The notes beneath the pieces are model-generated. The model ran no database searches and was not told the DNA's origin. It worked only from the letters and a program-made list of their open reading frames with translations. DNA of 64,000 nucleotides. Origin: Thalassococcus sp. S3 (GTDB lineage Bacteria; Pseudomonadota; Alphaproteobacteria; Rhodobacterales; Rhodobacteraceae). The DNA lies in the NCBI RefSeq assembly GCF_004216475.1, contig NZ_CP022303.1, forward strand, positions 2,480,001 through 2,544,000. Direction: 5' to 3'. Positions 1-64,000 of the stretch are shown piece after piece; within the stretch, counting starts at the first letter, position 1; every line of letters starts with the position of its first letter. Made by a program: the position numbers and the translations under genes.

Positions 1-268
1 CCTTGGCGTAGAAGGCGCCGCCATCGGCGCCGCCGGGCTGGTATTTGACCTCGGTGTGGATGACCGGGATGCCGACGTCGCGCGCAGCGGGCGCGAGACG
101 CGCGGCATTGTCGAGGGCGATCTGGCAGCCCTCTCCCCCGTAGAGAGGTGCGCCCGGGTCGAAATAGGCTTTGGCGAAGTCGATCAGCATCAATGCCGGG
201 CGAGTGCCCCAGCTTTGCGCCGCGTGATAGCCCGCACGTGCATAGTTTTGATCGAGACGATCAGACAT
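1..268 (-). CDS. Isochorismatase-family cysteine hydrolase (N-carbamoylsarcosine amidase-like), N-terminal part only
   Basis: The first 89 residues of a protein whose 3' part lies off the left edge. The N-terminal strand 'ALMLIDFAKAYF' carries the aspartate of the Asp-Lys-Cys triad of isochorismatase-type hydrolases, followed by a 'GIPVIHTEV' strand; the Lys and Cys are outside the window. The ATG has a purine-rich 'GAGGGGG' upstream. It is the last visible gene of the operon that carries HyuA and HyuB. In N-methylhydantoin degradation, N-carbamoylsarcosine amidase acts right after the HyuA/B step, so hydrolysis of a carbamoyl or amide intermediate is a reasonable inference. Other members of the family (nicotinamidase, ureidoacrylate hydrolase) cannot be excluded from this fragment. 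Confidence 0.8.
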   Translation of the reverse strand, partial: MSDRLDQNYARAGYHAAQSWGTRPALMLIDFAKAYFDPGAPLYGGEGCQIALDNAARLAPAARDVGIPVIHTEVKYQPGGADGGAFYAK

Positions 269-284
269 GGTGACCCCCTCTGGA

Positions 285-313
285 GGGGGGCCAGCCCCCC
301 GCGCCTGCGGCGC
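285..313. other. Pair of small GC hairpins between hyuB and the amidase gene
   Basis: The gap 269-343 contains GGGGGG-CCAG-CCCCCC (285-300) followed at once by GCGCC-TGC-GGCGC (301-313). Both are perfect short stems. There is no T-run, so this is more likely an mRNA-stabilising or processing element within the operon than a terminator. Function is inferred from position only. Confidence 0.3.
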
Positions 314-343
314 CCCCCCGGAGTTTACCTGGCAAGATGAAGA

Positions 344-2230
344 TCATTCGGCGGCTCTGGCATAGGCGCCGCGGAAGACCGGGGCGATCGGGGGTTCAAA
401 GCCGGTTTCTTTCAGGCAGCGGGATTTAAGCTCGTCGATAGACGTGAAGCCACGGTCGAAGAGCTTGGTCTCGCCACGCGATTTGGCCATGTCAGCGCGA
501 AGCTTGTCAGTGGCTTTGGTATCGACGGCGCCTTTGGCGATCACCACGCCGTAGCGTCGGGCGCCGTCCTTGGTGACGAGCCCTCGGTTCACGTCGCGCA
601 GAACCAGAGCGGGGTCGCGGGTGAGCGGATCGCCCCAGCCGCCGCCGCCCCAGGTGTTGAAGTAAAGCATATCGCCCGGCTGGACCTGGATGCGGTCACA
701 TTTGGATGGGATGTTCTCTTCGCTGCCATCCGTGCGGACGAGGCGTTTGGTGGAGCGCATGCCCGGCTCCCCACCGTTCACACCCCAGGGGGAGGTCAGC
801 CAGCGGTCATCGTGGATGGAGATCTCGCCCGCTTCCAGCATCTCGTAGCCGATGGTGATGCCGTTGCCGCCGCGATGGAGGCCCGCGCCGCCGCTGTCGG
901 GGATCGTCGCGTATTGGCGGATGCGGAGGGGGAAATAGGCCTCCAGAAACTCGTTGGGCACATTGGTGAAGGCGGGCCACATGGAATGGCCGTCAGGGCC
1001 GTCACCTGCGGGACGTCCCGGGACGCCGCCAAAGCCGATCTGGAAGAGCTGATACCATTCGCCGTTGCCGTCAAAGCCCGAATACATGAAATGCGGGCTG
1101 TCGGAGAAGCCGGCGGCGTTCAAAGCATCCGGCGCGCCCTGCCCCAGGAGCCCGCCCATCAGATCAAAGATGCGGCCCAGCATGTGGGTCCGGCAGCTGA
1201 GGGCGGCGGGTTTCTTCGGTTTCAGAATGCAGCCTTCGGGGATGTGGACCTCGACCAGATCGTAAAAGCCGTCATTGAAGAGGATCTGCGGATCGAAAAG
1301 GTTGATGGTGAAGGCGCCGAAGAACATCTTGAACATCTCCTCGTTGAGGAGGAAGTTGATCGAACTGAGGCTTTGCGGATCGCTGCCGGAGAAGTCGAAA
1401 TGCGCGACCTCCCCTTCACGGTGCAGCGTGCAGGCGATCTTGTAGGGGCCGTTGCCCATGCCGTCATCGTCGATCCAGTCCTCGAAATAGGCTTTCTGCG
1501 CGCCCTCAGGGATGATCATCTGGATGATCGCGCCCATCGCCGCCTTATTGCGGTCGAGCATGTCCTGCATGGCGGAGATGTAGGCGTCGGTGCCGAAGCG
1601 TTCGATATTTTCCCGCACGCGGCGCTCAGCCAGGCGCAGGGCGGCGATGATGGCGAAAAAGTCGGACTTGTTCCATTCCGGCATGCGGGTGTTGGCGAGC
1701 ATGATGTTGAGAAGCTCGTCCTGCAGTGCACCGCCCCGGTAGATCTTGGTGGGGGGCACGATCAACCCTTCCTCATAGATCATCTTGGCGTCGGTGGGCA
1801 GAGAGCCGGGGACCTTGCCGCCCACATCGGTCATATGGCCGAACATGGCGGCCCAGCTGACGAGGCGCCCGTCGTGGAAGATGGGCATCATCAGAAGCCA
1901 GTCATTGAGATGGCTGACAGCACCATTGCAGCTATAGGGGTCGTTGGTGATGAAGATGTCGCCGTCTTCGATCGTGCCGTCATAGCCCTGCATGAAGCCA
2001 TAGAGGAAGGAGCCGAACTGGCCCACGACCATCTTGCCCTCCTCATTGGCGATCAGAGGAAAAGCGTCATGCTGTTCGCGGATGCCCGGGGACATGGCGG
2101 TGCGGAAGAGCACGGCATCCATCTCGTTGCGGGCGTTGCGCAGGGCGTTTTCGACGATGTCGAGGGTGATCGGGTCGACCTCGACACGGGAAAAGGGTGT
2201 GGCGTTGGATTGGATGATTTGAGCGACCAT
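344..2230 (-). CDS. hyuB: Hydantoinase B / oxoprolinase-family subunit (HyuB), copy 1
   Basis: A 628-residue protein of the HyuB family, the partner of HyuA in ATP-dependent opening of cyclic imides and lactams (N-methylhydantoinase, 5-oxoprolinase) and in acetone/acetophenone carboxylase-type enzymes. The N-terminal 'VDPITLDIVENALRNAR' and the metal-site region 'NDPYSCNGAVSHLNDW' are typical, as is the glycine-rich C-terminal part ('SGGAGLHRGGNG', 'WGGGGWGDP'). It is longer than the second HyuB here (548 residues), so the two copies probably act on different substrates. A GGGAGG ribosome site lies 9 bases before the ATG, partly inside a small hairpin. It sits downstream of hyuA copy 1. Cytoplasmic. 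The exact substrate cannot be told. Confidence 0.93.
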   Translation of the reverse strand: MVAQIIQSNATPFSRVEVDPITLDIVENALRNARNEMDAVLFRTAMSPGIREQHDAFPLIANEEGKMVVGQFGSFLYGFMQGYDGTIEDGDIFITNDPYSCNGAVSHLNDWLLMMPIFHDGRLVSWAAMFGHMTDVGGKVPGSLPTDAKMIYEEGLIVPPTKIYRGGALQDELLNIMLANTRMPEWNKSDFFAIIAALRLAERRVRENIERFGTDAYISAMQDMLDRNKAAMGAIIQMIIPEGAQKAYFEDWIDDDGMGNGPYKIACTLHREGEVAHFDFSGSDPQSLSSINFLLNEEMFKMFFGAFTINLFDPQILFNDGFYDLVEVHIPEGCILKPKKPAALSCRTHMLGRIFDLMGGLLGQGAPDALNAAGFSDSPHFMYSGFDGNGEWYQLFQIGFGGVPGRPAGDGPDGHSMWPAFTNVPNEFLEAYFPLRIRQYATIPDSGGAGLHRGGNGITIGYEMLEAGEISIHDDRWLTSPWGVNGGEPGMRSTKRLVRTDGSEENIPSKCDRIQVQPGDMLYFNTWGGGGWGDPLTRDPALVLRDVNRGLVTKDGARRYGVVIAKGAVDTKATDKLRADMAKSRGETKLFDRGFTSIDELKSRCLKETGFEPPIAPVFRGAYARAAE

Positions 2231-2283
2231 CAGGATGGGCCTCCCATGTACCGGGTGTTCTGGGAATGAAAGGCGCGCTTCAT
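2230..2283 (-). CDS. Possible 17-codon micro-ORF between hyuA and hyuB
   Basis: Its ATG overlaps the hyuA stop codon (ATGA, 2283-2280) and its TGA shares one base with the hyuB ATG (TGATG). The short reading frame therefore fills the whole gap and is coupled at both ends. The predicted peptide is MKRAFHSQNTRYMGGPS, basic and without a clear hydrophobic segment. The hyuB ribosome site lies inside it, within the hairpin ATGGG-AGG-CCCAT (2235-2247 on the opposite strand). Ribosomes reading the micro-ORF could melt that hairpin. It may act only as a translational coupler, or it may encode a real small peptide; sequence alone cannot decide. Confidence 0.35.
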   Translation of the reverse strand: MKRAFHSQNTRYMGGPS

Positions 2284-4463
2284 GACCGCGCCTCCGGATG
2301 ATCGGCAGGCCAGATGAGGATGTTTCCGACGTCGTCGATCACGCCCACGTGATCCGGCAGGATGACGGAGGTGCTGTCCATCTCGGTCACGATGGCCGGC
2401 CCTTCGATACGATTGCCGGGGGCCAGCTTGGCACGGTCGTAGATGTAGCCCTCGCGCCAGGCGCCATCGGCATAGAGGCGGGTTGGCTGTATGCGGGCGG
2501 CGGAAGCATCAGGGCCGCCACGTTTGGTCTCGGCATTGATGAACTGCTTTTCGGCGCCCTGCACGACGGCACGCAGGCCCACGATCTCGTGCTCGGCGTC
2601 GAGCGCGAAGGTGAAAAGCTGCTCGTGCTCGGCATCGAATCTGGCTGTCACGGCGGAGATTGAGAAGGCCTCCGGCGTGCTGTCGATGGTCAGCTTCATG
2701 CCCTGGCCGTGATAGCGGATGTCGATCTGGTAGAGCACGTCCTGTTCGTGTTCGGCGACACCTTCGGCGGTCAGATCGCGGGCGGCCTGAGCATGAAGAT
2801 CCTCCAGCATCTTCTTGATTTCGCTATCGGATGTTTCGGCGACACGGGTCACATATGTTTGACTCGCTTCGTTGCGCAGGCGCGTGGTGGCATCGCCATA
2901 GGCACAGAGCACGCCCGGCCCGGGGGGCACGATGGCGGGCCAGGAATTCACCAGTTTCGCCAGAGCGTTGGCGTGGAGCGGGCCGGCGCCGCCAAAGCCG
3001 ATAAGGGCAAAGTCGCGCGGGTCATAGCCCTGCTCGACCGACACGAGCCGCAGCGCGCCGACCATGTTTTCGTTCACGATGCGGATCACGCCCTCGGCCG
3101 CGTCCTCGATGGACAGGCCAAGAGGTTCGGCGATGGTCGCCACCGCCTTGGCGGCTAGATCGCGGGAGATATCCATGTCGCCGCCCAGCTTGGCGTCGGA
3201 AGGCAGATAGCCCAGCACGACATTGGCGTCTGTGACGGTAGGCGCCTCCCCGCCTTTCTCGTAAGCGGCAGGCCCGGGATCGGCGCCAGCAGATTGAGGA
3301 CCAACACGAAGGGCTTTCGTCAGCTCAGGCACGTAAGCGATGGAGCCGCCACCCGCGCCCACCGTGCGCACGTCGATGGACGGCGCACGGACGGTGACAT
3401 CGGCGACGCGTGTCTCGCGCCGCGTGCGCGCGACGCCGCCCTCGATCAGCGCCACGTCGGTCGAGGTGCCGCCCATGTCGAAGGTCAGAAGGTTCTGAAA
3501 ACCCGATTGCTTCGCGATCCAGAGCGCGCCCGACACGCCACCCGCAGGCCCGGACATCAGCAGGTTCACCGGCTGGTCCATTGCCGCCTGTGCCGAAGAC
3601 AGACCGCCATCGGAACGCAAGATCTGCAGCATCACGTCGGACCCCATGCGCCGTTTCAACTCGCCTTGCAGGTTGTCGACATATTTCGATACGACGGGCC
3701 GGACATAGGAGTTCACCACGGTGGTTTCCGTGCGCTCATATTCGTACATTTCCGGCATCACGCTCGCGGAGGTGCTGACCGGAATGTTCGGTGCGATCTC
3801 TTGCGCGATCTCGGCGATGCGGGCCTCATGGGCATCGTTCGTATAGGCGTTGAAAAGGGCGATGGTCAGCGCTTCAATCCCGGATTTTAGCAGCTTTTCC
3901 AGATCCTTGCGGATGGCCTTTTCATCAAGCGGGACGAGGATCTCGCCCTTGGCGTCCATGCGCTCGTCAGCCTCGATCGTGTATTCCAAGGGCGCCAGCG
4001 GGTCGGATTTGTTCCAGATCACCCAGCCGCCCAAACCACCCGGCACGAAGGAGCGCGCGATTTGCAGCGTGTCGCGGTAGCCCTTGGTCGTGACCAGCCC
4101 GACAAGTGCGCCCGATGAGGTCAGCACAGTGTTGGTGGCCACGGTGGTGCCATGCATCACCTCGGTGATGTCGGTGGGCGCGATGCCGGCGGTGCGGCAG
4201 ATCTTCTCGATGCCGTTGAGCACGCCGATGGAGCTGTCGGCGGGGGTCGACGGGACCTTGGCGGTGTAGGTTCGCCCGTTGCGTTCGTCCAGCAGCAGCA
4301 GGTCGGTGAAGGTGCCCCCCACATCGACGCCCAGCCGAAGGCCGGTGCCGGCATTGCGCAGCGGCGCGGGGCTGCCGCCCTCCATCCGACGCAGGCGTTC
4401 CTCGAAGGCGGCCAGCCGCTCTTCGTATTTCCGAATCAGATCATCGGTGACCGACATTGCCAT
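2280..4463 (-). CDS. hyuA: Hydantoinase A / oxoprolinase-family ATPase subunit (HyuA), copy 1, with N-terminal coil
   Basis: About 727 residues from the ATG at 4463; a second ATG at 4457 is equally possible. An AGGAGAGGG ribosome site precedes both. The frame stays open further upstream, but that part only mirrors the neighbouring gene. HyuA subunits have an actin/hexokinase-like ATPase fold. The phosphate loop 'GVDVGGTFTDLLL' is present, as are 'HGTTVATNTVL', 'MGGTSTDVALI' and 'FGGAGPLHA'. Unlike HyuA copy 2, whose loop starts near residue 9, this one has an extra charged helical stretch of about 40 residues ('IRKYEERLAAFEERLRRMEG') that looks like a coiled coil. The gene just upstream encodes a long coiled-coil protein, which could be its partner (inference). 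Confidence 0.93.
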   Translation of the reverse strand: MAMSVTDDLIRKYEERLAAFEERLRRMEGGSPAPLRNAGTGLRLGVDVGGTFTDLLLLDERNGRTYTAKVPSTPADSSIGVLNGIEKICRTAGIAPTDITEVMHGTTVATNTVLTSSGALVGLVTTKGYRDTLQIARSFVPGGLGGWVIWNKSDPLAPLEYTIEADERMDAKGEILVPLDEKAIRKDLEKLLKSGIEALTIALFNAYTNDAHEARIAEIAQEIAPNIPVSTSASVMPEMYEYERTETTVVNSYVRPVVSKYVDNLQGELKRRMGSDVMLQILRSDGGLSSAQAAMDQPVNLLMSGPAGGVSGALWIAKQSGFQNLLTFDMGGTSTDVALIEGGVARTRRETRVADVTVRAPSIDVRTVGAGGGSIAYVPELTKALRVGPQSAGADPGPAAYEKGGEAPTVTDANVVLGYLPSDAKLGGDMDISRDLAAKAVATIAEPLGLSIEDAAEGVIRIVNENMVGALRLVSVEQGYDPRDFALIGFGGAGPLHANALAKLVNSWPAIVPPGPGVLCAYGDATTRLRNEASQTYVTRVAETSDSEIKKMLEDLHAQAARDLTAEGVAEHEQDVLYQIDIRYHGQGMKLTIDSTPEAFSISAVTARFDAEHEQLFTFALDAEHEIVGLRAVVQGAEKQFINAETKRGGPDASAARIQPTRLYADGAWREGYIYDRAKLAPGNRIEGPAIVTEMDSTSVILPDHVGVIDDVGNILIWPADHPEARS

Positions 4464-4476
4464 CCCTCTCCTCGTC

Positions 4477-5346
4477 TCAGATCCCCAGCAGGCGCCGGAG
4501 AAATCCCTTTTTCTGCGGTTGTTTGGCAGCCAAGGCCGCCACGGCCACCGCACGTTCAGACATCGAAAGCGTGGTCTCGATGGTCTCTTGCTGTTCGGCG
4601 ATACGCGCCTCGCGCGCTTTGATCTCGACTTGCATGCGCTCGCCTGCTTCAAGCGCGCGGCCCAGCATGTCGGCACCTTTGGCCTCAGCCGCCTGCGCCG
4701 CCTCGGCGCAGGCGACGGCGTCTTCCAGAAGGGCAAAGGCCCGATCCGCCGCTTCACCAAGACGCCCGTCTTCGCGTGTTTCAGCCAAGGCTACGGCCCT
4801 GGCCAGCAGCTCCTCGAACCGGGCGGTCTGAGCGAGGCTCTGGTCCAGCTCGGCGCTCACATGTTCCAGATGATCCAGCGCCCGGCCAGAGACATCCTGA
4901 AGCCGCCCGATGACAATCGTGTCGTCTTCGAGATGCGCCAAAGCCCGATCCAGAACCTCAGCCAATCGCCCGGCGCTGCCCTCGGACGCGGTCAGCGCAG
5001 CCTCCGCCTGCTCCAGAGCGGCGCCCTGTCCTTCGACAAGGCCCGACAATCGTGCGATCTGCACGTCCTTGGCCGACAGCGTGGCCTCCAGTTCCTCGAC
5101 CTCGTCGAAAAGAAAGCTCACCACCGCGTCCGGCGCCAGGTCCGCCTTGGCAGGCGCGCCCACTTCCGAGATCAGGCGCGGTGCGTCGGGGATATCCACG
5201 CGCAGCCGGCCTTCATTGTCGCGGCGGCTCTCCAAGAGGCCGCGCGCCACGGCTTCGCGCACGCGTAGGCGGGACTGGCCCAGCACCTCGGCGGCCTCGT
5301 CGACCGTCAGGAAGTGCAACCCGTCATCCGCCCGCCGCTTGACCAT
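4477..5346 (-). CDS. HTH / long coiled-coil protein with MinD-like amphipathic C-terminal tail, unknown function
   Basis: A 289-residue protein not assigned to a named family. Residues about 10-50 ('LTVDEAAEVLGQSRLRVREA' and following) read as an excisionase/MerR-like helix-turn-helix with a wing. Residues about 70-270 are almost all Glu/Ala/Leu-rich heptads, a long coiled coil. The last residues, 'KKGFLRRLLGI', resemble the amphipathic membrane-targeting helix at the end of E. coli MinD ('KGFLKRLFGG', from memory). The start used is the ATG at 5346, four bases after the caiB stop; the frame is open a little further up, but that would run into caiB. The gene lies between caiB and hyuA, 13 bases before hyuA. 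It could tether the hydantoinase complex or DNA to the membrane; this is inference. Confidence 0.85.
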   Translation of the reverse strand: MVKRRADDGLHFLTVDEAAEVLGQSRLRVREAVARGLLESRRDNEGRLRVDIPDAPRLISEVGAPAKADLAPDAVVSFLFDEVEELEATLSAKDVQIARLSGLVEGQGAALEQAEAALTASEGSAGRLAEVLDRALAHLEDDTIVIGRLQDVSGRALDHLEHVSAELDQSLAQTARFEELLARAVALAETREDGRLGEAADRAFALLEDAVACAEAAQAAEAKGADMLGRALEAGERMQVEIKAREARIAEQQETIETTLSMSERAVAVAALAAKQPQKKGFLRRLLGI

Positions 5347-5350
5347 CACG

Positions 5351-6562
5351 TCAGATGATCCCCTTCTCGCGCAGATCAGCCTGAGCATCCCCGCTCAGGC
5401 CCAGCAATTCGCCGAACACATAATCGTTGTGCTGGCCCAGTTCCGGGCCGACATGGCGCACGGCCCCCGGCGTCTCGCTCAGCTTGGGAGCCACGTTCTG
5501 CATCTTCATCTTGCCGAAATCGGGATGGTTGACCTCCACCAGCGCCTCGCGGGCCTGGAAATGCGGGTCGGCCATCATGTCCTCGGCCTTGTAGATCAGG
5601 CCGCAGGGCACGCCGTGGTCGTTCATCTTCTGCTCCAGCTCGGCGAGCGGGATCGTCTTGGTCCAGTCATTGATCAGGCCGTCCAGCTCCGCCTGATGCC
5701 GCCCGCGGGCGGAATGGGTGGCATAACGGTCGTCCTCGGCAAGGTCCGGGCGGCCCATCGCCTCGGCCAGACGCTTGAAGACGGTGTCCTGATTGGCCGC
5801 GATCAAAAGCAGCTTGCCGTCGGCTGTGTCGAAGACGTTGGATGGCGAGACATTGGGCAGGATCGCCCCTGTCCGCTCGCGCACATAGCCTGCTACGTCA
5901 TATTCGGTGACAAGGCTTTCCATCATGTTCAGCACGGCCTCATAGATGGCACTGTCCACGACCTGCCCACGCCCCGTGCGCTCGCGCGCATGGATCGCCA
6001 TCAGCGCGCCCTGGAATGCATGCATGGCAGCCAATTCATCCCCGATGGAAATGCCCATGCGGCTGGGCTGGGTCGACGGATCGCCCACGACATAGCGCAA
6101 GCCCCCCATCGCCTCGCCAATCGCACCGTAGCCCGCGCGGGACGAATAGGGTCCGGTCTGGCCAAACCCAGTGACGCGGACCATGACAATGCGCGGATTG
6201 ATCTTCGACAATTCTTCATAGCCGAGGTTCCAGCGCTCCATCGTGCCGGGGCGGAAGTTCTCGATCAGGATGTCGGCGCTTTTGACCAGTTCGCGCACCA
6301 TCTCCTGACCCTCGGGCGTGCGCAGGTTCAGGGTCACCGACTTCTTGTTCCGTGCCACGACCGGCCACCAGAGCGATTTGCCATGCGGCTTCTCCCGCCC
6401 CCACTGGCGCATCGGATCACCCGCGCCGGGCTGTTCGCATTTGATGACCTCGGCCCCGAAATCGGCCAGCATCTGTCCGCAGAAGGGCCCGGCCAGAAGC
6501 TGGCCCATCTCGATCACGCGCAAATCGGTGAGAGGCCCCTGCCGGGCCGGAACATCCGCCAT
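5351..6562 (-). CDS. CaiB/BaiF (family III) CoA-transferase
   Basis: A 403-residue family III CoA-transferase. It moves CoA from an acyl-CoA donor to a carboxylic acid without a classical glutamyl-CoA intermediate. The N-terminal 'LTDLRVIEMGQLLAGPFCGQ' and 'FGAEVIKCEQPGAGDPMRQW' are family hallmarks, and 'GRGQVVDSAIYEAVL' contains the conserved catalytic aspartate. Length is normal for the family. AGGGAGAG precedes the ATG. It is the first gene of the left-running operon, whose promoter must lie in the 74-base gap with the GntR-type operator at 6606. With an HMG-CoA-lyase-like gene divergent, it probably activates a linear carboxylic acid made by ring opening (inference). Confidence 0.93.
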   Translation of the reverse strand: MADVPARQGPLTDLRVIEMGQLLAGPFCGQMLADFGAEVIKCEQPGAGDPMRQWGREKPHGKSLWWPVVARNKKSVTLNLRTPEGQEMVRELVKSADILIENFRPGTMERWNLGYEELSKINPRIVMVRVTGFGQTGPYSSRAGYGAIGEAMGGLRYVVGDPSTQPSRMGISIGDELAAMHAFQGALMAIHARERTGRGQVVDSAIYEAVLNMMESLVTEYDVAGYVRERTGAILPNVSPSNVFDTADGKLLLIAANQDTVFKRLAEAMGRPDLAEDDRYATHSARGRHQAELDGLINDWTKTIPLAELEQKMNDHGVPCGLIYKAEDMMADPHFQAREALVEVNHPDFGKMKMQNVAPKLSETPGAVRHVGPELGQHNDYVFGELLGLSGDAQADLREKGII

Positions 6563-6603
6563 CTTCTCTCCCTGTCGTTTGTTGACGATCCGGTGATCAT
6601 CCT

Positions 6604-6619
6604 ATTTGGTATACAAAAT
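6604..6619. promoter_or_regulatory. GntR-type operator in the caiB/HMG-lyase divergent promoter
   Basis: ATTTGGTATACAAAAT is a near-palindrome around GTATAC, the core common in operators of GntR regulators of the FCD subfamily. Its central 12-mer TTGGTATACAAA (6606-6617) recurs exactly at 19396-19407. It sits between the two divergent starts and just before the AAGGAGG ribosome site of the lyase gene. A GntR-FCD gene is the next gene but one, the obvious candidate regulator. Confidence 0.65.
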
Positions 6620-6636
6620 TAAGGAGGTGCGACAGA

Positions 6637-7542
6637 ATGACCAGCGATTTTTGTGAAATTATCGAAGTTTCTGCTAGAGACGGGATACAAAACGAAAAAA
6701 CGCTGCTTTCGACGGCACAGAAACTGCATCTGATCGGGATGGCGCTGGATGCAGGGATTCGCCGGATGGAGGTGACGAGCTTCGTCAATCCCAAGCGCGT
6801 GCCCCAGATGGCGGATGCGGAGGACGTAGTGGCGGGCCTGCCCCGCGACTGGGGAGCACGCTATATGGGGCTGACGCTGAACCGGAGGGGGTTTGACCGG
6901 GCGGTTGCCACGGGACTTGATGAGGCGAATTTCGTCGTGGTCGCCTCGGAAACTTTCAATCGCAAGAACCAGGGCGTGAGCACGCAGGAGAGCATCGCGG
7001 CCTTCTCAGATATTCGCAAGGCAGCGGACGTGATCGAGGTCGCGGTGACGGTGGCCGCCGCCTTTGGCTGCCCGTTTGAAGGCGAGGTGCCCCTCGCCCG
7101 CCTGATGCAGGTGGTGGAGGCCTGCATGGTGCATGAGCCATTTGAATTGGCGCTGGCGGACACGATTGGCGTGGCCACCCCCCGGGATGTGACAGAGCGT
7201 GTCGGCGCGGTGCGGCGCGCCTTCCCCGATATCCCGATCCGTCTGCATCTGCACAACACCCGCAACACCGGCATCGCCAATGCCTGGGCGGGGTTGGAGG
7301 CGGGCGCGCGCAGTCTCGATGCAAGCCTCGGCGGTGTGGGTGGCTGCCCCTTCGCCCCGCGCGCGACGGGCAATATCGCGACCGAGGATCTGGTCTATAT
7401 GCTCGATCGCTCCGGCGTGCGCACGAATGTGTCGCTTGACACCGCCATCGCCGCCGCCGAATGGCTGGAGGCGCAACTGGGTCATGACGTGCCCGGACAG
7501 GTGATGAAAGCCGGGGGCTTCCCGGCCCCGCAGGCGGCATGA
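6637..7542 (+). CDS. Hydroxymethylglutaryl-CoA lyase-like enzyme
   Basis: A 301-residue TIM-barrel protein of the HMGL/DRE family. HMG-CoA lyase cleaves 3-hydroxy-3-methylglutaryl-CoA to acetyl-CoA and acetoacetate. Visible features are 'SARDGIQNE' at the end of strand 1 (catalytic Arg-Asp plus metal ligand), the second metal site 'RLHLHNTRNTG' (HxH), and the catalytic cysteine loop 'GGVGGCPFAPRATGN' followed by 'IATEDLVYML'. In true HMG-CoA lyase the HxH is usually followed by Asp-Thr, here Asn-Thr, so a related acyl-CoA substrate is possible. AAGGAGG lies 9 bases before the ATG. The stop overlaps the GntR gene (ATGA). It forms a probable CoA-ester branch with the divergent CaiB. Confidence 0.88.
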   Translation: MTSDFCEIIEVSARDGIQNEKTLLSTAQKLHLIGMALDAGIRRMEVTSFVNPKRVPQMADAEDVVAGLPRDWGARYMGLTLNRRGFDRAVATGLDEANFVVVASETFNRKNQGVSTQESIAAFSDIRKAADVIEVAVTVAAAFGCPFEGEVPLARLMQVVEACMVHEPFELALADTIGVATPRDVTERVGAVRRAFPDIPIRLHLHNTRNTGIANAWAGLEAGARSLDASLGGVGGCPFAPRATGNIATEDLVYMLDRSGVRTNVSLDTAIAAAEWLEAQLGHDVPGQVMKAGGFPAPQAA

Positions 7543-8207
7543 TGGACGGCGATACCAAACAACCCGCGGCCGAACTGGCTTATCAGGCGATCCGTGCGCG
7601 GATCATGTCGGGCGATCTGGGCGATGGCGCCCGGTTGAAAGAACAAAGCCTTGCCAGCGAGATGGGCCTGTCGCGTACGCCGGTGCGCGCGGCGATCACA
7701 AGGCTGATCCACGAAGGCTTTGCCGAGCGCGGAGAGGGCTATTCCACCCGCGTGGCGCATTTTCCCGAGGACGAGCTGGACCAGATCTTCGAGATCCGCC
7801 GCCGTCTGGAATGCTACGCCGCCGAGCGTGCCGCCACGCTGGCCAGCACGGCGCAGATCGAAGAGCTGGACCGGCTGACAACGGAGATGGAGGCGCTCTC
7901 TCCCCCACAAACCGATGCGGATTATGCGCGGATTTCCGAGATCAACGCCGCCTTTCACCGGATCATTTCCGAGGCCGCGCAGTCCCCCCGGCTGATGGCG
8001 GTTCTGTCGATGGCGGTCGATGTCGGCATCGTCTCGCGCACCTATCACAGCTATGCCGCACACGACCTGATCCGCTCCGCCCGCCATCACCGCGAACTGG
8101 TCGACGCCTTCCGCGCCCGCGCGCCCGACTGGGCGGCCAGCGTGATGTCGAGCCATGTTCTGGCCGCCGCGAAATCCGCGGCACGACCCCGGCGCGTGAC
8201 GGGATGA
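7539..8207 (+). CDS. GntR-family transcriptional regulator, FCD subfamily
   Basis: 222 residues. The N-terminal winged helix shows 'QAIRARIMSGDLGDGARLKE' and 'LASEMGLSRTPVRAAITRL', classic for the family. The C-terminal all-helical FCD ligand domain has spaced histidines ('AFHRIISEA', 'RHHRELVDAF', 'SSHVLAAAK') that in relatives bind a metal near the effector. FCD regulators generally sense small carboxylates and release palindromic operators. It overlaps the lyase gene upstream and the 75-residue gene downstream by ATGA junctions. It probably controls the divergent operons through the GTATAC operator at 6606, and other operons in the window that carry the same sequence. Repressor action is inferred. 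Confidence 0.93.
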   Translation: MMDGDTKQPAAELAYQAIRARIMSGDLGDGARLKEQSLASEMGLSRTPVRAAITRLIHEGFAERGEGYSTRVAHFPEDELDQIFEIRRRLECYAAERAATLASTAQIEELDRLTTEMEALSPPQTDADYARISEINAAFHRIISEAAQSPRLMAVLSMAVDVGIVSRTYHSYAAHDLIRSARHHRELVDAFRARAPDWAASVMSSHVLAAAKSAARPRRVTG

Positions 8208-8431
8208 AACCGGTCGTGGTTCGTTCGATCAACGCTGAGGGCGAGATGCGCTGCGTCGATATCCTGCGCGATGACGCGGGCCGTTTTGCGTTCCGCGAAT
8301 ATCGCCGCGATCCGGAGGATGGGCGCGGCTGGGGCGGTGTGGGGCCGGATCTGTCCTTTGTTCATGACAGCGCCGAGGCCGCGCTTGCTGCAGCCCGCGA
8401 GAGTGTCGCCTGGCTGGAGCGCGCGGAATGA
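8204..8431 (+). CDS. Small conserved-looking protein of unknown function (75 aa)
   Basis: A 75-residue protein starting 'MKPVVVRSINAEGEMRCVD'. It has alternating strand-like segments and many acidic and aromatic residues ('FREYRRDPEDGRGWGG'), no cysteine pair, no membrane segment and no signal peptide. The start is the ATG overlapping the GntR stop (8204-8207), and its own stop overlaps the SDR start (8428-8431). It is therefore locked into the operon by translational coupling on both sides, which argues that it is real. I do not recognise a family. The longer upstream-open frame in this phase lies inside the GntR gene and is not used. Confidence 0.75.
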   Translation: MKPVVVRSINAEGEMRCVDILRDDAGRFAFREYRRDPEDGRGWGGVGPDLSFVHDSAEAALAAARESVAWLERAE

Positions 8432-9153
8432 GCGGCACCCTCGCCATTCTGGGCGGTTGCGGCGGGATCGGGCGTGCGCTGTTCTCAGCAGCCCAAGATG
8501 CGGGCTATGCGCCGCTGGTCTTTGATCTGCCTGACAGCATCGCCGATCACGGATTTCCCGACATCCCCTGCATCCCCGTGGACGCAACCGATCCGCATTC
8601 ACTGGCCGAGGCGGCGGCGGACTGCCCAGAAGACCTTGCGGGCTTGGTCAACCTGTGTGGTTTCACTGCGCCCTCCCGACCCGTCCTGGGACAGGATGCG
8701 CAGGTCTGGGAGAACGTGCTGACCGGCAACCTCACGTCGGCCTTCCACGCGGCACAGGCCTTTGCGCCGCGGATTCAGACCGGTGGTGCGATGGTGCTCA
8801 CAGGCTCCGGCCTTGGCCATTACGCGCGGCCCGGCTTTGGGCCTTATGCGGTCAGCAAGGCGGGGATCGCGGCGCTGACACGGCAACTCGCCCTCGAATG
8901 CGCGCCGCAGCTTCGGGTGAATTGCGTGGCCCCCTCTGCCGTGAACACTGCGTTTCTGACCGGCGGCACGGGACGGCCCGTGGATGACAGCGCGCTGGAT
9001 CTGGACCTCGACGCCTATGCCAGCGCCATCCCGCTGGGCCGCATCGCTGAGGCCGAGGATGTCACCGGCCCGATCCTCTTTCTGCTGTCGGATGCGGCGC
9101 GGTACATGACCGGTCAGGTCTTGCATATCAACGGCGGGGCCTACATGCCCTGA
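8428..9153 (+). CDS. Short-chain dehydrogenase/reductase (SDR)
   Basis: 241 residues, classical SDR length. The NAD(P)-binding turn is 'LGGCGGIG', replacing the usual TGxxxGIG. The catalytic tyrosine and lysine are in 'YAVSK', with the serine just before in 'LTGSGLGHY'. The C-terminal 'FLLSDAARYMTGQVLHINGG' is the common ending of FabG-like enzymes. It oxidises or reduces a hydroxy/keto group on an unknown substrate. It is coupled to the 75-residue gene by ATGA and lies in the GntR operon, so it probably serves the same catabolic route, for example on an acyl intermediate between the CoA-transferase and lyase steps (inference). Confidence 0.92.
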   Translation: MSGTLAILGGCGGIGRALFSAAQDAGYAPLVFDLPDSIADHGFPDIPCIPVDATDPHSLAEAAADCPEDLAGLVNLCGFTAPSRPVLGQDAQVWENVLTGNLTSAFHAAQAFAPRIQTGGAMVLTGSGLGHYARPGFGPYAVSKAGIAALTRQLALECAPQLRVNCVAPSAVNTAFLTGGTGRPVDDSALDLDLDAYASAIPLGRIAEAEDVTGPILFLLSDAARYMTGQVLHINGGAYMP

Positions 9154-9171
9154 AAACGGGAGACCCAAGAG

Positions 9172-9824
9172 ATGACCCAGCCCGAAGGCTTCAGCCAGAT
9201 GATCTTGGACGCCAACGTGTTCTACAAAGAATTGGCCGAGAACAACAATCGCGAATGGTTCGAAGAGCGCAAGGCCCATTTCACCGACAGTATCCGCAAG
9301 CCCGCCGAGTTGTTCGCCACCATCGCCGCCGAGGAGATCACCCGCGAGACGGGACTGTCGCACAAGCCCAAGGTCTTCCGCATCTACCGTGACGTGCGGT
9401 TTTCCAAGGACAAGACGCCCTACAACACCCATCTGCACATCTATTGGGAGGCGACGGATGGCGGGCCGATGACGCCGGGCTTTTTCTTTGCCTCATCGCC
9501 CACATCGTTTGAGTTGCTGAGCGGTATCCCGTCGATGAAAGGTGAAGAGCTGACGAAATTCCGTGCGTTCGTCGACAAGCACGGCGACGATCTGGATGCG
9601 GTGATCGAAGAGACGGGCGCCACGCTCAGCACCTGGGGGGCCGACCCGCTGAAACGGGTCCCCTCGCCTTACGATAAGGAGCATCCCCATGCCGAGCATC
9701 TCAAACGCAAGAGCCTGATTCTTGGCGTCGGGATCGACCCTGATCCAAACCGCGAATTGCTGGCCCGCGTGATGGAAGCGATGCGCCGGTTGCGTCCGTT
9801 ACAGACACTCTTGAAAGAGAACCT

Positions 9825-9828
<4 letters not shown>
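9172..9828 (+). CDS. DUF2461 family protein
   Basis: 218 residues matching the DUF2461 (TIGR02453-type) family by its N-terminal pattern 'FYKELAENNNREWFEERKAHF' (split after 20: HF follows), then 'VFRIYRDVRFSKDKTPYNTH' and a glycine-rich middle. The family has no firmly established biochemical role. The ATG follows the SDR stop by 18 bases with 'GGGAGACCC' as ribosome site, so it may be the last gene of the GntR operon. Its stop codon overlaps the end of the convergent ABC ATPase gene. Nothing odd in length. Confidence 0.85.
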
Positions 9829-10582
<754 letters not shown>

Positions 10583-10586
<4 letters not shown>

Positions 10587-11533
10587 GCGTCGACCCCCAT
10601 GCAGATGCAGGCGGCGCGCTGGTTCGGGCCGGCCTCGATCAGCGCGGGGCGCGCTTGCAGGCAGGCATCGGTCCCGATGGGGCAGCGCCCGTGGAACCGA
10701 CAGCCCTGCCCCAGTTCCGCAAGCGGCGGCACAACGCCTTGGATCGTCGGCAGCTTGTGTCGCGGACCCGTAAGGCGCAGCCGTGGCCGTGCGGCGACCA
10801 AACCTTGCGTATAAGGATGCGCAGGCGCGGATAGGACCTGCCCCACCGGCCCCTCTTCTACCTTGTCGCCTGCATAAAGCACGGCAAGCCTTTCCACGCT
10901 CCGCTCCACCGCCGTCAGGTCGTGACTGATCAGGATCAGCGCCATCTCCCGCTCCCGCGACAGGCGGGCGAGCAGGTCGAGGATCTGTTCGGCCCTGACC
11001 GGATCCAAAGCTGTCGTCGGCTCATCCGCGATCACCAGACGCGGCCCGCAGGCGAGCGCCAGCGCGATCATCGCCCGCTGCCGCTGCCCGCCCGAAAGCT
11101 GATGGGGGTATTGGCGCAGCCGCGCCTCCGGGTCCGGCATGTCGACCTCGCGCAGCAGATCCAGCGCCCGCGCCCGTGCGGCGCGGCCCTTGGCGAGGCC
11201 GTGCCAGATCATCGGCTCGGTGATCTGGCGCCCGATGGTCTGGAGCGGATTTAGCGCCGTCATCGGCTCCTGAAAGATCATCGCGATCTCCCGCCCTCTG
11301 AGCGGTGCCATCTGCCGGGGGTGGAGCGGCGTGCCGTCATACCGGATCTCTCCGGTCACATTGGCCGCTTCGGGCACCATGCCCATGACGGCCAGCCCCG
11401 CCATCGTCTTGCCAGACCCGCTTTCGCCGACCAGCCCGATCCGCTCTCCAGCCCCGACGGACAGCGACAGCGCGCGCAGGGCCTGCCCGGCCTCGAAGGC
11501 GACGGTCAGGTCGCTGATCTCAAGCAGGCTCAT
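10583..11533 (-). CDS. Peptide/nickel-type ABC transporter ATP-binding protein (DppD-like)
   Basis: 316 residues from the ATG at 11533, which overlaps the permease stop (ATGA); a further-open upstream frame is only a shadow of the permease. Walker A 'GLVGESGSGKTMAGL', signature 'LSGGQRQRAMIAL', Walker B 'LVIADEPTTALD' and 'LISHDLTAV' are visible. The C-terminal oligopeptide domain includes 'CRFHGRCPIGTDAC', the cysteine cluster typical of DppD/OppD. It pairs with the downstream ATPase to energise import of an oligopeptide-like or other small substrate. Confidence 0.93.
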
Positions 11534-12342
11534 GGCCGCCGCCCCCTGAGACGGGGATCGGCCAGATCCCGCAGCCCGTCGCCCAGCACGTTGAAGCCAA
11601 TGACGGCGATAACAATGCAAAGACCGGGCCAGATGGCGAGGCTGGGCGCGAAATAGAGGAACGTCTGCGCCTCGGCCAGCATACGGCCCCATGACGGTGT
11701 CGGCGGCTGCACGCCAAGGCCGAGATAGCTGAGGGCCGCTTCGGCAAGGATAGCGATGGCGAACTCGATGGTGGCCTGCACCAGAAGGATCGGCGCGATG
11801 TTCGGCAGGACGTGGTCGAAGGTGATGCCCAGCTTGGTGCGCCCCGCCACGGTCGCGGCCTGCACGTATTCGCGCGACCAGACCTGATTGGCGCTGGCCC
11901 GGGCGACACGGGCAAAGACAGGCATGGTGACGAAGGCGATGGCGAGGATCGCAATCTCAAGCGACGGCCCGTAGATCGCCGCCAGCATGACCGCGAACAA
12001 AAGCGCTGGGAAGGCGATGGCAACGTCGGTGAGCCGCATCAGACCCTCTTCGGCCCAGCCGCCCTGCGCCGAAGCGATAAGGCCCAGCCCAACCCCGATC
12101 AGCGCGCCCAGCCCCACCGACAGAAACGCCACGAGGACGGAGCTTTGCGCGCCCACCATCAGCAGCGAAACGATGTCGCGGCCCAACTGATCGGTGCCCA
12201 GCCAATGGATGGCAGAAGGGGGATGCAAGCGGTTTGACACGTCGATGGCGGCATAGTCATGCGGGGTCCAGACCAGAGAGATCGCGGCTGTGAGCGCCAC
12301 GAGAGCGACAAGCGCGCCGCCCAAAAGGACGGGTGGTCTCAT
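11530..12342 (-). CDS. Peptide-type ABC transporter permease (DppC-like)
   Basis: 270 residues with an N-terminal membrane segment ('LVALVALTAAISLVW') and about five more hydrophobic helices. The family's N-terminal motif 'HWLGTDQLGRDIVSLLMVGA' is clear. The cytoplasmic EAA-like loop is around 'REYVQAATVAGRTKLGITFD' before 'HVLPNIAPILLVQ'. It overlaps both neighbours by ATGA. It forms the channel with the DppB-like subunit. Confidence 0.94.
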   Translation of the reverse strand: MRPPVLLGGALVALVALTAAISLVWTPHDYAAIDVSNRLHPPSAIHWLGTDQLGRDIVSLLMVGAQSSVLVAFLSVGLGALIGVGLGLIASAQGGWAEEGLMRLTDVAIAFPALLFAVMLAAIYGPSLEIAILAIAFVTMPVFARVARASANQVWSREYVQAATVAGRTKLGITFDHVLPNIAPILLVQATIEFAIAILAEAALSYLGLGVQPPTPSWGRMLAEAQTFLYFAPSLAIWPGLCIVIAVIGFNVLGDGLRDLADPRLRGRRP

Positions 12343-13286
12343 GACAGACGCTCCTGCAGGCGGGGGTCGATCAGCGCATAGGCAACATCGACGAGGAAGT
12401 TGGCGATGACGACGACGGCGGCAAAGAGCAGGACAAGGGCTTGCACCATGTAAAGATCGCGGTTGGAGATCGCTTGAAACACCAGCCGCCCGAGGCCCGG
12501 CAGGGAAAAGACATTCTCGATCACGATGGTGCCGGTGACGAGGTTCGCGACCTGCATGCCCACGATGGTGATGATCGGCACCAGCGCGTTGGGCAGGATA
12601 TGCCGACGGAAGATCGCGGCCCGGCTAAGCCCCTTGGCCCGCGCGGTGCGTGCGAAATCGAGCCGCATGACCTCCAGCACCGACGAGCGCACGACGCGCG
12701 TCAGGATCGCGGATTGCACGAGGGCCAATGCCACTGTGGGCAGGATCAGCGCACGGATCGCCTGAACCGGATCGGACCAGCCCGGAAAACCGCCGGGCGG
12801 CAGCAGACGCCACTGCACGGCGACCAGCAGGATCAGCAGCATGCCCAGCCAGAAGGCAGGGATCGCGATGCCCAACTGGCTGAGCACCATGATCCCCCAA
12901 TCACCCGGCCGGCCATGCCGGCTGGCGGCGAATAGCCCAAGGGCCAAAGCAACGCTGACCGTCAGCACGGTCGCCATGCCGGCAAGCGCCAGCGTGATCG
13001 GAAGCCGCTCGGCAATCAGGACGGAGACGGGCAGATCGAAGCTGAAACTCACCCCGAAATCGCCCCACACCGCCCCACCGATCCAACTCAGATACCGCAG
13101 GATCAACGGATCGTTCAGCCCCAGCTCCTCGCGCAGGGCCGCCACCGCCTCGGGCGTGGCGTCGAGCCCGAGGATCACCAAGGCGGGATCTCCGGGCAAC
13201 ACGTTCATCACAGCAAAGACGACGAGGGACACCAGAAGCAGCGTGCCGAGAAGCGTCGCGCAGCGGCGCAGCAGGAAAAGGGTCAT
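12339..13286 (-). CDS. Peptide-type ABC transporter permease (DppB-like)
   Basis: 315 residues, six predicted membrane segments. The N-terminal 'LLRRCATLLGTLLLVSLVVF' and 'VLPGDPALVILG' are typical of DppB. The conserved EAA loop is 'LDFARTARAKGLSRAAIFRR' followed by 'HILPNALVPIITI'. It begins just downstream of a 20-base perfect palindrome that separates it from the binding-protein gene, a usual arrangement that leaves more binding protein than permease. The transported compound is not evident. Confidence 0.94.
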   Translation of the reverse strand: MTLFLLRRCATLLGTLLLVSLVVFAVMNVLPGDPALVILGLDATPEAVAALREELGLNDPLILRYLSWIGGAVWGDFGVSFSFDLPVSVLIAERLPITLALAGMATVLTVSVALALGLFAASRHGRPGDWGIMVLSQLGIAIPAFWLGMLLILLVAVQWRLLPPGGFPGWSDPVQAIRALILPTVALALVQSAILTRVVRSSVLEVMRLDFARTARAKGLSRAAIFRRHILPNALVPIITIVGMQVANLVTGTIVIENVFSLPGLGRLVFQAISNRDLYMVQALVLLFAAVVVIANFLVDVAYALIDPRLQERLS

Positions 13287-13298
13287 ATGTGAGATATA

Positions 13299-13318
13299 GG
13301 GGCGGCGCGCGCCGCCCC
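13299..13318. repeat. Perfect 20-base palindrome (hairpin) between binding-protein gene and dppB-like gene
   Basis: GGGGCGGCGCGCGCCGCCCC reads identically on both strands and would form a 10-bp GC stem with almost no loop in the mRNA. It lies in the 40-base gap after the substrate-binding-protein gene and before the permease. Such intercistronic hairpins commonly protect the upstream message and reduce read-through. No T-run follows, so full termination is unlikely. Confidence 0.6.
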
Positions 13319-13326
13319 GTCAGGCC

Positions 13327-14805
13327 TTAACTTTCCCACCGTAGCTCATTCAGTGGGGAGAAGAGGACCGGCGAGGATTGCCAATAGCCCGACAGACCCG
13401 TCCGGTAGACACCTAGTTTCGGAAGCTGGAAGAGAAAGCCATGCACCGCCTGCTCGGCTACGAAACGCTGACCGTCTTTCAGCAGCGCATCCAGTCTCTC
13501 CGGATCGGGTTCAGTCCGGATCGCCTCCCACAGCGCGTTGAATTCGGCATTGTCGTAGCCGTAGAAATACTCCGGCCCGCGCGCGAAATTGCCCAGGTCG
13601 TTGGGCGAGGTATGGGCGATCACGGTCATGTCGTAATTGAGCTTGGAATAGATCTCTCCGATCCAGAAGGCCCATTCGACATTCTCGATGCTCACCTCGA
13701 AGCCCGTAGCCTCAAGCTGGGCTTGGATGATCTCCCCCGACCGTTTGGCGTACGGGAAATGCGGCAGGCGCAGGGTGACTTCCGTCCCCACGGCCCCCGC
13801 CTCTTCCAGCAGCGCGCGGGCAGCGGCAGGATCATGCGGGTACATGTCCGTCAGATCCACGTGAGAACGATGGTGGGGCGGGAAGAACGACCCGATGGGC
13901 TCCCCATAGCCAAAATAGGCGCCGTGAATGATCGCCTCGCGGTCAAGCGCGTGGTTCACGGCCCGCCGCACGCGGATGTCGTCAAAGGGCGGGCGGGAAT
14001 TGTTCAGCGCGAGGATCACCTCGCCTTCCGTGGTGCCTACGACCACGTCATAGCGTGGGTCGGCCTTGAACTGCTCCAGCACCTCGGGCGCGGGCATGCC
14101 GGGGAAGGCGTCGATGTCTTCGGCCATAAGCGCGGCCACCGCAGCGGCGGGATCGGCGACGAAGCGGATGGTGACGGTGTCGATGACCGCGTCAGAGTAA
14201 TCGCGGTGCTCCGGGTTGGCCACCAGCGTCAGCCGGTCGCCGCGCGTCCAGCTGTCGAACCGGTAGGGGCCGGTGCCCACGGGGTTGGTCGTGTTGGTCT
14301 CCGCCGTCTCCGGCGCCACGATGGAGGCATCGCCCTGCGCGATGTTGAAAAGGAAAAACGCATCCGGCTGCGACAGCGTGATCACCACGGTGCCCGCATC
14401 CGGCGTCTCGACGGACGCGATGGGCTCGAAGATACCCTTGGACGGGTTCACGCTGTCCTCGGCCATGGCCCGGTCGAAGGTGAATTTCACATCGTCGGCA
14501 TCAAAGGTGCTGCCATCGTGGAACAGCGCGCCCTCCACCAGATTGAATGTGTAGGTCAGCCCGTCCTCGGACACTTCCCAGCTTTCGGCGAGCGCGGGCA
14601 GGATCTCTCCGCTTTCGGACACGGTGGTGAGCGATTCGTAGATGTTATGCGCGGTGATCCCGTCGATGGAGGCCGTGGCATCCACCGTCGGGTCGAGCAC
14701 CGTCGGCTCCTGCTGCATTCCGATCGTTACAGTCTCTTGAGCCAGCACGGCGGGGGCCAGGGCCAGGGCCGCGCACAGCGCCAGGGCGGAGGTCGTCATA
14801 TTCAT
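13327..14805 (-). CDS. ABC transporter substrate-binding protein, family 5 (DppA/OppA type)
   Basis: About 492 residues from the ATG at 14805, chosen because GGAG lies 9 bases upstream and because the protein then starts with a clean signal peptide ('ALALCAALALAPAVLA' then 'QETVTIG'). The frame is open upstream but without a leader. The body shows family-5 features: 'PALAESWEVSEDGLTYTFNL', 'ADDVKFTFDRAM', 'NPVGTGPYRFDSW' and 'VRRAVNHALDRE'. The periplasmic protein captures the ligand for the Dpp-like permease and ATPases downstream. Family 5 proteins bind peptides, opines, glutathione or nickel, so the ligand is open. The gene diverges from a metallophosphoesterase. Confidence 0.94.
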   Translation of the reverse strand: MNMTTSALALCAALALAPAVLAQETVTIGMQQEPTVLDPTVDATASIDGITAHNIYESLTTVSESGEILPALAESWEVSEDGLTYTFNLVEGALFHDGSTFDADDVKFTFDRAMAEDSVNPSKGIFEPIASVETPDAGTVVITLSQPDAFFLFNIAQGDASIVAPETAETNTTNPVGTGPYRFDSWTRGDRLTLVANPEHRDYSDAVIDTVTIRFVADPAAAVAALMAEDIDAFPGMPAPEVLEQFKADPRYDVVVGTTEGEVILALNNSRPPFDDIRVRRAVNHALDREAIIHGAYFGYGEPIGSFFPPHHRSHVDLTDMYPHDPAAARALLEEAGAVGTEVTLRLPHFPYAKRSGEIIQAQLEATGFEVSIENVEWAFWIGEIYSKLNYDMTVIAHTSPNDLGNFARGPEYFYGYDNAEFNALWEAIRTEPDPERLDALLKDGQRFVAEQAVHGFLFQLPKLGVYRTGLSGYWQSSPVLFSPLNELRWES

Positions 14806-14888
14806 TACAGAAAGCTCCGGGTATGTGGTGGTCATCCGGGTCAGCATAGGCGCGGGATAAGACAGCAATGTGTAAATCGGAGCAGACC

Positions 14889-15689
14889 ATGACACGCATC
14901 GTGCAGATCACCGACAGCCATGTGACCCGGGCCGGAACGCTGTGGAAGGACCAGGTGGACAACGCCGCGCGGCTGGCGCGGGTGGTCGAGGGTGTCAACG
15001 CGCTGGCCCCCGATCTGGTAATCCATACCGGAGATCTGGTGGAGCTGGGGCTGGGACCGGACGGTGCCGAGGAATACGCGCTTGCGGCAGAGGTTCTAGC
15101 CGGGCTCACCGCGCCGCTCTGCCTGCTGCCGGGCAATCACGACGGGCGCGCGGCGATGCGGGCGGCCTTCCCAGATCAGCGTTGGGAGAGCGGGCCTTTT
15201 CTGCAGCAGGAGGTGCGTATCGCCGGGTTGACCTGCCTCGGCCTCGACAGCGTGATCGAAGGGGAGACGGCGGGCGCGCTCTGCGAGAACCGGTTGGACT
15301 GGCTGCGGGCGCGCCTGACGGAACCGCCCACATTGATCTTCATGCATCACCCGCCCTGCCCCATGGGCCTGCCCTTCATGGATGGCTTTCCCTTCACCGG
15401 CGGGGAGGCGCTGAAGGAGGTCATTGCAGGTCATCCCGTCCTGCAGATCAATTGCGGCCATGTCCATGCCGATGTCACCCGGATATTCGGCACAACGCGG
15501 GTCTCTTCAGCGGAAGCCGTGACCGCGCAGATCCCGACCACGCTGGCGGCATTTGCAGACCACCCCAAAGGGACGCCCCGATACGGCGTTTTGGGAGAGA
15601 TACGCCTGCGCTATTTCGACTGGGACGGCACGGCCTTGTCGGTCAAGACCCTCTGCCTGACCGAAGAGGCGGAGGCCATCCGTCTTTAG
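14889..15689 (+). CDS. Metallophosphoesterase (CpdA / cyclic-nucleotide phosphodiesterase-like)
   Basis: 266 residues from the ATG at 14889, which has GGAG 7 bases upstream; an ATG 21 bases earlier lacks one. All metal-binding motifs of calcineurin-like phosphoesterases occur in order: 'ITDSHV' (DxH), 'IHTGDLVE' (GD), 'LPGNHDGR' (GNHD), 'FMHHPP' (H) and 'NCGHVHADV' (GHxH). The arrangement is closest to the CpdA/Icc class, which hydrolyses cAMP or other phosphodiesters. It is the only rightward gene between two leftward cassettes and shares the promoter gap with the binding-protein gene. It might cleave a phosphodiester nutrient or adjust cAMP; this is not decidable here. Confidence 0.9.
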   Translation: MTRIVQITDSHVTRAGTLWKDQVDNAARLARVVEGVNALAPDLVIHTGDLVELGLGPDGAEEYALAAEVLAGLTAPLCLLPGNHDGRAAMRAAFPDQRWESGPFLQQEVRIAGLTCLGLDSVIEGETAGALCENRLDWLRARLTEPPTLIFMHHPPCPMGLPFMDGFPFTGGEALKEVIAGHPVLQINCGHVHADVTRIFGTTRVSSAEAVTAQIPTTLAAFADHPKGTPRYGVLGEIRLRYFDWDGTALSVKTLCLTEEAEAIRL

Positions 15690-17332
15690 GACCGACCCAG
15701 CCGCCGGTCTTCCTCGATCAGTTTCGGATCACGCTCTTCGGGCTTGCCATAACCTCCGCCACCCGGAGTGCGCACCCGCACGCGGTCCCCTGCGTTCAGC
15801 GGGATGTCTTGTTCTTTCGACAGATGCTCCGGCACGAAGCGTTCACCTCCGCGCCAGACCTCCACCTCGTTGGGCGCGCCATCCGCGCCGCCCAGGGCGC
15901 CTTGCGGGCCGAACCGGCCATGGTCCATCACAAAGCTTGCCCGTGCGGTGCCCCGCCGCAACTCGATCTCATAGTCCAGTCCAAGACCGCCACGATGCTT
16001 GCCCGCTCCGCCGGACCCTGCGCGCAGCGCATAGCGGTGGTAGAGCACGGGGAAGTTCTGCTCCATGATCTCGACCGGCGGCGCCTTGGAGATGCCGATG
16101 GTCGAACAGCCATTGGCCAGCCCGTCATGGTCGGCATTGCCGCCATAGCCACCGCCCGAAAGCTGGTACATCACGAAATCCCGCCCGCGCTCCGGATCAT
16201 GCCCGCCCAGTGCGAAGTTGCCGCTCGTCCCCGCAGGGGCCGCTGTCACCCGGTCAGGCAGCGCCTCGACCAGGGCGGCAAAGACCGCCTCGGCGATGCG
16301 CTGGCTCACCTCCGCCGCGCAGCCGGAGACCGGGCGGGGATAATGTGCATCCAGGAAAGTGCCTTGGGGCCGGATCACCTCCAGCGGTTCGAAAGCCCCC
16401 GCACTGATGGGCACTTCGGGAAAGATATGACGCATGGCGAGGTAAACCGAGGAGAGGGTCGTTGCCAGAACCGAGTTCATCGGCCCCGCGCAGGGCGCGC
16501 TGCTGCCGGCGAAATCGAACCGCAGGTGGCCCGGGGTCTTTTCGATGGCCAACCGGATGGCAAGCGGTTCGTTCACCACACCATCGCTGTCGATCCAGGC
16601 AACGGAGCGATAGGTGCCGTCCGCGATCTCGTCGATCAGCGTCGACATCTGCTGCGAGGCCCTCGCCCGCAACTCGGCGATGGCCGCGTGCACGGTGTCG
16701 TCACCGTAGCGGTCCAGAAGCGCATTCAGCCGATCCTCGCCCACCTGCAAGGCGGCGGCCTGTGCCTTCACATCGCCGATCCGCTGATCGGCCACGCGGA
16801 TGTTAGAGCAGATGATGGCGTAGATTTCCGGATCCAGCACACCTTCCTTGAAAAGGCGCACCGGCGGCAGGCGCAGCCCCTCCTGTTCGACCGAGGTGGC
16901 GGAGGCCGAGAAACCGCCCGGAACCGCCCCGCCGGTATCGGGCCAGTGGCCGGTATTGGAGAGCCAGCAAAAGATCTCTCCGTTGCGGTGGAAGGGCCGA
17001 GCAAAGCGGACATCCATCAGATGGGTGCCGCCCAGATAGGGGTCATTCACGATGTAGATGTCACCGGGCCTGGGGGCTGCGACCTGCCCTGCCGCGATCA
17101 TCTCGATCAGGGTACGGGTAGAGTACTGCATCGTGCCCACGAAGACCGGAAGACCGCCTGCCCCTTGCGCGATCAGCGCGCCATCCTCTGCGGCATAGAT
17201 CCCGTCGGAGCGGTCGTTGGCCTCTGCAATGACCGGAGAGAAGGCGGCGCGCGAAAAGCTCAGATCCATCTCGTCGCAGACCTGCTGAAGGCCCGCCTGA
17301 ATGACCGACAGGGTGATGGGATCGAGGGTCAT
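15686..17332 (-). CDS. hyuB: Hydantoinase B / oxoprolinase-family subunit (HyuB), copy 2
   Basis: 548 residues, normal for HyuB. The start is the ATG at 17332 overlapping the hyuA stop (ATGA); an open extension upstream is a shadow of hyuA. N-terminus 'LDPITLSVIQAGLQQVCDEM', metal-site region 'NDPYLGGTHLMDV', and C-terminal 'GSGGAGKHRGGLG' and 'PGGGGYGKP' are typical. With HyuA it forms an ATP-dependent cyclic amidase such as N-methylhydantoinase. Its last base pair meets the end of the convergent phosphoesterase gene. Because it is shorter than copy 1 and lacks the insertion in the metal loop, a different substrate or step is likely. Confidence 0.94.
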   Translation of the reverse strand: MTLDPITLSVIQAGLQQVCDEMDLSFSRAAFSPVIAEANDRSDGIYAAEDGALIAQGAGGLPVFVGTMQYSTRTLIEMIAAGQVAAPRPGDIYIVNDPYLGGTHLMDVRFARPFHRNGEIFCWLSNTGHWPDTGGAVPGGFSASATSVEQEGLRLPPVRLFKEGVLDPEIYAIICSNIRVADQRIGDVKAQAAALQVGEDRLNALLDRYGDDTVHAAIAELRARASQQMSTLIDEIADGTYRSVAWIDSDGVVNEPLAIRLAIEKTPGHLRFDFAGSSAPCAGPMNSVLATTLSSVYLAMRHIFPEVPISAGAFEPLEVIRPQGTFLDAHYPRPVSGCAAEVSQRIAEAVFAALVEALPDRVTAAPAGTSGNFALGGHDPERGRDFVMYQLSGGGYGGNADHDGLANGCSTIGISKAPPVEIMEQNFPVLYHRYALRAGSGGAGKHRGGLGLDYEIELRRGTARASFVMDHGRFGPQGALGGADGAPNEVEVWRGGERFVPEHLSKEQDIPLNAGDRVRVRTPGGGGYGKPEERDPKLIEEDRRLGRS

Positions 17333-19377
17333 TCCGCACCTCCGATATGCAGGATCAGGTTGCCATCGGTACCGCCTTCGGCCCGGTCGCCGGGCGGGAT
17401 CAGGATGGTTGTGTCCATTTGCTCGATCAGTGCGGGTCCCTCTATCATCGCGTCTTCGGGCAGGTGGTCGCGCCAATAGACAGGCGTTTCCAGCGTCCTC
17501 CCGTCAAAGACGACGGGCCGGTGGGATGCGGGCTTGGCGACTGTGTGGCGCTCTAACGGGTCGATCAGACCGCCCAGATCAATCTCCTCCCGCTCACCGA
17601 TCACCGAGCAATTGAGGCTGACCACAACGGGCCGGATCTCGGGCAGGTTGACCTTGAATCGGTCCCAATAGACCGTCTCGAACCGGGCGCGCAGGACCTC
17701 GCGCGAAGGCGTGCCATCGTCGAGAGGCACGCGCACGACATGGCTTTGCCCGGCGAATTGCATATCCGCGCTGAACGTATGGGTGACGCGCCGCATCTGG
17801 ACCTCTTCCAGCGCAAGCAGACGCTCCCCCTCGGCCACGTGGGCTGCGAACACGGCATGGAGCGCGTCGATATCGGCCAGATCCAGGGGCACCGTCACGG
17901 TCTGCACGAAGTCATGGCGCAGATCGGCCACCACGCATCCCAGCGCATTGGTGATCCCCGGACGTGCGGGCACCAGCACACGCGGCACGCCCAATTCGCG
18001 CGCCAGAGCGGCCGCGTGAAGCGGGCCGGCGCCCCCGAAAGCGAAAAGCGCGAAATCGCGTGGATCGGCCCCCAGCGACAGCGACACCATGCGGATGGCC
18101 CCCGCCATCTTGGCGTTGGCCACGCGGATCACGGCCTCCGCCGCTTCGATCGCGTCAAGGCCGAGAGGCGTCCCAAGGTCGCGCCGGAACACCTCTGCGA
18201 TATCGTCCCGTGTCACGCCCCCTTTGACCGCGTTCAGCTTGTCGGTGTTGAGCCGCCCCAACAGCAGGTTGGCGTCCGAAATCGTGGGATGCGTGCCGCC
18301 CTTTCCGTAGCAGATCGGCCCCGGATCGGCGCCCGCGCTTTCCGGCCCGACCTCCAGAAGCCCCGCCGCATTGACCCGCGCGATGGACCCTCCGCCCGCG
18401 CCCACCGTGCGCACGTCGACCATCGGGACATGGATGGGCATCGCATACTCCACCTCGATCTCGTTCGAGACCGAAGGCCGCCCGCCCCGGATCAGCGCCA
18501 CATCCGTGGAGGTGCCGCCCATATCGTAGGTGAGCAGGTTCAACTCCCCCGCCCGGCGCCCGGTATAGGCGGCGGCCATCACGCCAGACGCGGGGCCGGA
18601 CATCACCGTCTTGGCCGCCTCCCGCGCCACCAGGCGGGAAGAGACCATCCCGCCATTGCCGTTCATCACCAGCACGTCGCCGCCATAGCCCCGGCCCGCC
18701 AGTTCCGCGCGCAGCCGCGCGACGTAGCGTTCGAGCAGCGGCTGGACGGAGGCATTCACCGCCGCCGTCACCCCACGCTCGAACTCCCGCGTTTCGGACA
18801 AGAGGGCGTGGCCCATGGTGATGTAATCGTTGGGCCAGAGGCTGGCTACGATCTCTGCCGCGCGCCGCTCATGGACCGGGTTGGCATAGGCATGCAGGAA
18901 ATGGATCACCACCGCCTCGCATCCTGCCTGCAAAAGCTGCCGGGCCGCCGCCTCGACCGCCGCCTCGTCCAGCTTGGTGACGACCTCTCCGGCCGCATCC
19001 ATGCGCTCGGGCACTTCGAGACGCAGATCGCGCGGGATGATCGGGGTGAAGACACCTTTCATCCCGTAAGCCTGAGGCCGGGTCCGCCGGCCCAGTTCCA
19101 GCACGTCGCGGAACCCCATCGTGGTGATCAGGCCGGTGCGCGCCAGCTTGCGTTCCAGCACCGCATTCGTCGTCGTGGTGGTGCCGTGAACGACCAAACC
19201 CACCTCCTCCATCGCAACATCGGCCGCATCGAAAGCCGCGATCACGCCGAATGCCTGATTGTCGAGCGTTGTGGGTGTCTTGGCCAGCCGCATCGCCCCC
19301 GTCTCGGGGTCGAGCATCACCAGATCCGTGAAGGTTCCGCCGACATCGACGCCGATCATCCCGCCTTTGGTCGCCAT
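17329..19377 (-). CDS. hyuA: Hydantoinase A / oxoprolinase-family ATPase subunit (HyuA), copy 2
   Basis: 682 residues of the classical HyuA type. The ATPase phosphate loop 'GVDVGGTFTDLVMLDP' begins at residue 9, without the coiled-coil extension of copy 1. 'HGTTTTTNAVLE', 'YDMGGTSTDVALI' and 'FAFGGAGPLHAAAL' follow in order. The ATG lies 19 bases inside a GTATAC operator (19396-19407) that is identical to the one at 6606. It is the first gene of a two-gene operon with hyuB copy 2. It couples ATP hydrolysis to opening of a cyclic amide in the cytoplasm. Expression is probably under the GntR regulator of this window. Confidence 0.95.
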   Translation of the reverse strand: MATKGGMIGVDVGGTFTDLVMLDPETGAMRLAKTPTTLDNQAFGVIAAFDAADVAMEEVGLVVHGTTTTTNAVLERKLARTGLITTMGFRDVLELGRRTRPQAYGMKGVFTPIIPRDLRLEVPERMDAAGEVVTKLDEAAVEAAARQLLQAGCEAVVIHFLHAYANPVHERRAAEIVASLWPNDYITMGHALLSETREFERGVTAAVNASVQPLLERYVARLRAELAGRGYGGDVLVMNGNGGMVSSRLVAREAAKTVMSGPASGVMAAAYTGRRAGELNLLTYDMGGTSTDVALIRGGRPSVSNEIEVEYAMPIHVPMVDVRTVGAGGGSIARVNAAGLLEVGPESAGADPGPICYGKGGTHPTISDANLLLGRLNTDKLNAVKGGVTRDDIAEVFRRDLGTPLGLDAIEAAEAVIRVANAKMAGAIRMVSLSLGADPRDFALFAFGGAGPLHAAALARELGVPRVLVPARPGITNALGCVVADLRHDFVQTVTVPLDLADIDALHAVFAAHVAEGERLLALEEVQMRRVTHTFSADMQFAGQSHVVRVPLDDGTPSREVLRARFETVYWDRFKVNLPEIRPVVVSLNCSVIGEREEIDLGGLIDPLERHTVAKPASHRPVVFDGRTLETPVYWRDHLPEDAMIEGPALIEQMDTTILIPPGDRAEGGTDGNLILHIGGAE

Positions 19378-19382
19378 GTCGT

Positions 19383-19419
19383 CCCGCGCAGTTTGTTGGT
19401 ATACAAATAAAAGCGCGGG
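19383..19419. promoter_or_regulatory. GntR-type operator upstream of hyuA copy 2, framed by a 7-bp inverted repeat
   Basis: TTGGTATACAAA at 19396-19407 is an exact copy of the 12-mer at 6606-6617. It is flanked by CCCGCGC (19383-19389) and GCGCGGG (19413-19419), which can pair. The site lies 19 bases from the hyuA ATG, so a bound protein would block transcription or initiation of the operon. Repression by the GntR-FCD protein is inferred from the shared sequence. Confidence 0.6.
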
Positions 19420-19428
19420 TCTATGGAG

Positions 19429-20205
19429 CTAGTCAACCTCAATGACAGCCATCGCGGTCACCGGCGCGTCATCCACGACATAGGCGCGGTGGTCGTTGGT
19501 GTTCAGCGTCACGCGCACCACATGGCGCCCCTTGGGCAGCGCCCCGATGCTGGCCTCGTTGCTGTAAAGACGCTCCAACTTCATGCCACCAACGTAGAGA
19601 TGCCCGTGTCCCATGCCCGGCACGTGATAGAGCCCGGCAAAGTCCTTCGAGAACTCGAACTCCTCCGCCTCGACCCGGATCCGCCAGCCCTCCACCCCCT
19701 CATGGACCGACAAGGCGATTTTCGGCGCAGGCTCGCCCTCGCCCACCCGACAGATATCTCCCAGACCGAACAGGCCGACCTCTTGCGCGCCGCCCTGTTT
19801 CTGCGGGTCGATGAGGCGGGCCTTGGTCGTCACCTCGCCAGCCTCTTCGAACCTGAGGCTCAGCGGGATCAGCTGGCCGTACTGCAGATCGGTGCTGAGC
19901 CCCGACAGCCTCAGATGGGCGCCATCCGCCGCCAGTGAGGCCGAGAGACCGCTGGGCGCCGGGATGCCATCCTCCGCTTCGGGGCTGTAAAGCGACACAT
20001 CGCCGAGGGGGCTTGAAACCGAGATAATGCGATCCGGCGTGCCCCTGTTCTCGACGGTCAGAAAGATCGCCGCCCCGCCCTCTTCCAGAGGTGCTGCCGT
20101 TGCAGCGCTCAGCAAAATATCATCTGCGTCGCCTTGAGGGCGCAGCAGGAAGGCTCCGCCAAGGCCGAGGGCTGCCAGCACAAGAACCGCAATCGACGCT
20201 TTCAA
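19429..20205 (-). CDS. Exported PCuAC-like protein with His/Met-rich C-terminal domain, probable copper handling
   Basis: 258 residues, starting at a TTG codon supported by GGAG 8 bases upstream. An uncleaved anchor or signal ('ASIAVLVLAALGLGGAFLL') is followed by a domain that reads like the PCuAC copper chaperone fold ('AAIFLTVENRGTPDRIISV', 'GAHLRLSGLSTDL', 'IPLSLRFEEAGEV'). The methionines that normally bind Cu(I) are not at the expected places ('HLRL' where HxM-type ligands occur). A second domain contains 'YHVPGMGHGHLYVGGMK', rich in His and Met, and 'TLNTNDHRAYV'. It is probably periplasmic. It diverges from a membrane protein with only 27 bases between starts. A copper role is inferred; the family is not firmly recognised. 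Confidence 0.7.
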   Translation of the reverse strand: MKASIAVLVLAALGLGGAFLLRPQGDADDILLSAATAAPLEEGGAAIFLTVENRGTPDRIISVSSPLGDVSLYSPEAEDGIPAPSGLSASLAADGAHLRLSGLSTDLQYGQLIPLSLRFEEAGEVTTKARLIDPQKQGGAQEVGLFGLGDICRVGEGEPAPKIALSVHEGVEGWRIRVEAEEFEFSKDFAGLYHVPGMGHGHLYVGGMKLERLYSNEASIGALPKGRHVVRVTLNTNDHRAYVVDDAPVTAMAVIEVD

Positions 20206-20232
20206 ACCACACGCTCCGCGTTACAAAGCCTC

Positions 20233-21615
20233 ATGAGAGTGCGGAACATCGTGATTTGCGTCAAGGCGGCACTGGTCCTTCTATGGCCGGGTCTGGCCCT
20301 CGCGCATGTGGCCGAACAGGGCTTTGTGTTGCTTCTGCCCACTGGCGTTTACACAGCAGCCGGCGTCGCGGCGGTCGCGCTGACAGCTTTTGTGCTGATC
20401 GCGGCCCCTGCGGAGAGGATGCAGCGACTGTTCGCAGCACGCCGCATGCGTTTGCCTACGGTGGAGCGGTTGCGCATTTTCACGAGCCTTCTGTCGCTTA
20501 TCGCCTTGGTCTTTCTGATCTATGTCGGCTTTAACGGTCCCCGCGATCCCTTGTCCAACCTGATGCCATTGGTCTTCTGGACGTTCTTCTGGATCATGCT
20601 CGTCACGCTGGCGGGTGTCTTCGGAGACCTCTGGCGCTGGCTCAATCCATGGACCGGGCTTTACCGCCTGATCGGCGCACCACAGCAACCGCTGCGCCTG
20701 CCTGCAGCGCTTGGTGTCTGGCCTGCGACGGCCCTTGTCATCCTCTTCAGCGCCTTCCTTTTGGCCGATATCGCGCCCGACGATCCGGCACGGCTTGCCT
20801 ATTTCGTGGGCATTTACTGGCTTTTCACCATGTTCGGCCTGGTGCTCTTCGGCCCCGCCTGGCTTTCTCAGGTGGAGGTCTTTTCGGCCCTCTTTCGTCT
20901 TTACGGCGCGCTGTCCCCGTTCCGCGCGCGGCCCGATGGCGGGTTTGGTGCGCCGGGCTGGCGGCTCCTTGGCATAGCCCCGACCGTGAGCACGGGCGTT
21001 CTGGCGCTCACCCTTCTGGGTGCGGGCAGCTTCGACGGCCTGAACGAGACATTCTGGTGGCTCGCCAGGATCGGCGTGAACCCTCTGGAGTTTCCCGGAC
21101 GCTCCGCCGTGGTGGCCCCGACGATCCTGGGTCTCGTTGCCTCCATCGTTCTGCTGATCGCTGCCTTCGCGCTGACCGTATGGCTGGGCCTCTGGATCAC
21201 GCAGAGCACGCGGGACTTCCCCGTCGCTTTCTCCCGCCTCGCGCTTAGCCTGCTGCCGATCGCGTTCGGTTACCACATCGCGCATTACTTCACCGCCTTT
21301 CTGGTCAACGGCCAATACCTGCTCGCCGCCCTCAGCGACCCTTGGGCCGATGGCTCCGACTATCTGGGTCTGGCGCCGTTCTACGTCACGACCGGTTTTT
21401 TCAACCATATGGACACCGTCCGCATCATTTGGCTTACACAGGCTGGCGCGGTGGTGATCGGACATGTCTGGGCCGTGCTGCTGGCCCACCGGATGGCCAC
21501 GGATCTTTTTCCGTCGGGACGCAAGGCAGCGTTGGCAACCGCGCCGCTTTCGGCTTTCATGGTGGCCTATACGTTCCTCGGCCTTTGGCTGCTGGCAGCC
21601 CCGCGTGGCGCGTGA
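20233..21615 (+). CDS. Polytopic membrane protein (about 10 membrane segments), unknown function
   Basis: 460 residues from the ATG at 20233. The N-terminus looks like a cleavable signal ('VKAALVLLWPGLALA') that would leave histidine as the first mature residue ('HVAEQGFVLLLPTG'). Many hydrophobic helices follow, with paired aromatic/histidine patterns late in the chain ('FGYHIAHYFTAFLVNG'). It resembles a family sometimes labelled fenitrothion hydrolase FedB, a name I would not trust for function. The ribosome site is weak. It is divergent from, and 27 bases away from, the PCuAC-like gene, so the two probably work together, perhaps in copper insertion (inference). Confidence 0.7.
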   Translation: MRVRNIVICVKAALVLLWPGLALAHVAEQGFVLLLPTGVYTAAGVAAVALTAFVLIAAPAERMQRLFAARRMRLPTVERLRIFTSLLSLIALVFLIYVGFNGPRDPLSNLMPLVFWTFFWIMLVTLAGVFGDLWRWLNPWTGLYRLIGAPQQPLRLPAALGVWPATALVILFSAFLLADIAPDDPARLAYFVGIYWLFTMFGLVLFGPAWLSQVEVFSALFRLYGALSPFRARPDGGFGAPGWRLLGIAPTVSTGVLALTLLGAGSFDGLNETFWWLARIGVNPLEFPGRSAVVAPTILGLVASIVLLIAAFALTVWLGLWITQSTRDFPVAFSRLALSLLPIAFGYHIAHYFTAFLVNGQYLLAALSDPWADGSDYLGLAPFYVTTGFFNHMDTVRIIWLTQAGAVVIGHVWAVLLAHRMATDLFPSGRKAALATAPLSAFMVAYTFLGLWLLAAPRGA

Positions 21616-21685
21616 CCGGCGCCTCAGAATTCAGCCAATGCCGCCGGGCCAGAGCCCATGTGCCACGAAAATTCTGGACAAAACG

Positions 21686-21697
21686 CATGTATGCAAA
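21686..21697. promoter_or_regulatory. Degenerate GTATAC-like operator upstream of the Liv-type ABC operon
   Basis: CATGTATGCAAA matches 8 of 12 positions of the TTGGTATACAAA operator found at 6606 and 19396, including GTAT-CAAA. It lies 60 bases before the start of the binding-protein gene, in the 141-base gap after the membrane-protein gene. This is a weak site, reported because the same pattern appears in front of several operons of this region. Confidence 0.3.
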
Positions 21698-21756
21698 CAA
21701 ACTTTTGTCAACTCGGGGGCACATCCGGGGCTGTTTTGAAGAACAGGGAGACTGAA

Positions 21757-23034
21757 ATGACCAAGACAAACACGACCCGCCGTACGTTGCTGAAGGGGGC
21801 TGCTGCCGGCGGCCTGCTCACGGCCTCACCGCTTCTGGGCCGCTATGCCCAGGCGCAATCCTCTGCCCCGATCAAGATCGGGTTTCAACAGCACTCCACC
21901 GGGATCGGCGCCGCTTATGGGCGCTGGTACGGGCGCACGACCGCAGCCGCTTTGGACCGCATCAACGACATGGGGGGCATCAACGGACGTCCCGTTGAAA
22001 TCATAGCCGAGGATGACGGCACCGACCCCAAGCGGGGGGCCGAGGTGGTGGAGAAATTCGCCAATCAGCATGGTTGCGATCTGGCGTTCGGGACGCTTTT
22101 CAGCCACGTTGTCTATGGCTCCGCACCCGCTGCGGGTGAGCTGAAGATCCCCTACTTCGTGGTCTCCGAGGGCCATCACGTCGCTTCGGGCGCGCTCAAC
22201 CGTTATACGCTGCAGCCCGGCATCACGGATGTGAAAAGCCAGGTCAAGGCGATGGCACCTTTCGTGTCGCAAAACCTTGGCAAGAAGGTCACGATGATCT
22301 TCCCCGACTTCGCCTTCGGACACGATCACCGGGATTTCTTTACCGAAGCGATGGCCGAACAGGGCGGCGAGGTGCTGGAACAGATCGCCATCCCGCCGAC
22401 CGAGACGTCATTCACCAAGTATTTCCCGCGCATCCCGCGCGAGACGGAGGTGATTTATCACGTGATGGTCGGCCCGGCCGTTCTGACTTTCGTCAAGGAG
22501 ATGGGAGAGTTCTTCGGCCCCTCCCGCCCGGAAATCTTCGGCTTCATCGACAGTCTGGAGGCCGTGGACATGGCCTCTCCGGGCCTGGAGTTTCTGGAGG
22601 GGACGTACTTCTGGGAAGGTCACCCGCGCTATGCGCAGGACAACCAGACCGACCATGACAAGCGCTACCGCGAAGCCGTTGGCGTCGATGCGAACGGTGC
22701 GTCGGTCTACGACTCAAAGGACGTGTCGACCTATGCGCACATGTTCGGCTGCTGGGAGACTTTGCACATCATCAAGGACGCGATGGAGGCGTCGGGCTAT
22801 CAAAGCCCCTCGGATCGGCAAAAGCTGATCGAGGCTGTCGAAGCGATGACCGAAATGCCCGAGGGCGACGCCCATCCGCAGGGGCCGAAGCTGTTTAACG
22901 GCAAGACGCATCAGGTCTTTGGCAAGCAATTCATCTCGCGCGTGGAAAATGGCAAGCTGGTGCTCGCCCACACGACCTCTATCGAGGATACGCTCTATCC
23001 GGACGAGGTCGATTACACGACCATGTCGTTCTGA
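21757..23034 (+). CDS. Branched-chain-amino-acid-type ABC transporter substrate-binding protein
   Basis: 425 residues from the ATG at 21757 (GGGAG upstream). The start carries a twin-arginine leader 'TRRTLLKGAAAGGLL', so it is probably exported folded by Tat. The body is a type I periplasmic binding protein of the Leu/Ile/Val class ('IKIGFQQHSTGIGAAYGRWY', 'RINDMGGINGRPVEIIAEDD', 'KKVTMIFPDFAFGHDHRDFF'). This class is often recruited for amides, urea and aromatic acids as well as amino acids. It heads a five-gene operon with two permeases and two ATPases. Given the neighbourhood, an N-heterocycle or aromatic acid ligand is plausible (inference). Confidence 0.93.
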   Translation: MTKTNTTRRTLLKGAAAGGLLTASPLLGRYAQAQSSAPIKIGFQQHSTGIGAAYGRWYGRTTAAALDRINDMGGINGRPVEIIAEDDGTDPKRGAEVVEKFANQHGCDLAFGTLFSHVVYGSAPAAGELKIPYFVVSEGHHVASGALNRYTLQPGITDVKSQVKAMAPFVSQNLGKKVTMIFPDFAFGHDHRDFFTEAMAEQGGEVLEQIAIPPTETSFTKYFPRIPRETEVIYHVMVGPAVLTFVKEMGEFFGPSRPEIFGFIDSLEAVDMASPGLEFLEGTYFWEGHPRYAQDNQTDHDKRYREAVGVDANGASVYDSKDVSTYAHMFGCWETLHIIKDAMEASGYQSPSDRQKLIEAVEAMTEMPEGDAHPQGPKLFNGKTHQVFGKQFISRVENGKLVLAHTTSIEDTLYPDEVDYTTMSF

Positions 23035-23085
23035 TCGCTCACCCTTTCCAGCCGGGGCAGCCCTGTCCCGGCCTATAGGCTTTCC

Positions 23086-24012
23086 ATGGATTTCGGACCT
23101 CACCTTCTGCTGGCCATCATCGAAGGCTCCGTCAGCGCGGCGGTGCTGGCGCTGACCGCGCTTGGCCTGTCGCTGGTTTTCGGTGTGATGCGAGTGGTCA
23201 ACGTGGCCCATGGCGAATTTTTCATGCTGGGCGCGGTCCTGTCGTGGTTCGTGGCCACCCAGATCGGCGGTCACCCCGCCCTGGGTTTTGCCGCAGCACT
23301 GATCGCGGCCCCGCTGATCGCGGGCGCCGTTGCCGTGGTGGCCGATCAGCTTGTGCTCAAACGCGTTTCCTACGATCCCGAAGCGACCATCGTGGGCACA
23401 ATCGGCATTCTTTACATCCTTCAGCAAAGCGCGCTGATGCTCTACGGGCCGGAGGCACGCCCGGTCGAAGGCCCCTTCAACACCCGCATTGCCCTGCCCT
23501 GGTTCGAGTTTGGCGAGAGCGGTCTTGAACTCTACTACCCCTGGGGGCTGAGCACGACGAGCTACAAGCTTTTCGTGATCGGAGCGGCGATTGCAATCCT
23601 TCTGGCCTTCTGGGTGCTGATGTCGCGGACCAAGGTGGGTCTGATCATGAAGGCCACCCAGCTTGACCGCGACACCGCGCTGGCCTTCGGTATTCCGGTG
23701 GGCAAGGTCTATTCGCTGGTCTTCGGCCTCGGCGCGGCGCTGGCCGCGCTGGCCGCCGTGCTGATCGTGCCGATCCAGCAGGCGCATTACCTGATGGGGG
23801 GCGATCCGCTGCTTCTCAGCTTTATCGTGGTGATCATCGGCGGGCTCGGCTCCATCCGGGGCACGGTGGTGGCCGCCCTTCTGATCGGGCTGTCGGACGG
23901 GATCATCTCGGCATTCTACACGCCCACCCTGGCCAAGATCCTCGCCACGCTTCTTGTCGCGCTCGTGCTGGTCTTCCGCCCGCAGGGCCTCTTCGGAAAG
24001 AAAGCGGCGTGA
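23086..24012 (+). CDS. livH: LivH-type ABC permease
   Basis: 308 residues with about eight membrane helices. 'GLSLVFGVMRVVNVAHGEFF' is the family's N-terminal signature, and 'MKATQLDRDTALAFGIPVGK' is the cytoplasmic loop that touches the ATPase. 'IGGLGSIRGTVVAALLIG' is typical of the C-terminal part. The next gene starts at a GTG overlapping its stop (GTGA). It forms the translocation path with the LivM-type subunit. Confidence 0.94.
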   Translation: MDFGPHLLLAIIEGSVSAAVLALTALGLSLVFGVMRVVNVAHGEFFMLGAVLSWFVATQIGGHPALGFAAALIAAPLIAGAVAVVADQLVLKRVSYDPEATIVGTIGILYILQQSALMLYGPEARPVEGPFNTRIALPWFEFGESGLELYYPWGLSTTSYKLFVIGAAIAILLAFWVLMSRTKVGLIMKATQLDRDTALAFGIPVGKVYSLVFGLGAALAALAAVLIVPIQQAHYLMGGDPLLLSFIVVIIGGLGSIRGTVVAALLIGLSDGIISAFYTPTLAKILATLLVALVLVFRPQGLFGKKAA

Positions 24013-24953
24013 GCGATAGCGGCAAATCCCTGACCCTGCATCTGGGCCTGATCGCGCTTCTCTTCGTGCTGGGGTTCGTGCTGCCCGCCTACCATCAGGG
24101 CAATCTCGCGCGGATCATGGTGCTGGCCACTTACGCCATCGGCTACAATGTCCTTTTCGGCTATACTGGGCTTCTGAGCCTTGGCCACGCGATGTTCTTC
24201 GCCGCCGGGATGTACGGGCTGGGCCTTGCGATGCAATACGGGTCCGTTCCTGCCATACCAGCCTTCGTCCTCGGCATCCTCGCAGCCGCCCTGCTGTCGG
24301 CCATCGTAGCCCTTCTGGCGCTGCGCACGATCGGGGTCGCCTTTATGATCGTCACGCTGATGTTCGCACAGGCCGGGTTTCTCACCATCCTCTATTTCGG
24401 CGAATGGACCCGCGGGGACGAAGGGTTCGTGCTGCCGCAAGCCGTGCGCACCATCGGAGGTCTCGACCTCACCGATCCGATGACGCGGTATCTGGCGGCA
24501 CTCCTGCTCTTTTCCGCGGCCCTGCTGATCACGGCGCGCATGATGCATGTGGCCTTTGGCAGTGTCCTGATCGCCGTGCGCGAGAATGAGGAGCGGACGC
24601 GGATGCTGGGCTATAACGTCTTTGCCCATAAATTCGCAGCCGTCGTGATCTCAGGCACCATATCCGGCACGGCGGGTGCGGCCTATGCGCTTCTCTTCGG
24701 CTATGTGGGCGCCACCTTCGCGACGGTGCAATACTCGATCTTCCCACTGCTCTGGGTTCTGCTGGGCGGGGCGGGCACGACCATTGGACCGCTGATCGGC
24801 ACGCTCTTCATGTTCTACCTGATCGACTATTCCAGCGGCCTGACCAGCGCTTACATGCTGATCGTCGGAGTGGTGCTGGTTCTTCTCACCCTCTTCGCTC
24901 GTGCAGGTATCGCCGGAGAATTGCGCAAACGGTGGTTCCCATGGCTGCCGTGA
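24009..24953 (+). CDS. livM: LivM-type ABC permease
   Basis: 314 residues, starting at GTG within the GTGA overlap with livH. Family features are 'YNVLFGYTGLLSLGHAMFFA' near the N-terminus and 'VRENEERTRMLGYNVFAHKF' in the coupling loop. 'GGAGTTIGPLIGT' follows near the C-terminus. About nine hydrophobic helices. It partners LivH. Its 3' end overlaps the first codons of the LivG-type gene. Confidence 0.94.
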   Translation: MSDSGKSLTLHLGLIALLFVLGFVLPAYHQGNLARIMVLATYAIGYNVLFGYTGLLSLGHAMFFAAGMYGLGLAMQYGSVPAIPAFVLGILAAALLSAIVALLALRTIGVAFMIVTLMFAQAGFLTILYFGEWTRGDEGFVLPQAVRTIGGLDLTDPMTRYLAALLLFSAALLITARMMHVAFGSVLIAVRENEERTRMLGYNVFAHKFAAVVISGTISGTAGAAYALLFGYVGATFATVQYSIFPLLWVLLGGAGTTIGPLIGTLFMFYLIDYSSGLTSAYMLIVGVVLVLLTLFARAGIAGELRKRWFPWLP

Positions 24954-25642
24954 CGCTTCTGGAAACCCGCGCGCTGACCCGCCGCTTTGCCGGTCTCGTC
25001 GCCGTGGATCACGTCGATTTCGCCTTGCCGGTCGGAGAAGTCCACGCCCTGATCGGCCCCAATGGCGCGGGCAAAAGCACCTTCGTCGGCATGGTCGCAG
25101 GCCGCCTGCCGCCCAGCGAGGGGGAGGTCTGGTTCGACGGGCAGAACGTCACTGCCCTGCCCGCTCACAAGCGCATCCGGGCCGGCATGGCCTATACGTT
25201 CCAGATCACCGCGATCTATGCGCGTCTCAGCCTTTTTGACAACGTGGCCCTCGCGCTCGGCAGCCGCGACCGGCCACCTGCGCTGGCCGCGCTTGGCCGT
25301 GTGGGGCTGGCCGACCGCGCCGATCAGATCGCAGGCGATCTGTCCTACGGCCACCAGCGGCTTTTGGAGATCGCGATGGGCGTCTCGCAATCGCCACGCC
25401 TGCTGATCCTCGACGAGCCGACGCAGGGCCTTGCGGAAAGCGAAATCGACGGGTTCAAGACCATCATCAACGGGTTGCGCGGGGAGACGACGATCCTGCT
25501 GATCGAACACAACATGGCCGTTGTGATGGCGCTGGCCGACCGGATCACTGTGCTGGATCAGGGTGCAACGCTCGCCACCGGCACACCTGACGAGATCCAC
25601 GCCAACGCCGCCGTTCAGGCCGCTTATCTGGGGTCGGGCTGA
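24941..25642 (+). CDS. livG: LivG-type ABC ATP-binding protein
   Basis: 233 residues from the ATG at 24941, which fits the usual LivG start; a GTG at 24932 is an alternative and neither has a strong ribosome site, as expected for a gene coupled to the overlapping livM. Walker A 'LIGPNGAGKSTFVG', Walker B 'RLLILDEPTQGLAESEI' and H-loop 'LLIEHNMAVVM' are present. The ABC signature reads 'LSYGHQRLLEIAMG', the LivG variant of LSGGQ. Its stop overlaps the livF ATG (TGATG). Confidence 0.93.
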   Translation: MAAVTLLETRALTRRFAGLVAVDHVDFALPVGEVHALIGPNGAGKSTFVGMVAGRLPPSEGEVWFDGQNVTALPAHKRIRAGMAYTFQITAIYARLSLFDNVALALGSRDRPPALAALGRVGLADRADQIAGDLSYGHQRLLEIAMGVSQSPRLLILDEPTQGLAESEIDGFKTIINGLRGETTILLIEHNMAVVMALADRITVLDQGATLATGTPDEIHANAAVQAAYLGSG

Positions 25643-26337
25643 TGCTGCGGCTGGAGGGGGTCAGCGCGGGATACGGGCCTGTCCGGGTGCTCTATGACGT
25701 TGATCTGGAAGCGAAACCGGGTGAAATCCTCTGCCTTCTGGGCCGCAACGGCGCGGGCAAGACGACACTGATGAAGGCGATCATGGGGCTCGTCCCGCTG
25801 TCGTCCGGACGGATCCTGCTAGGCGACGAGGAAATCAGCGCCCTGCCCGCCCATGAAGCGCCGCGCCGGGGCATCGGCTATATCCCTCAGGGGCGACGGC
25901 TTTTCACCGAACTGACCGTGGCCGAAAATATAGAGATCGGCCTGATGACCCGTGGCAAGGGGGCCGAGACCCGCGAACGCGTGCTCGACATGTTTCCCCG
26001 CCTGCGGGAACGCATGAGCCAGCGGGCCGAGACCCTGTCGGGCGGCGAGCAACAGATGCTCGCCACCGCCCGCGCGCTCTGTGTCGAGCCGTCGGTCTTG
26101 CTGCTGGATGAGCCGACCGAGGGGCTGCAACCGTCGATGATCGCGCTGATCCGGGACGCGGTGGTCAAGATGCGCGAAGCCGGGGTGGCCGTGATCCTGG
26201 TGGAGCAACGGATCGAGGCGGTGCTCTCCATCGCCGACCGGGTGGCTTTCCTTGAAAGCGGATATCGGCGGGAGGTCGTGCCGGCCGACACTTTGCGCGC
26301 CGACGACACACTTTTGCACAAGTATGTGGGCGTCTGA
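25642..26337 (+). CDS. livF: LivF-type ABC ATP-binding protein
   Basis: 231 residues. Walker A 'LLGRNGAGKTTLMKAIMG', the LivF-specific 'GIGYIPQGRRLFTELTVAEN', signature 'LSGGEQQMLATARAL', Walker B 'VLLLDEPTEGLQPSM' and 'LVEQRIEAVL' in the place of the H-loop. It completes the operon. It ends three bases before the convergent marR gene, and the two stop codons lie in the arms of a small hairpin. Confidence 0.94.
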   Translation: MLRLEGVSAGYGPVRVLYDVDLEAKPGEILCLLGRNGAGKTTLMKAIMGLVPLSSGRILLGDEEISALPAHEAPRRGIGYIPQGRRLFTELTVAENIEIGLMTRGKGAETRERVLDMFPRLRERMSQRAETLSGGEQQMLATARALCVEPSVLLLDEPTEGLQPSMIALIRDAVVKMREAGVAVILVEQRIEAVLSIADRVAFLESGYRREVVPADTLRADDTLLHKYVGV

Positions 26338-26346
26338 GCCTCAGAC
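26332..26346. terminator. Small bidirectional hairpin over the livF and marR stop codons
   Basis: GTCTGA-GCC-TCAGAC forms a perfect 6-bp stem with a 3-base loop. The left arm contains the livF stop and the right arm, read on the other strand, contains the marR stop. A short pyrimidine run (TTTCTCC) follows only on the plus strand. A weak shared terminator is the likeliest role. Confidence 0.35.
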
Positions 26347-26772
26347 CAGTTTCTCCAGAAGCGCCTCCAACTGCGCCGCTTCCTCTTCGGTCAGCGTCTG
26401 CAACGTCTCTGCCCGGGCCTTCAAGGCCTGATCGTGCGCCTCCAGAAACGCGGCCTTTCCGGCGTCTGTCAGCGCCACGATGCGCAATCTTTGATCTTCG
26501 GCATCCGCCCGCGACTGCACCAGCCCCTTTCCCGCCAGACGTTCCACGACGCCCTTGATGGTCGCGGAATCCATCGCCGTCAGCCGCCCAAGTCGGTTCT
26601 GTGACAGCGCGCCCAGCTCGTAAAGCCTTGCGATTGCGGCGAATTGCGTGGGTGTGAGCCCCGTCACATGACGGGCAAAGATCGCAACGTGCCTCTGGTT
26701 CGCACGGCGCAGGTTGAACCCCACCTGCTCGGTGAGACGATAAAGCTCGGGCTTTGGAAAACGCTCGGACAT
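26341..26772 (-). CDS. MarR-family transcriptional regulator
   Basis: 143 residues, usual MarR length. The winged helix is seen in 'LTPTQFAAIARLYELGALSQ', 'LGRLTAMDSATIKGVVERLA' and 'QSRADAEDQRLRIVALTDAG' (DxRxxR wing). The C-terminal acidic helix ('TEEEAAQLEALLEKLV') forms the dimer. MarR proteins usually repress a divergent operon until an aromatic ligand binds. The divergent gene here is the FAD subunit of a molybdenum hydroxylase, 71 bases away. That makes an aromatic or heteroaromatic inducer likely (inference). Confidence 0.93.
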   Translation of the reverse strand: MSERFPKPELYRLTEQVGFNLRRANQRHVAIFARHVTGLTPTQFAAIARLYELGALSQNRLGRLTAMDSATIKGVVERLAGKGLVQSRADAEDQRLRIVALTDAGKAAFLEAHDQALKARAETLQTLTEEEAAQLEALLEKLV

Positions 26773-26813
26773 GGCGCGTTATTGACAGGCAAAGCAAGCT
26801 CCCGCAACATCCA

Positions 26814-26825
26814 CTTGTGTACCAG
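26814..26825. promoter_or_regulatory. Degenerate GTATAC-like operator before the molybdenum-hydroxylase operon
   Basis: CTTGTGTACCAG matches 9 of 12 positions of TTTGTATACCAA, the reverse complement of the 12-mer at 6606 and 19396. It lies 19 bases before the TTG start of the FAD-subunit gene, the same distance as in front of hyuA copy 2. It could be a GntR site or part of a MarR site, since a marR gene is divergent. Confidence 0.35.
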
Positions 26826-26843
26826 CAATCTCGGGAGCCTCCC

Positions 26844-27692
26844 TTGGCCGGCCAGTATCTCCGCCCCGACCGCCTGACCGATGCGCTCGACGCGCTTGCG
26901 GCGGGTGGCCTGACGGTTGCCGCCGGATGCACCGATCTCTTCCCCGCGACGGAGCGCAAGAGCCTGCCGGGCGATATCCTCGACATCACCGGGATGGCCG
27001 AACTGCGTGGGATCGCCCGTGTGCAGGAGGGGCTGTGGATCGGCGCCACGACCACCTGGACCGACCTTCTGCGCACCGATCTGCCGCCCGCCTTCGACGG
27101 GCTGAAACTGGCCGCGCGTGAGGTGGGCGCCACCCAGATCCAGAACCGGGGCACGATCGCGGGCAATCTCTGTAACGCCTCGCCCGCCGCGGATGGGGTG
27201 CCCCCGCTTCTGACGCTGGATGCGCAGGTCGAACTGCAGTCTGCCAAAGCCCGCCGGGTCCTGCCGCTGGCTGAATTCCTGCGGGGGCCGCGCGACACGG
27301 CGCGGGAAGCGAGCGAGTTGCTCACCGCCATTCTGATCCCGGACGCCGCCCTGACCGGCACCAGCCATTTCCTGAAACTCGGCGCGCGGCGCTATCTGGT
27401 TATCTCCATCGCGATGACCGCCGCGCGGGTCGTTATGACCGATGGCCTCGTGACCGAGGCCGCGCTGGCCATCGGCTCCTGCGGCCCTGTCGCGACCCGA
27501 CTGCCGGAGGCGGAGGCCGCCCTGATCGGCCGGCCTTTGGATCCATCCGTCATCACCGATGCGCTTGTCGCGGGCGCGCTCTCTCCCATCGACGATGTGC
27601 GGGCCGATGCCGCCTATCGCAGCGACGGTGCGGCGGAGTTGATGCGCCGCACCCTGACCGCCCTCGACCGGCAGGGACAGGAGGCCGCATGA
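26844..27692 (+). CDS. Molybdenum hydroxylase FAD-binding (medium) subunit
   Basis: About 282 residues from TTG at 26844, chosen because GGGAG lies 6 bases upstream. The in-frame ATG at 26754 would overlap the marR start and lacks homology. The protein is the CoxM/xanthine-dehydrogenase medium-subunit type. It shows the FAD-binding 'VAAGCTDLFP' and the conserved 'TQIQNRGTIAGNLCNASPAA' followed by 'DGVPPLL'. It passes electrons from the 2Fe-2S clusters to NAD or another acceptor. Its stop overlaps the next start (ATGA). It belongs to an enzyme that hydroxylates a purine, pyridine or similar ring. Confidence 0.88.
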   Translation: MAGQYLRPDRLTDALDALAAGGLTVAAGCTDLFPATERKSLPGDILDITGMAELRGIARVQEGLWIGATTTWTDLLRTDLPPAFDGLKLAAREVGATQIQNRGTIAGNLCNASPAADGVPPLLTLDAQVELQSAKARRVLPLAEFLRGPRDTAREASELLTAILIPDAALTGTSHFLKLGARRYLVISIAMTAARVVMTDGLVTEAALAIGSCGPVATRLPEAEAALIGRPLDPSVITDALVAGALSPIDDVRADAAYRSDGAAELMRRTLTALDRQGQEAA

Positions 27693-30424
27693 ACATTCAG
27701 CAACCGGGACTGACGCTCGACATCGCCGGCACACCACATCGCGTCAAGTCGAACCCAGGTCGTCGTTTGTCCGAGGTGCTGCGTGACGAACTTGGCCTGA
27801 CCAGCGTCAAGGTCGGATGCGATGCGGGCGATTGCGGGGCTTGCACGGTGCTCATCGACGGCGCCCAGCACTGCGCCTGTCTGACCCCGCTGGCGCAAGC
27901 GCAAGGGCGACGGGTCGAGACGCTGGAGCGGACCGACGACGACATGCTGCGCAGCCTTCAGGCGGCGTTTCTGGCCCACGGCGCCGCGCAATGCGGCATC
28001 TGCACGCCGGGCATGCTGATGGCCGCTTTGCAGCTTCTACGCACCACGCCTCAACCGACACGTCAGGAGGCGGAGGATGCTTTGGGCGGTGTGCTCTGCC
28101 GCTGCACCGGCTACAGCAAAATCCTCGATGCCGTCTGCGACGCCCACACGCCCGCCCCTCCCGCGCCTGTGCCTGAGGCAGGCCAGTCCGTCGGCGCCCC
28201 CGTGCCCCGGCTCGATGGCGGGCCGAAGGTCGATGGCAGCGAGCGGTTCGGCGCGGATCGGCGCCCTCCCGGTGCGCGGCTTCTCCGGGTGCTGCGCGCG
28301 CCGCATTTTCACGCCGCTTTTGCATTTGGCGACATCGACGCCTGGCGGGCCGCCCGCCCCGGCATCGACGCGGTTTTCACAGCTTCGGACATCACCGGCG
28401 AAAACCGGTTCTCCGTCATTCCACCTCTTGCCGATCAACCCGCCCTCGCCTCCGGCACCGCGCGTTTTCTGGGAGAGGCCGTGGCGCTGATCGTGGGCGA
28501 CCCCGACATTCTGGAACCTCTCGACCTCGACACCTTCCCCGTCACCTGGACGCCACTTGAGCACACGCTGACACAAGAGACCGGCGGCCGGCCGGAGGCC
28601 CCTCAACTCCATGTTGACCGGCCGGAGAACACGCTGATCCGGGGCCGTGTCACCACCGGCAATCCCGACACAGCACTCGCCGCGGCGGCCCACACGGTCA
28701 CCGGCACCGTCGAGACCGCCTATGTCGAACACGCCTATATCGAGCCCGAGGCCGGGGCCGCCTGGATGGAAGGCGACACGCTGGTGATTGAAGCCTGCAC
28801 GCAGGCGCCCATGATGGACCGCGACGACACGGCCAAGGTTCTGGGCCTTCCGCCAGACAAGGTGCGCATCATCCCCGCCGCAGCGGGCGGAGGGTTCGGT
28901 TCCAAGCTCGACCTGTCGATCCAGCCGCTGCTGGGGCTTGCGGTGCTGAAGACGAGCAAGCCCTGCTACATCGCCTATTCGCGGATGGAATCGATGCTGT
29001 CGACCACCAAGCGTCACCCCGGCACGATGACTGCCAGTATTGGCGCGGACGAGACCGGGCGGATCACCGCGATGACCTTCCACGGCGATTTCAACACCGG
29101 CGCCTATTCCAGTTGGGGGCCGACCGTGGCCACACGGGTCCCGGTCCATGCCTCCGGCCCGTATCTGACCCCGCATTACCGCGCGACCAGCCGGGCGATC
29201 CACACCAACGGCCCCGTCTCCGGCGCGTTCCGCGGGTTTGGCGTACCACAGGCGGCGATCTGTCAGGAAACGCTCTATGACGAGTTGGCCGAGGCGTGCG
29301 GGCTCGACCGCCTCGCCTTTCGCCGCCTCAACGCGCTGCGGGATGGCGATGCGACACCTTGCGGGCAAGTTCTGCAGGGCGTGGGCATTGCCGAATGCCT
29401 CGCAGCGCTGCAACCGCATTGGGACCGTGCGCTGGCCGAGGCCGTAGCCCATAATGCGACCGCGCCAGAGGTGCGGCGCGGAGTTGGCGTGGCCTCCTGC
29501 TGGTATGGCTGCGGCAACACCGCCCTGCCCAACCCGTCGACGATCCGCATCGGGATCACGCCAGCGGGGCGCGTCAGCCTGCATCAGGGTGCCACCGATA
29601 TTGGCCAGGGCGCCAACACGGTGATCACGCAGATCGCCGCCGATGCGCTGGGCCTGCCCCTCGACGCTTTTGATCTGATCGGCCCGGACACGGCGCTGAC
29701 GCCGGATTGCGGTAAAACCTCCGCCTCCCGCCAGACCTATATCACGGGCAAAGCGGCTGAGACTGCGGGCCGGGCCCTGCGCGCTGCGATCCTGCGCCAC
29801 ACCAATCTGGGCGACGGCGCGAGGGTTGCCCTCTCTCCCGACACACTGACGGTTGCGGAAAACGGCACACGCCGCGACATCGCTTTGTCTACGCTGGCGA
29901 CAGATGTAAATGGCTACGTTTTCGCGGCGCAGGAGTCCTATGACCCGCCCACCACCGCACTTGATGCCGATGGTCAAGGCACGCCCTATGCGGTCTATGG
30001 CTACGGCGCGCAGATGGCCGAGGTCGAGGTCGACATGGCGCTCGGCACGACCCGCGTCCTGCACATTGCCGCCGCCCATGATCTGGGCCGTGTCATCAAC
30101 CCCATGCTCGCCGAAGGACAGATCGAAGGTGGCATCGCCCAGGGCCTTGGCCTCGCCCTGATGGAGGAGTTCGTGCCCGGGCGCACCGAAAACCTGCACG
30201 ATTACCTGATCCCCACGGTGGGCGACATGCCCCCCATAACCTCGATCCTCATCGAAAAGCCCGACCCCGAAGGACCGATGGGCGCCAAGGGTCTGGGAGA
30301 GCATGTGCTCATCCCCACCGCCCCCGCGATCCTGAACGCCATCCGCCATGCGTCGGGAGCCAAGATCACCCGCTTGCCCGCCCTGCCCCACCGCCTGCGC
30401 CGCGCCATCCGAGAGGCGCAATGA
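27689..30424 (+). CDS. Fused 2Fe-2S and molybdopterin subunit of a xanthine-dehydrogenase-family hydroxylase
   Basis: 911 residues joining two normally separate subunits. Residues 1 to about 160 are the iron-sulfur part. The plant-type cluster ligands are in 'GCDAGDCGACTVL' and the distal cluster ligands in 'CGICTPGM' and 'CRCTGY'. After a linker of about 30 residues the molybdopterin part begins ('GAPVPRLDGGPKVDGSERFG'). It has 'AAGGGFGSKLD', the cofactor-contact region 'GAFRGFGVPQ', and the catalytic glutamate in 'GAKGLGEHV'. The enzyme adds water-derived oxygen next to a ring nitrogen. It is coupled by ATGA to both neighbours. No XdhC-like chaperone is seen in this operon. Substrate inferred only as an N-heteroaromatic ring, from the following gene. 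Confidence 0.92.
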   Translation: MNIQQPGLTLDIAGTPHRVKSNPGRRLSEVLRDELGLTSVKVGCDAGDCGACTVLIDGAQHCACLTPLAQAQGRRVETLERTDDDMLRSLQAAFLAHGAAQCGICTPGMLMAALQLLRTTPQPTRQEAEDALGGVLCRCTGYSKILDAVCDAHTPAPPAPVPEAGQSVGAPVPRLDGGPKVDGSERFGADRRPPGARLLRVLRAPHFHAAFAFGDIDAWRAARPGIDAVFTASDITGENRFSVIPPLADQPALASGTARFLGEAVALIVGDPDILEPLDLDTFPVTWTPLEHTLTQETGGRPEAPQLHVDRPENTLIRGRVTTGNPDTALAAAAHTVTGTVETAYVEHAYIEPEAGAAWMEGDTLVIEACTQAPMMDRDDTAKVLGLPPDKVRIIPAAAGGGFGSKLDLSIQPLLGLAVLKTSKPCYIAYSRMESMLSTTKRHPGTMTASIGADETGRITAMTFHGDFNTGAYSSWGPTVATRVPVHASGPYLTPHYRATSRAIHTNGPVSGAFRGFGVPQAAICQETLYDELAEACGLDRLAFRRLNALRDGDATPCGQVLQGVGIAECLAALQPHWDRALAEAVAHNATAPEVRRGVGVASCWYGCGNTALPNPSTIRIGITPAGRVSLHQGATDIGQGANTVITQIAADALGLPLDAFDLIGPDTALTPDCGKTSASRQTYITGKAAETAGRALRAAILRHTNLGDGARVALSPDTLTVAENGTRRDIALSTLATDVNGYVFAAQESYDPPTTALDADGQGTPYAVYGYGAQMAEVEVDMALGTTRVLHIAAAHDLGRVINPMLAEGQIEGGIAQGLGLALMEEFVPGRTENLHDYLIPTVGDMPPITSILIEKPDPEGPMGAKGLGEHVLIPTAPAILNAIRHASGAKITRLPALPHRLRRAIREAQ

Positions 30425-31854
30425 ACGCGCCCGCCAAAATCCGCTGCGACGCCTGCCCGGTCATGTGCTACATCGCCGAGGGCAGCACCGGCGCCTGCGA
30501 CCGCTATGCCAATGAGGGCGGGCAGATCGTTCGGTGCGATCCTCTGACGATCCTCGACCGGCGCATTGCGGCGGGGGATGAAATCAAACCGTTCCTTGCA
30601 GCAGACTGGGACGGCCAACAAGCCAGCGGTGACGACGTTCAGGTCTCCGCCATCGGGGCCGGCACCACCTATCCCGACTACAAACCCGCCCCCTTCATCG
30701 TCTCCCGCGAGATCGAGGGCGTGGATTGCGTGACCGTGGTGACCGAGGCCATCTTCTCCTATTGCGGTGTGAAGGTGAAAATCGACACCGACCGGCATCT
30801 GGGCACCGAAGCGGCGACCGTGCGTGCGGGTGGCGAGGCAATCGGTCACGTGATGACCTCCGAATACGGCTCGCAGATGCTGTCGCTGGGTGGCGTGGAC
30901 CACCTGACGGGCGGGTCGAAGGCCGAAGGTCGCAACACCTGCGACGCGCTGCTGCGGCTCTGCAACAAGGAAGCGGTAGAGTTGAGCATCGACGGCGGCT
31001 CGACCGTGATCGTTCAGGCGGGGGCTGCGCCCATCGTGGACGGACAGCGCCAAGAACGCATGCGCGTGGGCTGCGGGTCGGCCACGATCGGGATGTTTGC
31101 GTCGCAGTGGCAGGGGCTGGTGGACGAGGTCGTCGTCGTGGACGACCACATCACCGGCGTCGTCTCCGAACATCAGGCAGGCAAGGTGATCGACTGGCCC
31201 GATACCGGGATCCGCATCCTGGGTCGCCGGTCCACTCCGGGGCGCTATTTCAAGGTGGCCGAACCGGGGCTGGGCTGGGGCGGCACCGATATCGACGATC
31301 CGCTGACCATTCTTGGCCCGTGGCGAGAGGCCAAGGGCGCACGACCGGGGCTGACGCTTCTGATGGTCTCCACCACCGGCGAACATTTCGCCTATTACGT
31401 GCTGAATGACGATCTGGAACCCGTCGCCCAGCCGATGCCCGAGGCGCTGCGACCTTCCGTCGATCTGATCGCCGAGAATTGCGAGCCAGCGCTCTGCACC
31501 GTCCTCTTCATGGGCGGGGCCGGTGGTTCCCTTCGCTCGGGTGTGACGCGCAACCCAATCCACCTGACCCGCTCCGTTCATGAGGAGATGACCCGCGTCA
31601 CCTGTGGTGGCGCGCCGGTCTATATCTGGCCGGGCGGCGGGATCACGATCATGGCCGATGTCACATTGCTGCCCGACGGGGCCTTTGGCTACGTGCCGAC
31701 GCCTGCCCTTGTCGCGCCCCTCGAATTCACGGTGCCACGTGAGGAATATGTCCGGCTCGGCGGCCATGGCGCGGCCATCCGTGATCTGGACGATATTCTG
31801 GAGACGGGCGGCGAATACGGCGCGTCGGCCCGTGTCGTGGGATCGGGCTCCTGA
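30421..31854 (+). CDS. 6-hydroxynicotinate reductase-like iron-sulfur protein
   Basis: 477 residues. It matches the family of 6-hydroxynicotinate reductase, which in the anaerobe Eubacterium barkeri reduces 6-hydroxynicotinate to 1,4,5,6-tetrahydro-6-oxonicotinate with ferredoxin. The N-terminal 'CDACPVMCYI' followed by 'GACDRYANEGG' gives four cysteines (C-x2-C-x3-C-x9-C) for an Fe-S cluster. Other conserved-looking stretches are 'GQRQERMRVGCGSATIG' and 'PGGGITIMADVTLLP'. ATGA junction with the hydroxylase; the UPF0280 gene starts on its last base. Hydroxylation followed by ring reduction is the nicotinate fermentation logic, so an analogous route is a strong inference, although the ring itself is unproven. 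Confidence 0.78.
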   Translation: MNAPAKIRCDACPVMCYIAEGSTGACDRYANEGGQIVRCDPLTILDRRIAAGDEIKPFLAADWDGQQASGDDVQVSAIGAGTTYPDYKPAPFIVSREIEGVDCVTVVTEAIFSYCGVKVKIDTDRHLGTEAATVRAGGEAIGHVMTSEYGSQMLSLGGVDHLTGGSKAEGRNTCDALLRLCNKEAVELSIDGGSTVIVQAGAAPIVDGQRQERMRVGCGSATIGMFASQWQGLVDEVVVVDDHITGVVSEHQAGKVIDWPDTGIRILGRRSTPGRYFKVAEPGLGWGGTDIDDPLTILGPWREAKGARPGLTLLMVSTTGEHFAYYVLNDDLEPVAQPMPEALRPSVDLIAENCEPALCTVLFMGGAGGSLRSGVTRNPIHLTRSVHEEMTRVTCGGAPVYIWPGGGITIMADVTLLPDGAFGYVPTPALVAPLEFTVPREEYVRLGGHGAAIRDLDDILETGGEYGASARVVGSGS

Positions 31855-32690
31855 TGCAGTCCCCGCAAGCGCATCTGCTGCCGGATGGCCGGAGGCTGCA
31901 TTTGCATCACGGCCCCATCGACCTCATCTTGGAGGTCTTCGGTCCTGCGCGCGACGCCTGCTACGCTCAGGCCACGGCGCGCTTCCAAACCGTACTGGAA
32001 GAGCTTGTCGCCGAACTTCCCGGCCTGCGCCGCCCGCTGAATGGCACCGCGTTTCAGGGCGCCACGGCAAGGTGCATGGCGGAGGCCGCGCGCCGCGTTC
32101 GGAGCGTTTTCGTCACCCCCATGGCCGCCGTGGCCGGGGCTGTGGCGGATGAAGTGCTTTCCGCCGCCCTGAAAGGCCATGACGTTCCCAAGGCCTATGC
32201 CAACAACGGCGGCGACATCGCCTTTCATCTGGCCCCCGGCGAAGACCTGACCGCCGCCTCTGCCGCCGGTTCCATCCGCATCACCGCCTCCAGCGGCGTG
32301 CGGGGCCTCGCCACCTCCGGCTGGCAGGGGCGCAGCCATTCTCTGGGCATTGCCGATGCCGTGACCGTCGCCGCTCCATCGGCGGCGATGGCCGACCTTG
32401 CCGCGACGCTGATCGCCAATGCGGTCGACCTGCCCGGGCACCCGACCGTTTCACGCCGCCCTGCCCGTATCCTGTCCCCCGATAGCGATCTGGGGGATCG
32501 TCCGGTGACCGTTGATGTCGGCCCTCTGACAGGTGCAGAGATAGCCGCAGCCCTTTCCCGTGGCGCGGACTTTGCAAAAACGCTTGCGGACCAGGGCCTG
32601 ATCGCCGAAGCGTCCCTAAACCTTCAGGGTACCACGCGCCTTGTTACAACACCCTTAAGACAGAAAGCCCCTCTATGCCTGACTTCATGA
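31854..32690 (+). CDS. UPF0280 family protein (ApbE-like, possible flavin transferase)
   Basis: 278 residues. The middle and C-terminal parts show the ApbE-type pattern 'GVRGLATSGWQGRSHSLGIA' followed by 'DAVTVAAPSAAMADLAAT'. ApbE proteins attach FMN covalently to threonine or serine of partner proteins. UPF0280 members are related and largely uncharacterised. It shares one base with the end of the reductase-like gene and overlaps the next gene by 16 bases. A plausible job, given this position, is flavinylation of the 6-hydroxynicotinate-reductase-like protein, which as I recall carries covalent flavin in Eubacterium. This is inference. Confidence 0.82.
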   Translation: MQSPQAHLLPDGRRLHLHHGPIDLILEVFGPARDACYAQATARFQTVLEELVAELPGLRRPLNGTAFQGATARCMAEAARRVRSVFVTPMAAVAGAVADEVLSAALKGHDVPKAYANNGGDIAFHLAPGEDLTAASAAGSIRITASSGVRGLATSGWQGRSHSLGIADAVTVAAPSAAMADLAATLIANAVDLPGHPTVSRRPARILSPDSDLGDRPVTVDVGPLTGAEIAAALSRGADFAKTLADQGLIAEASLNLQGTTRLVTTPLRQKAPLCLTS

Positions 32691-33256
32691 TCCGCAAAAT
32701 GCAGCTTATCGTGGAAGAGGTGCATCACGACGGCGGTCCCGCCCCCGACACGCCGCGCCGTCTGGGGGCAGTCCTCGCTTGCGTAACGAACCCCTTCGCA
32801 GGCCGTTATGAACCCGACCTGCAACCTGCTATGGAAGATCTCAAACCTCTGGGGCATGAGATGAGCATGCGCCTTATCGCAGCCCTCGGCGGCAAGGACG
32901 CTATCGACGGCTATGGCAAGGGGGCCATTGTCGGTGAGGCCGGGGAGCTGGAGCATGCAGCGCTGTGGCACGTGCCCGGTGGCTATGCGATGCGCGGGCT
33001 TTTGGGGCAATCGAATGCGATCGTGCCGTCCTGCATGAAACGCGGCGGCATCGGTGCGCGCCTCGACATTCCGTTGGGCCATATCAACGCCGCCTATGTG
33101 CGCAGCCATTTTGACGGGATCGAGGTGGGCCTGCCCGACGGCCCAAAGGCCGACGAGATCGTCTTTGCCCTCGCCATGTCCTGCGGCGGGCGGGTGCACA
33201 GCCGCATGGGCGGGCTGGAAGCTTGGAACGTGAAGGGAGAGGATGGCTTGCGCTAG
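32675..33256 (+). CDS. DUF1185 (amino acid synthesis) family protein
   Basis: 193 residues, full family length. 'AVLACVTNPFAGRYEPDLQP', 'GKGAIVGEAGELEHAALWHV' and the 'IVPSCMKRGGIGARLDIPLG' stretch are characteristic of the family. The name comes from an old prediction; no biochemical role is established to my knowledge. It starts 16 bases inside the UPF0280 gene, so the two are translationally coupled. Together with the preceding genes it forms a block (hydroxylase, reductase, UPF0280, DUF1185). Ring hydrolysis or tautomer handling would fit the pathway, but that is speculation. Confidence 0.86.
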   Translation: MPDFMIRKMQLIVEEVHHDGGPAPDTPRRLGAVLACVTNPFAGRYEPDLQPAMEDLKPLGHEMSMRLIAALGGKDAIDGYGKGAIVGEAGELEHAALWHVPGGYAMRGLLGQSNAIVPSCMKRGGIGARLDIPLGHINAAYVRSHFDGIEVGLPDGPKADEIVFALAMSCGGRVHSRMGGLEAWNVKGEDGLR

Positions 33257-33309
33257 GCGCGCCCGCTATACCACAGCCAACATCTTCCTTATGCATCGGG
33301 AGCCTTTGG

Positions 33310-33699
33310 ATGCCCTTCAACAAACTCCACGTGCCGCAGGATCTGCCGGCCGCAACCTGCCATGCGATCAATGACCAACTCCATGAGAGCCTTGTGGACA
33401 CCTGCGGCGTCAACCCGGATGATTTCTTCTGCCTCGTCTGCCGGTATCAGCCAGAGGATATGATCCTTCACCCCACCTTTCTGGGCACACGGGACCCGGC
33501 CAAGACGATCATCATAGAGATCGCGCTGCTCGCCGGGCGCAGCGATGCGCAGAAAGAGGCGTTGTTCGTCGATATGCGGCAACGTCTGGACAAGATTGGC
33601 GTTCCCTCGGCCAACTCCATCATGTTCCTGCTGGAAAACCAGCCTATCGACTGGTCCTTTAGTACCGAAGGATCGGTGAAACGGGTTCTGGGTCTTTGA
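33310..33699 (+). CDS. Tautomerase family protein (4-oxalocrotonate tautomerase/MIF superfamily)
   Basis: 129 residues from the ATG at 33310 (GGGAG 8 bases upstream). The second codon is proline ('MPFNKLHVPQDL'), giving the N-terminal catalytic Pro of this superfamily after Met removal. 'TIIIEIALLAGRSDAQKEAL' is the typical strand-helix, and 'IGVPSANSIMFLLENQPIDW' the C-terminal strand. It belongs to the longer double-domain class. It would interconvert keto and enol forms of an unsaturated acid, reasonable for the end of a ring-cleavage pathway. It follows the DUF1185 gene by 53 bases and is probably last in the operon. Confidence 0.88.
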   Translation: MPFNKLHVPQDLPAATCHAINDQLHESLVDTCGVNPDDFFCLVCRYQPEDMILHPTFLGTRDPAKTIIIEIALLAGRSDAQKEALFVDMRQRLDKIGVPSANSIMFLLENQPIDWSFSTEGSVKRVLGL

Positions 33700-33802
33700 T
33701 ACGTGCCTGATGGGATCAAGTTCCGTCAGGTTCATCGTTAGTGAGGCCGACGCGACTGGTCCATCGCACACCCGACTATCGTGCAGATGAACGGCGCCGC
33801 GC

Positions 33803-34222
33803 CTACAACGACACGTCTTTGCCAAGAGTGACCGGCGCATGTCGATATCCGAATGCGCCCTGGCCGGACCAGTCCCGTCCATTGGGAAAGCGCAGTTCGA
33901 TACCCTCAAGATCCTCGGGATCGAAAAGCCGCATGTTCACACCCACAAGATCGACATCGGGGTTCTGGTCCTGGAATTCCGCGGCAAAGACCCAGTGCGT
34001 CGTGGTGGCGCATGTCGGACAGGATTGGAGCTCAGCCGCGGCTCCCGTCTTGTCTTTCCGAAGAAACGCATTCGTCGATCCTTCGGTCCGGACCTGAGCC
34101 CCGGGGAAATAACCCCATGCCCCGCCGGACTTGCGGCAGAGACTGCAATTGCAATCGTGAATGAACTCCGGCCTTGCGGTCAGTGTGACACGAACCGTTC
34201 CGCACAAGCATCGCCCTGTCAT
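33803..34222 (-). CDS. GFA/CENP-V family zinc protein
   Basis: 139 residues from the ATG at 34222 (AAGGAG upstream). Zinc-binding cysteines are in 'GRCLCGTVRVTL', 'HDCNCSLCRKSGG' and 'QSCPTCATTTHW', the pattern of glutathione-dependent formaldehyde-activating (GFA) family proteins. Most family members have unknown substrates and the original GFA activity assignment is disputed. It is convergent with the tautomerase gene and stands alone, with 453 bases to the next gene. Confidence 0.9.
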   Translation of the reverse strand: MTGRCLCGTVRVTLTARPEFIHDCNCSLCRKSGGAWGYFPGAQVRTEGSTNAFLRKDKTGAAAELQSCPTCATTTHWVFAAEFQDQNPDVDLVGVNMRLFDPEDLEGIELRFPNGRDWSGQGAFGYRHAPVTLGKDVSL

Positions 34223-34675
34223 TTTGATCTCCTTCTCACCGCAGCCGCCTCGACCTGCGAGCCTGATATGTCGCAAGCCTAGCACAGACGCGTCGGGATC
34301 GGCCATTTAACCGATTTCAAGAGAGGGAGCGGTTCATTCTAGGGTAAACTGACGAAGGGGCATGTACATCTTTTATCCGCTATCGTGCGACGCCGACATG
34401 GCTGCATGATTCGCCTTGGTAAGCAGGTCCAGAAGCACCACGCAGGCTATGGGTGATCCGAGCGTCTCGCTGCCCACGACGGGTCTGAACCGACACCTCC
34501 TAAATGCCTTACATCGCATAAACGACAGCGATGCCTGGAAAGCGGTTACAGAGTTGCGGGCCGGCCTATTCATGCCGCTCACTAGGGGTATACCATTTCG
34601 CTGGTGCAGCCTGCGTTGCTGACATTCGCCATCGACGCAAGATATCGTACTTTCCAGGAAAAACGGGAAGGAAAG
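34223..34675. other. Gene-free stretch between GFA and TetR genes
   Basis: About 450 bases with no frame that I can support; short open frames here have no family features. It is visibly richer in A and T than the flanking catabolic DNA. It contains the palindrome GGTATACC (34588-34595), which shares the GTATAC core with the GntR operators but not the flanks. The tetR promoter should lie in its right half. Confidence 0.4.
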
Positions 34676-35266
34676 ATGGCCAGACCGAAAACCGGAGATA
34701 AGCCGGGCGCCATCCGGCAAGCGACGGTGGATGAAGTCAGCGCTGTCGGATCTACCGCTGTGTCGGTGAACAAGGTTGCCGACCGTGCGGGCGTCAGTGT
34801 TGGGACGATTTATCGATACTATCGCACCAAGGATGACCTGCTCTTCGATGTGTTCCTGCAAGTTAAGCGTGATCTTCATTCGACGATGATGGCTGCCGCC
34901 GGCGACAAGGTGGGCGCGGAGGCGCGACTTAAGGCGATGTGGTTCGCGCTCGTGGATTATGGGTTTCGGGCGCCGGGCGATTTTCTACTTGTGGAATTGC
35001 TCAGCAGCGAGACGAAGCCTCCGTTTCTTGAGCATGAAGAGCTCAGGTCGATCAACGCCACTGTTCCGGCCGAAATCCAAAGTGGTATTGATGATGGGAC
35101 GTTTGTTCAGACGAACGCATCTACAATCGAGACCGTTCTCGCCTCGCCCGCGATCACGCTTGCGCGCCAGGCATATATCAGCGGCGAAAGGATACGTCAG
35201 GACGAGGTTGAGAGGGTTTTCAGGTTGATCTGGCGTGGGATTTCCAGAGATCGCTCCGATATCTAA
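34676..35266 (+). CDS. TetR-family transcriptional regulator
   Basis: 196 residues from the ATG at 34676, preceded by GGGAAGGAAAG. The N-terminal helix-turn-helix is 'VNKVADRAGVSVGTIYRYYR' followed by 'TKDDLLFDVF', standard for TetR. The C-terminal ligand domain has no recognised effector signature. Base composition is less G+C-rich than in the operons on either side, as in the next gene. A near-perfect inverted repeat lies downstream (35385-35404), before the serine hydrolase gene, and could be its operator. Confidence 0.92.
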   Translation: MARPKTGDKPGAIRQATVDEVSAVGSTAVSVNKVADRAGVSVGTIYRYYRTKDDLLFDVFLQVKRDLHSTMMAAAGDKVGAEARLKAMWFALVDYGFRAPGDFLLVELLSSETKPPFLEHEELRSINATVPAEIQSGIDDGTFVQTNASTIETVLASPAITLARQAYISGERIRQDEVERVFRLIWRGISRDRSDI

Positions 35267-35348
35267 ACGCAGAAACGCATCAGAATTTCATCAAGGATAG
35301 TTGGCACCGAGGGGGCGGAAACTCGCCCAAGCGCGTCGCGCGCGATCG

Positions 35349-35375
35349 TTGACACGAAGTTCGCCTCAAGATAAT
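35349..35375 (+). promoter_or_regulatory. Candidate sigma-70 promoter for the serine hydrolase gene
   Basis: TTGACA at 35349-35354 and GATAAT at 35370-35375 are separated by 15 bases. The hexamers are good but the spacer is short. The inverted repeat at 35385 would lie right at the transcription start, the usual place for repressor control. Confidence 0.4.
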
Positions 35376-35384
35376 GAGCAGATA

Positions 35385-35404
35385 CTCACTAATCGTTAGG
35401 TGAG
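35385..35404. promoter_or_regulatory. Inverted repeat, candidate TetR operator
   Basis: CTCACTAA-TCG-TTAGGTGAG is an inverted repeat with 8-base arms and one extra G in the right arm. It lies between the tetR gene and the serine hydrolase gene, just after the candidate promoter. Its size fits TetR-family operators. Binding is inferred. Confidence 0.45.
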
Positions 35405-35504
35405 ATCGCTTGCCACTGCTCCTACCCCATTTGCCCGCCATTTCGCCCGCCAATCTTCTGATTGGGCACCCACCGTTTGTGGACCACAGAACAGGACGAT
35501 TTTG

Positions 35505-36839
35505 ATGAAGATATCGCGACAACTGACCAAACGCGTATGCTCGGCGGCAATTTCAGCGCTGTTCCTTGTACTGTCGGCAAGCCCGTCTTTCGCTGAGCAG
35601 GTTCAGTTGCAGATGACTGCGCCGGAAGAGGTCGGTATGGACCGCACCAGGATTGAGCGGGTGACCGACCAACTGCAGGCACTGGTCGACCAAGAGCGCT
35701 TGGCAGGCATGGTCACCATTGCCGCCCGTGACGGACAGCTTGTTCACTTTGAGACGATGGGCGTCCAGGACATCGCCACCGGCGTTCCGATGGCAGAGGA
35801 CACGATCTTTCGCCTATTTTCCATGTCGAAGCCCATCACGGGCGTCGCGTTGATGATCCTCTACGAAGAGGGTCACTTTCATCTTAACGACCCCGTTTCG
35901 AAATTCATTCCTGAGTTTGCGGACATGCAGGTCTATGCCGGTGTCGATGACGACGGAAACATGATCACCGAACCGGCCAAGAACACCATGACGATGCGCC
36001 ACCTGGTGACGCATACAAGCGGTCTTGGCTATGGCACGATGATGGGACCACAGCCGGTCCATGTGATGTTCAGCGAAAGCGGTGTGTGGGACCAAGGGTC
36101 AAACCTGCAAGAGATGATCACCAAAATCGCTGAAATCCCACTCTTGTTCGAGCCGGGGTCTGAGTTCAGCTACAGCGCCGCCATGGATGTGCAGGGCTAC
36201 CTGGTCGAACAGTTCTCTGGACAAAGCTTCGGTGACTTCCTGCAAGAGCGGCTCTTTGAACCATTGGGCATGGTGGACACAGGTTTCGCTGTACCGGAAG
36301 ACAAGCTCAACCGTTTTGCTACGCAGTATCATTACGATGAAACCGGCGCGCTGATCGCGCAGGAGCTCTATGATGGACTTGTCGGGTATGGTGAAGATCA
36401 GATCCTTCAAGCAGGCGGCTGGGGCATGGTCTCTACGGCCATGGACTACATGCGGTTCTCGCAAATGCTGCTGAACGGAGGCGTACTGGACGGCGTTCGG
36501 ATCCTGTCGCCCACGACGGTGCGTCTTATTCGGACCAATCAGCTGCCCGAACACCTGTCGAACAATCTCAAGGCTGAGTTGGGCGGACAGCCAGGCGCGA
36601 ATTTTGGCATCAACATGGGGATCGTGGAAGACCCCAACGTAAACCCCGCTGGCGGCTATTCCAAAGGGGAATACTACTGGGGCGGTGCGACCGGAACGTG
36701 GTTCTGGATCGACCCCGTCGAAGAGGTCATCTTCGTCGGAATGCTTCAACAATTCGCGGGACAACCACAGTATCCCGACGTGCGTATGATCTCAAAACAG
36801 GCATTCTATCAGGCGATAACCGAGAGTTATCAAGACTAG
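35505..36839 (+). CDS. Secreted serine hydrolase, class C beta-lactamase / esterase family
   Basis: 444 residues from the ATG at 35505 (AGGA 8 bases upstream). A signal peptide is clear ('AAISALFLVLSASPSFA'), giving a periplasmic or exported enzyme. The nucleophile motif SxxK is 'FRLFSMSKPITG'; the tyrosine motif is 'FSYSAAMDVQGY'; the third motif region is 'GGATGTWFWIDP'. This matches class C beta-lactamase-fold esterases and peptidases (EstB-like), which rarely hydrolyse beta-lactams. Substrate unknown. It is the only exported enzyme in this patch and may be controlled by the TetR gene just upstream. Confidence 0.92.
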   Translation: MKISRQLTKRVCSAAISALFLVLSASPSFAEQVQLQMTAPEEVGMDRTRIERVTDQLQALVDQERLAGMVTIAARDGQLVHFETMGVQDIATGVPMAEDTIFRLFSMSKPITGVALMILYEEGHFHLNDPVSKFIPEFADMQVYAGVDDDGNMITEPAKNTMTMRHLVTHTSGLGYGTMMGPQPVHVMFSESGVWDQGSNLQEMITKIAEIPLLFEPGSEFSYSAAMDVQGYLVEQFSGQSFGDFLQERLFEPLGMVDTGFAVPEDKLNRFATQYHYDETGALIAQELYDGLVGYGEDQILQAGGWGMVSTAMDYMRFSQMLLNGGVLDGVRILSPTTVRLIRTNQLPEHLSNNLKAELGGQPGANFGINMGIVEDPNVNPAGGYSKGEYYWGGATGTWFWIDPVEEVIFVGMLQQFAGQPQYPDVRMISKQAFYQAITESYQD

Positions 36840-37132
36840 ATGTCCATCCTCAGAAAAGCGCTGCAGGTGGAGTGTATATAAGGCCGCGCGGTATCGCTTG
36901 AGGGCTATCAAATTGGTCAATTTCAGTTTCGCCATAGCGGCTCAAACCAAATGAAGGGGATGGCTCCTGCAACATCGGTATCGAAGCTGCCAAAATAACA
37001 GTTGTCACCGACTGCATTAAGTGCACCCAACCGATATCGGTGAAGACAGTCAACTAGGATCCGCAGGCGCGCATCGCGCCCTGCCACGGCTTCGATCTCA
37101 AGCGTGTCGAAAACCGCCCCCGCTCTGACTAA

Positions 37133-38158
37133 TCAGGCCACGCGGTCGTCAGCGTTACTCAAGATCCTCGACCAATCTGCCTGCGCATTCGGGCACAGGG
37201 GCACATTCGTCATCACCGGCTCCGCGACAAGACCAGGTTGACGCACCGCAGCTGTAAATGTCTGGCGATGGCTTTCTCGGATATGCTCCAGCATCTCCAG
37301 CAGCGGGCCGCTATCGGCCTCTTCGATATGGGACTTGAGCGCGGAGAGCTGCACGAGGAATTGTGACAGCGCGGCCAAGACGTTGTCCCTGTTATCCATG
37401 AAGATATCGCGCCACATGAGCGCATCGGAACCCGCGATCCGGGTAAAGTCGCGAAACCCGCCCGCGGAGAAGCGCGTGCAATCGCCCTGCCGACCTTCGG
37501 CATCTCTCACTGTCTTCATCATCGAGAACGCCAGAAGATGCGGTAGGTGACTGGTCATTGCGAGAATGGAGTCGTGCTTTTGGGCAGACATGGACGCGAC
37601 CCGCGCGCCCAGAGAGATCCAGAAGTCCGAAAGACGGGTCAACGCGCGGTCATCCACATTCTGTTCCGGCGTCAGGATCACCCAGCGCCCGTGAAAGAGC
37701 TGCCCACATCCCGCTTCCGGTCCACTGGCCTCCTTCCCGGCGATGGGGTGCCCCGGAATGGCATGTACATGAGCCGGCAGCATATGGCCGAACGTGTCGG
37801 AGACTGTCGTCTTGACCGAGCCCACATCCGTAATCGTCGCGCCTGGCTGCAGCTCTGCTCGGATCGCCTGAAGCACCGGTCCGAACGCGCCAACCGGGAT
37901 CGCCAGGATCACTAGATCCGCGCCTGCAACGGCGCTGGCTGCCGTGGCGCAATAGCGATCGGCAAGGCCAAACTGGCCAAGCCTGTCACGGGTCCGTGCG
38001 CAGATGTCGTGAACACTCAACATGGCGGGCTGGTCAGACCGGGCACGCAGCGCGCGCAGGACAGACGAGCCCATGAGCCCGCCCCCGATCACCGCAATTC
38101 TTTGAAAATCGCCTAAGCCCTGCGCATCGCACCGCTCATTGATCGGTGTCATCGTCAT
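37133..38158 (-). CDS. tyrA: Prephenate dehydrogenase (TyrA family)
   Basis: 341 residues from the ATG at 38158, which has AGGAGG 8 bases upstream; a GTG at 38167 is less likely. The NAD-binding 'RIAVIGGGLMGSSVLRAL' and 'ITDVGSVKTTV' are present. The substrate loop 'HAIPGHPIAGKEASGPEAG' and 'MTSHLPHLLAFSMM' are hallmarks of TyrA. It converts prephenate to 4-hydroxyphenylpyruvate (or arogenate to tyrosine). No ACT domain is visible. It is the last gene of a seven-gene operon containing an HPPD-fold enzyme, which uses exactly its product. This looks like a pathway-dedicated copy rather than the housekeeping gene (inference). Confidence 0.93.
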   Translation of the reverse strand: MTMTPINERCDAQGLGDFQRIAVIGGGLMGSSVLRALRARSDQPAMLSVHDICARTRDRLGQFGLADRYCATAASAVAGADLVILAIPVGAFGPVLQAIRAELQPGATITDVGSVKTTVSDTFGHMLPAHVHAIPGHPIAGKEASGPEAGCGQLFHGRWVILTPEQNVDDRALTRLSDFWISLGARVASMSAQKHDSILAMTSHLPHLLAFSMMKTVRDAEGRQGDCTRFSAGGFRDFTRIAGSDALMWRDIFMDNRDNVLAALSQFLVQLSALKSHIEEADSGPLLEMLEHIRESHRQTFTAAVRQPGLVAEPVMTNVPLCPNAQADWSRILSNADDRVA

Positions 38159-38221
38159 CTCTTCCACCTCCTCACGGTCCCGCGCCCCGGCAAGCTGCCG
38201 GGGTCACAGAACACCGGGTCT

Positions 38222-39745
38222 TCACATTTGGTCGACGAACGCTTCAACGCGGGAAATCCAGGCGCTTCGGTCTGTATTTCGATACAAGCGCTGGCGGATC
38301 ATGTCGGGCGATCCCATGTGAAACCGCTCATAAAGCTGCGTGCGCCCACCGAACCCGCTTTGCGTCATGTCCCCGGCCAATGACATGACCCGCATCTGCT
38401 TGGCCGCCGACGGCGCGAGCCCTTTGAAGAACCGTTTGACCAGCGGACCGGCCTCCGGAATGGCAAAGTCGCTTTCCGAGGCGGTGGGGATGAGGGCGCT
38501 GGCCGCTACATCCTCCATGACCCTCTCTGCCCGGTCGGAGGCTTCGACCCCGAACATCCGGTAGGCGTCATTGGCCGCCGGCGAGAGGAACCCGGCCTCG
38601 GTCACGAACGCGTCTTCCTCCATCGCACGCAGGCAGGCCTTGAGCACCGAGATGTCGCCAGTGATTTCACCCAGACGGGTCAGGATCGGCGGGAACGCCT
38701 CCTTCCCGTCATAGCGTGCCAGCAATTCCAGCGTGGCCACCATGCTCTCCAGCTTCGTGACCAGACGGATCAGGGTCACGTAGCCCGACCAGGGCGGGTT
38801 GATCATGCCGATGAACCGGCTGACCAATGCCGGGTTGCGGTAGACAAAGACACGCTCCCACGGCACCAGCACATCATCGAAAATCAGTGTCGCGTCGATC
38901 TCGTCGAACCGCGTCGAGAGCGGCTTGCGCTTCGCGCTGACACCCTTGCCGTAAAGATCCCGGCACAGGATATGGAGCCCCGACGCATTCATCGGGATCG
39001 CAAAGGCCAGCGCCTGATCCTCCTCACCCGGCGACCGGGGCCGGTTGGGATAAACGATGGCCTCGTCGCAGATGGGCGATAGCGTGGCCAGGTTCTTCAA
39101 CCCTCGGACGACAATGCCGTCCTCCCGCTCTTCGACGACCTTCAGGATCAGATCGGGATCGTCCTGGTCCGGGGCCTTGCGCGTACGGTCAAAAAATTGG
39201 TCGTTCAGCGCGTGGGTCAGCGCCAGATCGTTGCGGGCGCAATAGTCCAGATACCGTTTTGCGTTGTCGCCGAATTGCGGATGGGCCTCCGACAGGACAT
39301 GCGCTGCATTTCGCAACCCCACGATCAGGTTCGAACAGAAATCCGGAAACCGACCCATAAATCCCAGCGTCTCGGCCGACCAGATCTCGGTATTGCTGCG
39401 TTTGAGCGCCAGATCTGCGCGGTCGCGTGGGGCCAGATAGCTGGCGGAAATGCGCACGCCACTTCCGTCGCGCGTCGTCATCCGGTCGCGCCACTCCGAT
39501 GAGGTCTGCAAATCGTAGAGCCGCGCCATCGTATCAACCGCACCGCGGAAGCCGTCAGCCATCGTGACGTCGTCAATCCGCTTTCCGTTTTGCCAGACGG
39601 CCCGTCCATCGCGCAGCCCCTCGCGGAATTGCTCACCGGACCGGATGCCGCTGCCCGCGTTCAGACCCTGGGTCGGATCAAGCGGTGCAAGGACAGGCAA
39701 TATGCGTTCGGACGCTTCGGGCGGCGTTCTGTCGAGAATGGTCAT
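38222..39745 (-). CDS. HpaB-type 4-hydroxyphenylacetate 3-monooxygenase family protein
   Basis: 507 residues from the ATG at 39745 (GGGAG 8 bases upstream). It belongs to the FADH2-dependent HpaB/PvcC/TftD group, with the acyl-CoA-dehydrogenase-like fold: 'WRDRMTTRDGSGVRISASYL', 'RDLYGKGVSAKRKPLSTRFD', 'DDVLVPWERVFVYRNP' and 'RFIGMINPPWSGYVTLIRL'. Such enzymes hydroxylate phenols ortho to the hydroxyl, or dehalogenate or dehydrogenate them. They need a separate flavin reductase; no HpaC-like gene is visible, and the nitroreductase in the same operon is one candidate. It sits between the aminotransferase and prephenate dehydrogenase genes. Probably modifies a tyrosine-derived phenol (inference). 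Confidence 0.9.
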   Translation of the reverse strand: MTILDRTPPEASERILPVLAPLDPTQGLNAGSGIRSGEQFREGLRDGRAVWQNGKRIDDVTMADGFRGAVDTMARLYDLQTSSEWRDRMTTRDGSGVRISASYLAPRDRADLALKRSNTEIWSAETLGFMGRFPDFCSNLIVGLRNAAHVLSEAHPQFGDNAKRYLDYCARNDLALTHALNDQFFDRTRKAPDQDDPDLILKVVEEREDGIVVRGLKNLATLSPICDEAIVYPNRPRSPGEEDQALAFAIPMNASGLHILCRDLYGKGVSAKRKPLSTRFDEIDATLIFDDVLVPWERVFVYRNPALVSRFIGMINPPWSGYVTLIRLVTKLESMVATLELLARYDGKEAFPPILTRLGEITGDISVLKACLRAMEEDAFVTEAGFLSPAANDAYRMFGVEASDRAERVMEDVAASALIPTASESDFAIPEAGPLVKRFFKGLAPSAAKQMRVMSLAGDMTQSGFGGRTQLYERFHMGSPDMIRQRLYRNTDRSAWISRVEAFVDQM

Positions 39746-39776
39746 CTTGATATCTCCCTCTGGATCGATGTCTGGT

Positions 39777-40754
39777 TCAGCCCGCAGGTGCCGGCACGGC
39801 CGTGCACCAGGCGGCATAACGTGGCAGGCGCGCCTCGACAGTCTGGAAGTAAAGCTCTTGCAAATCGCGGGTCACGGCACCGGGCTGACCATCGCCGATT
39901 TCAATGCCGTCAATGCTGGTCAGCGGCAGGATTTCCGCGATGGAGCCGCAAATGAAGACCTCATCCGCGATATAGGCCTCCGACCGGTCGACCTCCCGCT
40001 CGATGACGGTCAATCCAAGCTCCTGCCGCGCAAAGGTCAGCACCGTGTCGCGGGTGATGCTTTCCAGGATGTCGGCATTCGTGGGCGGTGTGATCAGGAC
40101 CCCGTCGCGCAGGATGAAAAGACATGCGCCCGGCGCCTCGGCCAGCTTGCCGGCGCGGTTCAGCAGCAGCGCCATGTCATAGCCCCCCGCCCTCACCTCG
40201 TTCTGCGCAAGACGGCTGTTTTGATAATTCGAACCGATCTTGACGCGGATCGGCATCGTGTCGTCCGACAGCCGCCGCCAGGAACTGACCCCCGCCGTCA
40301 ATCCGGTCTTGGCAGCCGGGGACCGGCCCATCGGAACAGCGGTGATGTGGGCCCCGCTGGGTGCGGCATGGGACACCGGATCGCCCGGCGGCGGAAACCC
40401 GAAATAGGTCACCAGATTGGCTTGCCCGTGTCCCCGGAAATCCGTGCGCTGAAACAGCTCAAGTACGGCGTCACCCAGCTCGTGCCGGGAAAAGGGCGGC
40501 GTCATGCGCATGATCCGCATGGATTGCTCCAGCCGGACCAGATGGTCATCCAGCCGGAACACATACATCCGCTCTTCATCCGCGTTCCAGTAGGCGCGCA
40601 GCCCTTCGAAGATGTTTGCGCCAAAAAACCCGGCCTGCATCCGTACATGCAACGTGCAATCGGCCCACGGCACGATCCGCCCATCCTTCCAGGCAATCTC
40701 TGGATGCTCCGACGGATAGGTCTCGATCGGGGCGGGCAAGGTTTGATGCAACAT
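39777..40754 (-). CDS. Class IV PLP aminotransferase (IlvE / branched-chain type)
   Basis: 325 residues from the ATG at 40754 (GGAG 8 bases upstream); open sequence further upstream belongs to the LysE gene. Fold-type IV features are 'LHVRMQAGFFGANIFEGLRA', the PLP lysine in 'IRVKIGSNYQNSRLAQNE', and 'KLAEAPGACLFI' with the PLP-nitrogen glutamate. Closest in pattern to branched-chain aminotransferase, but D-amino-acid transaminase and lyases share the fold. In this operon it probably aminates an aromatic keto acid rather than leucine or valine (inference). A LysE exporter gene lies just upstream. Confidence 0.9.
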   Translation of the reverse strand: MLHQTLPAPIETYPSEHPEIAWKDGRIVPWADCTLHVRMQAGFFGANIFEGLRAYWNADEERMYVFRLDDHLVRLEQSMRIMRMTPPFSRHELGDAVLELFQRTDFRGHGQANLVTYFGFPPPGDPVSHAAPSGAHITAVPMGRSPAAKTGLTAGVSSWRRLSDDTMPIRVKIGSNYQNSRLAQNEVRAGGYDMALLLNRAGKLAEAPGACLFILRDGVLITPPTNADILESITRDTVLTFARQELGLTVIEREVDRSEAYIADEVFICGSIAEILPLTSIDGIEIGDGQPGAVTRDLQELYFQTVEARLPRYAAWCTAVPAPAG

Positions 40755-40777
40755 ATCAAGAACTCCGTGTTTGGGTA

Positions 40778-41440
40778 TCAGAGGGACGTCACACGCATCG
40801 CGACGATCCAGGCAAGAAAGAGGCCGGTGAGCAACTTGGCCACGGCATGCCATGACCGGCGCCGCAGCACTGTCTTGAACGGAGAGACCGCCAGGCACAG
40901 CAGCAAGCCCCAGGCCGCAGCCCCAACCATGATCGACACGATCAGCAACGCGATGTTGAGGCCCGGACCGTCCGACAGATCGACCAAGCCGCTGACACCG
41001 AGCCAGAAGGCGATGCTCCACGGGCTTGTCAGTGTGAGCAACAGGCCCAACCCAAAGCCGCCGCGCGTCGTGGCAAGCCCATCTGCGGTGACAATCATCG
41101 AACCGCGCCACCAGGCTCGGAAATCGGCAAAGGAGGTCCAGAAGTAATGCAGCGCCAGAAGCAACAGGATGGCCAGGCTGGCAAATGTCAGTATACCGGT
41201 ATCAAGGAGTTGCGTGACGATCACCGCCGTGCCTGCGAAAACCGCGATCGCCCAGAGCGCGTCGCCCGTGACACCGCCAAGACACAGGCTGTAGCCTGCC
41301 CAGAACCCGCTCAGACTGCCGCGCCGTACGATCTCCATATTCACCGGACCGGGCGGCCAGGCCACCGACCAGCCCAATGCAAAACCCGTGAGCAGCAGCC
41401 CAAGCAGCGTATGGTCGTTCAGTGCGCCGAACTCCTCCAT
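40778..41440 (-). CDS. LysE-family amino-acid exporter
   Basis: 220 residues with six hydrophobic segments. The family signature near the N-terminus is 'GWSVAWPPGPVNMEIVRRGS' followed by 'YSLCLGGVTGDALW'. 'LLLTLTSPWSIAFWLGVSG' matches the central region. LysE proteins export amino acids and related amphoteric molecules. Its place in the middle of the aromatic operon, 8 bases from the HPPD-like gene, suggests the end product is amino-acid-like and leaves the cell (inference). Confidence 0.9.
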   Translation of the reverse strand: MEEFGALNDHTLLGLLLTGFALGWSVAWPPGPVNMEIVRRGSLSGFWAGYSLCLGGVTGDALWAIAVFAGTAVIVTQLLDTGILTFASLAILLLLALHYFWTSFADFRAWWRGSMIVTADGLATTRGGFGLGLLLTLTSPWSIAFWLGVSGLVDLSDGPGLNIALLIVSIMVGAAAWGLLLCLAVSPFKTVLRRRSWHAVAKLLTGLFLAWIVAMRVTSL

Positions 41441-41448
41441 CCCGTCGC

Positions 41449-42525
41449 CTATCCCGCGTCCGCTTTGGCGCTGGCCATTTCACGTTCGACGGCGCGGAAC
41501 AGGGCGCGGATGTTACCGCTGCCAAACCCGGTGCTGCCGCGGCGTTCAACCAGTTCCAGAAAGGCCGTCTTGCGCTCGAAGAGCGGTCTGGTGAAGGCCT
41601 GAAGCAGCAGGCCGCTTTCGTCCTCGTCGACCAGCACCTGCGCATCACGCAGAACTTCGACCGGATGAGGCAGATGCGCCACCCGGTCGGATAACTCCTC
41701 GTAATAGCTGTCCGGCACATGCAGCATCTCGATCCCTCGTGCCGTCAACCAGCGGGCGGCGGCCACGATATCAAAGACGTCAAACGCAACGTGCTGCACA
41801 CCGGCACCGCCGTGATTTTCGATGAAGGTTTGTATCTGGCTTTTCTGCTGGCCATCCCGTGGCTGCATAAAGACCAGCTTGGTGTGCTTCTGCGCGTCAG
41901 CCAGTACGACCGAATTCATCGCCGTGGTACTCGTTTCCACGAATTCCTCGTGCACCACGTCCAGACCGAACACGTCCGCATAGCGCTTCACGACCGTCTC
42001 GAAATCATCCTCGGGCAGGCAGATCGCCACGTGATCAATGCCGCGCGCCGCAAAGCCCGAACGGATCGCCTCGCCGGCGGGCACCCTTGGGATCACGCCC
42101 GATAGGCTATGCGTCAGGCCGGGATAAAGCTCGACAATGGCAGTGTCCGTCACATCGTGGTCGCGGATCACCCGACCGCCCGCACGGCGCGTGGCCTCGA
42201 CCACCGCGGCCACGTTGGGAACGCGAAAGCCCAGGTCGCGGATTGCCGTACCATGGCGCTCAACGAAAAGGCGTTCGGCCTGTTCGGCGGTTGCGTCACC
42301 CTTTGGACGGGCCGTCAGCTTGAATTTGGCCGCGCCATTGCGCAGAACCTGCGTGCCAGGACCGGCTGGGCCAGCGTCGTAAAAGCTGAGCTTATCCAGA
42401 AACAGGCTGCGCAAAGGCTCCAGATCGGCGCCCACAAGCTCAATCTGCCGGATGTCCATACCGGTTTGCGCGGGGGGCATCTGCGTGGTCGTCAGGTCTT
42501 CGATGACGGGAAGATCAAGGGTCAT
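41449..42525 (-). CDS. HPPD-fold dioxygenase, probable 4-hydroxymandelate synthase type
   Basis: 358 residues, two VOC domains. The Fe(II) ligands are in 'GIDHVAICLP', 'GAGVQHVAFDV' and 'FLELVERRGSTGFG'. HPPD makes homogentisate; 4-hydroxymandelate synthase (HmaS) uses the same substrate but hydroxylates the side chain. Typical HPPD reads 'YSALMSKVV' and 'KFPINEP' around the substrate pocket. This protein reads 'TTAMNSVVLA' and 'TKLVFMQPRD', and HmaS of glycopeptide clusters reads 'AMNSTVV' and 'LTLIEPD' (from memory). 'GSGNIRALFRAVE' also resembles HmaS. So HmaS-like activity is favoured, though not proven. It is coupled by ATGA to the FAD monooxygenase. Substrate 4-hydroxyphenylpyruvate would come from the TyrA of the same operon. 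Confidence 0.85.
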   Translation of the reverse strand: MTLDLPVIEDLTTTQMPPAQTGMDIRQIELVGADLEPLRSLFLDKLSFYDAGPAGPGTQVLRNGAAKFKLTARPKGDATAEQAERLFVERHGTAIRDLGFRVPNVAAVVEATRRAGGRVIRDHDVTDTAIVELYPGLTHSLSGVIPRVPAGEAIRSGFAARGIDHVAICLPEDDFETVVKRYADVFGLDVVHEEFVETSTTAMNSVVLADAQKHTKLVFMQPRDGQQKSQIQTFIENHGGAGVQHVAFDVFDIVAAARWLTARGIEMLHVPDSYYEELSDRVAHLPHPVEVLRDAQVLVDEDESGLLLQAFTRPLFERKTAFLELVERRGSTGFGSGNIRALFRAVEREMASAKADAG

Positions 42526-44198
42526 TGGGTCGCTCCTGTGGAGGTGGGATGTCCTGAAATACCGGCAACCGGTATCGTCCGGTCCGACGGGCCGGAGACG
42601 GGTGCGGGCCGGATCCCGTAAGGTTTCAAAAGCTGTGTCAGCTCTGCCCGGATATCCTGGATCAGCACACCGGCCAGATATCCGTCTGGGCGCACCAAGA
42701 GCGCCGGGGCGGCGGCCTGCCGCAGCAGGTCCGTCAGCTTGTGCGAAGCGGCATATTCGGCATCGTCCGCCCAGATCAGGGTGACCCCGAGACGCGAGAT
42801 GAAGGGCAATGCCGCCTCGATCCGCTCGCCCGCCGGGCTCTGCCGGGCCGCGATCAGGCCAAAGCCTCCGGCCAGATGCGCCCGCAGCGCATCGCTGCCC
42901 AGCGACAGGTTGGGCACGATGTCGCCCGGTCGCAGATTGCCCCGTGTCCGGCGCTGCACCGTATCGAGCCCCCGATACGAGGTCGGTGTCGACATCTTGC
43001 CGCTGTTGATCAAGCCATTGAGAGCCGGGAACCTGGCGGCGCCACGCACTAATGCATTCCGATACCAGTGATGCAAACGCGTGGGCGGCACCATGAACCG
43101 GATCGTCTTGCCGGTGATGGCGACGTTTTCGCGCGCCGCCTTAAACCGCTCCCTGTCGAAGGTCGTCAGAATGTCCGCAGCTGCCTGCCCCTCCAGCACC
43201 GCGGCCAGTTTCCAGCACAGGTTCTCGGCATCCTGAAGACCCGAATTCATGCCGCGTGCCCCGAAGGGCGGCAGCGCATGCGCCGCATCACCCAGCAGGA
43301 ATACGTTTCCAAGCCGCATCCGCGCCGCATGCCGCTGATGAAAGCGGTAGGTCGATGCCCATTCAAGCCGATGCTCGCGTGTGCCCGCCAGCGTCTCGAT
43401 CCGGTCGGCGATCCGATGCGGTGCGATCTCTGCCTTTGGGTCGCAATCCTTTGGCAATTGCCAATCCAGCCGCCACATACGCCCCGGTTGCGGATGCACC
43501 ACGATCTGCCGCCCCGGATTGGAGGGCGCATCGAACCAGAACCGCCTTTCCTTCGGCCAATCGACATCGAATTCCGCATCAACGATCAGAAACCGGTCCG
43601 CATGCACCCGGCCCAACCACTCCACGCCCAGTGTCTCACGCACGTTGCTGCGCACACCGTCACACCCCAGCAAGAAAGTGGTCGAGACCGTCCTGACCGC
43701 GCCGTCCTGTTGAAAGCGGATGTCAACCTTTCGATCCGGATCGGGATCCTCCGCGTCCTGCTCCAGCCCGTCGAATTCCGCACCCCAAACGATGCGGACC
43801 CGCCCCGTCCGCTCGCCAGCCGCCCGCAACAAATCTTCGATCTGCCATTGTGGCAGATTGACGAAGGCGGGTGTTCCTGTCGGTCCGGCATCGAACCGCG
43901 TTGTCCTGACCTCGGTGTTGCGCACATAGGTGCGCGACAGGTTCCAGGCGCATCCCGCCTCGCGGACCGGATGGCCGCAGCCCACATTGTCCAGAAGGTC
44001 GATGACATCCGATTGGACGCAAAGCGCTTTCGATCCGCGCCGCATCGGCTCGCTCGCCCGCTCGAGGATCAAAACAGATGCTCCGAACTGCGCCAGCCGT
44101 GCCGCCGCATAAAGCCCGACCGGCCCCGCACCCACGATAACGACATCAGGATTAGCCGGCCGATCTGGCACATTAAATGATGCAAGCGACATATTCAT
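42522..44198 (-). CDS. FAD-dependent aromatic monooxygenase (PHBH/MhpA class)
   Basis: 558 residues. The Rossmann motif 'VVIVGAGPVGLYAAARLAQF', the DG motif 'FLLGCDGVRSNVRETL' and the GD motif 'VFLLGDAAHALPPFGARGMN' define a class A flavoprotein hydroxylase. The C-terminal thioredoxin-like tail after about residue 400 is typical of the MhpA/phenol-hydroxylase subset. NAD(P)H reduces FAD on the same chain, and a phenolic ring is hydroxylated. The ATG at 44198 has only a weak GGGA ahead; ATG 44192 is an alternative. Gene order: 17 bases after the nitroreductase, overlapping the HPPD-like gene. Its substrate is probably a pathway phenol. Confidence 0.92.
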   Translation of the reverse strand: MNMSLASFNVPDRPANPDVVIVGAGPVGLYAAARLAQFGASVLILERASEPMRRGSKALCVQSDVIDLLDNVGCGHPVREAGCAWNLSRTYVRNTEVRTTRFDAGPTGTPAFVNLPQWQIEDLLRAAGERTGRVRIVWGAEFDGLEQDAEDPDPDRKVDIRFQQDGAVRTVSTTFLLGCDGVRSNVRETLGVEWLGRVHADRFLIVDAEFDVDWPKERRFWFDAPSNPGRQIVVHPQPGRMWRLDWQLPKDCDPKAEIAPHRIADRIETLAGTREHRLEWASTYRFHQRHAARMRLGNVFLLGDAAHALPPFGARGMNSGLQDAENLCWKLAAVLEGQAAADILTTFDRERFKAARENVAITGKTIRFMVPPTRLHHWYRNALVRGAARFPALNGLINSGKMSTPTSYRGLDTVQRRTRGNLRPGDIVPNLSLGSDALRAHLAGGFGLIAARQSPAGERIEAALPFISRLGVTLIWADDAEYAASHKLTDLLRQAAAPALLVRPDGYLAGVLIQDIRAELTQLLKPYGIRPAPVSGPSDRTIPVAGISGHPTSTGATQ

Positions 44199-44215
44199 TT
44201 ATCCCGGAAATACGT

Positions 44216-44833
44216 TTAATTGAAAGCGCGGAGAGAAAGACACACATCCGAGACAGAATTTCTTATTCGATTTCTCGATGCCTTTTGAATTTCAGCCTCG
44301 TTCAGTCTGTCAATTGTCTCTGCCTCGCCAATGGCGACAATAACGCAAGGTTGTAGATGCGGATTTTCCGGCAATAGAGGTTTCGCCTTTTTTATATCGA
44401 AACCACCGATCTGATGGGCCGATAGATCCATGAATTCCGCCTGCAAGGCGAGGAACGCCACAGCTGCACCCAGATCATAGATCGCGGTACGATTGGCCAG
44501 ACCATCGCTGGAAAAGACATCGACGTAACAAGCCAAGACCAGCACGTCGGCGGTTTGAGCCCAAGCCTGGTTTGACGGCGCCATGATCCCAATAAAGGCG
44601 TCGAAATCCGCTGTTCCCGACCGCGCGATCACAAACCGCCAGGGTTGTTCATTACGGCTCGACGGGGCATGGCAGGCCGCTTCAATCAGCGTCTCAATCT
44701 CTTTTGGTTTCAACCGCCTGTCAGCGAACCGTACCGCGCTTTTCCTGTTTTTTATCAAGTTGCTGATGTCCAGGACTTCAGCCTTGGAATGGCTCTGTCT
44801 TACACAATCCTGCATGGGAAATGTCAGCGTCAT
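44216..44833 (-). CDS. Nitroreductase-family flavoprotein
   Basis: 205 residues from the ATG at 44833 (AAGG 6 bases upstream). The FMN-binding pattern 'NRKSAVRFADRRLKPKEIET' and 'HAPSSRNEQPWRFVIA' is clear, and 'IYDLGAAVAFLALQAEFMDL' forms the dimer core. Family members reduce nitro groups, quinones or free flavin, or oxidise azolines. It is first in the operon. Possible roles here are flavin supply for the HpaB-type enzyme or oxidation of a side-chain alcohol such as hydroxymandelate; both are inference. The promoter gap it shares with a LysR gene is A+T-rich. Confidence 0.9.
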   Translation of the reverse strand: MTLTFPMQDCVRQSHSKAEVLDISNLIKNRKSAVRFADRRLKPKEIETLIEAACHAPSSRNEQPWRFVIARSGTADFDAFIGIMAPSNQAWAQTADVLVLACYVDVFSSDGLANRTAIYDLGAAVAFLALQAEFMDLSAHQIGGFDIKKAKPLLPENPHLQPCVIVAIGEAETIDRLNEAEIQKASRNRIRNSVSDVCLSLRAFN

Positions 44834-45191
44834 GTTTGACCTTTCTCAACAAGGGCCCGCTGAAAGTCAGCACCCGTTTAGAAAAGACTGGCCCATCCCC
44901 CGGACCTTTGCGAGCCATCAAAAAATCAAGATTATGTGCAAAAACGGAACAGCTTGGAAAGCTTGTTTTCCGCGTTTCACAAATTTACAAATTTTAGTCG
45001 CTTTGCCTATTTCAGAAGCTCTATTTCTGCAATTCTATTCTTTCGGAAAAGAGCTTACGATTAATGTATTTAGCATCAACAGAAAAGTCGCCTTGCCACT
45101 CTTGGGATGGGGTCTAGCTGAAATTGGCGCTCCAAACCCAGGCACCTCTATTTCCCCGGTCGGAGTTCTCTTGATCAAATTGGGACTGACT
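44834..45191. promoter_or_regulatory. A+T-rich divergent regulatory region between nitroreductase operon and LysR gene
   Basis: About 360 bases without a supported gene. It is strikingly A+T-rich compared with the flanking genes. AAATTT-AC-AAATTT at 44981-44994 is a near-palindrome of the size of a LysR box. The region should hold both promoters and the LysR binding site. An open frame runs through it into the LysR gene but has no homology. Confidence 0.5.
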
Positions 45192-46187
45192 ATGAATGCT
45201 TTGAAAAACGCACTTTCCTACTCTTCTGTTCCCTCCATCCGCGCCCTTATCGCCTTTGAAGCAACAGGCAGGCTTGGCAGTACCGTTCGGGCAAGCCAGG
45301 AACTCAATATCTCACACTCCGCAATATCACGAAGCATCCGGGGGCTTGAAACCTCGGTGAACGTATCCCTTTTCGAACGCAAAGGCAGCGGGCTTTGCCT
45401 GACGGAAAGCGGGCGCCGGATACATGCCTGCGTTACCGCAACATTGCGGGATCTGGCCGAGACATTCGAACTGGAAAGAAAATGCGCACGCCGCAGTCAC
45501 CTGCGTGTCTCAACTACGTCCTCGATTGCGCAGGGCTGGTTGTTGCCCCGGTTGGCCGGCTTTCTTCAACGCTATCCGGATGTCGAGGTTGAAATCGTAG
45601 GCACGCGGGATCTGGAGGATATCGACAAATCAGACATCGACGTAGTAATCCGCATGGGTCAGGGGGGATGGGCGCTCTACGAGATGGAGCCGCTATGCGA
45701 TGATGTCATATATCCGGTTTGCAGCCCCCGTTTTCTGGACAAATGTCAGCAGCGCATCGAAATCTCCGACTTGCCGGCGGAGGTTTTTTTGCAGGACCTA
45801 GATCCCCTCCTAGACTGGTCACGCTGGCTTGCCGAGAACGGTATCGTGCCCCCAAAGGGACGGCGCGGTCTACGGGCCCATGGCGGCGAATTGACGATCG
45901 ATGCCGCGCGTCGAGGTCTGGGTGTCGCCCTTGCGCGGGAACTGACGGTGGAAGACGATCTGCTCAACGGACGGCTCGTGCGCGCGCATCCCGGCGGTCA
46001 GATCATCAAGAATGCCATCTGGGTCGGTGGATCCCGCAACGCTTGCAAGAAAAGTCACGTGCGCCGGTTTCGGGAATGGCTGTCGCGTGAGGTGGGCAAA
46101 AGCATGCCCGCCATGCCAAGCGCGACCGGAGCACCGGGCAGTGCCCTCACCAGACCGGCGCCAATCCCGCAGCAAAGGCCAGCATGA
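45192..46187 (+). CDS. LysR-family transcriptional regulator (GcvA-like)
   Basis: 331 residues from the ATG at 45192; the frame is open further upstream, but family homology begins here. The winged helix is 'IRALIAFEATGRLGSTVRAS', 'ELNISHSAISRSIRGLE' and 'FERKGSGLCLTESGRRI'. The effector domain ('WLLPRLAGFLQRYPDVEVEI', 'VIRMGQGGWALYEMEPL') is of the GcvA/AmpR type. It is divergent from the nitroreductase operon and is its likely regulator. The last roughly 40 bases overlap the convergent LysE-type gene, and the protein tail there ('PAPIPQQRPA') looks unconserved. Confidence 0.92.
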   Translation: MNALKNALSYSSVPSIRALIAFEATGRLGSTVRASQELNISHSAISRSIRGLETSVNVSLFERKGSGLCLTESGRRIHACVTATLRDLAETFELERKCARRSHLRVSTTSSIAQGWLLPRLAGFLQRYPDVEVEIVGTRDLEDIDKSDIDVVIRMGQGGWALYEMEPLCDDVIYPVCSPRFLDKCQQRIEISDLPAEVFLQDLDPLLDWSRWLAENGIVPPKGRRGLRAHGGELTIDAARRGLGVALARELTVEDDLLNGRLVRAHPGGQIIKNAIWVGGSRNACKKSHVRRFREWLSREVGKSMPAMPSATGAPGSALTRPAPIPQQRPA

Positions 46188-46740
46188 TCGCGCCCGTGAC
46201 CGTATGCAGCCACCGCCGCACCTGCACCTTGTCCATGACGTTGCGCAACGCCCGGCCTGCCAGCGCCCAGACCGCGATACTGAAAACCAGCACCGCAACG
46301 GCCAGCAGAACCAAATCAAACAGCGTGCCCGAAGGCGACGCGCGATGCGCGCCCGTGACCGCCAGCGCCAGAAGCCAGCTTTTCGGGTTGGTAATCTGAA
46401 AGGCCGCCATTGCCCCCGCAAAGAGAACCGGGCGTTGCTCGAAAACCGAAGGCGTGCCCCCGCCCTGCGCCTGGGTCCAGCCAGACCGGATCATGCTCAC
46501 GCCGATAAATGCAAGAATGGCAACAGGGATCCATGCCAATAGACCCAAATCGCTGACCTGACCAAACGCGGCAAAGCCCAGCCAGGCCAGCACGATCAGA
46601 CCGACGGTCCCCACAATGATCCCTGACGCCGGCGCCAGAACAAACCCCGGGCGCGTCATCGCGGCGGTATGGCTGACGATCAGATTGTTGGGACCCGGCG
46701 TGATGGTCGCAACGAAAAGAACCGTGGCGGCGGCAAGCAT
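46147..46740 (-). CDS. LysE/RhtB-family exporter
   Basis: 197 residues from the ATG at 46740, with GGGGGAG upstream inside the end of the preceding gene. The family signature 'ATITPGPNNLIVSHTAAMTR' starts at residue 11, and 'AFQITNPKSWLLALAVTGAH' follows. Six hydrophobic segments. It follows the glutathionyl-hydroquinone reductase gene by two bases, so the two are cotranscribed. It is the second LysE-type exporter within 6 kb. Open sequence upstream in the same frame lies in the other gene and is not part of it. Confidence 0.88.
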   Translation of the reverse strand: MLAAATVLFVATITPGPNNLIVSHTAAMTRPGFVLAPASGIIVGTVGLIVLAWLGFAAFGQVSDLGLLAWIPVAILAFIGVSMIRSGWTQAQGGGTPSVFEQRPVLFAGAMAAFQITNPKSWLLALAVTGAHRASPSGTLFDLVLLAVAVLVFSIAVWALAGRALRNVMDKVQVRRWLHTVTGAIMLAFAAGLAPVW

Positions 46741-46742
46741 CC

Positions 46743-47762
46743 TCAGATCTCCCCCGACTGGGCAAGAACCATTGGCCGTCCGTCCAGATTGGCGACCTTG
46801 ATTGCGCGTTGCCGCGCATCCGGGTCCCACCAGTCGATCCGGGGGGCTGTGGCAACGATGCCATGAGGGTTGATGTCGCGATCCTCCCCGTAATAGGCGG
46901 CGCGGATCGCCGCCTCGTCGAACGTGTCCGCAAAGCCGGGCAACGCATGAAGCGCACGCGCATAACGCCAAAGTGCGGGATATTCCGTCAGCCGGTGCCG
47001 GGTGCATTTGAAATGCGTCACATAGACGGCATCGAACCGGACAAGCGTCGGCCAAAGCCTCAGATCGCTTTCGGTCAGTACATCACCGTGCAGGAAACGC
47101 TGCGAGGTCAGCCGCTCTTCAAGAACGTCCAGCATGGAGAACACCTCGTTCACCGCCTCGTCATAGGCATCCTGACGTTGCGCCTTGCCCGCGCGATAGA
47201 CCGCATTCGAGAGATTGATTTGCATCGCCTCGTTCAGAACGTCGATGGGGTCTTCCAGCGGCTTGGGGCGCAGCGTCCAGCTCAACGCGCCTGGAATATG
47301 GGCCGCATCGAAGCCCCTAAGAATGTTGGCGGATTCGTTAGATACGATGGTCTGCGCGCGCGCATCCCAAAGAACCGGAACAGTCGGGCGCCCCGTATAG
47401 GCCGGGTCGGCCCGGGTATAAAGCTCATGCAGATGCACGATGTCGGCCTGCGCGCCGGGCACGCTCCACGGCGCGTCGGGCTGGCCAACCCGGTAGCCTT
47501 CGGTGCGCGGGCCCGTGGCGATATGCAAAGGCACGAACGGGGCAAGGCCTTTCACCTGCCGGGCCAGCACCGCGCGGTGCGACCAGGGGCAACTGAGTGA
47601 CGCGATCAGGTGAAAGCGCCCGGGCTCCGCAGTCAGCGACTGGATGACATATGCGGTCAGCGGCGCTCCAAAGACCGAGGGCTGACGCTCGAACCGCCCT
47701 TTTACGATCCGGTTGTCCTGTTGGGTGAGGCGGCCATTCACGATCATGATCTCAACTTTCAT
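46743..47762 (-). CDS. Glutathionyl-hydroquinone reductase (Xi-class GST, YqjG/ECM4 type)
   Basis: 339 residues. The catalytic cysteine is in 'LIASLSCPWSHRAVLARQ', the Xi-class motif CPWxHR. 'NESANILRGF', 'LRLWPTLVRFDAVYVTHFKC' and 'YYGEDRDINPHGIVATAP' are also characteristic. These enzymes remove glutathione from glutathionyl-hydroquinones, recycling quinones formed by oxidation of phenols. That fits a neighbour operon with two phenol hydroxylases. An alternative start is the ATG at 47747. It is divergent from a LysR gene 82 bases away. Confidence 0.93.
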   Translation of the reverse strand: MKVEIMIVNGRLTQQDNRIVKGRFERQPSVFGAPLTAYVIQSLTAEPGRFHLIASLSCPWSHRAVLARQVKGLAPFVPLHIATGPRTEGYRVGQPDAPWSVPGAQADIVHLHELYTRADPAYTGRPTVPVLWDARAQTIVSNESANILRGFDAAHIPGALSWTLRPKPLEDPIDVLNEAMQINLSNAVYRAGKAQRQDAYDEAVNEVFSMLDVLEERLTSQRFLHGDVLTESDLRLWPTLVRFDAVYVTHFKCTRHRLTEYPALWRYARALHALPGFADTFDEAAIRAAYYGEDRDINPHGIVATAPRIDWWDPDARQRAIKVANLDGRPMVLAQSGEI

Positions 47763-47844
47763 TCTCGGTACACTTTGACATTAGCCGTCCGGTCCTTACC
47801 TTTGTGGTCTCAAATAACATCCAAAATGGTCTTTTTTACGAACC

Positions 47845-48750
47845 ATGCATGCCCCGCTGAATGCCCTCCGTGCGTTTGCCGCCACCTTCGAAACCGGCGG
47901 TATCCGCCCAGCCGGTCGCCTTCTTGACGTCACCCATTCGGCCATCGCCCGGCACGTGCGCGAGCTGGAAGCCGCCCTGGGCCACCCCCTGGTGGAACGC
48001 GAAGACACCGGTCGCAGATTGCGCTTCACCGAAACAGGTGAGGCGCTGGGGCGCCGGGTCGGTGACGCCCTCGCGGAGATCGAGAAGGCATGGCAGGCCG
48101 CCTCCGAAACACGCGGGCGCAATGACGTGGTGATCTCAGCCGCACCCTCTGTGGCGGCGTTATGGCTCCTGCCCCGTCTTCCCCACCTGTCGCAAGTGCA
48201 TCCCGCTCTTGAGGTTTCGGTTCTTGCCGAACAACGCCGACGCGAGCCGGGTGACGAGGGCAGCGACCTATCCATCCGCATGGGACGGCCCCGCAAGGGC
48301 GAACGGGGCGTGCCGCTGATGGATGACACGTTGCTGGCCGTCGCTGCACCCGCGTTTCTGCGACAGGTCTGGGGCCAGCGCCGGGAAGGCCGCGACGTGG
48401 CCGAGCTTAGAAACCTGCGCCTTCTGCATGACCGGGATCCCAACGCAAGCTGGACAGCCTGGGTGGACCTTCACGGCCCGGCCGCACTGGATCTGTCCAA
48501 GGGCGCGCGGTTCAATTCATCCGATCTTCTTCTGCGCGCCGCACGGCAAGGACAGGGCGTGGCCCTCGTACGCCAACGTTTGGCGGCCGACGATCTGGCG
48601 TCCGGCGCTCTGGTCCCGTTGTTTCGTGAGCTGACAGTGCCCGTGCCCGATGCCTATTGGCTGCTCGAAGCCACCTCCGGCAGTTCCGGGTCCCGCACAG
48701 CGGTGACCAAGGTACGCGACTGGCTGTTCCATCAGGCCCGGCAATCCTGA
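47845..48750 (+). CDS. LysR-family transcriptional regulator
   Basis: 301 residues. The N-terminal helix-turn-helix is 'NALRAFAATFETGGIRPAGR', 'LLDVTHSAIARHVRELEAAL' and 'FTETGEALGRRVG'. The effector domain is GcvA-like ('AAPSVAALWLLPRLPHLSQV', 'LSIRMGRPRKGERGVPLMDD'). It is divergent from the glutathionyl-hydroquinone reductase/LysE pair and is its likely regulator, perhaps sensing a quinone or aromatic acid. About 200 gene-free bases follow it. Confidence 0.92.
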   Translation: MHAPLNALRAFAATFETGGIRPAGRLLDVTHSAIARHVRELEAALGHPLVEREDTGRRLRFTETGEALGRRVGDALAEIEKAWQAASETRGRNDVVISAAPSVAALWLLPRLPHLSQVHPALEVSVLAEQRRREPGDEGSDLSIRMGRPRKGERGVPLMDDTLLAVAAPAFLRQVWGQRREGRDVAELRNLRLLHDRDPNASWTAWVDLHGPAALDLSKGARFNSSDLLLRAARQGQGVALVRQRLAADDLASGALVPLFRELTVPVPDAYWLLEATSGSSGSRTAVTKVRDWLFHQARQS

Positions 48751-48952
48751 TCGCAGGCCGACCCGCCTGGCCGTTCAGCGTCTCACCCTCACCCAAGCTG
48801 GCCACGGGCTTAGTAATGGTCCGGGACTTCGCCGGCCTTGCACCGCTTTGTTCATCTGATGCCGCTTTTGGGGCGCGGCTCACGGTCGGCTCAACGATGA
48901 TCCGTGTTTCGCAGTCCGCGACGAGACAGCAGCGCGGTCGCCGGGATCAGCC

Positions 48953-49464
48953 TTAATCTGCCACCACTCGGATTTCCGCCGCCTGCCCTCCCGCCATGAC
49001 ACGTAGGGTTTCGGCCAGATGAACGGCGGCACCGTCCCAAGCCTCCACGACGCAAGCCACCCCGCCATCGTCGGGTGTCAGGATGAAATCCGGTTCGTCA
49101 TCCGGAACAGCACCCATCGTTTGCAGCGCCCCTGCCCCCTGCAGGAACATCAGCCCGTTGAACGGCCCGTTCGGCAGATGATCGGCCAGGAAAGCCATCG
49201 TCGCCTCACCCGCATCGGGATCGCAAAGTCCATCTGGACGTAGCGCGGTTCGTATTTGTCGAACTGCGGCGCAAGGTGGTGAGCGATGGAGACGAATGGC
49301 ACGAACGGCTGATCCAGCGCGTTTGCGTCCCCGCCCTTTTTCGATCCTTTCGAAACAAAAACAATCTCTGCACCGAAAGGACTGACAAACGCATCGATAA
49401 GGTTGGCGCCCCGTGCGGGGAAATCCTGTGCGGACAACACGTCAGTCAGCGCAGCGATGCGCAT
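48953..49464 (-). pseudogene. Possible frameshifted small gene, unrecognised
   Basis: Two consecutive open segments on this strand appear to belong together. The upstream one reads from about 49464 ('MRIAALTDVLSAQDFPARGA') to 'YVQMDFAIPMR', and stays open to 49150. The downstream one, in the next frame, starts near 49210 with 'GEATMAFLADHLPNG' and ends at 48953 ('GGQAAEIRVVAD'). A single-base shift around 49195-49210 would join them into a protein of about 170 residues. It may be a broken gene, a sequencing error, or two overlapping small genes (an ATG exists at 49198). No family is recognised and no strong ribosome site is seen. Confidence 0.35.
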
Positions 49465-49875
49465 CACTTTCAATGCGACCACGGCGTTGCGTGACGGTTG
49501 GATATGTTTGACGAGCAGGTCCGACAGCGGATCTTAAAAACTATCATTACAGAAGACGGGTGTGGCGAACGAAGCGGACCACTGCTGTTAAGGAACGCAT
49601 GTCGGCTTCATTGCGCTTTTGATTTCAGTCAGAGCTGATCTCCGCCCCGCCGAAGTTGACCTAGAAAGCGCAATTGAGGGCGGCCGTGACCTTTTAGCAA
49701 GCACCAGCTTTTTCGGCCTGGTTGTTTCGAAGGGCCTCGCGCAAGACGCGGGTCATTCATTCTTACGTCGGCGCACTTCGTAGGGGCTTGAGGCTGACGT
49801 GGGAAATGCTGACGTGTTTTGACCTAACGCAGATTAGAAGAGCGTAACTCACGACCCGCGCAGCGCCCCTACCGC
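49465..49875. other. Gene-free stretch before the Pot-type transporter operon end
   Basis: About 410 bases where I find no supported gene, RNA or clear repeat. Both flanking genes run leftward, so it holds the end of the transporter operon and the promoter of the small broken gene. No clear terminator hairpin with a T-run was found. Confidence 0.4.
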
Positions 49876-50691
49876 CTATTCGTTCACGCCATCCAACCCG
49901 ATCGTCCGGGCCACGACGGCCAAGGCCAGAACCGCCAGCAGGATCTGCACTCCGGAGACTGCCGCCACCAGCGGCGTGCTGGTGTATTGAACAAGCGCCA
50001 ACAGCTCCACTGGAAGGGGGCGGTCCCGAAAGCCATGGGTGAAGATCGCAACCGACAGATTGTCGAACCCTTCCACGAACGTGAAGACAGCCCCTGCCAG
50101 GATCGCAGGCAGGAGCAGCGGAAAGGTGATCGTCCGCAGCGCTTGGAACGAAGTCGCGCCCAGATTGGTCGCCGCTTCCTCCAGCGCAGCGTCGAGCCGC
50201 ATCAGGCGGCTTTGAACCGTGCGCACCATCACCGCCATCACAAAAACCGCGATGGAGATTGCCTGAAGCCAGATCGACGGTGACACGCCCACCAAGGCAC
50301 CGGCGAACAGCACCGCGACACCCAGCACGATGCCGGGAACCATATGCGGTAACAGGACAAAGACAGAAAGCGCCGTCGTCCCCCGGAACCGCCCGCGCAC
50401 GCAGGCCAACGCCGTCGGCACGCCAAGCGCGACGCAGAGCAAAGTCACCATCAGACCCACCTTGAGCGACGTCCACATCGCGCCGACCAGCTCGCCCTGC
50501 TCGAACACTTCGGCGTACCACCGCAGGGTGAACCCCTCGGGCGGGAAGCTGACAAAGGCCCGCGTATCGAAGGAGATGATGAGCACGATAATGGACGGGG
50601 CCACCAGAAGGAGAAGCGAGAAGACGGCGACGGCAAGAATGACACCGATGCCGAGAATGTCGCCGAGAGACGATTTGCGCATAGCCCTCAT
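49876..50691 (-). CDS. Spermidine/putrescine-type ABC permease (PotC-like)
   Basis: 271 residues, six membrane helices. 'VAPSIIVLIISF' and 'FPPEGFTLRWYAEVF' are typical of PotC, as is the EAA loop 'DAALEEAATNLGATSFQALR' followed by 'TITFPLLLPAILAG'. It is the last gene of a four-gene importer operon and overlaps the PotB-like gene by ATGA. This importer class takes up polyamines, but many members import opines, 2-aminoethylphosphonate or iron. A longer frame over this region in another phase is a shadow. Confidence 0.94.
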   Translation of the reverse strand: MRAMRKSSLGDILGIGVILAVAVFSLLLLVAPSIIVLIISFDTRAFVSFPPEGFTLRWYAEVFEQGELVGAMWTSLKVGLMVTLLCVALGVPTALACVRGRFRGTTALSVFVLLPHMVPGIVLGVAVLFAGALVGVSPSIWLQAISIAVFVMAVMVRTVQSRLMRLDAALEEAATNLGATSFQALRTITFPLLLPAILAGAVFTFVEGFDNLSVAIFTHGFRDRPLPVELLALVQYTSTPLVAAVSGVQILLAVLALAVVARTIGLDGVNE

Positions 50692-51617
50692 GCTGCGCGC
50701 CCCTTAGTCCAGCGCGTGGCAAGATTGGTGAGGAGCGCGATACCGACCAGCACGATCAGACACGTCGCCATCAGGATCAGCGAGCTGACCGACCCCTTGG
50801 ACCAATCGAGCGAGAAGACGACTTGCTCGTACACCATCGTCGCAGCGTTCAGGTAATTGCCGCCGCCCAGAAGCTGCGGGACCACGAAAGTTGTGTAGCT
50901 AAGCGTAAAAACCAGCGCGGCGCCCGTCCCGATCCCCGGTGCGCTGAGCGGCAGGATCACGGTTCGGAGCGTGGCAAGCCGCGAGGCACCAAGATTGGCC
51001 GAGGCTTCCAGCAGACCGCCATCGTGGCGGGCCATCACCGCGATCAGCGGCAGGATCATCACGGGGAGATGGATCTGGACCATGCCAATCAGCACCGCCC
51101 AATGGGTGTTCATGATCCTGAGCGGCTGGTCGATGAGGCCAAGGTTCATCAGTGTCGCATTTACCACACCGCGCCCGCCCAGGATCACCAGCCAGGCATA
51201 GGTGCGCACGATACCTGAGGTCAGCAGGGGCGCGATGGTGAGGATCAGGATCGCGCGGCGCGTCCACTTGCCGCCGATCACGAACATATACGCAACCGGG
51301 TAGCCCAACAGGACACAAAGCGCTGTCGTGGTGAGGGCCAGGCTCAGCGACCGCTGGAATGTGATCCAGTAGAGTGGGTCGGTCAGAGCGCCCGCGAGAT
51401 GGGTAAGCGTGAAGTCCTGCGAGACGATGGCGCCGCGCGCGACCTCCACATCGGAGAAACCGAGCGACAGCAGGATCGCGAAAGGGATCACAGCCACGAC
51501 GACCAGAACAACAATGGCGGGCACGGCCGGCCAGATGCCCCGGCCCGAGAGCAGCTTATCGAGAACTTGGTCGAAAAGGCCGGATCGGGGTGCAGGAATG
51601 TCTGCGACAGCGCTCAT
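50688..51617 (-). CDS. Spermidine/putrescine-type ABC permease (PotB-like)
   Basis: 309 residues from the ATG at 51617, which overlaps the ATPase stop. Membrane segments begin with 'WPAVPAIVVLVVVAVIPFAI'. The EAA loop is 'DGGLLEASANLGASRLATLR' followed by 'TVILPLSAPGIGTG'. 'YPVAYMF' and 'LTIAPLLTSGIVRTYAW' are common PotB features. It forms the channel with the PotC-like subunit. Confidence 0.94.
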   Translation of the reverse strand: MSAVADIPAPRSGLFDQVLDKLLSGRGIWPAVPAIVVLVVVAVIPFAILLSLGFSDVEVARGAIVSQDFTLTHLAGALTDPLYWITFQRSLSLALTTTALCVLLGYPVAYMFVIGGKWTRRAILILTIAPLLTSGIVRTYAWLVILGGRGVVNATLMNLGLIDQPLRIMNTHWAVLIGMVQIHLPVMILPLIAVMARHDGGLLEASANLGASRLATLRTVILPLSAPGIGTGAALVFTLSYTTFVVPQLLGGGNYLNAATMVYEQVVFSLDWSKGSVSSLILMATCLIVLVGIALLTNLATRWTKGRAA

Positions 51618-52693
51618 GCCGGGTAGACCGAACAATAGCTCGGGTCGACAACGGACAGGCTGACGACCGCGCCGGTGCGCAGCGGTCGCGCGCGCTGCTG
51701 GCGCATGGCGGCGACGTGCAGTGTCGCGCCGTCGGGTGTCTCGATATGGTATTCGATCAGCGCACCGACCGTGCGGTGGAAGGCCACGCGACCGCGCCAG
51801 GTCCCAGCCTCTTCCGGCCCGAGCGCCAGATTGTGTGGGCGCGCCATCACTTGGACGGGACCGTCCAGCTTGGTCGCGACGGATTGACCGTCGGGAAGCG
51901 CAACACGACCGCTTTCGGCCTGCGCGTCCCAGAAATTCGAGGAGCCGATAAAATCGGCGACATAGGCGGTGGCCGGGCGGTCAAACACTGTGTCCGGGGG
52001 GCCGACCTGTTCGATCCGGCCATCGCGCATCACGGCGATCCGATCCGACATGGTCAGGGCCTCTTCCTGGTCGTGGGTGACGAAGATAGCGGTGAGCCCC
52101 AGGCGTTTGATCAACTGCCGCAACTCCACCTGCATCCCGGCCCGCAGCTTGGCGTCAAGCGCGCTGAATGGCTCATCGAGAAGCAGCACGCGCGGCTCCA
52201 ATACGAGCACGCGCGCCACGGCGACGCGCTGTTGCTGCCCACCCGAGAGTTGCGCCGGATAGCGGTCGGCGAAATCGCCGAGCGATACGGTCTCAAGGGC
52301 CCGTGCAACCCGCTGCGCGATCTCGGCCTTGGGCATCCCGCGCATACGAAGCCCGTAGCCCACATTCTTTGCGACGGTCAGGTGAGGAAAGAGCGCATAG
52401 CTTTGAAAGACGACACCCACCGGGCGGCGGTTGACCGCGACATCGGCCATCTCGCGCCCGTCAATCGCGATGGTCCCGGCATCCGGGTTAAGGAACCCGG
52501 CCACACAGCGCAAAAGCGTGGTTTTCCCGCACCCGGACGCGCCAAGCAGCGTGACAATCTCGCCTTCCGCCATATCCAGCGCGCAGTCGCGCAGGACGGT
52601 CGTGTCGCCAAATCGTTTCGACACCGCCCCAATCCGAAGGACCGGGGCGGTGATGTCTGAACCCGAAACGGAATGGCGGGGTGCATGCATCAT
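51614..52693 (-). CDS. Spermidine/putrescine-type ABC ATP-binding protein (PotA-like)
   Basis: 359 residues. Walker A 'LLGASGCGKTTLLRCVAG', signature 'LSGGQQQRVAVARVL', Walker B 'RVLLLDEPFSALDAKLR' and 'FVTHDQEEALTMSDRI' are all present. The C-terminal TOBE regulatory domain begins around residue 270 ('VMARPHNLALGPEEAG'). Start and stop overlap its neighbours (TAATG and ATGA). It energises the PotB/PotC-like permease. Confidence 0.95.
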   Translation of the reverse strand: MMHAPRHSVSGSDITAPVLRIGAVSKRFGDTTVLRDCALDMAEGEIVTLLGASGCGKTTLLRCVAGFLNPDAGTIAIDGREMADVAVNRRPVGVVFQSYALFPHLTVAKNVGYGLRMRGMPKAEIAQRVARALETVSLGDFADRYPAQLSGGQQQRVAVARVLVLEPRVLLLDEPFSALDAKLRAGMQVELRQLIKRLGLTAIFVTHDQEEALTMSDRIAVMRDGRIEQVGPPDTVFDRPATAYVADFIGSSNFWDAQAESGRVALPDGQSVATKLDGPVQVMARPHNLALGPEEAGTWRGRVAFHRTVGALIEYHIETPDGATLHVAAMRQQRARPLRTGAVVSLSVVDPSYCSVYPA

Positions 52694-53739
52694 TACGCTG
52701 CGAACATCCGGTCGAAGGTTTCAACCGTCTCGCCACGCAAGGGTGCAAAACTCGGCCATTCGAGCGACGTGGTCGTGGCCAGTTCTTCCGGCGTGGATGG
52801 CACGTAGGGCGCGGCCTCCTCCGGTGTCTCCACCCCCTCGACCACGGTGCCGAAATAGATCGGCGCGCTGTTGGCCATGGACTGGATTTCGGGCGACAGC
52901 AGGATGTCTGTGAACTCGTGTACCAAATCGGCGGTGCCGTCGGGCGTGTTGATAAACTGCACGATATTCGTCGGCAGCATCAGCGGACCGGGTCCCGTCA
53001 GCTTGGTATAGCCGATCGGCAGACCGGACGAGGCGGCAAGGGCAGAGTTCACGTGCCACAGTGGTGCGAGATCGACCTCGCCACGCTCGATCATCTGCTG
53101 GAGCAGCGGCGGAGAGCGGCCGATAAGAGGGTCCAGCTCTGACCATTTCTCCAAAGCGAAAGTCATGTCGTCCTGTGGCATACCGAAGGCTTCGGCGGTG
53201 GCAGCCAACACGCCCAGGCCCAGGTTCGACTGCGGACGGCACATGCCGATCCGGCCGTTGAAGTCGCCTGACCAAAGCTCTTCCCAGGTCGTGGGTGGTG
53301 TGTCGATGCGGGTGGTGTCGTAGGCGACCCCAATGCCCTCGAACCAGATCGGCTGGCCCACATCGTATCCATAGCCCGGAAATTTCTCGATCACGTTGGC
53401 CGCATTCGGGATCTGCGAGAAGTCGAGTGGGACGAGCACTTCCTCGGCCATCGCGTTGACAATCGCCGGGGAGCCCATCACGCCCAGATCGTAAGGCGAA
53501 TTGCCGCGCGCAGCCTTGATCTGCGCCAGCGCCTCTGCTGACAGACCGCCGATGATCGTGAGCGAGACGCCGGGATTGCGGCGCGAAAGCTCTTCGCCCG
53601 CAGCAATCAGCGGCGCGTCGGAATCGTTGCCATATCCGGTCATGACCAATTCACGCGTCGCGGCGCGAAGGATGGTAGGGCTGGCGAGTGTGGTGGCGGC
53701 AGCAAGCCCCCCCACGACGCTTCTTCGTGTCAATCTCAT
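52693..53739 (-). CDS. PotD-like ABC substrate-binding protein
   Basis: 348 residues from the ATG at 53739 (GGGAG 6 bases upstream). A twin-arginine leader 'LTRRSVVGGLAAATTLASPT' points to Tat export. The body is a type II binding protein of the PotD/Fbp class ('LVMTGYGNDSDAPLIAAGEE', 'PYDLGVMGSPAIVNAMAEEV', 'TPPTTWEELWSGDFNGRIGM'). It heads the importer operon and lies next to the DeoR gene, which is transcribed in the same direction from upstream. The cargo is probably a compound used by the divergent SIS/PfkB/PuuE operon (inference). Confidence 0.92.
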   Translation of the reverse strand: MRLTRRSVVGGLAAATTLASPTILRAATRELVMTGYGNDSDAPLIAAGEELSRRNPGVSLTIIGGLSAEALAQIKAARGNSPYDLGVMGSPAIVNAMAEEVLVPLDFSQIPNAANVIEKFPGYGYDVGQPIWFEGIGVAYDTTRIDTPPTTWEELWSGDFNGRIGMCRPQSNLGLGVLAATAEAFGMPQDDMTFALEKWSELDPLIGRSPPLLQQMIERGEVDLAPLWHVNSALAASSGLPIGYTKLTGPGPLMLPTNIVQFINTPDGTADLVHEFTDILLSPEIQSMANSAPIYFGTVVEGVETPEEAAPYVPSTPEELATTTSLEWPSFAPLRGETVETFDRMFAA

Positions 53740-53800
53740 AGAGAACTCCCTGTGTCGTTCGTGGTTATCACTTGTTCGCCTGTATCTTTGAGCAAAGTGC

Positions 53801-53808
53801 TTTCGAAA
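53801..53808. promoter_or_regulatory. TTTCGAAA palindrome upstream of the PotD-like gene, candidate DeoR site
   Basis: The gap 53740-53894 contains TTTCGAAA inside GCTTTCGAAAAAAAC. The core TCGAAA with a following A/G-rich run also occurs as ATCGAAAGAA at 54738-54747, in the deoR/SIS divergent gap. DeoR-family sites often contain such GAAA/TTTC repeats. A weak but shared pattern. Confidence 0.3.
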
Positions 53809-53894
53809 AAAACTGCAAGACAAATTTTAGAAAGTATGCCGATCTCCGGTTGAATTGCCCAAATTTAAGGCACAAGGCTTGACAACCCGCGTCA

Positions 53895-54692
53895 TCAAGC
53901 GCGCGTAACGGACACGCCTGCAGCCTCAAGCGCCGCGATATCGGCAGCCGGTGCACCACGATCGGTGATCAGCGCCGCGATGTCGCGAGTCGGTGCGATC
54001 CGGGCACCGGCGACGTGCCCGATCTTGCCGTGATCGGCCAGCATCACGGACCGACGCGCCGCCGCGATCATCGCGCGTTTGACCTCAGTCTCCTCAAGAT
54101 GCGCGTTGGTAAATCCGCGCGCCGCATCGACGCCAGCGCAACAAAGATAGGCGCAATCCGCATTCAAACTTTCAAGCAGCAGCCCCGCCAGCGGCGGGAT
54201 CAGAGACCGGGATCGCTTGTTGCGGCCGGATTTCTTGAGCGTTCCGCCCGTCACAACAACCGTGATGCCGTCATGCTGCTCAAGCTCGATAGCGATATCC
54301 AGACTGGACGTGATGACCATTACATCCGCCAACGTGTCCGGCAGGGCCATCGCCATGGCGAGCGTCGTTGTCCCTGCATCGAGGATGATCGTCTCGCCAT
54401 CCCGCACCTTCGCCGCCGCCGCTGCACCGATCCGGGCTTTTTCATCCGTAAAGCTGCGCCCCGGCAAGTCGACCGGACGTTCGAACCGGGCGGATTGAAC
54501 GACCACAGCCCCACCGCGCACGCGACGCAGCAGCATCCGGCGATCCAATGCATCGAGGTCCGAGCGAATGGTGACGGCAGACACGCCGAGCGCATCCGAC
54601 AGCGTTGCCACATCCGCGGCGCGGTGCTGCGCGACGATCTCCAGGATCTTCCTGTGGCGCTCCGGGAGCGGGGTGTCGAGCGTTTCTTCCAT
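53895..54692 (-). CDS. DeoR-family transcriptional regulator
   Basis: 265 residues. The N-terminal helix-turn-helix is typical: 'RHRKILEIVAQHRAADVATL', 'LGVSAVTIRSDLDALDRRML' and 'RVRGGAVV'. The C-terminal DeoRC sugar-phosphate sensor shows 'ILDAGTTTLAMAMALPD', 'ITSSLDIAIEL' and 'VVVTGGTL'. Such repressors usually respond to a phosphorylated sugar. The divergent operon contains a PfkB kinase and a SIS sugar-phosphate protein, so the inducer is probably made there. It likely controls both that operon and the Pot-type importer. Confidence 0.93.
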   Translation of the reverse strand: MEETLDTPLPERHRKILEIVAQHRAADVATLSDALGVSAVTIRSDLDALDRRMLLRRVRGGAVVVQSARFERPVDLPGRSFTDEKARIGAAAAAKVRDGETIILDAGTTTLAMAMALPDTLADVMVITSSLDIAIELEQHDGITVVVTGGTLKKSGRNKRSRSLIPPLAGLLLESLNADCAYLCCAGVDAARGFTNAHLEETEVKRAMIAAARRSVMLADHGKIGHVAGARIAPTRDIAALITDRGAPAADIAALEAAGVSVTRA

Positions 54693-54737
54693 CTTGCCTC
54701 TTGCCTTTGACTTGCGTTTCTATTGGTAATAACGAAT

Positions 54738-54747
54738 ATCGAAAGAA
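54738..54747. promoter_or_regulatory. ATCGAAAGAA element in the deoR/SIS divergent promoter
   Basis: It lies in the 101-base gap between the divergent deoR and SIS starts, within AACGAATATCGAAAGAA. It shares TCGAAA with the palindrome at 53801 in front of the importer operon. A DeoR operator role is inferred from position and repetition. Confidence 0.3.
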
Positions 54748-54793
54748 GCGCGCCAATGCACGACTTTTCCGTGATCCCTTTCTGGAGACGCCT

Positions 54794-55912
54794 ATGAGCA
54801 TAGAGCAAAGACTGACGCAGATCCGCCGCGAATCGTCATCGGACGCGCCTGGCGATCCAGAGCGGTTCCGTCGCGTGGCTTTGACCGAGACCGAGATGAT
54901 GTCCCAGGGCGAGGCGATCCGCGCAACGCTTGAGGCAAATGCGGCGCCGCTGGCCGCCATTGGACGAGACCTCGCCGACCGAACGATCCGCCGGATCGTC
55001 ACCGTGGGCTGCGGCGACAGCTGGATCTCGGGCCACGGGGTCCGCCCCGCTATCGAGGAGGCGCTCGGCGCGCCTTGCGAGCCAATCGAAGCTTTCGACT
55101 TCGCGACCTACGGTTTGGGCGCCATAGACGCCGAGACGGTTGTGATCGGGCTCAGCAGTTCCGGCAAGACCGAGCCGGTGATCGACGGGCTGACCGGAGC
55201 CGCCGACCGGGGCGCCTATACCATCGCGCTGTCGAACACGCTGGGCTCTCCGCTGATGGAGCAGTGCCCCGGTGCCCTTCACATCCGCGCCACGCGTGGC
55301 GGCTGGCCAACGCAGTCTTCAACCGCCGCCATGGCGTTGATGCTGGCGATGGCCGCCGCCGTCCGCACGGCCAAGGGGCACGATGCCACGGCCCTGACAG
55401 ACGCTCTCGCCGCCCTGCCCGACCAAGTCGATGCCGTCGCCCGCGCCCATTACGAAAGCGCCAGGGCCGTTGCGAAGACGCTCGCCCGTGCCGATCTCAT
55501 CCTGATGACCGGGGCCGGTCCGTTCTATGCGCCCGCAGAGTTCGGAACGGCCAAGCTGCGCGAGTTGGCCCCGATCCACGCCTATGCTTTCCCGCTGGAG
55601 GAGTATCACCATTACCGCAGCCAGAAGGCGGGCGACCCAATGTTCATCGTCGCGGGAGATGCCGCGAGCCATACGCGCGCCGTCGAGACGGCGGTGATGT
55701 CGCGCGGCGTCGATGGGTTCTGCGTGGCGATTGTCCCCGAGGGAGAGAGCGAGATCGCCGAACTGGCGGACGTTGCCTGGCACCTGCCGAAGGTCGCGCA
55801 AGAGACAGCGCCGATCGTTTATTCGGTGCCGCTGCACCTCTTCGGGTACCATGCGGCGGTGGAGCGGGATGCACTTGGGCTAGGCGCTCCACGGTTGGGC
55901 GTGCCCGCGTGA
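54794..55912 (+). CDS. SIS-domain sugar isomerase/deglycase-like protein
   Basis: 372 residues from the ATG at 54794 (GGAG 7 bases upstream). Two SIS domains: the first with 'IVTVGCGDSWISGHG' and the sugar-phosphate serine loop 'IGLSSSGKTEP', the second with 'LILMTGAGPFYAPAEFGTAK' and 'HAYAFPLEEYHHYRS'. The layout is like the isomerase half of GlmS and like fructosamine-6-phosphate deglycase FrlB and AgaS. In FrlB pathways a PfkB kinase supplies the phosphorylated substrate; here a PfkB gene follows directly with a GTGA overlap. It therefore probably acts on a phosphorylated amino-sugar or N-glycosyl compound (inference). Confidence 0.9.
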   Translation: MSIEQRLTQIRRESSSDAPGDPERFRRVALTETEMMSQGEAIRATLEANAAPLAAIGRDLADRTIRRIVTVGCGDSWISGHGVRPAIEEALGAPCEPIEAFDFATYGLGAIDAETVVIGLSSSGKTEPVIDGLTGAADRGAYTIALSNTLGSPLMEQCPGALHIRATRGGWPTQSSTAAMALMLAMAAAVRTAKGHDATALTDALAALPDQVDAVARAHYESARAVAKTLARADLILMTGAGPFYAPAEFGTAKLRELAPIHAYAFPLEEYHHYRSQKAGDPMFIVAGDAASHTRAVETAVMSRGVDGFCVAIVPEGESEIAELADVAWHLPKVAQETAPIVYSVPLHLFGYHAAVERDALGLGAPRLGVPA

Positions 55913-56886
55913 CACCAGAACTTGTCACCGTCGGTGGATTGACCGTCGACAACGTCGTTGCCGCCGATGGCACGGTCGCGCTGGACCAGGCTGGAGGAAA
56001 CGGTGCCTATGCGGCGGTGGGTGCCCTGAGCCTGGTGGACCGGGTCGGCTTGGTCAGCCATGCCGTGGCGAGCTATCCCCAAGAGACGTTGCGCCGGTTA
56101 GAGGCGGGGGGCGTTGATCTGGGCGGCGTGGTCTTTTCCGACGGACGGCTGACCGCTGGATCCTGGTTTCTCTACGACGCGGATGGCCAGCGCCAGGAAG
56201 GGCTGACCGCGCCGGCTGCCGCCTTGGCTGAGACTGGCTTGCCCACAGACCGGCTAACCCCGGCGCGGGTCGCTCGCTGGCGCGCAGCGCTTGCAGCGCG
56301 TCCAACCGAAACGGGCTATTCCGAATTTCGCCAGCTTCACCCATTGCGCGCCGCCCAGATACCCAAGGCGTGGCGCGACGCCCGCGGCGTCCATCTCGCG
56401 CCCAGCGGTCCTGACGTGATGCGGGACATGATCGCGCATTTCGCCCCAAGGGGCGCGACGATCACTGCCGATCCCGGCTCGCATCTGTCCGGCCTGCCGC
56501 TCGACGCCATTGCCGACATCCTGCGCGCGCTCGATGCGTTCCTGCCCTCAGAGGTTGAGGCGCGCGCCCTTGTGCCGGGCGCAGCCCCATCCGACGCGCT
56601 TGCGGTGCTGGCTGAAAACTGTCCGGGCGCTGTCGCTGTCAAACTCGGCCCTGCGGGTGTGCTTGTCTGGGATCGGGCGTCGGAGGCGTCTGTCATGATA
56701 CCAGCCGCGACCGCGCGCACACTGGACCCCACCGGGGCGGGTGATGCGTTTTGCGGCGGTTTCCTCGCCGGGCTGACCCGGACGGGCGACCCCATGCGGG
56801 CCGCGCAGCAGGGCGTTCAGGCCGCCGCGCGGGTCGTCGAGTGCTTCGGCGCAGACGGAACCCTGTGTGCCGGAGCGACCGTATGA
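55909..56886 (+). CDS. PfkB-family carbohydrate or nucleoside kinase
   Basis: 325 residues starting at GTG 55909, inside the GTGA overlap with the SIS gene. The C-terminal PfkB signature 'DPTGAGDAFCGGFLAGL' carries the catalytic aspartate and the anion hole. The N-terminal 'TVGGLTVDNVV' and 'DQAGGNGAYAAVGA' match the ribokinase start. Members phosphorylate sugars, nucleosides or Amadori products. A kinase between a SIS protein and a BtpA-family protein suggests phosphorylation of the imported compound before cleavage (inference). It overlaps the next gene by ATGA. The open frame extending far upstream lies across the SIS gene and is not part of it. Confidence 0.92.
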   Translation: MTPELVTVGGLTVDNVVAADGTVALDQAGGNGAYAAVGALSLVDRVGLVSHAVASYPQETLRRLEAGGVDLGGVVFSDGRLTAGSWFLYDADGQRQEGLTAPAAALAETGLPTDRLTPARVARWRAALAARPTETGYSEFRQLHPLRAAQIPKAWRDARGVHLAPSGPDVMRDMIAHFAPRGATITADPGSHLSGLPLDAIADILRALDAFLPSEVEARALVPGAAPSDALAVLAENCPGAVAVKLGPAGVLVWDRASEASVMIPAATARTLDPTGAGDAFCGGFLAGLTRTGDPMRAAQQGVQAAARVVECFGADGTLCAGATV

Positions 56887-57668
56887 CCGATCTCTTTGCG
56901 GGCCCAAAGCCGATCATCGCCGCGCTGCACCTGCCGGATTTCCGTCTGAACCGCCACCGCTCACAGGCTTGGTTCGAGGATTACGCCCTCGCCAATGCCC
57001 GCGTCTTCGCAGAAGCCGGGCTTCCCTGGATCAAACTTCAGGATCAAACCCGGACAAACGGCCCCGCCACGCCCGAGACCGTTGCGCGCATGGCCGCTCT
57101 GGCGCGACTGATCCGCGCGGAGTTTCCAAAGCTCGGCCTCGGGATCATCATCGAAGCGCATGACCCGACTGCAGCGCTAACCGTCGCGCACGCCTCCGGG
57201 GCGGCATTCGTGCGCCTGAAGGTCTTTGTCGGCAGCGCCGTCGGCGCCGAAGGCACGCGCCACGCGCTTGGTGCCGAAGCCGTCGCGCATCGCGCCGCCT
57301 TGCGCGCAACGGGTATCGCCATTCTGGCCGATATCCATGACCGCACGGTGCGTCCTCTGTCCGATGAGGATCAACCGACGGCCGCAGGCTGGGCCACAAA
57401 AGCGGGCGCCAACGGGCTGGTGATCACCGGGTCTGATTTCGCAGACAGCCTCGCTCGGATCGAGGCGGTCTGCGCGAAAGACATCCGCCGCCCCCTCTTG
57501 ATTGGCGGCGGCGTGACGGCAGAAAACGTTGCCCAGGCTCTCGCCACCGCTGACGGTGCCGTCGTTTCCAGCGCGCTGATGCGGACGGAACTGGATCCTA
57601 ACGACCTTGTGCGCTGGGACTCAGACCTCTGCCGTCGCTTCATGGACGCCGCAGGGGGCCCTGCATGA
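56883..57668 (+). CDS. BtpA/SgcQ-family TIM-barrel protein
   Basis: 261 residues from the ATG at 56883 (ATGA with the kinase). BtpA-family features are 'PIIAALHLPDFRLNRHRSQA', 'NARVFAEAGLPWIKLQDQT', 'AAFVRLKVFVGSAVGAEGTR' and 'ANGLVITGSDF' near the end of the barrel. BtpA was first described as a photosystem I assembly factor, but bacterial operon members such as SgcQ are thought to be nucleoside- or glycoside-cleaving enzymes. Here, next to a kinase and a SIS protein, cleavage of an N-glycosidic bond would make sense; that is inference. Confidence 0.86.
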   Translation: MTDLFAGPKPIIAALHLPDFRLNRHRSQAWFEDYALANARVFAEAGLPWIKLQDQTRTNGPATPETVARMAALARLIRAEFPKLGLGIIIEAHDPTAALTVAHASGAAFVRLKVFVGSAVGAEGTRHALGAEAVAHRAALRATGIAILADIHDRTVRPLSDEDQPTAAGWATKAGANGLVITGSDFADSLARIEAVCAKDIRRPLLIGGGVTAENVAQALATADGAVVSSALMRTELDPNDLVRWDSDLCRRFMDAAGGPA

Positions 57669-58591
57669 GCCGTGATTTCGCCGGCTATCGCGGTGCGCCG
57701 CCCCCGGTCAGGTGGCCGAATGGTGCCAGTTTGGCCGTGTCGCTGGTCGTGAACATCGAGGAGGGCGCGGAGCTGGCCCTCACCGCTGGCGACGAGCGCA
57801 ACGAGCATATCTACGAGGCGGTCGAGCGCGTCGATGATGCCCCGGACCCGTGCATGGAAAGTCATTTCGAATATGGCCCGCGCGCCGGTTGGCCACGCAT
57901 CCGCGCGGCACTGGCGGCACGCGGCTTTCCCGCAACATTGAACGCCTGTGGCCGCGCGCTGGAGGCCACGCCCTGGATTGCCGCAGAGGCCGTGACAGAT
58001 GGCCACGAGGTTGCCGCCCATGGTTGGCGGTGGGAGCGACATGCGGGCATGGACGAAGCGACCGAGCGCCGCGCCATCGCCCGCTCCGTAGAGACCATCA
58101 CACGCACAGCGGGGACACCGCCACTGGGCTGGCACACCCGGTCTGCGACGTCTCTGCGGACCCGCGACTTGCTGATGGAACAGGGCGGATTTCTTTACGA
58201 TTCCAATGCCTATAACGACGACATCCCTTATACGGTCCAAACGGTGCACGGGCCCCATGTCGTCTTGCCCTATGCCTTCGACACCAACGACATGCGCTTT
58301 TACAATAACGGCGGCTTCGTCTTCGCCGAGGATTTCGCGCGCTACTGCATCGCCGGGTTCGACCGGCTTTTGGCGGAGTCGCGCGCCGCGCCGCGGATGC
58401 TCTCCATCGGGTTACACACGCGGATCATCGGGCGGCCGGCCAGGATCGCAGGGCTGGAGGCGCTTCTGGACCATATCGCCGGAACGGATGCCTGGATCGC
58501 AACGCGGGCCGAGATCGCGCGGGCCTGGCGCAGCGGAACCGGCCTGCCCGACTGGGCTCCGCGACCGGCCCCGGCGGACTTCGCCTCATGA
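57665..58591 (+). CDS. PuuE-like polysaccharide-deacetylase-fold hydrolase, copy 1
   Basis: 308 residues. It belongs to the NodB-fold group that includes the metal-independent allantoinase PuuE. Typical stretches are 'ASLAVSLVVNIEEGAELAL', 'GHEVAAHGWRWERHAGMDEA', 'YDSNAYNDDIPYTVQ' and 'VLPYAFDTNDMRFYNNGGF'. PuuE opens the hydantoin ring of allantoin; relatives cleave other cyclic or acyl amides. It is coupled by ATGA on both sides. A second, clearly related gene follows directly. Cytoplasmic, no signal peptide. Confidence 0.9.
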   Translation: MSRDFAGYRGAPPPVRWPNGASLAVSLVVNIEEGAELALTAGDERNEHIYEAVERVDDAPDPCMESHFEYGPRAGWPRIRAALAARGFPATLNACGRALEATPWIAAEAVTDGHEVAAHGWRWERHAGMDEATERRAIARSVETITRTAGTPPLGWHTRSATSLRTRDLLMEQGGFLYDSNAYNDDIPYTVQTVHGPHVVLPYAFDTNDMRFYNNGGFVFAEDFARYCIAGFDRLLAESRAAPRMLSIGLHTRIIGRPARIAGLEALLDHIAGTDAWIATRAEIARAWRSGTGLPDWAPRPAPADFAS

Positions 58592-59475
58592 GCCGGGACC
58601 TCATCGGCTATGGTGGCGCCTGGCCCGACCTGACCTGGCCCGACGGGCACCGCCTTGCCGTGTCGGTCGTCTTGAATTTTGAGGAGGGTGCAGAGCGTCA
58701 GGTGAGCGATGGCGACCCGATCAGCGAGCGGATCGGCGAAGTTCTGTCGGTCGTGCCCGAAGGCCGCCCCGATCCCGGCCAGGCCCAGATCTTCGCCTAC
58801 GGCACCCGTGCCGGGGCCTGGCGCATGGCGGACGCGCTCCGCCGCCACCGCATTCCCGCCACGCTCTTTGCCTGCGGCCGCGCCGCCGAGCGCGCGACGC
58901 CTGTCCTGAAAATGCTGGCCCAGGACGGACATGAGACGGCCAGCCACGGCTGGCTCTGGCGGCCTCATGCCGAATATGACGCCCCCGAAACGGAGGCTGC
59001 CGACCTCGACCGCACCGCCGCCGCCATTGAAGCCGCCACGGGAGCCAGGCCGCACGGGTTTTTCTGTCGCGGTGCCGAAAGCCCGTGGACCCGCGCCCTG
59101 CTGGCCGAGCGCGGCTATCTCTACACCTCAAACGGCTTCGACGACGACCTGCCCTATCGTTGCAAATCGGGGCTCATCGTCGTGCCCTATGCGCTGGATG
59201 CCAACGATATGAAGTTCTTTCACCCAAACGGCTTCGTACGCGCCGAGGATATGGTGGCTTATGTCACCGACGCGCTGGACGTGCTGGAGGCTGAGGCCGC
59301 GCGCGGTCTGCCGCGCCTGCTGAATATCGGCTTTCACCTGCGGATCGTCGGTCGCCCGGGTCGCTTCCCGGCGTTTGAGCGCATCCTGGCCCTGCTCGAC
59401 GCGCGGCGCGACCGGCTCTGGCTCGCGCGGCGCGGCGAGATCGCGCGTGCTTTCGATGCCGCCTGCCCCGCATGA
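58588..59475 (+). CDS. PuuE-like polysaccharide-deacetylase-fold hydrolase, copy 2
   Basis: 295 residues, paralogous to the preceding gene along its whole length: 'RLAVSVVLNFEEGAERQV', 'GHETASHGWLWRPHAEYDAP', 'YTSNGFDDDLPYRC' and 'VVPYALDANDMKFFHPNGF'. The two are not near-identical, so this is an old duplication. They might form a hetero-oligomer or act on successive amide bonds. ATGA junctions with both neighbours. Substrate unknown; a ureide- or hydantoin-like compound is the family-based guess. Confidence 0.9.
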   Translation: MSRDLIGYGGAWPDLTWPDGHRLAVSVVLNFEEGAERQVSDGDPISERIGEVLSVVPEGRPDPGQAQIFAYGTRAGAWRMADALRRHRIPATLFACGRAAERATPVLKMLAQDGHETASHGWLWRPHAEYDAPETEAADLDRTAAAIEAATGARPHGFFCRGAESPWTRALLAERGYLYTSNGFDDDLPYRCKSGLIVVPYALDANDMKFFHPNGFVRAEDMVAYVTDALDVLEAEAARGLPRLLNIGFHLRIVGRPGRFPAFERILALLDARRDRLWLARRGEIARAFDAACPA

Positions 59476-60113
59476 TCGCCCTGGTGAACCCCAACACGTC
59501 TCGCGCGACGACCTCGGCCATGTTGCGCATCGCTCGGACGGCCGCACCAGACCTCCCGCTGCGCGGTGTCACGGCGCCTTTCGGCGTGCCGCTGATCACC
59601 GAGCCGCGCGCGCTCGACCGTGCCGGGCGGGCCGTGTTGCACCTCGGCCCGCACCTCCGAACCGACCAGGCCGTGATCGTCGCCGCCTTCGGTGACCCGG
59701 GCCGCGTAGCCTTGCGTCGACGCTTGAAGGTTCCCGTGACCGGTATCGCGGAAGCTAGCTTGCGAGAGGCAGCCCTTCTTGGCCGTGTCGCCGTGGTCAC
59801 CACGACACCTAACCTGATCGGTCGTATCGCAGTAACGGCGAGGTCACTTGGGCTCACGAACTTCGCGGGCACCTGGATCACACCGGGTGTCCCGGCGCAG
59901 CTCCATGCCAATCCGCACGCACTTCAGAAGGCGCTGCTTGACGCCTGCCATCGCGCCGCCGAGGGCGGAGCAGAAGTTATCGTTATCGGTGGCGGCCCTC
60001 TTGCGCTTGCCGCACGCGCCATCGCCCGCGATGCCCCGGTTCCACTGATCGAGCCGATCCCCGCCGCGCTGCGCCTGACCCGCGCGCGCCTTGCCCGGAG
60101 AACCGCGCGATGA
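59472..60113 (+). CDS. Asp/Glu/hydantoin racemase-family protein lacking the usual catalytic cysteines
   Basis: 213 residues. The start 'IALVNPNTSRATTSAMLRIA' and 'PVTGIAEASLREAALLGRVA' are hallmarks of hydantoin and allantoin racemases (HyuE, HpxA). These use two cysteines as acid and base, one before 'FGDPG' and one in an 'LGC'-type turn. Here the first site reads 'VAAFGDPGR' and the second 'VIVIGGGPLALAA', so both cysteines are replaced (Ala and Gly). The only cysteine visible is in 'LDACHRAAEGG'. It may have lost racemase activity or use another chemistry. ATGA junctions on both sides keep it in the operon. Confidence 0.87.
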   Translation: MIALVNPNTSRATTSAMLRIARTAAPDLPLRGVTAPFGVPLITEPRALDRAGRAVLHLGPHLRTDQAVIVAAFGDPGRVALRRRLKVPVTGIAEASLREAALLGRVAVVTTTPNLIGRIAVTARSLGLTNFAGTWITPGVPAQLHANPHALQKALLDACHRAAEGGAEVIVIGGGPLALAARAIARDAPVPLIEPIPAALRLTRARLARRTAR

Positions 60114-61609
60114 CCCGTCTCGTCCATGCCGATCACGTCTTGACGGGCTTTGCAGAGGACGGCACACCGGTGATCCTAGACGACGCTGCCGTCCTGATCG
60201 AGGGCGAGACCATCGCCGCTATAGGTCCTGCCGCCGACCTTGCACGCGCCCACCCGGATGCCGAGCGCATCGGGGGCAAGGGCCGCGTGGCGATCCCGGG
60301 CCTGATCAACGCCCATCACCATGTCGGTCTGACGCCGTTCCAGATGGGCGCCCGCGACCAACCGCTGGAGCTGTGGTTCCCCGAGCGCCTCGCCATGCGC
60401 GACCTCGACCCGAGGCTGGACACGCTCTTCTCAGCTTTCGAGATGGTTGCCTCGGGGGTGACCACCGTCCAGCACCTCCACAGCCGCGCGCCGGGCGATG
60501 TGGATGCGGTGTGTGCCCGCGCCGATACTATCCTGGGCGCCTACCGCGAATTGGGCATGCGGGTCAGCTATTCCTTCGCGCTGCGAGACCAGAACCGCAT
60601 GGTTTATGGCGACGACGACGCCTTTGTCGCTTCCCTGCCAGAACCGCTCCGCGCGCCCACGGCCCGCTACCTAAGCGCCTTCGCGATGCCACTGGCCGAT
60701 CAAGTCGCGGTGTTTCACGCCCTGCGCGACGCCTGGGCCGCCGAGCCGCTAGCCGCCATCCAGATCGCGCCCTCGAACCTCCATTGGTTGTCCGACGCCG
60801 CCCTCGAAAGCGCGGCCCGCATGGCAGAGGAGACCGGCGCGCCCATGCATCTTCACCTGCTGGAGACGCCGTATCAGATGGAATATGCGCGCCGGCGCAC
60901 GGGCGGTTCGGCCCTTGCGCATCTTGACAGCTATGGACTGCTCGACCCCAAGACGACATTGGGCCATAGCGTTTGGATGACCGAGGAGGACTTGAACCTC
61001 GCCACAGAACGGGGCGCCTGCCTCTGCCACAACTGCTCTTCCAACCTGCGCCTCAAAAGCGGCAAGGCCGATCTCAATGCCTTCCTCGCTTCTGGCGTGC
61101 CTGTCGCGCTTGGCATCGACGAGGCGGGGATCAACGATGACCGCGATATGTTGCAGGAGATGCGGCTCGCGCTGACGCTGCATCGCCCTCCGGGACACGA
61201 CGCCCCCAGCCCCAGCGCTGCCCAGATCCTGCGAATGGCGACAGAGCACGGCGCGGCCACGACACCCTTCGCAGGCCGGATCGGGCGCTTGGCGCCGGGA
61301 ATGCTTGCCGACATCGTGTTGCTGGATTGGGACGCAGTGACGCGACCGTGGCAGGACCCGTCGATGCCGATTGTCGACGTGTTGGTTCGGCGCGCCAAAC
61401 CCGAAGCGGTCGAAACCGTGCTGGTCGGCGGACGTATTGTGTACCACGACGGCCGCTTCCCCGGTGTCGACCGGGCGGCGGTTCATGCGGCGATCACGGC
61501 AGCACTGTCCCGGCCCGACACGCCCAGCGAAGCGGCGATGCGCCGCCTCGCGCGGGATCTCCTCCCGCCAGTCCGGCAATTCTACGAAGGCTGGTTCGAC
61601 CCGCATTGA
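60110..61609 (+). CDS. Amidohydrolase (chlorohydrolase / heterocycle deaminase type)
   Basis: 499 residues of the TrzA/N, cytosine-deaminase and 8-oxoguanine-deaminase branch of amidohydrolases. Metal ligands appear in order: 'PGLINAHHHVGL' (HxH), 'MHLHLLETPYQ' (H), 'TTLGHSVWMTEEDL' (H) and 'LGIDEAGINDDRDM' (D). These enzymes hydrolyse an amino or halogen group, or an amide, on a nitrogen heterocycle. It is the last gene of the operon. With the kinase, BtpA protein and PuuE-like hydrolases it suggests stepwise dismantling of a ring compound. Length is normal. Confidence 0.92.
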   Translation: MTRLVHADHVLTGFAEDGTPVILDDAAVLIEGETIAAIGPAADLARAHPDAERIGGKGRVAIPGLINAHHHVGLTPFQMGARDQPLELWFPERLAMRDLDPRLDTLFSAFEMVASGVTTVQHLHSRAPGDVDAVCARADTILGAYRELGMRVSYSFALRDQNRMVYGDDDAFVASLPEPLRAPTARYLSAFAMPLADQVAVFHALRDAWAAEPLAAIQIAPSNLHWLSDAALESAARMAEETGAPMHLHLLETPYQMEYARRRTGGSALAHLDSYGLLDPKTTLGHSVWMTEEDLNLATERGACLCHNCSSNLRLKSGKADLNAFLASGVPVALGIDEAGINDDRDMLQEMRLALTLHRPPGHDAPSPSAAQILRMATEHGAATTPFAGRIGRLAPGMLADIVLLDWDAVTRPWQDPSMPIVDVLVRRAKPEAVETVLVGGRIVYHDGRFPGVDRAAVHAAITAALSRPDTPSEAAMRRLARDLLPPVRQFYEGWFDPH

Positions 61610-62072
61610 GGCGCCTCGACCCGTGTAGGAATTCCAGTGCGGGTTACTCGGTGAGGAGAAAGATTTGGTCGCCTTTGACCAATCCGCACCGGCCTGAAAA
61701 ACCATTGTGTAGCTCTCTGGGGACCATGACGACCTTACGCGGCTTGACCAACTCCAGATCGCAAGACCCGGCAATAGGCCCGCTCGATTGGAAGAGGCAC
61801 GGAGATCCGCGGGCTGAACACACCGCAGCACTTGATCCCAGCTCAGGAAGTTGATGCCTTAGTAACGCTGCCGCCTCCGGCGTCTCAGGCTCAGGCTCAG
61901 GCTCGCTGGCCAGCTTGGCGGCAACAGGCAAATACGCTTCTCCGGCAACGCCCTTGATGCGGCCATAGCAGCGTGTCAGAGGCAGATGAATATGCGCAAC
62001 TGCGACTGCATATCTCTGAAAACACACCACAACTGACCCAAGGCGCAGACAGGCAAGATAGAGAGGGGTCTG
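61610..62072. other. Gene-poor stretch next to the tRNA gene with a small 6-base tandem repeat
   Basis: About 460 bases. The minus strand is open from about 61644 toward the tRNA, but the frame runs through the tRNA gene and has no convincing start, so I do not call it. GGCTCA is repeated three times around 61888-61905, encoding Glu-Pro repeats in that frame. A decayed gene is possible. I looked for a direct repeat of the tRNA 3' end that would mark an integration site and saw none. Confidence 0.4.
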
Positions 62073-62162
62073 TGGCGGAGAGACAGGGATTCGAACCCTG
62101 GAGACGGTTTCCCGCCTACACACTTTCCAGGCGTGCGCCTTCGACCACTCGGCCACCTCTCC
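62073..62162 (-). tRNA. tRNA-Ser (anticodon GGA)
   Basis: 90 bases including an encoded CCA end. The acceptor arm GGAGAGG pairs with TCTCTCC (last pair G-T). The D-arm follows as TGGCCGAGTGGTCGAAGGC. The anticodon stem CACGC/GTGTG encloses loop CTGGAAA, giving anticodon GGA. A long variable arm (AGGCGGGAAACCGTCT) and the T-arm GGGTTCGAATCCC fit class II tRNA-Ser. It reads UCC and UCU codons. Confidence 0.96.
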
Positions 62163-62219
62163 GTGAGCGCGACTTTTGCCGCAATGCGCGCGCCTTTGCA
62201 AGGCGAAATGGGCGACAAA

Positions 62220-64000
62220 TCAGGTTGTGTCGTCGCCCGGTCCGTCGGGATCCTCCGGTGCGTCCGGCACCATTTCCGACATCTCCGTCTCGGTCTGTTC
62301 GACCTGCTTCGGCGGGGCGGCCTCCATCGCCGGCACCTCTTGGGGGCGCAAGGCTTCGGGGTTGCGCAACCAGATGTCGCGCTGGGCGAACGGGATCTCG
62401 ATACCCTCTTCGATAAAGCGCTGAGCGATGCGGTGGTTCATCTCGGTCCGCACCGACAGCGAGAAGTTCACATCCCTCAGGATCGCACGGATCTCGAAAT
62501 CCAGCGAATCCGCGCCGAAGCCGCTGAACAGGACGAATGGCGCGGGCTGGGCCAGTACCATCGGATGTTCATTGGCGATCTCGCGCAGGATCGCCTCGAC
62601 TTTCCGGGTGTCCGTGCCATAGGCCACGCCCACCTTCACGATCACCCGTCCGACGGTGTTGCCACGGGTGTAGTTGGTGACCGTCCCACTGACCAGATCG
62701 GCATTGGGTACGATGACATCCGTCCGGTCGAACGTCTCGATCCGGGTGGAGCGGACCGAGATGTCACGCACATAGCCCATCTGACCGCCCACTTCGATCC
62801 AGTCCCCTTCGGAGATGGGACGCTCGATCAGAAGGATGATGCCGCTGACGAAGTTGGATACGATGTTCTGCAGGCCAAACCCGATGCCGACGGAGAGCGC
62901 GCCCGCCACGATGGCAAGGGAGCTGAGATCGATGCCCGCCCCGGAAATCGCGATGATGGCCGCCAGGAAGATCCCGACGTAGCCGACGCCCGACACGATG
63001 GCCACCTGCCCACCGGTATCGATGCGGGTCTTGGGCAGAAGGTTCGTCTTGAGCGCCCCCTGAAGAAGCCGCGTGACGAAGTAACCGATCAGAAAGATGA
63101 TGATGAATGTCAGGAAATCCATCGGCGAGATGCGGGTCTCGCCCAGCGTGAAGCCTTCGCTAAAGCGGGTCCAAAGCTCCATCAGATCGGTGATCCTGAC
63201 CCCCCAGATCAGCGCCAGCAAGGGCAGCGATAACAAGGTCAGAGCAAAACCGATCAAGACGGGAATAAGGGAATCGCGGGCCGCAACACCCTGCCCCGAC
63301 AGCCAGCCATAGATGTCACCGGACAAACGTTGCAACACGACAAGGATGCCAAAGAGGGCCAGTGACATCACTGCCGGATAAGCGATCGCCTCGGCCAAAG
63401 CGACATAGCCGATCGCGGCCAGAACGGGGCCGATCACGGCCACCAGCATCGAAAGCCGGCCCAGTGTGCGCAGCACTCGTGCAAAGCCCGGCGCGATGGC
63501 GGGTGTCTCGCCCTCGGTCACCGGTTCGGGCCGGGCGTTGCGGAACAGGATCTGCCCCAGCCGCAACAGCACGATGCCTATGAGGATGAGATGCGGGAAC
63601 GTGGCAACGGCGCGTGTGGCCTGATCTGCATTGGCGATCTCAAGCAGCGCTTCCAGCGCGGCCCGCAAGACAAAAAGCAGCGCCAGCAAGGTGCCGTAAA
63701 ACCGCATTTCCGCCCGTCGTTCCAACGGAAAGAGGATCAGCGCTTCGTCGTCCTGCCGGGAAAAGAGCCGTTCGCACAGCCAGCGCAGCACCAAAAGGAC
63801 AGCGCCCCAGATCGGCAACTGCTCCACCAGCGGGGCGCCGCGACGCCCCACCATCCCGGTGGCCATCAAGGCTTCGGAAAGCGCATAAAGTCCCAGCACA
63901 GGCAGCGCGATGCGTCCCAGCGAGACCGCAAAAGACCACACACCGCTGCCCTGTCCCCCAAGCTGACGCAGGTAATCGCCCGCCATCGCGGACCACACCC
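62220..64000 (-). CDS. Mechanosensitive channel of the MscS family, large type, N-terminus off the window
   Basis: At least 593 residues; the frame is open to the right edge, and large MscS relatives are longer, so the start is probably outside. Many membrane segments occupy the first 400 visible residues. The MscS core follows: pore helix '[20 protein letters not shown]' and then '[20 protein letters not shown]', '[20 protein letters not shown]' and '[20 protein letters not shown]'. The C-terminal tail after '[14 protein letters not shown]' is rich in Pro and acidic residues, probably cytoplasmic and disordered. Function is release of solutes on hypo-osmotic shock. It stands 57 bases from the tRNA and is unrelated to the catabolic clusters. 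Confidence 0.92.

Follow-up and report, generated by a model that had tools for sequence, protein, structure and literature searches.

A rare seven-gene operon of Thalassococcus sp. S3 looks able, judging by its predicted proteins, to turn the cell's own tyrosine precursor into a small hydroxylated aromatic compound, perhaps an amino acid, and to export it. The operon lies in the window we analysed, a stretch of 64,000 nucleotides (positions 2,480,001 to 2,544,000 of contig NZ_CP022303.1), where seven closely packed open reading frames occupy positions 44833 to 37133 on the minus strand and each scores above its Pfam cut-off. The first gene encodes a nitroreductase-family FMN protein of 205 residues (44216..44833; Nitroreductase, PF00881, E=3.8e-12). 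It is followed by a 558-residue class A FAD monooxygenase of the PRK08132 subfamily (42522..44198; FAD_binding_3; NF006002, 424.5 bits with a cut-off of 416), a 358-residue enzyme with the two glyoxalase domains of the 4-hydroxyphenylpyruvate dioxygenase (HPPD) fold, which we assign to the hydroxymandelate synthase (HMS) type (41449..42525), and a LysE/RhtB-type exporter of 220 residues (40778..41440; LysE, PF01810, 56.3 bits with a cut-off of 25.6). The remaining genes encode a class-IV, branched-chain-like aminotransferase (39777..40754; Aminotran_4), which has 325 residues when its start is taken as 40754, a 507-residue HpaB-type flavin monooxygenase (38222..39745; HpaB_N/HpaB, PF11794/PF03241) and, last, a prephenate dehydrogenase paralogue of at most 344 residues (37133..38167; PDH_N/PDH_C, PF02153/PF20463).

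Calculated by hand, the coordinates leave successive gaps of 17, -4 (an overlap), 8, 23, 31 and 54 or 63 bases between these genes, and because of this spacing we infer that the seven genes form one operon. Several of the gene starts have a purine-rich stretch directly 5' of them. The HpaB-type reading frame opens at 39817, but 39745 is the more likely start since a 507-residue database entry (P0248) begins there. A LysR-family gene (about 45192..46187, plus strand; PF00126/PF03466) is divergent from the operon and its product is likely to be the regulator; the best NCBIfam match of this protein is PRK11139 (GcvA) with 231 bits, below the cut-off of 288. The arrangement of seven genes with a divergent LysR had been claimed in the original prediction, and the coordinates and Pfam matches bear it out. 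A single sigma-70-like site was seen between 36700 and 46300 (at 44960-44931), fewer than the mean of 2.8 expected from shuffled sequence. The operon has a GC content of 61.7% and its flanks one of about 65%; GC3 is clearly low in the first gene only (0.55). This dip does not suffice to mark a horizontally acquired island: the repeat search around the operon gave no inverted repeats and just four direct ones, which look like chance, and no mobile-element family was found among the ten neighbouring open reading frames scanned.

The nature of the HPPD-fold enzyme decides much of what the operon could do. Its best NCBIfam match is the HPPD equivalog model TIGR01263, whose cut-off it misses with 254.4 bits against 277, while the host's own HPPD reaches 375-376 bits. 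Residues were compared across a hand-picked 25 of 98 loci together with 40 proteins (the operon enzyme and 39 listed relatives). The iron ligands H165, H245 and E324 (His-His-Glu) align to those of the solved HMS 2r5v and are invariant in all ten members of the enzyme's clade. At four positions the operon enzyme has V218, M220, I339 and F343, and the ten clade members have Val, Met (nine) or Leu (one), Ile and Phe, whereas ten canonical HPPD rows have Pro, Asn, Phe and Phe. The Pro and Asn of the PINEP-type motif and the terminal-helix Phe that characterize an HPPD are therefore replaced here, and the host's own HPPD carries PIN and GNFKALF; loss of the Asn together with a terminal-helix Phe-to-Ile exchange is the pattern expected of an HMS. 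We take the Asn replaced by Met220 to be the equivalent of Asn282 in Arabidopsis HPPD. PMC6750108 gives an efficiency about 160-fold lower for the N282A variant of the Arabidopsis enzyme, and PMC3739788 describes a terminal-helix Phe-to-Ile variant of S. avermitilis HPPD that yields hydroxymandelate as well as homogentisate and has lost about 98% of its activity. Ile339 alone is not diagnostic of an HMS because six rows on the HPPD side (L008, L061, P0029, P0045, L010 and L073) have Ile as well. At position 343, which corresponds to Tyr339 of A. orientalis, the Tyr that marks an HMS is present in 2r5v and in the majority of the HMS clade, whereas Phe is found in 10 of 10 members of the operon enzyme's clade. 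This HPPD-like residue counts against the pathway proposed below.

The tree was built from 64 rows. To the compared set we added the HPPD of the host and three stretches from the PDB, and we removed the fragment P0020 as well as L012, L015, L019 and L097, which were in the wrong frame or had been misread. The operon enzyme falls in a clade of its own (support 100/100). On one side of a 99/98 branch stand this clade and the solved HMS chains 2r5v and 3zgj, on the other HPPD 1t47 and the host HPPD. This clade lies outside the 32-row clade that contains 2r5v and 3zgj, and the operon enzyme appears to represent a new branch of HMS. It shares with these two chains the iron ligands, the terminal-helix Ile and the absence of the HPPD Asn, but its pocket reads Val/Met/Phe where 2r5v has Thr/Ile/Tyr, and it is 33-34% identical to the Streptomyces and Actinomadura HMS members L007, L014 and L077. 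The chain 3zgj is probably an engineered variant, because the Tyr359 given in PMC3720870 is missing from it. On model score, residues and tree position together we reject a plain HPPD; residues and tree support the hydroxymandelate synthase assignment that had been made earlier, and it is a fair inference that the enzyme forms 4-hydroxymandelate. That it would instead yield homogentisate, with the operon feeding a pigment or quinone, could be argued from its best model match and from Phe343, but we consider this very improbable given the score under the HPPD cut-off, the Met and Ile replacements and the placement on the HMS side of the tree.

The rest of the host genome also bears on the function. 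Separate TyrA, HPPD, HgmA, FAH and MaiA genes are present besides the operon, with hmgA and fah at about 4.24 Mb and the operon at 2.52 Mb of the same contig. By sequence, the prephenate dehydrogenase and HPPD-like genes of the operon are extra copies beside the housekeeping TyrA, the normal HPPD and the homogentisate-degrading genes. The former shares 43% identity with the second prephenate dehydrogenase of the host (L093:4744-5667), and passes its Pfam cut-offs but misses that of the PRK07502 equivalog (317.7 against 409). HgmA or FAH beside the dioxygenase would be the sign of homogentisate catabolism, and neither these nor MaiA are in the operon. The separate TyrA, HPPD and hmgA-fah-maiA genes argue against plain tyrosine catabolism, the outcome that the original prediction had named as fatal to it and which now looks unlikely. 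What the operon has in common with that catabolic system is an enzyme of the HPPD fold and an FAD monooxygenase of the PRK08132 subfamily; a distant paralogue of the latter (L096:2801-4396, 33% identity) lies within the host's hmgA cluster. This shared subfamily, the two ring-hydroxylase-type enzymes and the LysR neighbour could point to breakdown of tyrosine or a phenolic compound via hydroxymandelate. We regard such a route as improbable, however, because the seven genes include no ring-cleavage dioxygenase or downstream hydrolase, homogentisate is degraded by genes elsewhere, and prephenate dehydrogenase is a biosynthetic enzyme, better suited to synthesis than to breakdown.

We tentatively favour, with slightly more doubt than confidence, a self-contained accessory pathway from prephenate to an exported polyhydroxylated arylglycine, probably under LysR control. 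Prephenate from the shikimate route would be converted by the operon prephenate dehydrogenase to 4-hydroxyphenylpyruvate, which the HPPD-fold enzyme would turn into (S)-4-hydroxymandelate by benzylic hydroxylation rather than into homogentisate. The HpaB-type oxygenase and the class A FAD monooxygenase would add ring hydroxyls, a further oxidation, for which no operon gene is assigned, would give the arylglyoxylate, and the class-IV aminotransferase would convert this to the polyhydroxylated arylglycine for export by the LysE-type protein. We infer these reactions, the sequence in which they run and the export step; that the product is an amino acid, in which order the hydroxyls are added and what the exporter carries are speculation. 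The HpaB-type protein scores 321.7 bits with the HpaB-1 model (cut-off 480.2). Its R132 and H178, the counterparts of R100 and H142 in the solved chain 2yyk (T. thermophilus type), are conserved in all 52 rows compared. Its Phe136, a Tyr in the solved chain, was dismissed as a mark of altered substrate since 40 of 42 further relatives also have Phe. As a guess, the nitroreductase-family protein, whose closest solved chain is 2fre (E=8.2e-17), which carries the name NAD(P)H-flavin oxidoreductase, may supply reduced flavin to this oxygenase. The LysE assignment is at family level, with no NCBIfam model above its cut-off.

The operon had been said to contain no mandelate oxidase. By Pfam this holds for its seven genes, none of which encodes an FMN_dh protein; elsewhere the genome encodes two full-length FMN_dh proteins. 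The L-lactate dehydrogenase model PRK11197 (cut-off 376) accepts one of them with 416 bits; it is also the best match of the other, L112:4865-6079, whose score of 276 bits stays under the cut-off. The lack of a hydroxymandelate oxidase in the operon counts against the pathway; L112:4865-6079 could serve, with nothing linking it to the operon. The aminotransferase, whose best solved chain is 6h65 (E=9.8e-106), lies above the cut-off of the branched-chain equivalog ilvE_I (TIGR01122; 261.7 against 245.55 bits), which likewise counts against the pathway. This enzyme could alternatively make 4-hydroxyphenylpyruvate from tyrosine, with a hydroxylated mandelate, benzoate or quinone excreted in place of an amino acid. 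For such a product speak the missing oxidase, the phenolic acids that are common substrates of HpaB-type and class A enzymes, and a class-IV aminotransferase in genome G503 (32% identical to that of the operon) that directly precedes a canonical HPPD and homogentisate dioxygenase, a tyrosine-deaminating position. We think it a real but unlikely alternative, since the operon prephenate dehydrogenase would already supply 4-hydroxyphenylpyruvate and the cargo of LysE-family exporters is mostly amino acids.

The favoured arylglycine pathway resembles the supply of 4-hydroxyphenylglycine in glycopeptide and related producers, where the genes are Pdh, HmaS, Hmo and HpgT, the last a class I aminotransferase. 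A prephenate dehydrogenase, an HMS-type oxygenase and an aminotransferase again share one cluster, and in the Actinomadura locus L077 prephenate dehydrogenase and HMS are also close together. The operon differs in having no Hmo and no NRPS in the cluster, in its two additional flavin monooxygenases, nitroreductase and LysE exporter, and in an HMS-like enzyme that belongs to another clade and has Phe343. The earlier reading by hydroxyphenylglycine logic thus holds for the prephenate dehydrogenase and the HMS-type enzyme but not for the aminotransferase, whose only domain is Aminotran_4 rather than that of HpgT. By sequence, the operon would be a variant of this precursor logic that is new in its gene set. 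The absence of an NRPS, also claimed before, applies to the operon and not to the genome, where an NRPS locus with condensation, adenylation and carrier domains (condensation-domain matches in G000:C1:4541351-4553178) lies about 2.0 Mb away. The operon could supply it with an arylglycine or other aromatic unit, but we give this very little credence, as the NRPS is distant and sits among its own neighbours (PhyH enzymes, a TPP enzyme and a class-III aminotransferase) and the operon has its own exporter. Human HPDL, comparable by its description, is also of the HPPD fold, and PMC13111500 reports that it makes 4-hydroxymandelate, from which the head group of coenzyme Q derives. A housekeeping role in ubiquinone is unlikely here because the operon, absent from the other genomes sampled, adds an aminotransferase and an exporter.

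The operon is rare in the samples searched. Of 390 genomes sampled from its order, the host alone matched the HPPD-like protein, and of 394 from its family it alone matched the HpaB alignment. A genome-contig scan gave no close relative among 80 of 526 relatives, and with its over-general patterns and mostly Streptomyces hits is no census; plasmid records gave matches below 60% only (24 and 50 records). The G503 match was ruled out as an operon relative, since it is a canonical HPPD with HgmA next to it. For three operon proteins (HPPD-like, FAD monooxygenase and HpaB-type), relatives fall in database clusters with longest contigs of equal size: all three share 48804, where each is named Aureimonas altamirensis, and 7809, and pairs of them share the sizes 24187, 22811, 435866 and 19598. 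Because of these identical sizes the three-gene core is probably linked in other organisms.

HMS is best known from actinobacterial producers of peptide antibiotics. It is possible, if doubtful, that with this operon a proteobacterium makes polyhydroxylated arylglycines in free form, or else an oxidised mandelate of a new kind, without any NRPS and through a new HMS clade with its own pocket signature, and that the product leaves the cell as a diffusible metabolite resembling an amino acid. If true, a compact and self-contained gene set with two flavin monooxygenases and an exporter would suffice for a diffusible aromatic metabolite, and the operon is small enough to be expressed whole. A proteobacterial HMS clade with a different pocket would also extend the natural variation known at the switch between the HPPD and HMS reactions.

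The seven minus-strand genes of the original prediction were all confirmed (44833-37133), each with a Pfam match above cut-off: in order, a nitroreductase (Nitroreductase), an FAD monooxygenase (FAD_binding_3), an HPPD-like protein with the two glyoxalase domains of the HPPD fold, an exporter (LysE), an aminotransferase (Aminotran_4), an HpaB-type protein (HpaB_N/HpaB) and a prephenate dehydrogenase (PDH_N/PDH_C). The divergent LysR-type gene was also found, at about 45192-46187. By their coordinates, neighbouring operon genes overlap by 4 bases or are separated by 8 to about 60 bases, and given this tight spacing a single transcript is likely. Just past the regulator, a second LysE-family ORF adjoins a glutathione-S-transferase-like gene (46147-47055 and 46743-47762), accompanied by a divergent LysR at 47845-48750. 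Downstream of the operon (34604-36839), one of the window's two low-GC stretches carries genes for a TetR-type regulator and a PF00144-family (beta-lactamase) serine hydrolase.

Plain tyrosine catabolism, the reading that would count against the original prediction, looks unlikely. The host has its own homogentisate dioxygenase, fumarylacetoacetase and maleylacetoacetate isomerase genes, grouped together, and a normal HPPD and a normal TyrA at two further places, so the operon duplicates two enzyme types, which head what is probably a separate pathway. The presence of a prephenate dehydrogenase points to a biosynthetic pathway fed by the shikimate route, not to a degradative one. This enzyme is 43% identical to the second host copy, which passes the PRK07502 cut-off of 409 with 532.3, whereas the operon protein scores 317.7. 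The operon FAD monooxygenase falls within PRK08132 (424.5 bits, cut-off 416); another member of this subfamily (L096:2801-4396, 683.2 bits, 33% identical to the operon's) is encoded in the same direction as, and in one stretch with, the host hmgA, fah and maiA.

The HPPD-like protein (41449..42525, minus strand, 358 aa) scores 254.4 bits against TIGR01263, below the cut-off of 277, compared with 375-376 bits for the host's own HPPD. Among solved structures the closest in sequence is 2r5v, identified in PMC3720870 as the hydroxymandelate synthase (HMS) of A. orientalis. For a comparison of residues we aligned 65 rows picked by hand, five of which were dropped afterwards. Positions 218/220/339/343 are Pro/Asn/Phe/Phe in 10 canonical HPPD rows and mostly Thr or Val / Ile or Leu / Ile (Val once) / Tyr in the rows grouping with 2r5v. 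The protein and its nine nearest relatives, a ten-member clade, have Val / Met (Leu once) / Ile / Phe, and all ten keep the iron ligands; P0018 and P0019 (the latter named Tistrella bauzanensis) also have Val/Met/Ile/Phe. Judged by alignment and spacing, the Ile occupies the site of the S. avermitilis HPPD Phe-to-Ile change, which, according to PMC3739788, gave hydroxymandelate and an oxepinone beside homogentisate with about 98% of activity lost. Going by motif rather than by a calculated alignment, we match the Asn absent from this clade to Asn282 in the Arabidopsis HPPD; changing Asn282 to Ala lowered efficiency about 160-fold (PMC6750108). Six rows that the tree places with the HPPDs (L008, L061, L010, L073, P0029 and P0045) have Ile too, so that Ile is insufficient alone as a mark of HMS, and Phe343 matches HPPD where 2r5v has Tyr. 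L010 and L073, two similar HPPD-fold genes of the alphaproteobacterial MAG Gw_Bodden_bin_46, carry Val/Val/Ile/Tyr, differing from both HPPD and the ten-member clade. The solved chain 3zgj appears to be an engineered variant, as it lacks the Tyr359 given in PMC3720870. In a tree of 64 rows the clade has support of 100/100, joins P0018/P0019 at 100/99 and lies on the HMS side of a 99/98 branch with the HPPDs on the other; the exact place of the host HPPD is unsure because of its very long branch. We consider it fairly probable that the enzyme forms 4-hydroxymandelate.

In the pathway we propose, prephenate would give 4-hydroxyphenylpyruvate and this (S)-4-hydroxymandelate; one or both flavin enzymes would then hydroxylate the ring, a further enzyme would oxidize the carbinol, and transamination would yield an arylglycine for export by the LysE-type protein. 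In the HpaB-type protein, the Arg and His that correspond by alignment to the catalytic residues R100 and H142 of 2yyk, a solved chain, are kept in 52 of 52 rows compared. The closest solved chain to the nitroreductase is labelled NAD(P)H-flavin oxidoreductase, and a flavin reductase is our guess for its role. A different, plasmid-borne cluster in Sinorhizobium medicae (L090, NZ_CP149880.1) likewise puts an HpaB-like gene beside a SagB-family gene, presumably of nitroreductase fold, with 3-dehydroquinate synthase II and phosphopantetheinyl transferase genes. The operon indeed holds no mandelate oxidase, as originally stated, and elsewhere the host has an FMN_dh-family protein (L112:4865-6079) that scores below the lactate-dehydrogenase cut-off; it is possibly an alpha-hydroxy-acid oxidase and a possible in-trans candidate, tied to the operon by nothing found. 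The aminotransferase scores above the branched-chain ilvE_I cut-off. An arylglycine end product is somewhat doubtful; the main rival is that hydroxymandelate is kept and the aminotransferase draws on tyrosine, giving a product that is not an amino acid. This is favored by another genome, G503, where a class-IV aminotransferase directly precedes a canonical HPPD and the homogentisate dioxygenase HgmA (L088, G503:C9).

The original prediction proposed searching for conservation of the whole operon, which proved rare in our samples, with a three-gene core probably conserved as judged from equal contig sizes. At 1e-40 the HPPD-like protein matched a single genome, the host, among 390 of the order, and at 1e-60 the clade alignment matched 2 of 385 genomes of the class (the host and G503, rejected as an operon relative for its canonical HPPD beside HgmA). 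The HpaB alignment at 1e-150 found the host alone among 394 genomes of the family and 398 of the phylum sample. These samples overlap, each being part of the whole genome collection, and the genus sample is the host alone. Among the best 11, 12 and 12 relatives of the HPPD-like protein, FAD monooxygenase and HpaB (from listings of at least 120), database clusters of all three share a longest contig of 48,804 bases, all named Aureimonas altamirensis, and another of 7,809 bases, on which the three genes would be close together; pairs share longest contigs of 24,187, 22,811, 435,866 and 19,598 bases. Because these sizes agree to the base in separate searches, it is very likely that the genes are linked in other organisms. 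More distant relatives of all three occur in Tistrella bauzanensis (P0019, P0154 and P0263). Among 98 loci, the window's own aside, only two matched two operon proteins at 1e-5: L077 of Actinomadura, with a prephenate dehydrogenase and an HMS, and L088, with an aminotransferase and an HPPD. The operon is real and, in the samples, rare; part of it is probably conserved, and its chemistry is plausible.

The likeness to hydroxyphenylglycine supply in glycopeptide producers holds for the first two steps; however, the operon lacks their hydroxymandelate oxidase, HpgT-type aminotransferase and in-cluster NRPS. The claim of no NRPS is right for the cluster but not for the genome, in which a locus with condensation, adenylation and carrier domains lies about 2.0 Mb away (G000:C1:4541351-4553178; L109 and L110). 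Near that locus are two PhyH-type enzymes, a TPP enzyme and a class-III aminotransferase. No such operon in proteobacteria is described in the titles or abstract openings among the matches listed, drawn from open-access literature with most subscription journals outside, which is weak evidence that it is new. We read the operon as a new form of a known precursor pathway.
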